31,800 nt of DNA from a virus: positions 1 through 31,800 of the IMG/VR virus record IMGVR_UViG_3300050821_023932; one strand, given 5' to 3'. Shown here in pieces: positions 1 to 31,800 of the stretch. Under the pieces are notes generated by a model. The model was not told the DNA's origin. It saw nothing but the letters and a program-made list of their open reading frames with translations, and did no database searches. The position numbers and the translations under genes are program-made. The first letter of the stretch is position 1, and every line of letters starts with the position of its first letter.

Positions 1-876
1 ATGGAAAAAATTCTTAGTTACTATATTTTCTTTGTATGGGAACAAAGAAAATTAATTGGTCATGGTCTCGCTAGAAATACACATAAGACTTACTTAAGTA
101 GGGCTAAAAATTTTCGTGACTATTTAAAAAGTATTGGTAAAACCGATCTACATCCTAGTGAAATGAATATCAGGATGATTCGATCATTTGATATATACCT
201 TCGTTCAACTAAAAAGCATTGCAATGATTATGTAATGAGAAATATCCAGATGTTAAAAAGAATGTTGGATTTAGCAGTTGATGACGATATGATTCAGTAC
301 AATCCTGCAACTCGATACAAATTCAAATATACCAGAAAACAACGGAAAATATTTCTAAACCTCAATCAACTTACCATCCTTAAGAATTACCCAATGCCTA
401 ATAAAGATCTTGAAAGGGTGAGAGATATGTTTCTATTCAGCTGCTACACTTCCCTTTCTTATATTGAGGTTAAGAATTTCAAAAAATCTAATCTAATACG
501 GAAAGGAGGTGAAGCATGGCTAAAGGTAATCCGGCAAAAGACAACTGTAGGAAGTACAGTATTGCTTCCTCTTATTTCAGGAGCAGAGGAGATATTGAAA
601 AAATATGGGTATGATTTACCTGTATCTTCAAATCAATGTATGAATAAATCATTAAAACGTATTAGCCAACTTACAAAGATAGACCTTCCTCTTACTACCC
701 ACTCCGGAAGAAAGACCTTTGGTAACATACTTTTAAATGATTTCGGAGTAGACCTAAAATCAGTATCTATAATGATGGGGCATGAATCTGTACTTACTAC
801 TGAAAAATGGTATATAGAAGTTTCAGAGAAAAAGATAAAGCGTGACATGAGGGAAGTGATGGCTATTACCTGGTAA
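1..876 (+). CDS. Tyrosine recombinase (integrase), IntDOT-like, probably N-terminally cut by the window
   Basis: Site-specific recombinase expected to integrate and excise this element. The visible 291 residues hold a SAM-like core-binding domain (about 20-110) and a catalytic domain (about 120-285). Catalytic candidates are K180, H234, R237 (in THSGRKTF), H261 (in MMGHES) and the nucleophile Y271 (in KWYIEV). The usual first arginine is Ser153 (TSLSYIEV). An arginine, R141, lies 12 residues upstream, which from memory is the arrangement in the Bacteroides CTnDOT integrase, where S259 replaces Arg I and R247 compensates. Family members are usually near 400 residues with an N-terminal arm-binding domain, and the first ATG is base 1 of the window, so the true start probably lies further left. 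Its strand is opposite to the structural genes. No attachment site was recognised. Confidence 0.9.
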   Translation: MEKILSYYIFFVWEQRKLIGHGLARNTHKTYLSRAKNFRDYLKSIGKTDLHPSEMNIRMIRSFDIYLRSTKKHCNDYVMRNIQMLKRMLDLAVDDDMIQYNPATRYKFKYTRKQRKIFLNLNQLTILKNYPMPNKDLERVRDMFLFSCYTSLSYIEVKNFKKSNLIRKGGEAWLKVIRQKTTVGSTVLLPLISGAEEILKKYGYDLPVSSNQCMNKSLKRISQLTKIDLPLTTHSGRKTFGNILLNDFGVDLKSVSIMMGHESVLTTEKWYIEVSEKKIKRDMREVMAITW

Positions 877-894
877 TAATTTACAATAGGCTCC

Positions 895-1104
895 CTAATT
901 TTTTAAAACCGTTCTAATTCTACCAGCTTCTTTAGGTAAATAGGTAATTTGCCCTTGTTGATTATACATTGTTTTAGCACTCCAATCTATAGGAATATTT
1001 CCATCTGATGGATAACCATGATTCGCTAATACACATTTCATAAATTGAGGCATATCCCAATAACTGTTTTTTCTAATCGGTTGAATGTATGCCCTAATTG
1101 CCAT
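895..1104 (-). CDS. Small protein of unknown function (69 aa)
   Basis: I do not recognise this protein. It is basic and soluble, without a signal peptide or membrane segment, and has two conserved-looking stretches (SYWDMPQFMKCVLANHGYP and TYLPKEAGRIRTVLKN). It is convergent with the integrase, 18 bp from that gene's stop, and divergent from the small gene starting at 1149, leaving a 44-bp AT-rich spacer at 1105-1148 that could hold promoters. The residue composition looks protein-like, which is the only reason for calling it. Confidence 0.5.
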   Translation of the reverse strand: MAIRAYIQPIRKNSYWDMPQFMKCVLANHGYPSDGNIPIDWSAKTMYNQQGQITYLPKEAGRIRTVLKN

Positions 1105-1148
1105 ATTAAGATTGATTTAGTATATTACAAGATATATATAATAGTTTT

Positions 1149-1349
1149 ATGATAAAAGTTTTTACAATCACAGAAGATCAAAAAGATCGGTTTAATAACG
1201 AAAATAAAAGCTTCAAAGATTTTCCAAGAATAATATGTCGCATTAACCAAACAACTAATGGTTATAAACTTACCATAGAAGGTATAGATACTGACGTTGC
1301 TTCATATATTGAAATGTTACATACTATGGGGATCATATTTAATACATAA
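1149..1349 (+). CDS. Small protein of unknown function (66 aa)
   Basis: Unrecognised small soluble protein with an acidic and basic N-terminal half followed by what looks like a strand-strand-helix pattern (PRIICRINQTTNGYKLTIEG, then VASYIEMLHTMG). There are no membrane segments. Its last 33 bases overlap the 3' end of the leftward gene at 1317-1520, so only one of the two may be real, although both have plausible compositions. It lies in the integrase-proximal region where small regulatory or accessory phage genes are common. Confidence 0.45.
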   Translation: MIKVFTITEDQKDRFNNENKSFKDFPRIICRINQTTNGYKLTIEGIDTDVASYIEMLHTMGIIFNT

Positions 1350-1520
1350 CCCTATTTCAACTCCTTTGGATTTAAATTTTTCAATCGATTTTTCAATTGA
1401 AAAGAGCTCTTTATCGAGATCATCGCCTTCTTTCACATCAGCAAAAAGCCGAATATCTTTAAATATTGACTTATTTTCATTGCCAATAGAAAGATCATTA
1501 TATATTATAATTATCGCCAT
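1317..1520 (-). CDS. Small acidic/basic protein of unknown function (67 aa)
   Basis: Unrecognised. It begins with a hydrophobic strand (MAIIIIYNDLSI) followed by a charged, helix-rich region (DDLDKELFSIEKSIEKFKSKG). An ideal Bacteroidota -7 element, TATATTTG, ends four bases upstream of the ATG on this strand, so the message would be leaderless or nearly so. The same arrangement is seen at the gene starting at 15748, which slightly favours this ORF being real. The 3' end overlaps the convergent gene 1149-1349 by 33 bp. Confidence 0.45.
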   Translation of the reverse strand: MAIIIIYNDLSIGNENKSIFKDIRLFADVKEGDDLDKELFSIEKSIEKFKSKGVEIGLCIKYDPHSM

Positions 1521-1852
1521 GAATCAAATATACAATATCTAAAAAATGTCTTTTTGTCATATATTTGTATTATTTAAATATTTTGTATTTAACAAATAAA
1601 ATTACCTTGGATCAACATTTTTTATATAACTAAATAAAGAATTTTCTATTTTAGTCATTTAATGCCTATTGATTTTTTTTAAAAATTATTAAAATTAAAA
1701 AAAGAGGGACCAACCAGTGGCCCCTCGCAACTAAGAAAAGAAATAAAGAAAAAGGAAAATTAAAATTTAACTCTGTATGGCTAAAAAACCAATCACTCCT
1801 CCAAGACCATTAACTGAAGGTAATGAAAGACCTCCTAACCCAAGTCCAAAAC
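1521..1852. other. AT-rich intergenic region between early-side genes and the end of the leftward late block
   Basis: About 330 bp of very AT-rich sequence. It holds the TATATTTG promoter-like element for the gene starting at 1520, the intrinsic terminator of the leftward late transcript at 1697-1726, and a possible 28-codon rightward ORF at 1777-1863. I see nothing else in it. It is a transition between the integrase side and the late region. Confidence 0.6.
1697..1726 (-). terminator. Intrinsic terminator of the leftward late transcript
   Basis: The arms GAGGGACCA (1704-1712) and TGGCCCCTC (1718-1726) pair over nine positions with one mismatch around a five-base loop. Read leftward, the hairpin is followed by seven T residues (A run at 1697-1703). 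It lies about 125 bp beyond the last leftward gene (stop at 1853), as expected for the end of the late operon. Confidence 0.8.
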
Positions 1853-1863
1853 CTAAAAATTAA
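1777..1863 (+). CDS. Possible 28-residue proline-rich small protein
   Basis: A short rightward ORF with a purine-rich AAAGGAAAAT about 17 bp upstream encodes a peptide rich in proline (9 of 28) and in basic residues, such as PITPPRPLTEGNERPPNPSP. It overlaps the 3' end of the leftward gene 1853-2326 by 11 bp. The opposite strand of the same stretch is open in the -1 frame of that gene and reads as a glycine-rich hydrophobic tail (LGFGLGLGGLSL), so the proline richness may only be the complement of GGN codons. Coding status is uncertain. Confidence 0.3.
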   Translation: MAKKPITPPRPLTEGNERPPNPSPKPKN

Positions 1864-2326
1864 ATAGGAAATAAATCAATACTGATGATAATCCAAGTAA
1901 CATACCTATCATACTTAAGGTATTAAGCAGTCTTGTTTTCTTGCTAAATAACTCTGCCTTTTGGTCGTTATCATTAATTAGTTTTATTTCATCCGGATCG
2001 GTTGTCGATTCGCCATATTCAATTTTGTAATGGCACCAAATCATGTCATAATAATTAGCTTTCTTACCAGTGAATTGGCTGATAAAGTTAATTATTATGG
2101 CAATTACAAATAAAGCTCCTGCAGCTTTTAATTGCCATACATTAGGCAATTCTACAGCTATTTGCTTTCCTAAGGAAAATTTTAACGTTTCCAAAATAAG
2201 CCATAACCCGGCTCCACTTATTGAAATAATCAATAAGTCAATTCTGTGAACGGAATATTGCCACCCTGTGAAAGCCATCTTATGACGGTCTTCCCATTTT
2301 TTATTTGTTGTTTTTTCTTCGCTCAT
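1853..2326 (-). CDS. Three-helix membrane protein of unknown function (157 aa), last gene of the late block
   Basis: Hydrophobic segments at about residues 30-48, 66-85 and 134-157 indicate an inner-membrane protein with a hydrophilic N-terminus (MSEEKTTNKKWEDRHK) and a charged loop at about 88-130. It is the terminal gene of the leftward block after the spanin-like and endolysin genes, and the intrinsic terminator follows at 1697-1726. Its position fits an accessory lysis, holin-regulating or superinfection-exclusion protein, but no family was recognised. The reading frame ends inside AATTTTTAG, and the -1 frame continues for about 29 codons. Confidence 0.75.
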   Translation of the reverse strand: MSEEKTTNKKWEDRHKMAFTGWQYSVHRIDLLIISISGAGLWLILETLKFSLGKQIAVELPNVWQLKAAGALFVIAIIINFISQFTGKKANYYDMIWCHYKIEYGESTTDPDEIKLINDNDQKAELFSKKTRLLNTLSMIGMLLGLSSVLIYFLFNF

Positions 2327-2350
2327 AATATAAGTTTATTAAAAATTTAT

Positions 2351-2734
2351 TTACTTTCCTAATGCTATACCCAAAACCAAACAGACCATCCCGACAATAT
2401 AAGTAACCGGTGAACTAAACGATTTATCCTTTTTAGCCGTCACGGCTAATTTTTCATTATCACTTATCAACACTTTATTAGTGCTGTCTTTTATTGCAAC
2501 AATAGCCTTATAGCCGTCACGCTCTTTTTTCAGAGCTGCATTAATGCTATCCTTACTATCAAGATCGTCCTGCATGTCTTTCTTAGTAGAATCGCATTCT
2601 AACATAAAAATTCTCCATTCGCGATACACTTTCAAAGGTTCACTTACCCTCTGAGTTTTTTCATCTTTGACAATCTGAGCCTTAGAAATTAGGCAGAGAA
2701 TCGTAAGAAATATGAAGATTATTAATCGTTTCAT
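2351..2734 (-). CDS. Exported coiled-coil protein with C-terminal membrane segment, spanin-like candidate (127 aa)
   Basis: The N-terminus (MKRLIIFIFLTILCLISKAQ) is a signal peptide with a probable cleavage after SKA. A helical, charged coiled-coil region (about 45-95) follows, and then a C-terminal hydrophobic helix (about 107-125). No lipobox is evident. Together with the overlapping upstream gene (53 bp shared, different frame) it forms a pair reminiscent of Rz/Rz1 spanins, which bridge the periplasm and disrupt the outer membrane at the end of lysis. The pairing is inferred from topology, overlap and the nearby endolysin; no sequence family was recognised. Confidence 0.7.
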   Translation of the reverse strand: MKRLIIFIFLTILCLISKAQIVKDEKTQRVSEPLKVYREWRIFMLECDSTKKDMQDDLDSKDSINAALKKERDGYKAIVAIKDSTNKVLISDNEKLAVTAKKDKSFSSPVTYIVGMVCLVLGIALGK

Positions 2735-2972
2735 TATGTCTTTGAATTTTTATTTTTTCAATGGAATCCTTTTTTGAATAAGTAATTTCCTCGGATTTCG
2801 CATAATTAATTAGCAATTGCTGCTGTGCAGTATGCAACGAGTCCTGCCGTTTTATAGCTTCCATCCGATTCTTTTCCTGTATGGATTCTAACCTTTTTAT
2901 TTTAGAATCCTGAAAGAAAAAAATGCCGGCAACTATGATTAAAATTATTATTGGTACTATAAATTGTTTCAT
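2682..2972 (-). CDS. Membrane-anchored coiled-coil protein, Rz-like inner-membrane spanin candidate (96 aa)
   Basis: An N-terminal membrane anchor (about residues 5-20) is followed by a charged helical region rich in E, K and Q (about 24-85), the architecture of an inner-membrane spanin or Rz protein. It overlaps the upstream gene (2969-3232) by 4 bp and the downstream exported coiled-coil gene by 53 bp. Long overlaps between the two spanin genes are common in phages. Assignment is by topology and position in the lysis cluster only. Confidence 0.7.
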   Translation of the reverse strand: MKQFIVPIIILIIVAGIFFFQDSKIKRLESIQEKNRMEAIKRQDSLHTAQQQLLINYAKSEEITYSKKDSIEKIKIQRHNETINNLHISYDSLPNF

Positions 2973-3232
2973 TGTTGATCAGCTTTTCGTTTAAATAAAC
3001 CTACTATCGAATCCCAAAGTAGTTCAATACTATATTCCATTTTAGAATACGGTATTCTAAAGAATGCTATTCCAACAATTATAGCGATAACATTTTCAGC
3101 AGTATTGGAAAGGAATTCAGGGTTTGGGAATTTTAAATATCCCGTCCAATGTGCAATCACACCTAACCATATACACAATCCAACCATGGAAGTAATCCAT
3201 CCCTTAATTATATTGTCGTATAAATCTTTCAT
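2969..3232 (-). CDS. Holin-like small membrane protein (87 aa)
   Basis: Two hydrophobic segments, about residues 11-29 (WITSMVGLCIWLGVIAHW) and 46-60 (ENVIAIIVGIAFFRI), are followed by a positively charged C-terminus (LFKRKADQQ). This is the size and topology of a class II holin, which forms the inner-membrane lesion that releases endolysin. The gene overlaps the endolysin gene by 4 bp and is immediately downstream of it. A second small hydrophobic protein (3734-3976) lies on the other side of the endolysin, so either could be the holin and the other an antiholin. Confidence 0.7.
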   Translation of the reverse strand: MKDLYDNIIKGWITSMVGLCIWLGVIAHWTGYLKFPNPEFLSNTAENVIAIIVGIAFFRIPYSKMEYSIELLWDSIVGLFKRKADQQ

Positions 3233-3747
3233 AGTTTTTGCTTTTTAATTTCGTCCTCAATAAACTTCACACTACTTTTTAAGGAGGCAGCATACGTTGG
3301 TTCAGTAGCATAACCAGCCAATGCTATTTCATCAATGAACTTATAAGGATCATCCTTTACCAATAAGGCACGTTTGTAATTTTTATTAACCAGGAAGAAC
3401 TTAGCGTGATCTGTAAAACTTTCTTCCGGAGAATTATATTTTCGGAAATAATCCTCAATGGTATATTCAAAATACTTCTGGCCATTTCTGGTAATAGGGA
3501 CCACCTTTATAATTCGAGGGAATTTAGCATTCGGGTACCTACTTATTTCAGTAGTTACTAACAATTGCTCATTACCATTTATTCCATCGGTATCCTTCAC
3601 ACCAAAGAACATATTGCCGGGCGCATGTTCACCCCAGCCACTTTCCCACGCTGCCTGAGCTAAAATAGCCACGGCACTTATCCCTGTTTTATCCTGAGTC
3701 TGCTTAGCAAACGGATAATAATTTTTTACGAAATCACTTGGTTTCAT
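3229..3747 (-). CDS. Endolysin, GH73/FlgJ-type N-acetylglucosaminidase
   Basis: Peptidoglycan hydrolase for host lysis. The motif AQAAWESGWGEHAPGNMFFG, with candidate catalytic Glu35, matches the glucosaminidase (FlgJ-like, GH73) active-site region, and the length (172 aa) equals a single catalytic domain. Downstream blocks such as YFRKYNSPEESFTDHAKFF and GYATEPTYAA are also typical of the family. There is no signal peptide, so release to the periplasm presumably depends on a holin. It sits between two holin-like genes, overlapping both by 4-14 bp. Confidence 0.92.
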   Translation of the reverse strand: MKPSDFVKNYYPFAKQTQDKTGISAVAILAQAAWESGWGEHAPGNMFFGVKDTDGINGNEQLLVTTEISRYPNAKFPRIIKVVPITRNGQKYFEYTIEDYFRKYNSPEESFTDHAKFFLVNKNYKRALLVKDDPYKFIDEIALAGYATEPTYAASLKSSVKFIEDEIKKQKL

Positions 3748-3976
3748 TTGTCTTTACTAATTTTTTCCAGATCCATGCTATGGCCAGACCTGCAAACGCT
3801 GCAATACTTCCATTAATTGCTGCAAGAATAGCCGTCTCAATGGCTCTCTCCGCTATATGATTCCACTCTATTACCAGTGTGCCACTTACTCCTGACCCGG
3901 CAGCTAAAACTGTTATTTTACTTAATAAATGTTTTCCTTGGTCAAACATGTTCGTTAGGTTTAAAATTCGCAACAT
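3734..3976 (-). CDS. Holin-like small membrane protein (80 aa)
   Basis: Two moderately hydrophobic stretches, around residues 20-36 (SKITVLAAGSGVSGTLV) and 50-70 (AILAAINGSIAAFAGLAIAW), end in a basic tail (WKKLVKTNETK). It overlaps the endolysin gene by 14 bp, so translation is probably coupled. Methionine 10 (MFDQGKHLL) is an alternative start and would give a more typical holin N-terminus. A holin role is inferred from size, topology and neighbours. Confidence 0.65.
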   Translation of the reverse strand: MLRILNLTNMFDQGKHLLSKITVLAAGSGVSGTLVIEWNHIAERAIETAILAAINGSIAAFAGLAIAWIWKKLVKTNETK

Positions 3977-3986
3977 CCTTTTATTT

Positions 3987-4472
3987 TTAAATTACGATAG
4001 ATCCAAATAACAATACTACATCAACACCATCCAGAGCCCCCCCGCTTTCCATTAATGATTCAATTTTATTTTCAGGAACGGTAAAAAAATCAACTTCATA
4101 TTTCTCCTGATTAAGTTGTTTAACGGCTTCTAAATATTCACTCGTCTTATTAACCAAAACAACAAAATTGGAATTTAGAATGTCAGTATCATCCGCTTTG
4201 ATTGGATTTCCATCACTTGATAACTTGGCAATTTTATTGTTGCCGGAATATTCCGCTTTAAATTTTTCAGGAATACCTTGTTCATTCTTATATAAATTAG
4301 CTTCATTTAGTACTAAACAAGCTGACTCATATTGTTGCTTTATTTTTTCAATAAGCAATATATTTTTTGTCATTATATACCCGATACCGGTACCAGACTT
4401 GTTAATTATTTGCTTCATTATTCTATATAAAATGAATAATTCGACAATCGTAAAGGATGTTTTTTTCTCCAT
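3987..4472 (-). CDS. Protein of unknown function between fibre-like and lysis genes (161 aa)
   Basis: Unrecognised. It has a hydrophobic/basic N-terminus (about 1-33), a helical middle (IEKIKQQYESACLVLNEANL) and a C-terminal region with repeated strand-like hydrophobic segments ending DGVDVVLLFGSIVI. It starts 2 bp after the stop of the 4475-4780 gene, so the two are likely co-translated. Met34 (MTKNILLIEK) is an alternative start that would remove the unusual N-terminus. Position suggests a minor virion or lysis-adjacent accessory protein. Confidence 0.65.
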   Translation of the reverse strand: MEKKTSFTIVELFILYRIMKQIINKSGTGIGYIMTKNILLIEKIKQQYESACLVLNEANLYKNEQGIPEKFKAEYSGNNKIAKLSSDGNPIKADDTDILNSNFVVLVNKTSEYLEAVKQLNQEKYEVDFFTVPENKIESLMESGGALDGVDVVLLFGSIVI

Positions 4473-4474
4473 AA

Positions 4475-4780
4475 TTACACAGATGTTGCAGAAACAATTT
4501 GAGGTAATTTTAAGGATATAATAAATGCTAATACATCCGCTTCCCCTTTGGCTATTAAATTTTCCTTAGTAGCAGGAATAGCAGGATTAGGATCGATATA
4601 TACTGATTTGCCAATTCCGCAATAATCAATATTACTTCCGGTGAATGAATCTTTATTTAAAGATTGTTTCAACGAAACATACATACCATTTGAATTTACT
4701 ACAGTATTTGTTTGTAGGTAAATTGTTTGAGGAGATACAAAAGCAGCTCCATCCCTTGAATTTATTACTATCTGTATCAT
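4475..4780 (-). CDS. Small putative structural protein of unknown function (101 aa)
   Basis: Unrecognised 101-residue protein, largely predicted strand with Gly, Ser, Asn and Thr (SPQTIYLQTNTVVNSNGMYV, DYCGIGKSVYIDPNP), then a helix (KENLIAKGEADVLAFIISLK). It lies 7 bp downstream of the repeat-rich fibre-like gene and just before another unknown gene. The composition fits a small virion or fibre-associated protein, but nothing in the sequence proves that. Confidence 0.65.
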   Translation of the reverse strand: MIQIVINSRDGAAFVSPQTIYLQTNTVVNSNGMYVSLKQSLNKDSFTGSNIDYCGIGKSVYIDPNPAIPATKENLIAKGEADVLAFIISLKLPQIVSATSV

Positions 4781-4787
4781 AATTTTT

Positions 4788-5792
4788 CTAAGTTACAACC
4801 ATTACAACTCCTGATGTTTGATATAAATCACCGGTTACTAATCCTCCTGCAACAGCAGCAGCATTACTTACATAATTTGTTAGAGACATATTTGCGGACC
4901 AGCCACCTTGTAATAATTTATTCTGCCAATCAAGAGTTGTCAAATTTGAATAATCATATAATAGTCTGGAAGCCCAGTTAGCAGATATAGTATTAGTATT
5001 TACATCTTTTAAATCTGAACTCTCCCAATCTATAGCTGCATATCCAGATGAATTTATTAATACTAAATTTATTCCCCATTCCGCTACAATTGACCCGGAT
5101 GGATTATATAAATATCGATTATACCAATCTATCGATTCTATTCCGCTTGCAGCATAACCTATGAATGCACCATAATCAAAAGATAGGTTTCCATAATAAT
5201 CATAAAGCTTTGCATTTTCCCAATCAACGGAAGTACCACCGTTGGTATAAATTAAATTTCTGGTAGATGGGTTTGGAGATCCCCAATCGATCGATAATAC
5301 TCCTGAATAATCGTATGAATATCTATTGTTCCAATCACTGGAATCTACTCCTGATGTATCAGTACAAATTCTAGTGATCCAATTGACAGCTACTATACTT
5401 GAATTATCAGTAAGTTGACCGCCTCCATAATTCACTGAAATATTTCCGTTCGACCAATATAATTCCCTTAAATTCCAATTACCCGAGATCAATGATGAAC
5501 TATCATAAAATGAACGGCCATCAGCTTCCATTGATAGAATATCTGACTTATCGTAAATATTTTGCAAGTAAATAAGATCGTTACCTCCCATGTTTAAGGA
5601 GGCCAGCATTTGATTCGAGCCATCAATCTTTAACCCATTTCCTCCTAATAAATCTGCATCATCATTTAAATTGAGTTCAGCTGCAACAAATCTTTCTAAA
5701 ATGGCACGAACATTAGCAGCCGTAGTACTTCTGTTTCCGGAAATAATAAGAGAGGTAATACCATTTAATAAATCTGCTCTTGATTCACTCAT
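4788..5792 (-). CDS. Fibre-like structural protein with Asp-Trp repeat units (334 aa)
   Basis: The N-terminal 50 residues form a helical head (MSESRADLLNGITSLI ... ANVRAILERFVAAE), typical of phage proteins that trimerise or attach to the particle. From about residue 100 to 300 there are at least ten degenerate units of roughly 17-22 residues, each with an aromatic/Tyr-Asp step, a Ser-Gly turn and a D/N-W (SIDWYNRYLYNPSG, TLDWQNKLL, SVDWENAKLYD). Such units are expected to build a beta-solenoid or fibre shaft. The C-terminus (GGLVTGDLYQTSGVVMVV) resembles short ends recalled from other phage appendage proteins. It lies far from the tail-fibre gene at 16390, so it may be a second appendage or head fibre. 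Confidence 0.8.
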   Translation of the reverse strand: MSESRADLLNGITSLIISGNRSTTAANVRAILERFVAAELNLNDDADLLGGNGLKIDGSNQMLASLNMGGNDLIYLQNIYDKSDILSMEADGRSFYDSSSLISGNWNLRELYWSNGNISVNYGGGQLTDNSSIVAVNWITRICTDTSGVDSSDWNNRYSYDYSGVLSIDWGSPNPSTRNLIYTNGGTSVDWENAKLYDYYGNLSFDYGAFIGYAASGIESIDWYNRYLYNPSGSIVAEWGINLVLINSSGYAAIDWESSDLKDVNTNTISANWASRLLYDYSNLTTLDWQNKLLQGGWSANMSLTNYVSNAAAVAGGLVTGDLYQTSGVVMVVT

Positions 5793-5793
5793 T

Positions 5794-6399
5794 TTAAGTT
5801 ACAGAATAATAATAACCATCATTTGTATTATTGACTTTAACCGTTGTATCAGACTCGGCTAATAAAATACCGGCAGTTATACAGGTTTTTTCTGTGGCAT
5901 GTACTTCTATGGTAAGCCTGCCCATTCTGGAATTCAAAGCATCGTTCTTACCTTCATCCCTAATTTTTATAGAATTACTTTTTACACGCCAAATAATCCC
6001 GGGAGGAAATAATAATATTTTATAAGCAGGGTGATCAATGATAGTGCGACAGATCCCTAATATTTTTTGGAGAAGGACCGCTGATAAATAATCTCCTCTA
6101 TTATCGTCTGTCTGTTTGGCATTCGTATAAACATCAATGTTGTATTGATAAACCCCCTTATTACTTCCATCGTAAACTTTCAAATCTCCGTATGCACCAT
6201 CAACATAAGACACATTTACCAATGGGAGATCCGTTTTATCTTCAGGGTTTATCGCTTCCACAAATACCTTCATTTGTTGAAGCGAAGGATCATAAGTGAG
6301 CACTCCCTGATTATCTATTTCAATGGCTAATATTGCCGCAATTTGTTCGCGAATTAATTCAAAATTTTGGGTCTGTATCGGATCTGTAATAAGTGCCAT
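5794..6399 (-). CDS. Putative tail terminator / tail completion protein (201 aa)
   Basis: Soluble alpha/beta protein between the small connector-like gene and the fibre-like gene, abutting both (1-bp overlap and 1-bp gap). The first 45 residues are helical (FELIREQIAAILAIEI). The middle has alternating strands with a Tyr-Gly-Asp loop and a pattern resembling tail-terminator proteins that analyse a virion ring (VYQYNIDVYTNAKQ ... RMGRLTIEVHATEK). The identification comes from position after the capsid module and general shape, and I could not confirm a family. A neck or minor tail protein is an alternative. Confidence 0.6.
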   Translation of the reverse strand: MALITDPIQTQNFELIREQIAAILAIEIDNQGVLTYDPSLQQMKVFVEAINPEDKTDLPLVNVSYVDGAYGDLKVYDGSNKGVYQYNIDVYTNAKQTDDNRGDYLSAVLLQKILGICRTIIDHPAYKILLFPPGIIWRVKSNSIKIRDEGKNDALNSRMGRLTIEVHATEKTCITAGILLAESDTTVKVNNTNDGYYYSVT

Positions 6400-6773
6400 T
6401 AGTCTAATACCTGAAGATAAATTACAATCAATCCAAGCGTTTCATCAGGGTGCCAGCTCTGCACCATATAAGAAATAGTATTACCGGTAATATCTGCCAC
6501 ATAAACTTTATGACCTTCTAACTTAACTTCGCCATACGCATCCCGATAAGGATAATTTGCATTTGCTAAATCAAGGTCTGATACGGTCACCGTAGCAGTA
6601 AGGGAGTTGACAATATTACCTTCCGTATCTACTCCAAGCCTTATTTTTTTATGAAGGCCTCCTATAGTAATATTGAATCCGTTGGGAGCAAGAAGGATAA
6701 TGGATTGCCCCCATCCATTAAGATTTGAAACAAGACTCTGAGCTAATTGTTTTGCCTTCTGAATTAATCCCAT
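6399..6773 (-). CDS. Putative head-tail connector / neck protein (124 aa)
   Basis: Mostly beta protein following a short N-terminal helix (LIQKAKQLAQSLVSNL), with motifs such as NITIGGLHKKIRLGVDTEGN and a C-terminal SWHPDETLGLIVIYLQVLD. It lies between the small head gene (6801-7004) and the tail-terminator-like gene, the place where lambda-like head modules carry the FI/FII or stopper genes. The start codon is only a few bases after the terminator-like hairpin at 6778-6802. Function is inferred from position. Confidence 0.6.
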   Translation of the reverse strand: MGLIQKAKQLAQSLVSNLNGWGQSIILLAPNGFNITIGGLHKKIRLGVDTEGNIVNSLTATVTVSDLDLANANYPYRDAYGEVKLEGHKVYVADITGNTISYMVQSWHPDETLGLIVIYLQVLD

Positions 6774-6777
6774 AATT

Positions 6778-6802
6778 AAAAAAGGGTTTTTAAACCCTTT
6801 TT
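6778..6802. terminator. Perfect hairpin with flanking A/T runs just after the capsid module
   Basis: The sequence AAAAAAGGGTTTTTAAACCC followed by a T run folds into a GGGTTT/AAACCC stem extended by A-T pairs, and it would work in both directions. Read leftward it ends in T residues and lies right after the stop of the 6801-7004 gene and 5 bp before the next start (6773). It probably attenuates the leftward transcript so that capsid genes are expressed more than the genes beyond. Confidence 0.7.
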
Positions 6803-7004
6803 ATTTTTTGTCTAAACTTTCTTTACTCTCTTTTTTGACATGATGCTCATTGTAATATTTCTCATCATATACTCGAATGAAATTTCTTTTCAAGAGTTCA
6901 CCCAGTGAATCATCTGGAAAATCTTTCTCATCATATACACCATGAGCTCTGAACATCTTCTTACCGACCCTGGCCGCATAAGCAGTTATTATATATTTTG
7001 CCAT
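6801..7004 (-). CDS. Small head-module protein of unknown function (67 aa)
   Basis: Hydrophilic 67-residue protein, starting with a strand (MAKYIITAYAARVG) and ending in a strongly charged tail (HHVKKESKESLDKK). Its start is adjacent to the stop of the major capsid gene. Similar short proteins follow capsid genes in many phages, sometimes aiding head completion, but I recognise no family. A terminator-like hairpin follows at its stop codon. Confidence 0.7.
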   Translation of the reverse strand: MAKYIITAYAARVGKKMFRAHGVYDEKDFPDDSLGELLKRNFIRVYDEKYYNEHHVKKESKESLDKK

Positions 7005-8087
7005 CTATTGAAGGGTTTGTATAGTATAAATCTGATCTATTGCTTTAGGGATTGCCACACCTGCTGACTTAATGTCAAACACATGTTTGCTCAAACGTGG
7101 ATCCACATAATCTCCGAAAAGGTATTTTCCTTTGAATGGCTGCACTCCCGGACCAATTAGTTGAGGAACTCCCGCAAACGCCATTGTAAACTGAGGATTC
7201 ATAGGAATCAAAATGGCTGTTTTTGGATTAATGTAAGGAGTCGATACATAACCGGTAATCACGTTTCCGGAATACTGTGGCAAGTCATAATATTGTGGAT
7301 AAGTCATAAGGATAACTCTCCATGAACCTACAGAGATAGCACCATGCAATGCATATCCTGTTGCTTGTCTAACAGGCTGAGAAAGCGTATCTAAAGCGTA
7401 GTTGTAAATCTTACCTCTATTCTGGATAGCGGTGTTATTAATCAACGCTTGGAGGGAAAGATCATCCATGATACAAATAAATGTATCATCCATTGCCTTA
7501 CCAACAGTTCTAAGGAACTGACAACCGGTAAGAAGTGATATAACTGGATCCGCTACATCCCATGTATTACCAGATGTAAGCGCAACCATCGATTGAGATT
7601 TACGCTTATAATCGATCAATACAGACTCTTCTTCTCCGATAATCTGGATAGAACCATATTGAAGAACATCTGCCCATTGCTTCTCATAAGCACGGTCTAT
7701 TTTGTCCTGAAGCATTGCCATTCTATCGGCAGCTTCATCTACAAAATCCGTAAACGCTCCTGAAGAAATATCAGAAGAATTTCCACCGAACATATAATCG
7801 TAGTGGGAAAGCTCCGTGATGTCGTAATATTCACGATAATAAGGAGGTTCCAATGTTTTATTGGAACTGGTAGCCATTCGGTTACGGTTACCTTCAGTTC
7901 CCCGCTCAACAGATATAGCAATAGCTTCGTATGAACGGCTTACTTCTATCGAAACATATTTCGATGAAGATTCTTTTTCTTTTCCGAGAGAACGCAAAAA
8001 TCCAGTTGGTTTCGGTCTGCTCTTGTATACATCAATTAACTCTCTTGTGTATAGCTCTCTCGCTTCTACTATAGGAATAGTTTGCAT
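7005..8087 (-). CDS. Major capsid protein, lambda gpE family
   Basis: Forms the icosahedral head shell. The 360-residue length is close to lambda E (341), and features recalled for the gpE family are visible. These are an N-terminal region with an early Gly-Phe-Leu segment (KPTGFLRSLG), a Arg-Asn-Arg-Met-Ala stretch with EPPYYREYYDIT (about 68-94), a helical spine (AADRMAMLQDKIDRAYEKQW) and a C-terminal beta-rich region ending in a short tail. It follows the decoration protein, as expected in a lambda-type head module, and precedes a transcription-attenuating hairpin. No cleavage site near the N-terminus could be assigned. Confidence 0.92.
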   Translation of the reverse strand: MQTIPIVEARELYTRELIDVYKSRPKPTGFLRSLGKEKESSSKYVSIEVSRSYEAIAISVERGTEGNRNRMATSSNKTLEPPYYREYYDITELSHYDYMFGGNSSDISSGAFTDFVDEAADRMAMLQDKIDRAYEKQWADVLQYGSIQIIGEEESVLIDYKRKSQSMVALTSGNTWDVADPVISLLTGCQFLRTVGKAMDDTFICIMDDLSLQALINNTAIQNRGKIYNYALDTLSQPVRQATGYALHGAISVGSWRVILMTYPQYYDLPQYSGNVITGYVSTPYINPKTAILIPMNPQFTMAFAGVPQLIGPGVQPFKGKYLFGDYVDPRLSKHVFDIKSAGVAIPKAIDQIYTIQTLQ

Positions 8088-8101
8088 AATTTTTTTTGTT
8101 T

Positions 8102-8560
8102 TTAGCTGTTATCGGCAAATGTGAGATCTTGACCGTAGATAATTCTGAGAGCTGCTGCATCACTCATGATGCAATCTTTTACTCTTCTACTTCTTCCCGT
8201 TACTACTGTTTCAAGTGTATCGGCTCCTCCGTTACCTAATAGAATCAACTGGTCGGCAGCAACGTCACCTCCTACACAATAAGCTACTTCAACAGTAGCA
8301 CCAGGGTCTACTATAATTCCATCATTCAAAACACCTACTACAAATTGGCTACCATCAGAAGCTTCAGCACTGAATGGTACCAGATAACCTGTAGAAGCCA
8401 CACGGCCTAATACAGTTCCCGGATTGTAGGCTATCTGTGAATAACCTGAATTGTTAAGGAGCCCGTTTTCATAGCGGTTGTCCCACAGAAATAATTTCGA
8501 GAGGTCATAATTGACGTATAAATATGCGCCAGTCTGATCCTGGATATAAAAATTACTCAT
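8102..8560 (-). CDS. Head decoration protein, lambda gpD-like (HDPD family)
   Basis: Expected to bind and stabilise the expanded capsid. The 152-residue protein sits directly between the protease/scaffold and capsid genes, the standard place for gpD. It shows motifs common in decoration proteins: an early GTVLGRVASTGYLVPF segment (residues about 48-63), a DGSQFVVGVLNDGI turn, and a VEVAYCVGGDV beta segment followed by residues that close the fold. It is longer than lambda D (110), as seen in many Bacteroidota phages. Confidence 0.88.
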   Translation of the reverse strand: MSNFYIQDQTGAYLYVNYDLSKLFLWDNRYENGLLNNSGYSQIAYNPGTVLGRVASTGYLVPFSAEASDGSQFVVGVLNDGIIVDPGATVEVAYCVGGDVAADQLILLGNGGADTLETVVTGRSRRVKDCIMSDAAALRIIYGQDLTFADNS

Positions 8561-8570
8561 GGTAGTATTT

Positions 8571-8957
8571 TTATTTTGTTTCTGGTTTTGTTTCTAGTCC
8601 AAAATTTTTCCGGACTTCACTTAAGAAAGAACTTTGTCTTTCTTGTTTTTGCATTATCTCCTGCTCCTTCTGTCCACCAATTGCCTTCTCAGCAGTGGCT
8701 ACAGGTTTAGCGTTTCCACTCTCAATTACTTTCAAAGAATTTTTTGAAAATAATTTCACATTCAACTCTGATATAGCAGTAGCTGTAATTTCTGCACCGC
8801 TTTTTATGGAAGCAGTGATTAGCTCAGGATCCGCATCATAGAAGGGCATCCATGAACCAACACGGTCTTTTTCTTTTGCTACTCCTTTTGCAATTCCCTC
8901 TTCGAGAACTTTTGCATATAAATCAGGATGAGAATTTTTTAGCTCGGTTAATTCCAT
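8571..8957 (-). CDS. Candidate internal start: separate scaffold protein (128 aa)
   Basis: The ATG at 8957, codon 211 of the protease gene, starts a protein whose opening (MELTELKNSHPDLYAKVLEE) looks like a natural N-terminus, after a Lys/Asn-rich linker. Scaffold products begun inside the protease frame are known in lambda (Nu3). The ribosome binding region upstream is A-rich, so no distinctive signal was seen. Listed as a candidate only. Confidence 0.45.
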   Translation of the reverse strand: MELTELKNSHPDLYAKVLEEGIAKGVAKEKDRVGSWMPFYDADPELITASIKSGAEITATAISELNVKLFSKNSLKVIESGNAKPVATAEKAIGGQKEQEIMQKQERQSSFLSEVRKNFGLETKPETK

Positions 8958-9587
8958 ATTTTTTATTGGATTACTTTTTTCAATTTTTTTATTTGAATCG
9001 TGGCGGGCTGCCATTCTTACTTTCATATTTGATTCAATCTCAGCCTGACGTTTTGGAGTTATCTTGGTTATCTTAGTAACCAATCCGATCTTCTTAGCTT
9101 CCTTAGCGGAAAGGAAAACATCTATCCGATCGTCCATGCTGAAAATATCATCGAGGGTAACGCCTTTAAGCTGTTCAAGAGCTTCGAGATCTATTTTACC
9201 TTCCATAGCTTTTCTTAAAGAATCATTGACTCTTTTAAGATTGTCTTTCATGGCATCAGTAAATAAGGCCGGTTCACTTTCAAACCAGGAAGGATAAGCA
9301 GCACGATGAAATAAAAATTCTGAAACATCGAGAGCCTCTACATTGTCACAATACACACAGAAAAATGTTCCGGCTGAATAAGCTTTGCCGTCTACTTTAA
9401 CAAACTTCTGCCCTGTGAACTCAAGGAATTTTGCTATCATTCCAAATCCGAATTCCGGATCACCACCGTCTGTAGCGATTCTCACAGTAAGATCTTGGCC
9501 ATCCTCTAATTCATTTACATCTTGTATAAACTGAGATGCTGAATACTCGTCTATGTTACCGTATATGAGAACTTCTTTCGCCATCAC
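8571..9587 (-). CDS. Head maturation protease fused to scaffold, ClpP/S14-like (lambda gpC/Nu3 type)
   Basis: The N-terminal half is a ClpP-type serine protease: a Gly-Gly-Asp-Pro oxyanion segment (IATDGGDPEF, about 37-46), nucleophile Ser71 in KAYSAGTFF and His94 in FLFHRAAY. A candidate acidic residue lies in the SMDDRIDVFLSAKEAKKIGL region. The C-terminal part (about 211-338) is charged and helical like a scaffold. An in-frame internal ATG at 8957 (MELTELKNSH) could start a separate 128-residue scaffold, as Nu3 does inside lambda C. The gene heads a leftward block, with its start 52 bp from the 11-bp repeat array at 9639-9692, and Met2 is an equally usable start. Confidence 0.92.
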   Translation of the reverse strand: MMAKEVLIYGNIDEYSASQFIQDVNELEDGQDLTVRIATDGGDPEFGFGMIAKFLEFTGQKFVKVDGKAYSAGTFFCVYCDNVEALDVSEFLFHRAAYPSWFESEPALFTDAMKDNLKRVNDSLRKAMEGKIDLEALEQLKGVTLDDIFSMDDRIDVFLSAKEAKKIGLVTKITKITPKRQAEIESNMKVRMAARHDSNKKIEKSNPIKNMELTELKNSHPDLYAKVLEEGIAKGVAKEKDRVGSWMPFYDADPELITASIKSGAEITATAISELNVKLFSKNSLKVIESGNAKPVATAEKAIGGQKEQEIMQKQERQSSFLSEVRKNFGLETKPETK

Positions 9588-9694
9588 TTTTTATGATGGG
9601 ACCAAATTAGGATCAGAAAAAAAAAATAATTTTATTTGGGTACTCGTTAGGTACTCGTTAGGTACTCGTTAGGTACTCGTTAGGTACTCGTTGA
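9588..9694. promoter_or_regulatory. Divergent regulatory region between protease gene and RHH gene
   Basis: Holds, from left to right, a leftward -7-like element (TAATTTGG on the minus strand, 9602-9609), a run of ten A at 9617-9626, a rightward near-consensus Bacteroidota -7 element (TTTATTTG, 9631-9638) and the five-copy 11-bp array (9639-9692). The stretch 9606-9695 is identical over 90 bp to 24322-24411. The array lies upstream of the leftward promoter at about -37 and beyond, and over the expected start of the rightward transcript. It could thus activate the late genes and repress the RHH gene. Confidence 0.65.
9639..9692. repeat. 11-bp direct repeat array, five units of GGTACTCGTTA
   Basis: Four perfect head-to-tail copies start at 9639, 9650, 9661 and 9672. 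A fifth at 9683 lacks only the final A. The 11-bp period is about one helical turn, so all units face the same side of the DNA, which suits cooperative binding of a phage regulator. Matching arrays lie at 12095-12138 and 24355-24408. There are no spacers of variable sequence, so it is not a CRISPR. Confidence 0.97.
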
Positions 9695-10108
9695 ATGATC
9701 TTTGATATTTTAAACGTGATGAAGGAAATGGAGAGAAAACAGAGATTCGATTTTTGGGATGAAAATAATGGGGAAATGAGAGTAAGAGTTCCAATTCAAA
9801 TGAAGGAAGATATTGATAATATAGCAGCCAATCTAAATGAAAAAAGATCGACAATTTTGAATCCATTTTTACAGGATTTTGTTAATAAAAATCCTATTAT
9901 AAATTATCACCTTTCTCATTTTGATGAAAATTCAAAAAATAATTTTACTACAATTAAAATAACTAATGTCAACATATTTATTAAAAGAGGGATCGCTGAA
10001 ATAGCAAAAAAAAATAATACCTATCCTACAATAATAATACGACATATTTTAAAAAAATTTATAGAAGATCAATTGGATAGCAAATCAAAAAAGCATCTAC
10101 CTTATTAA
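9695..10108 (+). CDS. Tandem ribbon-helix-helix DNA-binding protein (137 aa), candidate array regulator
   Basis: Two RHH-like units are visible. One has strand GEMRVRVP (about 26-33) followed by helices around 35-48 and 52-64. The second has strand FTTIKIT (84-90) followed by helices around 93-107 and 110-125. RHH proteins bind DNA through the strand and often recognise tandem repeats (for example the Omega repressor). The gene starts right beside the five-copy array, and its 3' end overlaps the convergent portal stop by 4 bp. Met9 (9719) or Met12 (9728) are likelier starts than 9695, which is 3 bp from the array. It is on the opposite strand to the late genes, as an accessory regulator would be. 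The RHH call is by pattern and moderately sure. Confidence 0.7.
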   Translation: MIFDILNVMKEMERKQRFDFWDENNGEMRVRVPIQMKEDIDNIAANLNEKRSTILNPFLQDFVNKNPIINYHLSHFDENSKNNFTTIKITNVNIFIKRGIAEIAKKNNTYPTIIIRHILKKFIEDQLDSKSKKHLPY

Positions 10109-11724
10109 TCAAATTTCATTTTAGTTTGTACGGGCACTGCATTTATATTCAATCGCTGTGCCTCTTTTAATTCTTCGGAGAATTGTTCCATATTGGCGAA
10201 TGATTCTCCACCATTTAAATTCTCTGTGGCACTTTCTAAAGTAGTCAATGGAAGAGATTTTCCTGCATCTCCAAGTTTAGCTCTTTCAGCCATAACTTCT
10301 TTAAGTGGATCAATATGAGGAACAGGAGCGCCTACAAAACGAGCATTCCTATATGCCTCTACCACCATATAATTTTTTTCCATTCTGGCTTTAATATAAC
10401 CTGGTGCCTGAATTTTATTTTTCAGAATTTCAGTTTCTAACCAGAAATTAAAAATCGGTTGCTCAAAACCTGCAGAAAAAGAATTACGTCTTACATTAAG
10501 AGTATGCTCCCAATCTTTTAATGCTGCCCTACTACTGGAAAATGATTCCGTATAAAGCATCATAGCAACATTGGGAGGAATGCCAAGGCATGCACAAATT
10601 AATTCCACATTGGTAGAGTGGAATTCTTTAAAAAATAATTCCTGTTTTGATTCAATACTTTTCATCTTAAGACCCGAAGGCATTAAGAAAGTTTGCTTAT
10701 TAGTAGAAGCTGCAACAGTATTGGCAATTTCTTTTCCTTCTGCATCAACAGGTAATTGACTCGTAATTCCTCTGTAATAATCATGAGCCTTAACCATATC
10801 CTTCACCAAAGGTTGCTGAGGAATAGCGTTTACATCCGGCTCAATCACATAGGCAATTTTCTGCCGCTCTTCTGCACTGCCTAATGCAGCAGAAGCATAA
10901 CGCTCCAAGGTTGCCAGTTTTTCCAGCACTGTAGACAAATTAGGAATACCACGCATATTATCAAGCCTGTATTCCTTTCCATAGTATAACCATGCGCATA
11001 GCATGCCATAATCATTTTTGGCAGGGATGCGTGTATAATTCAATTGGAAATCCTGAACATAATAAGCCACATGCTCTCCGCTTGGAGCAAACTCCACTCC
11101 ATTCACTAAGCGGTTTCCATTCTGTAAAATTTGGGGGAAATATTCCGTTCCCATGCCTGGAGATTTTACATGAGAAGCATCTACTAATTGAACCTTTACG
11201 CAATCATCTATATAGCGCAATATCACAAGCACATCTCCTCCTAATTCACCATTCTTAAAAGCTGTACTTGATAATTCATTTTTCGATTTCATATTGGCAT
11301 AATCCGACATTCTGGATTTAGACCATGCCTGATAACGTGCTTCTACTGTTTTAGTAAATTGTTTTGAATCAAGATTAATACCTTCAAGACTCAAAACTTC
11401 CTTAAGAGGCTCGCATTGAAGTTTGAGGCCTTTGCCAATTACCCATTTTATATATGCGTTAACAACTGTATGGGAAACTTCGGATTCATAATAAGATTGC
11501 CATGACCTAAGACGTAGGGCTTCATAATTTGGACGGTAATTCCTGATAGGACCAATTCCGCCTAATGTTTTTTCTCCGGTAAAAGAGACTGCAAAAAGTG
11601 GAGTATATACACCCCCAGGGGTTGAAAAGTCAGCACGTTTTTGAACACCATTATTTTCAGGAATTACTTCCGCAATATTGGTTTGATTAATATTTTTTTG
11701 CTGTTTTTTTTTACGTTTGCTCAT
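10105..11724 (-). CDS. Portal protein, lambda gpB family
   Basis: Forms the dodecameric ring through which DNA enters and leaves the head. The 539-residue length matches lambda B (533). Recognisable stretches are RLRSWQSYYESEVSHTVVNAYIKWVIGKG near the N-terminus (quoted in part: residues about 72-100), an AYYVQDFQ segment, RGIPNLSTVLEKLATLERYASAA (partly, about 258-280), and the C-terminal GIPPNVAMMLYTESFSSSRAALKDW region typical of the family. A Lys-rich N-terminus (MSKRKKKQQK) precedes it. It overlaps the W-like gene by 1 bp, and its stop overlaps the rightward RHH gene by 4 bp. Unusually, it is over 16 kb from the terminase. Confidence 0.92.
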   Translation of the reverse strand: MSKRKKKQQKNINQTNIAEVIPENNGVQKRADFSTPGGVYTPLFAVSFTGEKTLGGIGPIRNYRPNYEALRLRSWQSYYESEVSHTVVNAYIKWVIGKGLKLQCEPLKEVLSLEGINLDSKQFTKTVEARYQAWSKSRMSDYANMKSKNELSSTAFKNGELGGDVLVILRYIDDCVKVQLVDASHVKSPGMGTEYFPQILQNGNRLVNGVEFAPSGEHVAYYVQDFQLNYTRIPAKNDYGMLCAWLYYGKEYRLDNMRGIPNLSTVLEKLATLERYASAALGSAEERQKIAYVIEPDVNAIPQQPLVKDMVKAHDYYRGITSQLPVDAEGKEIANTVAASTNKQTFLMPSGLKMKSIESKQELFFKEFHSTNVELICACLGIPPNVAMMLYTESFSSSRAALKDWEHTLNVRRNSFSAGFEQPIFNFWLETEILKNKIQAPGYIKARMEKNYMVVEAYRNARFVGAPVPHIDPLKEVMAERAKLGDAGKSLPLTTLESATENLNGGESFANMEQFSEELKEAQRLNINAVPVQTKMKFD

Positions 11725-12053
11725 TAATATCTCCCGTTATAAAAACGAGTCATATTTCTTCCATCCACTAACCTCACCACATGACCATTAATCTTATTAA
11801 CAAGCCTTTGCTTAATGGCCTCAAAAGCATTTATTGAACGGGTAATTTCTTCAATATTCCTGTGAGTACCTTTTATTTTTGTTTGTCCATCATCCAAATC
11901 ATATTCTACATTCTGAAAAAAAGAAGGATCGGAAGCTGCTGTTTCCATAGCCGTTTCGAGAGCGATAATAATCTTCTCAATCCGGCAGATACGGGCTTTC
12001 ATATCTCTCCCAGTTTCATCAATATAGATTTGTGCAGAGGAATAGATTATCAT
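11724..12053 (-). CDS. gpW-like head-tail joining protein (109 aa)
   Basis: Small helical protein immediately upstream of the portal gene (1-bp overlap), exactly the place of W in lambda. The pattern YDLDDGQTKIKGTHRNIEEI, ending in a helix (NAFEAIKQRLVNKI), resembles W's strand-turn-helix core (acidic/Gln-Asp-Gly turn, then a helix) and ends with a basic tail. It is longer than lambda W (68 aa). It heads a short leftward block whose start is 42 bp from the 11-bp array at 12095. The alternative is a head-completion protein of another family. Confidence 0.65.
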   Translation of the reverse strand: MIIYSSAQIYIDETGRDMKARICRIEKIIIALETAMETAASDPSFFQNVEYDLDDGQTKIKGTHRNIEEITRSINAFEAIKQRLVNKINGHVVRLVDGRNMTRFYNGRY

Positions 12054-12154
12054 TCAGGCAAATTGCATGAATTAGGAAAAAAAAGTAAAGTTTAGGTACT
12101 CGTTAGGTACTCGTTAGGTACTCGTTAGGTACTCGTAAAAGTATTTATGGATTA
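12054..12154. promoter_or_regulatory. Regulatory spacer upstream of the W-portal block
   Basis: A 101-bp gap carrying, read leftward, a four-unit 11-bp array, an eight-T tract and TCCTAAT upstream of the W-like gene. The T-tract plus TCCTAAT combination also occurs at 9.6 and 24.3 kb. The rightward near -7 element (TTTATTTG) found at the other two array loci is missing, and no rightward gene starts here. That fits the array acting on the leftward promoter. Confidence 0.6.
12095..12138. repeat. 11-bp direct repeat array, four units
   Basis: Perfect copies of GGTACTCGTTA start at 12095, 12106 and 12117. A fourth at 12128 ends in AA instead of TA. It is the third member of the array family (with 9639-9692 and 24355-24408) and lies on the upstream side of the leftward gene starting at 12053. 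The flanking sequence is not part of the 90-bp duplication, so the array itself is the conserved element. Confidence 0.97.
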
Positions 12155-12691
12155 TTAAGGTGTTTGTATAGTATTAATTTTTGAGGCTGAAATATCTTTA
12201 ATCAATTGAGTAGAAGCCCATGCAGAAGTAGCACCTTTCAAAGCTGCTCCTCCATCATCAGGAACAGGTGTCCATGTCGTAAATGCTTGTTTAAGATTTT
12301 TTATATCATTCTGAAGTTCCTGAATAGTTTGAGCCATCGGAGTATAACGAACAGCATTATCTGCATTTCCGGAAAGAAGTAGGGTACCATCATTTTTTAA
12401 CCATAGATATGCTTTTAAATCTCCATTTCCATCAACTGAAAAAAGCCTTGTCTCTCCCACATCGGCCATCATATTTTTATTTAGATAACCTATAATTACA
12501 TTTTTACCACGTTCAGAAGTATCTGAATATACTGCAACCATTCCAGCCGGTGGATTAGAATCAATGCCAAACTCTGAAGCCTGGAATGGTTCCTGAACAT
12601 CATCGGTTCCAAATCTTGTAATCTTAATTAAGCGGCGTTTCAATTGTCCGCTTGCTTCAATGGCTGTCGATATTATTTTAGTAAGTTGCAT
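12155..12691 (-). CDS. Baseplate spike protein, Mu gp45-like
   Basis: Mu gp45 family member that forms the central spike at the tail tip. The 178-residue protein opens with a helix and strand (MQLTKIISTAIEASGQLKRR), then an OB-like region with a FGTDDVQEPFQ loop, followed by the family hallmark VIIGYLNKNMMADVGETRLF (partly; residues about 64-84) and DGNGDLKAYLWLKNDGTLLLSG with beta-turns. A helix and a short C-terminal strand close it. It directly follows the gp44/P-like hub gene (2-bp gap), as in Mu. The block ends here, with the array of the next block 16 bp beyond the stop. Confidence 0.85.
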   Translation of the reverse strand: MQLTKIISTAIEASGQLKRRLIKITRFGTDDVQEPFQASEFGIDSNPPAGMVAVYSDTSERGKNVIIGYLNKNMMADVGETRLFSVDGNGDLKAYLWLKNDGTLLLSGNADNAVRYTPMAQTIQELQNDIKNLKQAFTTWTPVPDDGGAALKGATSAWASTQLIKDISASKINTIQTP

Positions 12692-12693
12692 TT

Positions 12694-13785
12694 TTATACT
12701 GGGCTAGAATAACCTGATGCTGAATTTTCATGTGGATCTACGAAGACATTATAGGGCTGTGATAAATCATAGCAGAACGGAAGCACACAAGTTAGCGTAG
12801 CAGTCAATGCTTCTGAATTTCCGGAATAATGAGCAGACTCCACAAAGAATTTCGTTTCATCATATAGATAAAGTTTTTTACTAATAACTGAAATAATTGA
12901 ATTAGGTAATATTAATTGATTATTTAAATCCCATCGATCAATATTAATCGTTAATACGACTCCCCTTAATTCAGCTGCTAAAGCATTCTTTGCCACTAAT
13001 TTAGTAGCCGTATTATCGCCTGAACTTTGAATTACTACTTTTGGCCGATAGGTATAGGCAACCGGTACATAAGGATTTACTATTGTATATTGACCTGCGT
13101 TTCCTCCCTCTGAATCCGCTTGCTTCATTACTGTAATATGGCTGTGTATCTCCTGACCCTGAAAACTTAATGATAATTCTGTTCCAATTAAACCTTCACT
13201 AAATTTCATTATTGGAAGAGTATTAGTTTTTAATTGGGTAAACAGAACTCTTCCATAAGTATCATGAGAGAGGATAATATTTCTTTGAGCACACAGATCA
13301 ATTAAGTATTCGGATATTTTTTGAGTAGGCTCCGCTGAAGTCTTATCAAATGGTATATTCATTTTTGCCTGTACTAATGGATCGACTACCATTTTACACC
13401 ATGGGAATGGTTTTATTAATTTACTCGCGATCTGTTGCAACGATAATCCGTCATGCTGCAAAGGATATGCCTCCGGAGGTATATTGCAATGTTCTAAAAA
13501 ACATGGGAGAGAAGCACCTGAAAATTTAGCCATCTCAGGGGTAGGGCTATCTTTAAAATCCTGCTGAATAATAAAACCTCTTAATAATTGGTTACCGTTG
13601 TGCTCTATTAATGCTTCGTGGTAATGTGATACACAAAATAACTCCTCGTGATCGTGATTATCAGGATCAAACGAGGCCTCAAAGGAAAATGGCGAAGAAA
13701 GACTATCGTGCTTCAGCATTAATTCAAAATTATTGAAATACTGAATAGTCCTTACTTTTAACCGATCATTGATTTTTAAAATCAT
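12694..13785 (-). CDS. Baseplate hub protein, Mu gp44/gpP-like
   Basis: The 363-residue protein lies between the N-like and spike genes, in Mu order 43-44-45. Its features fit the gp44 hub: an early strand-rich ring domain (DRLKVRTIQYFNNFELMLKH), a LRGFIIQQDFKD segment, a GASLPCFLEHCNIPPEAYPL region (about 91-110) and a middle lysozyme-independent tail-tip body. The C-terminal part ends in YDLSQPYNVFVDPHE. It overlaps the N-like gene by 4 bp. It would join tube and spike. Confidence 0.85.
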   Translation of the reverse strand: MILKINDRLKVRTIQYFNNFELMLKHDSLSSPFSFEASFDPDNHDHEELFCVSHYHEALIEHNGNQLLRGFIIQQDFKDSPTPEMAKFSGASLPCFLEHCNIPPEAYPLQHDGLSLQQIASKLIKPFPWCKMVVDPLVQAKMNIPFDKTSAEPTQKISEYLIDLCAQRNIILSHDTYGRVLFTQLKTNTLPIMKFSEGLIGTELSLSFQGQEIHSHITVMKQADSEGGNAGQYTIVNPYVPVAYTYRPKVVIQSSGDNTATKLVAKNALAAELRGVVLTINIDRWDLNNQLILPNSIISVISKKLYLYDETKFFVESAHYSGNSEALTATLTCVLPFCYDLSQPYNVFVDPHENSASGYSSPV

Positions 13786-15020
13786 ATATAATATTTAACA
13801 GGAGTATTTTTTCTAATTTGAATGCACTGATTTAAACCCCATCCATTATTAACCATAAGCTGACTCATATTGTTATCAAATTCGTCAAGACCATATAGTC
13901 TATGGGTAAGAACTATAATATTTGTATCCTTTTCTAAAATTAATGTCCTTTCCTGCTTACCATTTAATGCTATTGTAAATAGATTAGCTATTACATTACA
14001 CATTAATTGATTCAATCCTATCAAACTTGCCGAATCCGGAATAAAACTTGTAGGAGTTCCACCTGTAGCAGTTTGTATTGAATCCAAATCTGTTAAATAT
14101 TGATTATAATTATCAAGAAGTAATTCAATAACCGTAACTACATCGGAAGCATTTGTATAATCAGTAGGCTGAGGAGTAGATGCAGCTACAAGCTGAGAAG
14201 ATATTAATGTACCAGCTTGTATCTGGAAAATTTGTTTTGTAGAAACAGGAATTTTCTGATATGAATTCTTAGGTATAATCTGCGCTTTTAAAGTTTGGTA
14301 TTGATTATTTAATAAATTAACACGACTCTGAACGTCTGTTTCAAATAATGCAGGTGCCGAAATTACTGCCTGAGCCGCCTGCATTGCTACCAAAGGAGAG
14401 GCAATTGCATTATTAATAGCAGAACGGGCAGTTTGGAATAAATTAAAATAATTTGTTAAATCATCAGGTATTTTTATAATTGGTATGGACCTGTTATAAA
14501 GAGTATTATTATTACCAGTCATATTCACAATATCAGAGCTGGCCGGAATCTGATCAAGCGAACTGGCAAAAGTAGAATCCAAATTACTCTTATCAATCTG
14601 AATATTATCAATGGGATCGACAGTTGTAATGGGATTATTTTGTGTAATAGTTTCTATAACCTGACAAGTAATTTTTGTAACATTGAAGCCAGTGTTATCT
14701 ATGTCCATTCCTAAAGGCTGCACTATTATTTGCCCATAAAATGGGTGTGTAATTATCCATGGCTGAAGATTATTATCAGATGAATCCTGAAATGCCTGAG
14801 AAGTTTCAAGATTGTTTTCTCCCTGGAAAAATATTTCAAGATTATATCTATTGCCTTTAGGTTGACCTCGTGAGACATAAGAACCTGCAAGATTTGGATA
14901 ATTGAATTCGGCAACGAAATATTCTTTCGCCTTGCGTGCATTCATCCAGTTTACCGAATAATTCTTATTATCTCCGGTGGTTATTATAAAATTCGTATTT
15001 ACGTCTGCTACCCAGCTCAT
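13782..15020 (-). CDS. Tail/baseplate protein with DNA-circularisation N-type domain (Mu gpN/gp43-like)
   Basis: A 412-residue protein with an N-terminal domain of about 130 residues that resembles the DNA_circ_N fold of Mu gpN (SVNWMNARKAKEYFV, RGQPKGNRYNLEIFFQGEN, then the PLGMDIDN motif). A long helical and low-complexity Asn/Ser-rich linker follows, then a C-terminal LMVNNGWGLNQCIQIRKNTP segment. Mu gpN is a baseplate component despite its old name. It overlaps neighbours on both sides by 4 bp, so translation is probably coupled. Confidence 0.8.
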   Translation of the reverse strand: MSWVADVNTNFIITTGDNKNYSVNWMNARKAKEYFVAEFNYPNLAGSYVSRGQPKGNRYNLEIFFQGENNLETSQAFQDSSDNNLQPWIITHPFYGQIIVQPLGMDIDNTGFNVTKITCQVIETITQNNPITTVDPIDNIQIDKSNLDSTFASSLDQIPASSDIVNMTGNNNTLYNRSIPIIKIPDDLTNYFNLFQTARSAINNAIASPLVAMQAAQAVISAPALFETDVQSRVNLLNNQYQTLKAQIIPKNSYQKIPVSTKQIFQIQAGTLISSQLVAASTPQPTDYTNASDVVTVIELLLDNYNQYLTDLDSIQTATGGTPTSFIPDSASLIGLNQLMCNVIANLFTIALNGKQERTLILEKDTNIIVLTHRLYGLDEFDNNMSQLMVNNGWGLNQCIQIRKNTPVKYYI

Positions 15021-15748
15021 GATAAATATTTACGAAATGCCCGTTCTGCTCTTTCAATATAAAATTCGTCAATTTTTTTATGGCTCATATTTCCTGATTT
15101 TTCAATAAAATGGTGTGCAGGAACACGAACCGATCTGTTTTTTTGGAATGAATACAAAGCTGTTAATTTGAATTTTTTATCTTTTGTATTATTAACAGAG
15201 TTTACTCTAAACAAAGTTTCTTTACTTCCAATGTCTGTTAAAACAAATCCTCCCTTATCAGCCATGTAAACCGATTTTACAAATTTCTGTTTTGAATTAG
15301 ACCCTTTTATAGATGACTCTTTTACAATTGTTCGTATAGATTTTAGCCGGTTGACAGCACGAACAAGCTTATTGGGATTAGAACTCACACGTGCATCCTT
15401 CATTGGAATAAAGGAACGTTTATTAATATTGCCACCGCTTTCCTGTTGTACCAAATCCTTCACGGCATAATTATCGGAACCTTTTAAATTATTATCAGTC
15501 ATTCCAACTACTGCTTTCATCGATTCAATATTAAAGCCTTCTGCTCTCTCAAAAGAAGAATTAGCTTTAAAGAAATTACTTGTTCTATTTATAAATTCCG
15601 AAGAAGAAAATTTAATTAAGCTTTTAGTCTTCATATCCTTTGCACAATCATTCAGTGTCTCTCTGATTGCAACGGGCAAAGCAGATTTATGAAGCTTTTC
15701 AAGCTTTTTGGTATAGTCCTGTAAATTGGTCGAATTAATAAAAAGCAT
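15017..15748 (-). CDS. Putative tail completion / virion morphogenesis protein (243 aa)
   Basis: First gene of the block containing hub and spike. The sequence is Lys- and Ser-rich, opens with an HK97-gp10-like helix (NLQDYTKKLEKLHKSALPVA), carries an ETLNDCAKDMKTKS helix and ends with VPAHHFIEKSGNMSHKKIDE, reminiscent of tail-completion and minor-tail families. I could not place it firmly. It follows the divergent region at 15749-15889 and has a TATATTTG -7 element only 4 bp upstream of its ATG, so its message may be leaderless. Confidence 0.65.
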   Translation of the reverse strand: MLFINSTNLQDYTKKLEKLHKSALPVAIRETLNDCAKDMKTKSLIKFSSSEFINRTSNFFKANSSFERAEGFNIESMKAVVGMTDNNLKGSDNYAVKDLVQQESGGNINKRSFIPMKDARVSSNPNKLVRAVNRLKSIRTIVKESSIKGSNSKQKFVKSVYMADKGGFVLTDIGSKETLFRVNSVNNTKDKKFKLTALYSFQKNRSVRVPAHHFIEKSGNMSHKKIDEFYIERAERAFRKYLS

Positions 15749-15889
15749 AGATCAAATATACTAAATTATGACATAAGATCCGATTTGTAATAAATTATAG
15801 GATTAAAGATCCTAATTTTAATATATTAAAATCCTAATTTTAGGATCAGGATCTATATTTGATCGTGTCATAGTATAAATTTTATATCT
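15749..15889. promoter_or_regulatory. Divergent promoter/operator region with AT-rich palindrome
   Basis: Contains on the minus strand TATATTTG (15753-15760) ahead of the leftward gene, and on the plus strand TATATTTG (15854-15861) ahead of the lipoprotein gene. Both match the Bacteroidota -7 consensus TAnnTTTG exactly, but I find no clear -33 element. Between them lie two copies of ATCCTAATTTTA (15809-15820, 15831-15842) around an exact 18-bp palindrome (15815-15832), and TTAGGATCAG (15840-15849), a motif also present at 9607 and 24323. It looks like an operator between two divergent promoters. Confidence 0.7.
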
Positions 15890-16387
15890 ATGAAACGCTT
15901 AATTTTTGTCCTTTTTATTTCTATTCTATTTTTTTCATGTGAAAAAGACCGGGATCCTTCTATTCCTGTAGAAGTTTCTAATGAATATGAAACATTTTTA
16001 CAGGAAGCACATAAAAGAGGAATTTATCTTGAAAATAAATTCTTAAAAAGAATCCATTTACAAGGACCAATATCTTCACATCAATGTAAAGGTGAAGATG
16101 GAAATGCAGTGGCAGGCTATTATGATGAACGAAAAAGAATAATTTTTATAGATACCACGCATCAGGAATATCAATTACAAAAACAAGTTCTTATTTTTCA
16201 TGAACTGGGGCACGCTTTTCTTAGAAGGGGCCACAGAAATGAAACATTTGTCGATCATTTAACACCTGTTTCTATAATGAACTGTTGTATTCCGGCCAAT
16301 ATTAATCAAACAACTTATCAATATTATATTGACGAATTTTTTAACGAAACTACACCCTACCCTTCATGGGTTTCCGGATGGAAATGA
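15890..16387 (+). CDS. Exported lipoprotein with HExxH metalloprotease motif (165 aa), rightward moron
   Basis: The signal peptide ends in a lipobox LFFS-C with Cys17. The following EKDRD is charged like the export signals that send Bacteroidota lipoproteins to the cell surface. A zinc-binding motif HELGH (His104, Glu105, His108) is followed by His115 (in RRGHRNE) and by SIMN with Met130, which could be a Met-turn. That combination resembles metzincin-like peptidases in this phylum, though with a longer third-ligand spacing than the classic motif. It sits alone on the plus strand between two structural blocks, ending 2 bp from the tail-fibre stop. A role in altering the lysogen's surface or excluding other phages is inferred only. 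Confidence 0.85.
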   Translation: MKRLIFVLFISILFFSCEKDRDPSIPVEVSNEYETFLQEAHKRGIYLENKFLKRIHLQGPISSHQCKGEDGNAVAGYYDERKRIIFIDTTHQEYQLQKQVLIFHELGHAFLRRGHRNETFVDHLTPVSIMNCCIPANINQTTYQYYIDEFFNETTPYPSWVSGWK

Positions 16388-16389
16388 AA

Positions 16390-17283
16390 TTAGAAGTTGA
16401 TATTATAATTAATATTATCAATATAAAATAAGTTATATTGAGCAAAGGCCTGTTGGATATACATATCACCATTAGAGGCATAAATTTTAACAGAAGTTAA
16501 TTTATCGACTCCTGTATTTGATCCATAACAGCTAAACACTCTATCCGTTTGAGGTCTGTAACCGGCAGGTAATATTGCAAATAATCCAGAGGTACCACTT
16601 GAATTATTATTAATTAATACGCCATTCATTTTTAAATTACCAAAAACATCCAATTGAATAGTAGGCGTTCCGGAAGCAGCCACAATTCCACTTCCGCCAA
16701 CCAATGGTAATGCTATGGGAGATATTGATCCCATATTTTGACCAGAAATTGCATTGGCTAATGGAATAGCACTGCTAAAATCAGATATACCGGTACCACT
16801 TATTCCGGCTTGAATATTTGCATAAGGAATATCCGTCGACTGAATTTTAAAGACAAAGGTCTCACCTCCATTATTAGCAGTACCAGCCTTAACAAGGTAT
16901 ATCTTACCATTATAATAAATACTTCCCGAACTCCATGTACCAACACTACCTACTATATTCATGGTAATAGGAGATAATATAACAACAGTGTTAGTGACAT
17001 AATTAGGAATCAGTCCTTGTACCGAAGGAAATGCTCCCCAATTCATAATCCAATATATGAGAGCCTGATGAAATTGATGTCCTGTATATTCGCAATCCGG
17101 AGAACCATTAGGAGTAATTCCTGCTATATTCATTAGCTTAGCAAAAAATTCCTGAATATCTCCATTCGTCAACTGATTGACTGGCGTTCCGCTATTATCG
17201 CCTGGATTGTCTTTTATTCTTCCGGAAAGAAAATCTCCATCGGGAGGATAAATATTTGGGAAATTTATTAATCCTATTGCCAT
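16390..17283 (-). CDS. Tail fibre-like protein (297 aa)
   Basis: The N-terminal domain (about 1-90) has FLSGRIKDNPGDNSGTPVN and TPNGSPDCEYTGHQFHQAL and is probably the attachment end. The rest is Gly/Ser/Asn-rich strand (NGKIYLVKAG, SSGTSGLFAILPAGYRP, KIYASNGDMYIQQAF), as in phage fibre tips. It follows directly after the gp48-like gene, the usual place for the fibre in a Mu-type tail, and is the last gene of its block. It is short for a complete fibre, so it may be a tip or adaptor. The rightward lipoprotein stops 2 bp away. Confidence 0.8.
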   Translation of the reverse strand: MAIGLINFPNIYPPDGDFLSGRIKDNPGDNSGTPVNQLTNGDIQEFFAKLMNIAGITPNGSPDCEYTGHQFHQALIYWIMNWGAFPSVQGLIPNYVTNTVVILSPITMNIVGSVGTWSSGSIYYNGKIYLVKAGTANNGGETFVFKIQSTDIPYANIQAGISGTGISDFSSAIPLANAISGQNMGSISPIALPLVGGSGIVAASGTPTIQLDVFGNLKMNGVLINNNSSGTSGLFAILPAGYRPQTDRVFSCYGSNTGVDKLTSVKIYASNGDMYIQQAFAQYNLFYIDNINYNINF

Positions 17284-17285
17284 AA

Positions 17286-17993
17286 TTATACATAGTTTAT
17301 AAATAAGAATCCTACAGTAGATGCAGGTTTCAAGGTTAATAATAATTGTCTAAATTCATCATGTCGGGATAAAGATACATCTGCATAAGTGCCCAATGTA
17401 GGTCCACCTACGAAAAATGTAGCCGATAAATCATCATCCAAATTGAAAGAATAATCATCTTTTTCATTTATAGAATTAGCAAGTTTATTAATATAAATCT
17501 GGCCATACTGATTATCTCCATATTGACCATCTCCATATTGTACAGCAGAAAGAATAGAAGGATCACCACTTACTTCATAAGGAGTTTTAGTAGTATAACC
17601 TCCCATTCCATCTGAGAAAATATTTTCATATATATAAACATCAAATCCTGCCTTCTGTAATTCTGCTTCTATATATTGATAATGCTGTTTTGCCGGATTT
17701 CCTGTTGTACTTATACATTGAAATAATGCATCCATTCTCTGGGCTAATGTCAAATTTGCATTACCGGATAACCCATATATTCTTTCCCAGTTACTTGCAT
17801 CGTCTTCTGTGAATTGTTCATTATCGGGAAGCAATCCTGAAAACAACGTAAGCATATCATTATAAAACTGATCCTGACTCTCATTCAATGCAATATGAAG
17901 TTTTTCCATATCCCCCCCCTGAGGCATCCAAAAAGCCCTTCCCGTTGGATATAATTGCCTGTCGGCTGCCAATAAATCATCAGTAAGTGCCAT
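17286..17993 (-). CDS. Baseplate protein, Mu gp48 / YmfQ (DUF2313)-like
   Basis: The 235-residue protein has family hallmarks: LYPTGRAFWMPQGGD near the N-terminus, DNEQFTEDDASNWERIYGL around 58-75, an RMDALFQCISTTGN helix, and the later KAGFDVYIYEN strand. It is preceded by the gp47/J-like gene (1-bp overlap), as in Mu. The insertion GDGQYGDNQYGQIY (around 150) is a short Gln/Tyr-Gly repeat. Expected to be a baseplate wedge-to-fibre connector. Confidence 0.85.
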   Translation of the reverse strand: MALTDDLLAADRQLYPTGRAFWMPQGGDMEKLHIALNESQDQFYNDMLTLFSGLLPDNEQFTEDDASNWERIYGLSGNANLTLAQRMDALFQCISTTGNPAKQHYQYIEAELQKAGFDVYIYENIFSDGMGGYTTKTPYEVSGDPSILSAVQYGDGQYGDNQYGQIYINKLANSINEKDDYSFNLDDDLSATFFVGGPTLGTYADVSLSRHDEFRQLLLTLKPASTVGFLFINYV

Positions 17994-19168
17994 TAGGAAA
18001 ACGTTACAGAATTTAAATAAGGAATATTACCATTGATAAATTGAAATGAAGTATATACCACTCCATTCACTTTTAAAACAGGTGCTCCAAAAGAAGAACC
18101 TGGTACCGCTGATAAAATAACAGAAGCGATATTATTTATATCAATCGTATCATTTTTATCAGCTATTACATCAGCGGCAGCAATGAAAGGTCTTATTGAA
18201 TTAATATAAGCCGTTAATGCATTTTGAATAATGGTTTGTATATCCGAAGTAAGACCTACAAAGGAAGGAATGGTTATATCAACATTTAAAACTGAAATAG
18301 GAAGATAATTAACAATCACCGTTAAAGGTCTTCTGCCTCTTTGAAGGAGTGGAAGTGTTTCATCGGGATTAAATTCTACTACGGATTGAACATCCGAAAT
18401 CATGGAGGAGGATGGAGTTCCTTTACCATCTGTTGAATCTGAAGGAACAGATTCAATATAAAGATTCACCCTATTGGAATATCCGGAAGCAGTATAAGGA
18501 TAAACAGCAGCTACTCCTTGTGCATCCTGTGCCCATAAACGGTAATCGGTAGCAGCTCCCCCCTGTGGTTCCTGACGGAAAGCATTAATTACGGCCTGCC
18601 GGTAGGAACTTAATAATTCAGCATCCAAAGGCTGAACATACTGTGAAGAAACTGAAACAGAACTATTAACTAAAGCAATTGGTGAAGTAGCTGTTAAAGT
18701 GTTTCCAGTATCCAATGCTCCTGCAGTACCAGGGGTAAGGGCACGAATTGTAATTGTATCTCCTGATCCAGTTAGGACGTAATCACTATCTAAAATATAA
18801 AGTTGTGCGGGATTAAGGGAATTATCATCGGAAAGAAAAGTAGTTTGCGCTTTTATAATAGCACCTGCAGAACCACTCACATTGACTATATACTGGCCAT
18901 TTGTTGCCTGATATGGATAACGTCCTAACTTTATATAACCCCATCTCTCTAAGGTACCTCCCACGCTAATACTATCAGCCAAATCAGGAAGCATATTCTT
19001 CTGAGCAGCTGCAAGTGTTAGGTATAGAAGTTTTAATTTACCACCCAGTGTATTACCAGTAGCTCGTAAGGCAGATTTGCCAGTTTCAGAAATACTATCT
19101 CCATACTGAGCTTCTATCTCAGATATAACATCGTTACAGAGTTGCGCTAATGTAGGTATAGTTATCAT
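17993..19168 (-). CDS. Baseplate J-like protein (Mu gp47 family)
   Basis: A 391-residue wedge protein. The N-terminal helix-rich domain (PTLAQLCNDVISEIEAQYGD) and LPDLADSISVGGTLERWG at about 60-78 are typical. Beta-rich central parts hold TPGTAGALDTGNTLTATSP, the signature Gly-Xaa-Ala-Gly-Xaa segment before an L-T pair. The C-terminal half carries SYRQAVINAFRQEPQGGAAT, another hallmark of baseplate J. It is between gp46- and gp48-like genes in Mu order. Confidence 0.93.
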   Translation of the reverse strand: MITIPTLAQLCNDVISEIEAQYGDSISETGKSALRATGNTLGGKLKLLYLTLAAAQKNMLPDLADSISVGGTLERWGYIKLGRYPYQATNGQYIVNVSGSAGAIIKAQTTFLSDDNSLNPAQLYILDSDYVLTGSGDTITIRALTPGTAGALDTGNTLTATSPIALVNSSVSVSSQYVQPLDAELLSSYRQAVINAFRQEPQGGAATDYRLWAQDAQGVAAVYPYTASGYSNRVNLYIESVPSDSTDGKGTPSSSMISDVQSVVEFNPDETLPLLQRGRRPLTVIVNYLPISVLNVDITIPSFVGLTSDIQTIIQNALTAYINSIRPFIAAADVIADKNDTIDINNIASVILSAVPGSSFGAPVLKVNGVVYTSFQFINGNIPYLNSVTFS

Positions 19169-19171
19169 TTA

Positions 19172-19657
19172 TCAATAGAAATCATCGTTAAAATCAAATA
19201 AATAGAAATCTCCGGTTTCAGAAGATTTTTTGAAATTTAAAATCTTCACATTTACCATTGTTGGATAAGTAAGAATTAACTGTACATCTATCCGATCTGT
19301 TGCTGTAATAGCTACCGTTACCTGTATTGAAACTCCCTGAGCTGAGAGAAATTGTAAATCAGTATAAATTGCATTTTGAATTAATGCCCGGCCTGCACTC
19401 GTTAAAGGAACATTTTTTAAAGTTCTCTCAACAATCGAATTAAATTGTATGGGTTGATTCGCATTCATTAAAAGCGTATTCCCCCAATAATCAAAAGATT
19501 GCTCCTGAACTATATTATTAACGGTTGATTCCTCCACGTTGCCCCCGAACATTGCCAGATATGGCATATTTTCAGAACCATTGACAACATCTAAATCGGT
19601 ACCATTAAAATTATAGTCCCCTCCGTCTCCTGTTTCATATATGGCAAGATCAAACAT
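19172..19657 (-). CDS. Baseplate wedge protein, Mu gp46-like
   Basis: A 161-residue protein in the gp46 position after the tape measure gene and before baseplate J. The pattern FDLAIYETGDGGDYNFNGTD, followed by Asn-Gly and by FDYWGNTLLMNANQP (about 56-70), matches gp46-type organisation (early disordered acidic strand, then a W-G loop). It also has a terminal helix/strand TSAGRALIQNAIYTDLQFL. The acidic C-terminus ends FDFNDDFY. Lies 3 bp from the tape measure stop. Confidence 0.8.
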   Translation of the reverse strand: MFDLAIYETGDGGDYNFNGTDLDVVNGSENMPYLAMFGGNVEESTVNNIVQEQSFDYWGNTLLMNANQPIQFNSIVERTLKNVPLTSAGRALIQNAIYTDLQFLSAQGVSIQVTVAITATDRIDVQLILTYPTMVNVKILNFKKSSETGDFYLFDFNDDFY

Positions 19658-19659
19658 TA

Positions 19660-21636
19660 TTACATTCCAAATTTATGAGTACTTGTTACCGTAATAGGAA
19701 TTCTACTTTTATTTTCGCTCACTTTAGTTCTTCCTGTAGGATCATTTATATCCAGTGCTATTCTATTATTAACTGTGCTTTCCATTCGCTCAGTCATTAT
19801 ATCGTTTCGCTCGGCTTGTGGATTTGCAGCTTCTTCAAGTGTCCCCGCTTCATCAGTTTGGACTCCTAAATCTGCTCGGAATTCTTTCATAGATTGAACT
19901 GCTGAATTAGCCCAGTCTGCATTTGTGAACCTGGCCACTAATTCTAAAAGTTGCTGCATTGGATATAATAAAGAATCTAAGAAAACAGCACCTATTGCCT
20001 TTAAGCCTTCTAAAATTCCTCCTTCCGAAAAAGCTTTGGTAACCATATCCCAATTTCTCCGGAAGGATTGAATTAAATTAATAACCCATCCGAGTGGACC
20101 TATTAACATTAAAACAGCAGCACCCCATTCATTATATTTTTTAATTGCGATTACCACTAATGCAACCAATGCGGCAATTGCTACAATAATAAGACCTATA
20201 GGGTTTGCTGTCATAGCTGCATTCCAAGCCCATTGAGCAGCCGTAACTACTTTCATAATGGAATTATATATAAACATGGCAGCATTGTTTCCATGCAGGA
20301 ATAGCAGCGTTTTACCTTGTAATGCTAATGTAACTGCCTGCACTGTTCCCCACGCCCATTGAAGAGCAATCACACCGCTCATTATAGTCGCATAGGCGGC
20401 AACCGTTGCCGATACTGCCGATATGATAAACATAACAGAGGAAAGTCCTATCGCAATTTTAATGATAGAAGTAACCAATGGTTTATTTTCCTTAGCCCAA
20501 TTGGTAAAAGATTTAATAACCGGAGTTATCTCTTTTAAGAGATCGTTAATAATTGGTAGAAGCTGGGTACCAATCATAATTGAAAAAGATTCAAAATTAT
20601 TTTTCGCTTTTTGAATATTGGCAGCAGTTGTATTATTTTTTACATTATATTCATTTAATAAGGAAGTACCTTTTGCAAATTCTTCATTTGAAATTTTCTG
20701 GAAATCTGTCAGAACTTGCGTAGAAGCAGAAAGTGCTCCGAGAACTTTTATAGATCCCGAATCTTTTAAATCTAATTTTTGTGAAATATCTGCAAATTGA
20801 AGCGCATTAAGTCCATTTAATCCAGCGGAGAATTTCTTTAAAAATTCAGCAGGATTAGTATTAAGCATCCTGGCTATTTCTTTATTTGAAATTCCCATTT
20901 GTTTGGCAAATGCAGCCGGTGCCTTTGAAGCAGTAAGTAAAACATCAGCGGTAGCTCTGGAAGAAATCTCCGCTGTTATACCTGCTTTATTAAATACTGC
21001 ACCAAGTGCAGCAACGTCCTGTATAGCTGGCTTAATTGCATCAGGAAGCGCACCCAAACGTTTCATATATTCTGTGATCTCGGGTACCTGAACACCTTTT
21101 GCAGATAAAGCATTTATAGCACTACCTGTGCGGGTAATGGATTCGGATATATCAAGTTTTCTTGTTTGTTTGAAAAGGACATTTAATCCTCCAATCGCAC
21201 GGGCTGCTTCATCAACTCCTCCTCCAAAATCACTTCCCAGAGCAACGTTGAATTTATTAACACTATCCGTGAAATCGGCAATTCCTTTTCTCCCGGTAAT
21301 TCCCATTTGTCCACCAATCTCTGCTATTTTTTGAAGCCCTTCAATGGGAGTTCTCGTATCGGCAGCCATTTTCAAAAGATCATCTCCCAAGCTGGCAAGA
21401 TTGCCTCCTGCCAATCCTGTAGTTTTAGCAACATCTGCCATACGATCTTCAAATGCTACTGCCTGTTTACCTGCCAGAATTAAAGGAGCAAGAATGGCTA
21501 CACCTATGAGAGCAAAATTTCTTGAAATTTTCATGGCACTTTGTGCCACCGATTTCAATTGATTATTCATCTTCTTCACTGGGTCCGTGAAGCGATCGAC
21601 TGCTGTAAAAATGGTAGGTAAAACAAATGCTTTCAT
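19660..21636 (-). CDS. Tape measure protein (TP901-like core)
   Basis: Sets tail length. The 658-residue protein has an amphipathic helical N-terminus, a TP901-type core (FEDRMADVAKTTGLAGGNLA ... MAADTRTPIEGLQKIAEIGG), hydrophobic helices around residues 390-425 and 475-500 likely to insert into membrane on ejection, and a charged C-terminus ending ITVTSTHKFGM. The start codon overlaps the stop of the frameshifted chaperone (ATGA at 21633-21636), the standard arrangement. Confidence 0.93.
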   Translation of the reverse strand: MKAFVLPTIFTAVDRFTDPVKKMNNQLKSVAQSAMKISRNFALIGVAILAPLILAGKQAVAFEDRMADVAKTTGLAGGNLASLGDDLLKMAADTRTPIEGLQKIAEIGGQMGITGRKGIADFTDSVNKFNVALGSDFGGGVDEAARAIGGLNVLFKQTRKLDISESITRTGSAINALSAKGVQVPEITEYMKRLGALPDAIKPAIQDVAALGAVFNKAGITAEISSRATADVLLTASKAPAAFAKQMGISNKEIARMLNTNPAEFLKKFSAGLNGLNALQFADISQKLDLKDSGSIKVLGALSASTQVLTDFQKISNEEFAKGTSLLNEYNVKNNTTAANIQKAKNNFESFSIMIGTQLLPIINDLLKEITPVIKSFTNWAKENKPLVTSIIKIAIGLSSVMFIISAVSATVAAYATIMSGVIALQWAWGTVQAVTLALQGKTLLFLHGNNAAMFIYNSIMKVVTAAQWAWNAAMTANPIGLIIVAIAALVALVVIAIKKYNEWGAAVLMLIGPLGWVINLIQSFRRNWDMVTKAFSEGGILEGLKAIGAVFLDSLLYPMQQLLELVARFTNADWANSAVQSMKEFRADLGVQTDEAGTLEEAANPQAERNDIMTERMESTVNNRIALDINDPTGRTKVSENKSRIPITVTSTHKFGM

Positions 21637-22273
21637 TCTGCCTTCTTTTTTTTCTTCATCTCCTGAATGCTTTCAACTACATCTTCATACCAGAAGCATA
21701 ACCCATAATGATCTATCTTATCAACAAATAGGGCTCCTATTTGATCGGGAGCCCAATGGTGTTCGCGGACAATAGTCCTTATAATATTCGTAAGAGTTGT
21801 ATAATCAATCGATAATAATTTCTTAGTGCATCGGATTACATAAAAAAAACCGCTATACTTCTGGCGATCTTAATATCTTCCTTGTCAAGACTCTTAATAA
21901 TTCCGATAACCTGACCTGTTAAAGCACTAATATGAGCCACAATTCTTCCATCAGTATCATCAGCACGAACGCCCATCAATTTTGATGAAAGTTCTTTTTC
22001 CATAACCCTTGATTTATAATTAAGAATTGTAAGTCCAGCCGAATCCAATGGGAATTTTAAACGATGTGTGAATGAATAATCTTCATTCAAAATTAAATGA
22101 CCTGACTTAATATATGAAATCAGATATTTAATACTACCTTCCTGATCTTCCCTTTGTAAATCATCAATTTGTTTATAATCCAACCATCTTTCAACTTCAG
22201 AAGCTGCAAGATCATGACTCATTACTTCGGTAAATTTTTTTCCTTCTTTCTCTTTCTTAGTTTCGATTGCCAT
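21633..22273 (-). CDS. Frameshifted long form of the tail assembly chaperone (about 213 aa)
   Basis: A -1 ribosomal shift on T TTT TTT (21842-21849) would replace the terminal ATG-stop of the short form and continue as YVIRCTKK to end at a TGA at 21633-21635, adding about 69 residues (including HHWAPDQIGALFVDKIDHYG). The long form would overlap the tape measure start by 3 bases. Both reading frames are open in the manner of P2 E/E' and lambda G/GT chaperones, in which the long form helps load the tape measure. Shown by sequence; shifting itself is inferred. Confidence 0.85.
21836..22273 (-). CDS. Tail assembly chaperone, short form (Mu gp41 / P2 E-like)
   Basis: A 145-residue helical protein between tube and tape measure genes. 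Its end (RSIAVFFM) lies on the eight-T slippery run that gives the long form. N-terminal charged residues (KKEKEGKKFTEVM) precede a helical core with a Trp (EVERWLDYKQIDDLQ). The short and long products are expected in a ratio set by frameshifting and to be absent from the finished virion. Confidence 0.88.
   Translation of the reverse strand: MAIETKKEKEGKKFTEVMSHDLAASEVERWLDYKQIDDLQREDQEGSIKYLISYIKSGHLILNEDYSFTHRLKFPLDSAGLTILNYKSRVMEKELSSKLMGVRADDTDGRIVAHISALTGQVIGIIKSLDKEDIKIARSIAVFFM
21842..21849 (-). promoter_or_regulatory. Programmed -1 frameshift slippery site
   Basis: On the minus strand the short chaperone ends GTT TTT TTT ATG TAA. The heptamer T TTT TTT is of the X XXY YYZ type and lets both tRNAs re-pair in the -1 frame, which stays open for 69 codons. 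The classical position between tube and tape measure makes use of the site very likely. No stimulatory structure was checked. Confidence 0.85.
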
Positions 22274-22279
22274 ATTCTA

Positions 22280-22687
22280 TTATGTAAGTTTTTGTGCAGT
22301 ATTACTTCCAGCAATTTTCAAATCAAAAGTTGCTGCATTGACATTATTTTCAATTTTACCTACCGGCTTACCACCTGTAATTTTATAGACGTGTCCGTTT
22401 ATCCAGGTAAAAGTATATGTGGCAGGAGCAGGATTAGCTGCTAATAATTGAATTTGTTCAAGCGTACCATTATCCATATCATTAACAGCAGTTCCCTTGA
22501 TATAAGGAACGGTTCTGTTTAATATATCAATACGAGTACCTGAGCCATCAATATTATTGTCTTCATCCTGTGATTCAAAACCACCTATACATAGATCAGA
22601 ATCTTCAGCCGCTTTAAAATAAAATGTGCCTTGTCCTAATGTTGGATGAGTCCAGTTTACATCTAATAAATCACCACCTACTGCCAT
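22280..22687 (-). CDS. Tail tube protein (Mu gpM-like)
   Basis: The 135-residue inner tail tube subunit. Beta-rich with short helix, and family-like segments: LDVNWTHPTLGQGTFYFKAA near the N-terminus, an acidic DIDGSG loop (residues about 42-50), and PAPATYTFTWINGHVYKITG (about 86-105). It lies between sheath and chaperone genes. Its start is 16 bp downstream of the tRNA, so the tRNA must be processed out of, or be transcribed with, the tail mRNA. Confidence 0.85.
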   Translation of the reverse strand: MAVGGDLLDVNWTHPTLGQGTFYFKAAEDSDLCIGGFESQDEDNNIDGSGTRIDILNRTVPYIKGTAVNDMDNGTLEQIQLLAANPAPATYTFTWINGHVYKITGGKPVGKIENNVNAATFDLKIAGSNTAQKLT

Positions 22688-22703
22688 CTCATTATCGTTT
22701 TAG

Positions 22704-22775
<72 letters not shown>

Positions 22776-22783
22776 ATATATTT

Positions 22784-24298
22784 TTAGTTTAATGTTCCAA
22801 AATTAAATCCAGCTTGTGCCGTGGTAGCCGCTATACGAGCTACTCCACTTCTTTTATAAGGGAAGAATGTTTCCAATCGGTCAGGATTAGTAGTACTAAT
22901 ATTTACTACTATACCTGCTTTCATAAATGCAGCATCTACAAGCAATCCTCTGGAAACTAAATCATCTGCCAAATCAGCAACTGCCGACTTCCAAGTTTTA
23001 GGTTTAATCACTTTTGATGATTTTACAACATCATCATCATTTGCAATCACTGACCCTATTACATATAGCTGCTCTTTGAGGTAATAAGAATACCTCACAT
23101 TAAAATCAAGCATTAAATTTCTTGCATATCTGTATTGAGGAGGATTTTCACCTACAGGATTATAAGTAGTCACGAAATCCTGAATTACATATACTCCGTT
23201 AATTACATTAGCAGTTGAACTTCCGTTTTGTACAATGCTGTTTCTGTTTGTTGCATCCTGCATACTTCCAGCAGATATTGGAGTAGGCATATCAGGGTAG
23301 GATAGCCCTCCAATATCAAGCTCTGGGGTATTCTGGGAAAGGTTGGCAAATAAAACTGTAGCATTGGCTGATGCTTCCATTGGAAGACCTAAGCTATTAG
23401 GAGCAGGTGCAATAGCAATTGTAACCTGGTTGTTTCTTCCACTGGTTAAATAAGAAGGATCATCATCTGTATTACCAGTAATGGCAATGAAAGGCTGCAT
23501 AATGATTCCTACATATCTTCCGGTTGGATTAACAGGATCAGGAATACCATTGTAATTTTCCAAGGCTGCCATCACAGTGGTATTGGTATCGTATGGATTT
23601 ACAACTATAGTATTCCATACATTTCCAAAATTCAATTGTGATGTAATATCAGGAGTTCCGGAAGCAGTAGAAGTAGCAGTAATTTCATAAGAAATTCCAA
23701 GGCTGTTACCTTGTGTATCTATGCTCACGCTTAATTTATCGGCTGTTGCACCACTCCATTTACTTTGAAGTGTTGCAACATACTCAGTATCCGTACAAAT
23801 CATAGGACATCCCAATACTCCATTTACTGTATCATAAATTTTAGATACAATGTCAGATGCAGTATCTCCCTGAGCTATATTTATGGCATAAAATTGTCCG
23901 TCTAATCCTTCTCTACCGGCAATGTTTATATAGTGTGTACCGCTTGCAGTAGCCACACCAGAAGGAGAAATAGTAAATGTTTTTGGAGTTGCACCAACCG
24001 CTTTCGCCTGTGGATAAACAGTTACAGGAATTCCTGAAACTCCTCCTCCATTATTAGGAAAAAGTATTCTGGCCATAATATGTAATGGAGATCCAAAACC
24101 ATATTTAAGCCCTATTGCTTGTGCAGAAGTAAAAGAAGTAGGAGTAAGATCTAAACCCGATTGATTATCGTCATTTGCTTCTCCAAATACTGCAATGGAT
24201 TGAGGCAGGTTCGGAGAGGTTGCCTGAAAACTTCCCTTTGTTAGTAAATAACCAACGATACGGGATACCCATTGTAAAGGAACTGCAGTCGATGCCAT
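22784..24298 (-). CDS. Tail sheath protein (Mu gpL-like)
   Basis: Forms the contractile outer tail. The 504-residue length matches Mu L (495). Early residues read as strands and turns, an LPQSIAVFGEANDDNQSG segment (about 31-48) precedes loops, and the C-terminal PDRLETFFPYKRSGVARIAA (about 473-492) is the conserved terminal strand region that locks neighbouring sheath subunits. The FLASH-type Thr/Ala/Gly-rich middle is typical. It is the first gene of its block, 57 bp downstream of the 11-bp array. Confidence 0.92.
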   Translation of the reverse strand: MASTAVPLQWVSRIVGYLLTKGSFQATSPNLPQSIAVFGEANDDNQSGLDLTPTSFTSAQAIGLKYGFGSPLHIMARILFPNNGGGVSGIPVTVYPQAKAVGATPKTFTISPSGVATASGTHYINIAGREGLDGQFYAINIAQGDTASDIVSKIYDTVNGVLGCPMICTDTEYVATLQSKWSGATADKLSVSIDTQGNSLGISYEITATSTASGTPDITSQLNFGNVWNTIVVNPYDTNTTVMAALENYNGIPDPVNPTGRYVGIIMQPFIAITGNTDDDPSYLTSGRNNQVTIAIAPAPNSLGLPMEASANATVLFANLSQNTPELDIGGLSYPDMPTPISAGSMQDATNRNSIVQNGSSTANVINGVYVIQDFVTTYNPVGENPPQYRYARNLMLDFNVRYSYYLKEQLYVIGSVIANDDDVVKSSKVIKPKTWKSAVADLADDLVSRGLLVDAAFMKAGIVVNISTTNPDRLETFFPYKRSGVARIAATTAQAGFNFGTLN

Positions 24299-24428
24299 AC
24301 TTTTTGATTTATGACACCAATATTAGGATCAGAAAAAAAAAATAATTTTATTTGGGTACTCGTTAGGTACTCGTTAGGTACTCGTTAGGTACTCGTTAGG
24401 TACTCGTTGAAATGTTGTAGAGAAACTT
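24299..24428. promoter_or_regulatory. Divergent regulatory region between sheath gene and glycosyltransferase cassette
   Basis: A second copy of the 90-bp segment (24322-24411, identical to 9606-9695). Contents mirror the 9.6-kb locus: leftward TAATATTG (minus strand, 24318-24325, one mismatch from the -7 consensus), ten-A run (24333-24342), rightward TTTATTTG (24347-24354), then the five-copy array. It should control both the tail block and the rightward cassette. Confidence 0.65.
24355..24408. repeat. 11-bp direct repeat array, five units of GGTACTCGTTA
   Basis: Same composition as the array at 9639-9692: perfect units start at 24355, 24366, 24377 and 24388, with a fifth at 24399 lacking the last A. 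It ends 20 bp before the ATG of the first cassette gene. Being identical in number and sequence to the 9.6-kb array, it is either recently duplicated or homogenised. Confidence 0.97.
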
Positions 24429-25109
24429 GTGATGGAAATATACCAGATATATTTCAGGAAGGAGCAGTTGGAAAAGTTGGATTACAAACCTTATTTAAAT
24501 GAGGATTGCACGCCCTTTTTTGAAAATTCAGTAATTAGAAATTTAATTGAATTAGGTGCTCATAGAGGACATGATTATTTTGGCGTTGTAAGTCATAAAC
24601 TAAGGGAAAAAATTACTATTACTAAACATGGATGGGCGAAAATAAAAAATATTGCGAACGTATCGGACCTTCCTTTCTCTCCTCAATTATTTCAAACTAT
24701 TTTATTGCAGAAACGTCCGGATACAATGAGTTTCCAACGTCATATTCCTCATGATCCAATCAGTTTTGCAGATAAATTTCACCCTAATTTCAGTAAATAT
24801 TTTGCTGAAATTATGCACAAAACAGGCTATAAATGGACACCTATAAGCTTTGAAAATGTATTTTATTGCAATTTTTTTGTAGCAAAAAATGAAATTTATG
24901 AGCGTTATGTAACTGAAATGCTGGCTCCCGCAATGGATATAATGTTGGAAATGCCAGAACTTTTTCAAAATAGTAATTACCCTCATGCACTTCCGGAAGA
25001 ATTAAAAATAAAATTTAATATACAGTATTATCCTTATCATCCTTTCCTATGCGAAAGAATGTATTCTTATTTTGTTCATATACATAAACTAAAAGTTTGG
25101 CATTTCTGA
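24429..25109 (+). CDS. Putative glycosyltransferase-like protein (226 aa)
   Basis: First gene of the rightward cassette. The start IYQIYFRKEQLEKLDYKPYL and FENSVIRNLIE segment, then DYFGVVSHKLREKI (around 49-62) and FYCNFFVAKNEIYERYVTEM (around 145-165), resemble phage and capsule proteins annotated as glycosyltransferase-like. No classical DxD motif was found. There are no membrane segments, so it should be cytosolic. The next gene starts 1 bp after its stop. Glycosyltransferase assignment is by weak resemblance and context. Confidence 0.55.
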   Translation: MMEIYQIYFRKEQLEKLDYKPYLNEDCTPFFENSVIRNLIELGAHRGHDYFGVVSHKLREKITITKHGWAKIKNIANVSDLPFSPQLFQTILLQKRPDTMSFQRHIPHDPISFADKFHPNFSKYFAEIMHKTGYKWTPISFENVFYCNFFVAKNEIYERYVTEMLAPAMDIMLEMPELFQNSNYPHALPEELKIKFNIQYYPYHPFLCERMYSYFVHIHKLKVWHF

Positions 25110-25110
25110 T

Positions 25111-25719
25111 ATGATAACACTTATAACAAGTTGCGACCGTCATGATCTTCTAATAACTACATTAGAATCGTTGGTAAAAAACCAAAAGCATAGATTAGCA
25201 ATTGCTATTAATGAAGATTCATCGAGAGTATTAGTAGTACCAGCCATTCGTGATACTATGATTAATACTTATAGACTGGATGGTAAAGGCCAGAACCATT
25301 CTATAGAGACTTTTCTAAGAGCTGCTATAAAAATGAAAGGTAGATTTTATTTGCATTGCGAAGATGATTGGGAATTTGATAATAATTATGATTGGATTAC
25401 CGAATCTTTAAAAATAATGCAGAGTGATCCTAAAATTATTAAAGTTCTTTGCCGATCTGATAGCGTTCATCCTTGTGAATTTAAAAATGGGTATGGTATT
25501 TTAGAACCATGGACCGATCCTTGGAAAGGTCATGTATGGCATGGATTCGGATGGAATCCTGGTATTACAAGGATAGATTTACTTGCAAAATTCCTCCCTT
25601 TAAAGTGTGACGAACAAACTTTATCAAAAAAAATATATGATGCAGGATATAAGACTGCATTACTTGAAAAAGGTGTATGTAAACATATAGGAGAAGGAAG
25701 GAGCACCCATGAACAATAA
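25111..25719 (+). CDS. Glycosyltransferase-like protein, GT-A type (202 aa)
   Basis: Short GT-A like fold. The N-terminus MITLITSCDRHDLLITTLES matches the nucleotide-binding strand and helix of family 2 transferases, and LHCEDDWEFDNNY (about 81-93) supplies an E-D-D metal/sugar-nucleotide motif at the expected distance. A C-terminal HIGEGRSTHEQ may give the late His ligand common in these enzymes. It overlaps the following gene by 11 bp, so translation is likely coupled. The acceptor and donor sugars cannot be told from sequence. Confidence 0.8.
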   Translation: MITLITSCDRHDLLITTLESLVKNQKHRLAIAINEDSSRVLVVPAIRDTMINTYRLDGKGQNHSIETFLRAAIKMKGRFYLHCEDDWEFDNNYDWITESLKIMQSDPKIIKVLCRSDSVHPCEFKNGYGILEPWTDPWKGHVWHGFGWNPGITRIDLLAKFLPLKCDEQTLSKKIYDAGYKTALLEKGVCKHIGEGRSTHEQ

Positions 25720-26407
25720 AAAAAGAATGGTTCTTTATTTTATAAATTGGAATGACTGTTTTTATTTTCCATTCCTCAAAGAACATTATGAAAAATTCTG
25801 TGAAAAAATTATCATGTATGATAATTACAGTAGTGACAATTCTTTTATTACTGCTAAAAATTTAGGATTTGAAGTCAGATTTTTTGGTCAAAGAGGTCAA
25901 TTGAATGATCAATATTATTTGGATGTAAAAAATCACTGTTGGAAAGAATGCAGAGGAAAAGGAATTGATTATGTGATCGTCTGTGATGCAGATGAATTCA
26001 TTATTCCAGAAGAATTAAAAGGCACTTCTCCAATAGTAACGGGTTATAATATGATTTCTGAGTATTTACCACATAAATCTATTTTAGAAATCAATACAGG
26101 TAGTTATTCACAAGAATATTCTAAACAAGCAATATTTTCACCGGATGCCATTGATGAAATTAACTATGTACATGGTGCTCATCGTAATTATATGAAGGGA
26201 AATATTACCACCGATGGACATTGTAAACTATTACATTATAGACAGATTGGAGGCGTTGAAAGAATAATAAGAAGACATTTTGAATATCGAAACAGACTTT
26301 CATCCTTTAATAAGCAACATAAGATGGGATTTCATTACAATCATTCTGATGATGCTAAAAGAGTTGAATGGAATGATCTAAAATCAAAAGCAATACAAGT
26401 TTTTTAA
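25709..26407 (+). CDS. Glycosyltransferase family 2/92-like protein (232 aa)
   Basis: MVLYFINWNDCFYFPFLKEHY followed (quoted to 19 residues or fewer) by YDNYSSDNSFITAKNLGFEV-type sequence gives the strand, Asp and Ser-Asp-Asn turn recalled for Glyco_tranf_2_4 proteins. The metal-binding CDADEFIIP is at 92-100 (D93, D95, E96). A LLHYRQIGGVERIIRRHFEY segment near 185-205 resembles acceptor-side helices. Likely a retaining or inverting sugar transferase in the cytosol. A 30-bp gap separates it from the next gene. Confidence 0.8.
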   Translation: MNNKKRMVLYFINWNDCFYFPFLKEHYEKFCEKIIMYDNYSSDNSFITAKNLGFEVRFFGQRGQLNDQYYLDVKNHCWKECRGKGIDYVIVCDADEFIIPEELKGTSPIVTGYNMISEYLPHKSILEINTGSYSQEYSKQAIFSPDAIDEINYVHGAHRNYMKGNITTDGHCKLLHYRQIGGVERIIRRHFEYRNRLSSFNKQHKMGFHYNHSDDAKRVEWNDLKSKAIQVF

Positions 26408-26437
26408 ACAATAAATTAACCATAAAATAAAAATCGT

Positions 26438-26764
26438 ATGATAAAAAAGCTGTTGACTGAAATTTCTCTAATGTGGGATGATTTCAAAATTTATTTACAA
26501 AAAGCCTTCTCAGAATTAGAAGAAGTAGAAAATTTAGTAACCGAAGACGGTGAAAAAATCTATTATGGCGTTCAATCTTATATAGTATTTGTGAAAAACA
26601 AATCTGCCAGTATCATTGAGCAGGAAAAAAGACAACTTTTTACACCTGTTAAGATGTTTTTCACAAAAGAAAAAGCAGCATTATTGCAATTAGAAAAGGA
26701 AACATTGAAAATTTTTGCAAGTAAACGTGCTGCATTGGAATTTATAATTAAAAATAAAATTTAA
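26438..26764 (+). CDS. Small helical protein of unknown function in the cassette (108 aa)
   Basis: Mostly helical and charged (EISLMWDDFKIYLQKAFSEL, then TKEKAALLQLEKETLKIFAS). It has no signal peptide, membrane segment or catalytic motif that I can see. It lies 30 bp after one glycosyltransferase-like gene and 1 bp before the next, so it belongs to the operon. It might be the acceptor, an adaptor or a partner of the transferases. No family recognised. Confidence 0.7.
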   Translation: MIKKLLTEISLMWDDFKIYLQKAFSELEEVENLVTEDGEKIYYGVQSYIVFVKNKSASIIEQEKRQLFTPVKMFFTKEKAALLQLEKETLKIFASKRAALEFIIKNKI

Positions 26765-26765
26765 A

Positions 26766-27473
26766 ATGGTCATTAATCAGTTTCACGCTCATGGAGATAT
26801 TCTATTTTGTGAGCCTATTTTTCGCCATTTCTGGGAAAGAAATGGCGAAAAACCTATTGTACCAGTGCGGGATCACCTTATTTTTTTCCAGGATTATATA
26901 GATTCGGCAAAATTTATTCCTATGAGTAAATTTTCACTTGATTATGAATCCATGGAAACTGAAAATCCAGATTATTTGCCGCTGAGATTTGCTAATCAAA
27001 TTACAAGAGGTCTTTCTAAGAACGACCATTCTGATTATTCAAATACAATGCCTGATAAATATAAATTGGCTGGCATTCCTTTAGAGAACTGGAAAAAATT
27101 ATCGTGGTGTCATTACCCTGAGAAATGTATGAAGCTTTTTGCTGCATTAGATCTTAGCAGCGAAGAAGATTACATTTTTGTCAATGAAAATTCCCAAGCG
27201 GGTAAAATAGAAATCAATCCGGAGAATCCAAACAATTATAGAATTATAAAAATGGAAGTAATTCCGGAATTTAATTTATTGGATTGGACTCCTATAATGC
27301 TATTAGCAAAAGAACATCATCATATTTCTACTTCAACGTTTTATATGTTGGAAGGATTGAAAGATATTCACAATAAAAAAATTCCTATTTATATATACCC
27401 AAGACCTAATGAAGACGGTCTGCAAGGAATTTCAAAATTAAATCCATCGTTTCATTATACAGCTGTCGAATGA
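26766..27473 (+). CDS. GT-B / heptosyltransferase-like protein (235 aa)
   Basis: The N-terminus HAHGDILFCEPIFRHFWERN has the glycine-aspartate loop and proline-arginine helix of GT9 heptosyltransferase-type folds. Further on lie VNENSQAGKIEINPEN and LAKEHHHISTSTFYMLEGL, placed like the second Rossmann-like domain's nucleotide-sugar loop. It is shorter than typical GT9 proteins (about 350), so it may be a minimal or diverged form. It overlaps the next gene by 4 bp. Confidence 0.65.
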   Translation: MVINQFHAHGDILFCEPIFRHFWERNGEKPIVPVRDHLIFFQDYIDSAKFIPMSKFSLDYESMETENPDYLPLRFANQITRGLSKNDHSDYSNTMPDKYKLAGIPLENWKKLSWCHYPEKCMKLFAALDLSSEEDYIFVNENSQAGKIEINPENPNNYRIIKMEVIPEFNLLDWTPIMLLAKEHHHISTSTFYMLEGLKDIHNKKIPIYIYPRPNEDGLQGISKLNPSFHYTAVE

Positions 27474-28120
27474 AGGTAGGAATAATCATACCAACCCGTG
27501 GAGATCGTCAAATTTTCCTTTCAAATTGTATTAGGTTAATAGAAAATCAAACCTTACAACCATGGATAATTGAAATAATTGATGAAGCTCCTAAATCTGA
27601 TAAATGCGATATTACTTATCGGTACCGGTTAGGTTATGATAGATTGAGAAATAAAAATCTTGATGTGATCGCATTTATAGAGGATGATGATTGGTATGCC
27701 AACAATTATCTGGAAACAATGTGCGGTCATTTTGAAAAAAAACAACGGCCTAAGTTATTAGGGTTATCACATACTATTTATTACAATTTGAGAGTTCTTA
27801 AATGGTATAAAATGGTGCATTCACAGCGTTCCAGTGCGATGAATACATTAATCAGACCCGATATGAATTTCAAATGGAGCATTGATGAAGATCCTTATAC
27901 CGATGCTTATCTTTGGCATCACCTGAAAGGAGAAATTATAGTTCCTGAAAAAGAAATATGCCTTGGAATAAAACACGGCATTGGTAAATGTGGAGGTAAA
28001 TTACATACTACCCACATGGATTTATATAAAAATAATGATCCGGAAAAAAAATTTCTGAAAGAAATAGTCGATAATGAAAGTTTTGAGTTTTATAATTATG
28101 CTGCTGATTTTATAATCTGA
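27470..28120 (+). CDS. Glycosyltransferase family 2-like protein (216 aa)
   Basis: Starts MKVGIIIPTRGDRQIFLSNC, the typical GT2 first strand and loop, and holds FIEDDDWYANNYLETM (around 69-84) with a DxD-like E-D-D-D motif. DEDPYTDAYLWHHLKGE at about 140-157 suits the acceptor/catalytic region, followed by GIKHGIGKCGGKLH. It overlaps the convergent terminase gene by 25 bp at the 3' end and has no visible terminator. Strongest glycosyltransferase of the cassette. Confidence 0.85.
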   Translation: MKVGIIIPTRGDRQIFLSNCIRLIENQTLQPWIIEIIDEAPKSDKCDITYRYRLGYDRLRNKNLDVIAFIEDDDWYANNYLETMCGHFEKKQRPKLLGLSHTIYYNLRVLKWYKMVHSQRSSAMNTLIRPDMNFKWSIDEDPYTDAYLWHHLKGEIIVPEKEICLGIKHGIGKCGGKLHTTHMDLYKNNDPEKKFLKEIVDNESFEFYNYAADFII

Positions 28121-30084
28121 ACTAAATCAAACCAGGTATAAGTTTTTAATTTCAATTCCTTACATACCATCATTACTGTAATGTCCCTTAGTGCCATATT
28201 ATAAACACGCACATCCCAAAAGTGATTTTGATGGGAAGCTGATTTCTTGCGCCAGCTCCATTGAACAACTTCCCCATCAACATTATCAGTTACACGGTGC
28301 TCACCTTCATAATGAGAAAAGAACGTTTTGAATTGATATTTATCACCTGAAGGTAAAGGAAAATTCATAAACCCGTATGGTTGTTTTGAATCAGCATGAG
28401 GATTAAATTTCAATTTCATTAGAGAGGAAAGTTCATCCTTCACTTGATTTACCTGAACCAAATAAAGATTGGCTCTTTCTTTACCCAATTTAAAGTTTGG
28501 TACATCAATACCAAACTTGATATATTTATTTTCCTTATCACCCTTCAACGAAATCATTCTATAATTAGAAGTATCTACATACGAATAAGCAAGATCTGTA
28601 TAGTGACCCGTATCTACACCAGTTATAAAAATGGCCATTCCTCTTCCGGTATCTGTGTGATAAACTTTTTCTACGACTTTATTAAATTCTGGCCATACTG
28701 AACGGTCTTTGTAATGCTGATAGGTCCATTTTTCCCGATCAGATTTATTTTCTCCTTCGAGTGGAATAAAAGTACCTATACTTCCATGTTCAATTGAATA
28801 ACTAGCACCGGATTCAGACCATGCAACAACTTCATAATCTAACCTTGCATCATCTTCTTTTCCATTCAAATCGCATGCGCATGTAAGCAATATTATTTTA
28901 CCATTTCCATCCTGAATAGAAAGATTTTCCGGAATGGTACCAATATCATAATTACGGATATTATTTTGAAGTTCTGTTGCTTTAGGACTCTCTGATTCTT
29001 TTTTATATGGAATTCCTAAATTAAGATTTATGAATGTTTGATATTTTGATTCCTTGCGGGATTGACCGGGAGGACAACATTCTAAGTAACTATAAACATA
29101 AGATTTCCAATCCGTCATTCCTGCAGGCGAATAAAGAGCATTCATGTGGTAAGAAGTAAAATCAGGTCGAAATGGTTCTTTAGTAGGCTTCCAATAACCA
29201 TCAGGAATGATTTTATATTTAATTGAATCAGTAAAAAAACCCGAACAACGTTGACAAATATATCCTACTGAATTTTCTATAAGTCTACCATGGTTATCAA
29301 GTTGCCATGTCATACCAGCTGTTTCTTTTCCAACAGCAACTTCCCACTCTAAAACAATATAATCTCCGCAACAAGGACATGGTACCATAAATTTACGCTG
29401 ATCTCCCATATTATACACTTCTAGAATGTTAGAACTATCTGCAAGTTCAGGGGAAGAAGTATAAAGTATTTTATATGTTTTAGCGTTTACGGTAAATCGT
29501 TTCTGAATCAAATCACGGGTATTACCTGCTATTTTTGACTTACCTTTTACCCGTTCATAGTCATCAATAAACCCAAATTTATAGGAAGCTTGTTGCCATA
29601 TTTTTTCATTGGAAGCGGGGGACAACTTTAGATAACCTCCCGGGAATTGTTTAATCTCATCGGTATCTCCACTTTTTGTTTTTCGGGCACGGTTTGCGGA
29701 AGGTTTTATTAGTTTACGAAGCCCAGTAGTATCGAGCATATTATCAATGTTGTCCATAGCTTCCTTCATTAAGGAATCATGTCCTACAGTCATAATAATA
29801 TTCCCTGGATTATTTTCAATAATCCATCCAATAGCTGGTAAAATGATAGTAGAAGTTTTACCGTATTGCGCTGCACCCATGACGGCTATATCTCTAACCG
29901 GATCGTCAGGGGAAAGTCTATCAATAATTTCCTTATTAAAGGGAGTAGTTAAATCATACCGCAACGGTCCGGCTATAGGTCTGGGCATAATAATATTTCT
30001 CTCTGCCCAAATCGAAGGGGAAATAGTTGATATTTTATATGCGGCACATTCTATTATTTCTTCAAGAATTCTCTTATTAATCAT
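28096..30084 (-). CDS. Terminase large subunit, lambda gpA family
   Basis: ATPase/nuclease motor that packages DNA. Walker A motif GAAQYGKT is at 70-77. Walker-B-like FIDDYERV at 172-179 has adjacent aspartates where a Glu is common. A Cys4 zinc-like site follows (CPCCG, then CQRC). The C-terminal nuclease part contains ITGVDTGHYTDLAYSYV (Asp residues), as in gpA. The 662-residue length is near lambda A (641). It overlaps the small subunit by 8 bp and is separated from the portal by 16 kb. Confidence 0.94.
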   Translation of the reverse strand: MINKRILEEIIECAAYKISTISPSIWAERNIIMPRPIAGPLRYDLTTPFNKEIIDRLSPDDPVRDIAVMGAAQYGKTSTIILPAIGWIIENNPGNIIMTVGHDSLMKEAMDNIDNMLDTTGLRKLIKPSANRARKTKSGDTDEIKQFPGGYLKLSPASNEKIWQQASYKFGFIDDYERVKGKSKIAGNTRDLIQKRFTVNAKTYKILYTSSPELADSSNILEVYNMGDQRKFMVPCPCCGDYIVLEWEVAVGKETAGMTWQLDNHGRLIENSVGYICQRCSGFFTDSIKYKIIPDGYWKPTKEPFRPDFTSYHMNALYSPAGMTDWKSYVYSYLECCPPGQSRKESKYQTFINLNLGIPYKKESESPKATELQNNIRNYDIGTIPENLSIQDGNGKIILLTCACDLNGKEDDARLDYEVVAWSESGASYSIEHGSIGTFIPLEGENKSDREKWTYQHYKDRSVWPEFNKVVEKVYHTDTGRGMAIFITGVDTGHYTDLAYSYVDTSNYRMISLKGDKENKYIKFGIDVPNFKLGKERANLYLVQVNQVKDELSSLMKLKFNPHADSKQPYGFMNFPLPSGDKYQFKTFFSHYEGEHRVTDNVDGEVVQWSWRKKSASHQNHFWDVRVYNMALRDITVMMVCKELKLKTYTWFDLVQIIKSAA

Positions 30085-30673
30085 GCTCTCCTACTTCTCT
30101 CTTCACAGATAATTCTTTAATTATAGTATCTAACGCTTTTTTTGATTCGATTTGTGATTTGGTAACGGCTTCATTTATACCGGCAGAAAGTTCACCACGC
30201 ATTTCTGCCAAAGTACTATCGGAAAGGTTATGAATTTTTGCAATTCGAGTAAGCCAGTTTTCGGCAGCACTATGAAAATTCACTACCATATTTTTTCCAT
30301 ACATACTGAAAATAGATTTTACTGCATCTGTGGGGACAGATTCGCCATCCATTTTCATATTTTTCTTTTTTAATAAATCTATCTCCTCCTGAATTTTTTC
30401 TATATCAAGAGCTTTTTTTTGATTTTCTAAAGATTGATATTCAGATATAGATTTATTTTTGGGCTTTTTATTTTCAACAGGCTCCTTAGTATCATCAGCA
30501 GTATCTACTTTTTTCCTGCCAGACCATTTTTCTAAAAAAAATGCATTAATGGGATTCATATCATCTACCATCCCATCTTCAACTATAACCTTCCCGTTTC
30601 TTATATAGGGAGGTAGAAAGGTGCGATCCTTTCCGCACATTCTAGCAAACTCAATTTGCTTATATTTAGCCAT
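30077..30673 (-). CDS. Terminase small subunit (Nu1-like) candidate
   Basis: A 198-residue protein immediately upstream of the large subunit (8-bp overlap). N-terminal helix-turn-helix-like part (YKQIEFARMCGKDRTFLPPY) precedes a charged linker and a coiled-coil helix (KKALDIEKIQEEIDLLKKKN) that would multimerise. The late helices (around 120-190) could contact the large subunit. Expected to bind the packaging start site. Similar small subunits are diverse, so family assignment is by arrangement. Confidence 0.8.
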   Translation of the reverse strand: MAKYKQIEFARMCGKDRTFLPPYIRNGKVIVEDGMVDDMNPINAFFLEKWSGRKKVDTADDTKEPVENKKPKNKSISEYQSLENQKKALDIEKIQEEIDLLKKKNMKMDGESVPTDAVKSIFSMYGKNMVVNFHSAAENWLTRIAKIHNLSDSTLAEMRGELSAGINEAVTKSQIESKKALDTIIKELSVKREVGEHD

Positions 30674-30847
30674 TTATAGATTTTATACATTTTACTAACG
30701 ATCTAATTTATACATTTTTATACATATTGGAATAACGATGTATAAAAAATGTATAAAAAATTGAAATGGGTACACAGAGTAATTTTTTCGCAGTTTTGCA
30801 AACATTGCGGAACATTAAAATATTTCTAGGAGTACCTTGAAGTTCAA
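30674..30847. promoter_or_regulatory. Intergenic region with TATACAT inverted repeats upstream of the terminase genes
   Basis: The arms TATACATTTTTATACAT (30709-30725) and ATGTATAAAAAATGTATA (30738-30755) are near-exact reverse complements, differing by one A/T residue, around a 12-bp spacer. Another TATACAT copy is nearby at 30684-30690. They look like operator sites for a dimeric repressor or activator controlling the terminase/late promoter. They could instead form a hairpin in the message. No clear TAnnTTTG promoter was found. Confidence 0.6.
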
Positions 30848-31306
30848 TTACTTAATAAGTACTACTTTATCTATTTTAATTTTTGTTTCTTTCTTATTAT
30901 TAAAATTAATAGGAACTTCTTGCGGATTAATTAATAAATAATCAGTCATAACAAATTTCCTTTTTGCATTCCAACATATTAAAAAGTAACGATCTTGAAT
31001 TGACTTAGAGGTTAATACCTGACCCTCTTTGAACATCTTTAAAGAAAACAATCCTATATTTAAACAAGAATGGATAACCTCTTTAATATAATCTTCTTTA
31101 TTCCCTGTAGATTCAGAAATAATAAAAGTGAATTCTGAATCATATTTAATGTAATAACCTTCCTTATATATTCTACATAAGATATTTAGATATATGGATA
31201 ACGCTTCAATGTGATGAGCACGAATTAACTTTCTTATTTTAATATCTTGAAATATATCTACATCTAATGGAAAGTATTCCAATCCTTTTTTATTAGGTCG
31301 AGCCAT
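30848..31306 (-). CDS. DUF4373 / Lin1244-Lin1753-type replication-like protein (152 aa)
   Basis: The start MARPNKKGLEYFPLDVDIFQ, followed by DIKIRKLIRAHHIEALSIY and ILCRIYKEGYYIKYDSEF, matches the N-terminal domain often found in phage replisome-organiser or primosome proteins of Gram-positive and Bacteroidota elements. A CLNIGLFSLKMFKEGQVLTS stretch completes the family pattern. It lacks the long C-terminal region of many homologues, so it may be a short form. It would act on early phage DNA replication. A 175-bp gap with inverted repeats separates it from the terminase genes. Confidence 0.8.
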   Translation of the reverse strand: MARPNKKGLEYFPLDVDIFQDIKIRKLIRAHHIEALSIYLNILCRIYKEGYYIKYDSEFTFIISESTGNKEDYIKEVIHSCLNIGLFSLKMFKEGQVLTSKSIQDRYFLICWNAKRKFVMTDYLLINPQEVPINFNNKKETKIKIDKVVLIK

Positions 31307-31449
31307 TATAAAATTATTTAATATAGTGAGGAAGTAATTTTAGCTTTTCTATTAATTATTCTGCTTTCATGGGTTTATTTAAATTTATTTATTAACTCAT
31401 CTTTAGAAATTAATATTTGATCGTATATTTTATACATTAACTCAGGTTC
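31307..31449. other. Gap holding the stranded 3' part of the deoxyribosyltransferase-like gene
   Basis: 143 bp upstream of the DUF4373 gene. The first part (31307-31374) is AT-rich and may hold a promoter. From 31449 back to 31375 the frame of the neighbouring gene is open again after its stop and encodes family-like EPELMYK residues (see the pseudogene entry). Confidence 0.6.
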
Positions 31450-31800
31450 TTAGTGTATAGGTTGATAAACATAAACTTTTTTTCCTGCACCTTTCATCCA
31501 TCCAGCTTCGGTATTTGCTGATCTACCACAAGGCAATACCATAACACAGGTGTCAGCCCATTGCATACCATCAAAATCATTATTAAAGCCTTGTTCCGAT
31601 CTTACGTACCTCAAAGCATTACGGTATTCTCCTGAAGTCCAATTTTGCCAATTAGGATCAATTTCTGACCAAGAAAATCCTTTATCTCCATTAGGTGGAT
31701 TTTTGAAATCATATACTTCATGTCCTAAATCTCTAAGGATAGAGACAACTTCTTGTTGAAATGGATTTCTCCAACTACTAGCTACATATATTTTTTTCAT
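31375..31800 (-). pseudogene. Nucleoside 2-deoxyribosyltransferase-like gene interrupted by an in-frame TAA
   Basis: The first 116 codons (31450-31800) give MKKIYVASSWRNPFQQEV, a later DFDGMQWADTCVMVLPCGRS and TEAGWMKGAGKKVYVYQPIH, like the Rossmann-like nucleoside 2-deoxyribosyltransferase/DUF4406 group (nucleotide salvage or base exchange). The stop at 31450-31452 is followed in the same frame by 24 more codons beginning EPELMYK and then a second stop at 31375-31377. EPELMYK is recalled as typical of the intact family end. The gene therefore seems cut near its C-terminus by one nonsense codon. The truncated protein may still fold. The start lies at the window edge and may be complete. A sequencing error is possible. 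Confidence 0.7.

Follow-up and report, generated by a model that had tools for sequence, protein, structure and literature searches.

Virion glycosylation has, to our knowledge, been demonstrated for few phage systems, and it is an open question by what means phage glycosyltransferases (GTs) recognise their acceptor. Among the closest described cases are the mycobacteriophages Che8 and Rita, which encode soluble GTs and for which glycans on the capsid and tail tube have been reported (Freeman et al. 2023, as cited in PMC11256854 and PMC12619734). The 31,800-nucleotide stretch of viral DNA analysed here (positions 1 to 31,800 of IMG/VR record IMGVR_UViG_3300050821_023932; hereafter, the window) likewise encodes soluble GTs, but differs in several respects: the host belongs to another phylum (that is, it is a Bacteroidota bacterium), the GT sets are different, the genes form an island that is exchanged at fixed sites (TerL/sheath or orf12053/orf12691), some of the island GTs have a domain of the head locus, and glycosylation is a prediction from the genes. 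O-antigen conversion by gtrABC-type temperate phages also involves phage GTs that act on glycans, whereas the present locus is without GtrA/GtrB-type membrane proteins and is located among virion genes. Isolated relatives of the structural module are found among the Flavobacterium columnare phages of the genus Ficleduovirus (for example, FCOV-F8, MT585277; sheath 48% identical), in which the head module precedes the sheath and the island was not found at the sheath; neither g1 nor g6 of the cassette described below had a match in 50,697 phage records.

A conserved cassette between sheath and terminase genes

The six plus-strand open reading frames that the initial annotation had placed between the sheath and terminase genes were found there (Table 1), although the first of them probably starts at the ATG at 24432 rather than at the proposed GTG at 24429. 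The order of five of the genes (g1, g2, g3, g5 and g6) is preserved in independent contigs of related phages, at 49–66% identity, a conservation similar to that of the sheath and TerL. This recurrence in order is better than chance, and the comparison indicates that the cassette is real and under selection. In agreement with the initial annotation, no membrane segment was flagged in any of the six proteins.

Table 1. Features of the window discussed in the text
Feature	Position	Strand	Basis or remark
Head-closure protein Hc1	6399..6773	-	PHROG_4598, E 2e-24
Small head-locus protein, divergent domain member	6801..7004	-	Between major capsid and head-closure genes
Major capsid protein	7005..8087	-	PHROG_29, E 3e-26
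Array 2, at the orf12053/orf12691 junction (second island site in relatives)	12092..12136	-	No island in window
Tail sheath, left edge of insertion site	22784..24298	-	PHROG_165 tail sheath, E 2e-80
11-bp array, five copies, sheath promoter region	24355..24408	-	Faces sheath gene
Six-gene cassette	24432..28120	+	Between sheath and TerL genes
g1, predicted GT-A fold GT, WbbM-like	24432..25109	+	Predicted model and fold search
g2, conserved cassette protein, HxEDDW motif	25111..25719	+	Alignment
g3, probable GT2-type (Glyco_tranf_2_4) GT	25709..26407	+	Pfam PF13704
g4, 108-aa protein	26438..26764	+	No relative except in L004
g5, predicted short GT-B protein, GT9/heptosyltransferase-like	26766..27473	+	Predicted model and fold search
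g6, probable GT2-family GT	27470..28120	+	PF00535 across family
Large terminase (TerL), right edge of insertion site	28096..30084	-	PHROG_15, E 5e-129

In the window, the cassette and the late genes point in opposite directions, and the proposed control of the cassette by a late-type array did not hold up. The array next to the cassette faces the sheath gene, and the arrays at 24355, 9639 and 12092 share a promoter-like stretch of about 40 bp that in each case lies on the side of the structural genes; on the cassette side, no sequence was shared across the three sites. The 11-bp array is thus probably not a cassette element, and the argument from late control fails because the array belongs to the structural genes. 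No relative has the array upstream of its sheath gene, and other exact matches in viral contigs were coincidences within coding sequence.

Predicted functions of the cassette proteins

Structure prediction followed by fold search, the check that had been proposed, assigned folds to two proteins. The model of g1 (pLDDT 90) is nearest to the N-terminal GT domain of the O-antigen GT WbbM (6u4b; VIA, Z 14.1, rmsd 3.6, 191 aligned residues, 15% identity), followed by GT6 (VIA, Z 8.6). No sequence-family match was found for g1, and PF14393, which we take to be the family that covers the WbbM domain, matched 0 of 11 records at E<=1. The relatives of g1 are 35–65% identical, and a pattern scan found none in bacterial genomes. 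The fold thus supports g1 as a DUF4422/WbbM-type GT, and the initial transferase call for it is borne out. Similarly, the model of g5 (pLDDT 83.5) supports a GT-B fold like that of the GT9 enzymes TibC, WaaF and WaaC, as had been suspected (Foldseek, TibC E 7.6e-4, WaaF 3e-3; VIA, WaaF Z 11.9 with rmsd 4.4 over 210 aligned residues, TibC Z 10.7). Unlike these enzymes, g5 has no sequence-family match (PF01075, 0 of 7 records at E<=1), and WaaF is the longer protein by about 100 residues.

Three further proteins had been called GT-A enzymes with acidic metal motifs. For g3, membership of the GT2 family is supported by Pfam PF13704 (31.8 bits against a cut-off of 27.5) and by a match of its family profile to GmaR (E 2e-5). 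For g6, the same assignment is supported across the family: 34 of 40 members match PF00535 at E<=0.1 (best 4e-10), with g6 itself at 15.4 bits, below the cut-off of 23.3, and a PDB profile search reached 3bcv (2e-5). g6, which overlaps the end of the convergent TerL gene by 25 bp, is the most widespread island gene and occurs in most islands; a profile search run without a positive control found none at 1e-10 among 395 Bacteroidota genomes. The third protein, g2, has a conserved acidic/tryptophan motif (E/D-D-W) and no Pfam family match; with its small alignment, the best relevant PDB profile hit was at E 0.15 and hhalign profile comparisons were negative. A GT-A enzyme is no more than plausible for g2, and the GT calls stand for four of the five proteins (g1, g3, g5 and g6). 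The remaining protein, g4, has no relatives except in L004, another assembly of the same virus. Near the position of g4, a methyltransferase of about 165 aa is encoded in L002 (where the call has a Pfam basis), L007, L014 and L022.

An insertion site for exchangeable islands

In Bacteroidota myophages, the TerL/sheath junction holds a glycan island in 24 contigs (2.8–9.2 kb), is empty in 20 (38–414 bp) and holds other cargo in 5, and at least five changes of its state are placed on the sheath tree, which identifies the junction as an insertion site. Two phages that are empty there carry an island at a second site, the orf12053/orf12691 junction, where islands were found in L193, L194 and L009. 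The recognisable genes in the islands of 20 relatives mostly encode glycan enzymes, comprising GT2 enzymes, hexapeptide acyltransferases, Asn synthase/GATase proteins, FkbM and TylF methyltransferases, PIG-L proteins and a sulfotransferase. The islands are placed among virion genes, in some relatives on the same strand as these. Further single plus-strand genes are found at other junctions of the window (9695 and 15890).

Relative to the structural genes, those of the island recombine freely. For g1 (8 loci), the correlation with the sheath was 0.56, and most other common island genes showed no correlation with structural genes. Co-evolution of g6 with the structural genes was considered as a sign of an acceptor-specific role, and was weak (Spearman 0.26, p 0.011 for the sheath; 0.08 for TerL). 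No virion protein had a length that tracked island presence; the lowest p value among 11 tests, 0.02, did not survive correction.

A head-locus domain on island glycosyltransferases

A domain of about 45 aa was found in 24 of 2,507 distinct open reading frames, 7 of which lie exactly between the capsid and Hc1 genes and 17 in islands, with none elsewhere; reversed sequences gave 0 matches. When 2.9 million viral contigs were scanned with a close alignment, 12 placements were obtained, all in the head locus or an island. In Ficleduovirus, the gene between capsid and Hc1 encodes the domain as a stand-alone protein of 54 aa (QNJ51376.1), and in the window this position is held by a very divergent member (tag HMM, E 2.4e-4 in a search of a 9-sequence set; 24% identity to the L193 homologue by BLAST, pairwise E 3e-7). 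On island GTs the domain is N-terminal and is joined to several different catalytic types. It also occurs on g1 within the same g6-g1-g2-g3-g5 cassette type, the g1 homologues of L193 and L009 having it as an extra N-terminal part, and is absent from the window's own GTs. By sequence, this common domain in relatives is the link between island GTs and the virion module. Profile searches against PDB and Pfam returned no convincing match for it, so that a role in docking GTs is a guess; the major capsid protein is a possible acceptor or docking partner.

Proposed virion glycosylation and its alternatives

We suggest that the cassette is best explained as an island for virion glycosylation that exists in exchangeable versions, this being one of them. 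In the order of events that we infer, soluble GTs would be made in the infected cell, with nucleotide sugars supplied by the host, and a short glycan would be built on an acceptor in the cytoplasm, for which a phage head or neck protein is the likeliest candidate; as the cassette contains no membrane protein, its enzymes must be able to reach the acceptor in that compartment. An early sugar might be added by the near-constant g6, with extension by g1, g3 and g5 (perhaps also g2). In relatives, the glycan may then be decorated by methyl-, acyl- and sulfotransferases and deacetylases, and in some of them the N-terminal head-locus domain may dock the GT on the assembling head. The benefit is perhaps shielding of the particle or altered binding. 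Of all this, the sequences themselves show the GT folds or families, the fixed sites of insertion, the repeated gain and loss of islands, the exchange of their content and the common domain; the acceptor, docking, timing, reaction order, glycan structure and benefit are our proposal. Virion glycosylation had been proposed initially on the ground of the late-type array; that ground is lost and the head-locus domain on the GTs of relatives now takes its place, so that it remains the best reading. We consider it probable, with appreciable room for doubt, that the cassette glycosylates the virion, probably its head, through enzymes docked by the head-locus domain where this is present.

An action of the islands on host surface glycans is unlikely, yet has the most to recommend it among the alternatives. 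Cytosolic GTs and tailoring enzymes would here modify undecaprenol-linked precursors of capsule, O-antigen or similar polymers and thereby keep out competing phages (superinfection exclusion). The acyltransferases, methyltransferases, PIG-L and Asn-synthase-like enzymes of the islands and the WbbM- and WaaF-like folds of g1 and g5 are typical of surface-polysaccharide loci, the window's record and two others encode an integrase, and for a GT of another group of Bacteroidetes phages the host envelope has been put forward as the target (PMC8008677). However, no flippase, polymerase or membrane GT is seen in the window's cassette, and none of its six proteins belongs to a gtrABC-type membrane flippase or polyprenyl-phosphate GT family; classical O-antigen conversion, for which such a flippase-type protein is expected, is therefore unlikely, as had been argued from the start. 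An integrase is also absent from 20 of the 23 records with islands or island genes (many of them fragments), and the head-locus domain on GTs would be left unexplained.

Rather less probable is that the island serves as a locus for cargo of mixed or different function (for example, glycosylation of host proteins or small molecules), with a location that reflects only tolerated operon boundaries and a common domain that is a generic phage domain. The other cargo at five junctions, the single plus-strand genes elsewhere in the window and the free recombination of island genes would fit this, but glycan enzymes dominate the recognisable content, most long records contain g6 (two of these have their island at the second site), and the domain of about 45 aa is confined to head locus and islands. 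Least probable of all, and by a wide measure improbable, is glycosylation of modified bases in phage DNA to evade restriction, an alternative raised initially that finds no general support. Hypermodification of DNA by phage GTs is known (Pyle 2024, as cited in PMC12619734), and a TET/JBP-type dioxygenase is encoded in the record that holds L026, so that DNA modification is possible in that one relative. Across the 23 records (partly incomplete, the window's own being a fragment), the two routes searched gave no thymidylate-synthase-like gene and this single TET/JBP gene; moreover, hexapeptide acyltransferases, PIG-L and Asn synthase would be unexpected for DNA, and the islands lie among virion genes and their GTs share a domain with the head locus.

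Implications

Extending virion glycosylation to the group is a more tentative step, for which we see somewhat less than an even chance: Bacteroidota myophages may coat their head or neck with fast-changing glycans, swapping GT islands at two operon boundaries and recruiting unrelated GTs to the assembling particle by fusion to a docking domain of about 45 aa that a small head-locus protein also has (that is, as a plug-in system). The head-locus domain on GTs offers a concrete and testable answer to how such enzymes find their acceptor, and the locus provides relatives with and without an island as a natural set, together with many combinations of GTs and tailoring enzymes. If the proposal is true, the glycans on the particles of Bacteroidota phages would be a trait subject to rapid exchange, with a bearing on the environmental decay, binding and recognition of these phages.

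A glycosyltransferase cassette between sheath and terminase genes

The window, a 31.8-kb virus record from IMG/VR that is probably a fragment, carries six plus-strand ORFs (g1 to g6) flanked by the tail sheath and large terminase (TerL) genes; their coordinates agree with those of the initial annotation, and, as it had stated, no membrane segment was flagged in the six proteins. Direct searches of Pfam, PHROGs and NCBIfam gave a clear match for g3 and a weak one for g6, and recognised no family for g1, g2, g4 or g5. Judged from profiles, g6 is a GT2 glycosyltransferase (34 of 40 relatives match PF00535; match to solved GT2 structures at 2e-5) and g3 is GT2-type (family profile matching the protein glycosyltransferase GmaR at 2e-5). 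Structure prediction and fold search, which had been proposed as a check, returned glycosyltransferase folds for both proteins examined: the confident g1 model (pLDDT 90) matches the glycosyltransferase domain of WbbM (Z 14.1; GT6 enzymes next, Z 8.6), and that of g5 resembles GT-B heptosyltransferases (TibC, E 7.6e-4; WaaF, WaaC, GT9), with neither protein matching the Pfam family corresponding to its fold match. The earlier transferase calls stand by profile for g3 and g6 and by predicted fold for g1 and g5; g2 is a plausible candidate, its acidic motif being conserved among aligned relatives, with no family support from profile tests.

Control of the cassette by a late-type array, also proposed initially, is not upheld, as the 11-bp array has no direct bearing on the cassette. 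Such arrays precede three structural-gene starts and have a promoter-like stretch of ~40 bp in common. They turned up in no virus but this one, where the other assembly (L190) has them as well; they look like a phage-specific late activator site, with the Arc-like protein a candidate binder. Elsewhere, the metalloprotease-like gene stands alone on its strand amid tail genes, a further example of cargo placed at an operon boundary, and the repetitive protein, which had no match in a PHROG search, is probably a fibre or tail-tip protein.

Additional features of the window
Feature	Position	Strand	Remarks
11-bp arrays, TAACGAGTACC	9639-9692, 12092-12136, 24355-24408	-	perfect repeats, 4-5 copies
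Arc-like/ribbon-helix-helix protein	9695-10108	+	PHROG_582, E 7e-5; divergent from first array
Metalloprotease-like protein	15890-16387	+	lipoprotein-like signal, HExxH motif
tRNA-Met (CAT)	22703-22775	-	between tail tube and sheath genes
Repetitive protein	4788-5792	-	recurring 'LYDxSGxxSIDW'-like units
Short AT-rich repeats, several, TTTATACAT-like	30673-30761		upstream of small terminase gene

A variable island in related phages

At the same place, the related contig L002 has the order g1-g2-g3-(methyltransferase)-g5-g6 at 49-66% identity to the window (sheath 57%, TerL 56%). The g1-g2-g3-g5 block recurs in L005, L007/L008 and L022, contigs without recognisable window-like structural genes. 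Searches of viral contigs found g1 relatives at 15 loci and g6 relatives in at least 150 stretches; neither gene had a match among 50,697 phage records. Across 21 distinct contigs that include both edges, the sheath-TerL interval spans 0.8-9.2 kb, and among 109 other island ORFs from 20 contigs the recognisable ones are for the most part glycan enzymes: 17 GT2, 12 hexapeptide acyltransferases, 6 Asn synthase/GATase, FkbM and other methyltransferases, 2 PIG-L deacetylases, 1 TylF and 1 sulfotransferase.

Sorting the best 80 sheath-profile matches and 8 loci from bacterial assemblies by TerL-sheath content gave 24 islands (2.8-9.2 kb), 20 empty junctions (38-414 bp) and 5 with other cargo; a further 19 contigs carry island genes and lack TerL. 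Named host assemblies are Bacteroidota in most cases, and the nearest sheaths among cultured phages belong to Flavobacterium columnare Ficleduovirus phages. L167 and L185 hold other content at this junction; in L185 it is occupied by a segment of the head module, from capsid to head-closure genes, a layout shared with Ficleduovirus. In a sheath phylogeny built by maximum likelihood, the window clusters with empty L110 and occupied L102 and L106, and the tree requires occupancy to have changed at least five times along branches with good support, or nine times under parsimony. Structural genes for the most part co-vary with one another, while the majority of common island genes show no co-variation with either sheath or TerL; g6 co-varies weakly with sheath, g1 more strongly (n = 8 loci). 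Two long 'empty' records, L193 and L194, carry g6 at another position: their island sits at the junction of orf12053 and orf12691, the same site as in L009, and L193 and L009 hold the window's cassette type (g6, g1, g2, g3, g5). In two other long empty records (43.9 and 42.8 kb) g6 was not found.

A domain common to the head locus and island enzymes

Several island proteins begin with a ~45-aa domain, which an iterated HMM detected in 24 of 2,507 distinct ORFs: 7 exactly between the genes for major capsid and head-closure protein (Hc1; both identified from PHROG matches of window genes) and 17 island proteins, many adjoining g6. It occurred nowhere else in this set, and reversed sequences gave 0 matches. 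The catalytic parts of its carriers differ, comprising g1 type (L193, L009), g6 type (L032, L030, L053) and a 300-aa GT2 family (L027, L028, L036, L038, L042, L115, L175, L114); L034, L055 and L194 island proteins also bear it. A narrower profile found 12 loci across all viral contigs (9 capsid-Hc1 region, 3 island proteins), a scan only partly independent, as some contigs were already in the ORF set. In FCOV-F8 the slot gene (54 aa) is the domain alone; the same slot in the window (6801-7004) encodes a divergent version of it (E 2.4e-4 in a nine-sequence set; 24% identity), and the window's own glycosyltransferases lack the domain.

Proposed function

The main rival to virion glycosylation, which the initial annotation had considered plausible, is modification of the host surface: tailoring enzymes of the island kind are typical of surface polysaccharides, although this would leave the domain common to glycosyltransferases and head locus unexplained. 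Glycosylation of DNA is a weak alternative, given a thymidylate-synthase-like gene in none of 23 records and TET/JBP in one. The record holding L026 (G006), an island-bearing phage, encodes a TET/JBP dioxygenase (42029-42391, minus strand), and base modification may occur in that phage.

Virion glycosylation by phage enzymes is reported for mycobacteriophages (Freeman 2023, cited in PMC11256854 and PMC12619734). We found no description of the island, its two insertion sites or the common domain in the literature searched, which left subscription journals mostly out of reach. Soluble glycosyltransferases, the lack of transport proteins, the setting among virion genes and the repeated domain link to the head locus would be accounted for most simply if the cassette and islands glycosylate some component of the particle within the cytoplasm. 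The ~45-aa domain would bring some of these enzymes to the head or neck, and g6, whose near-constant presence is the sole hint to the order of steps, may act early.
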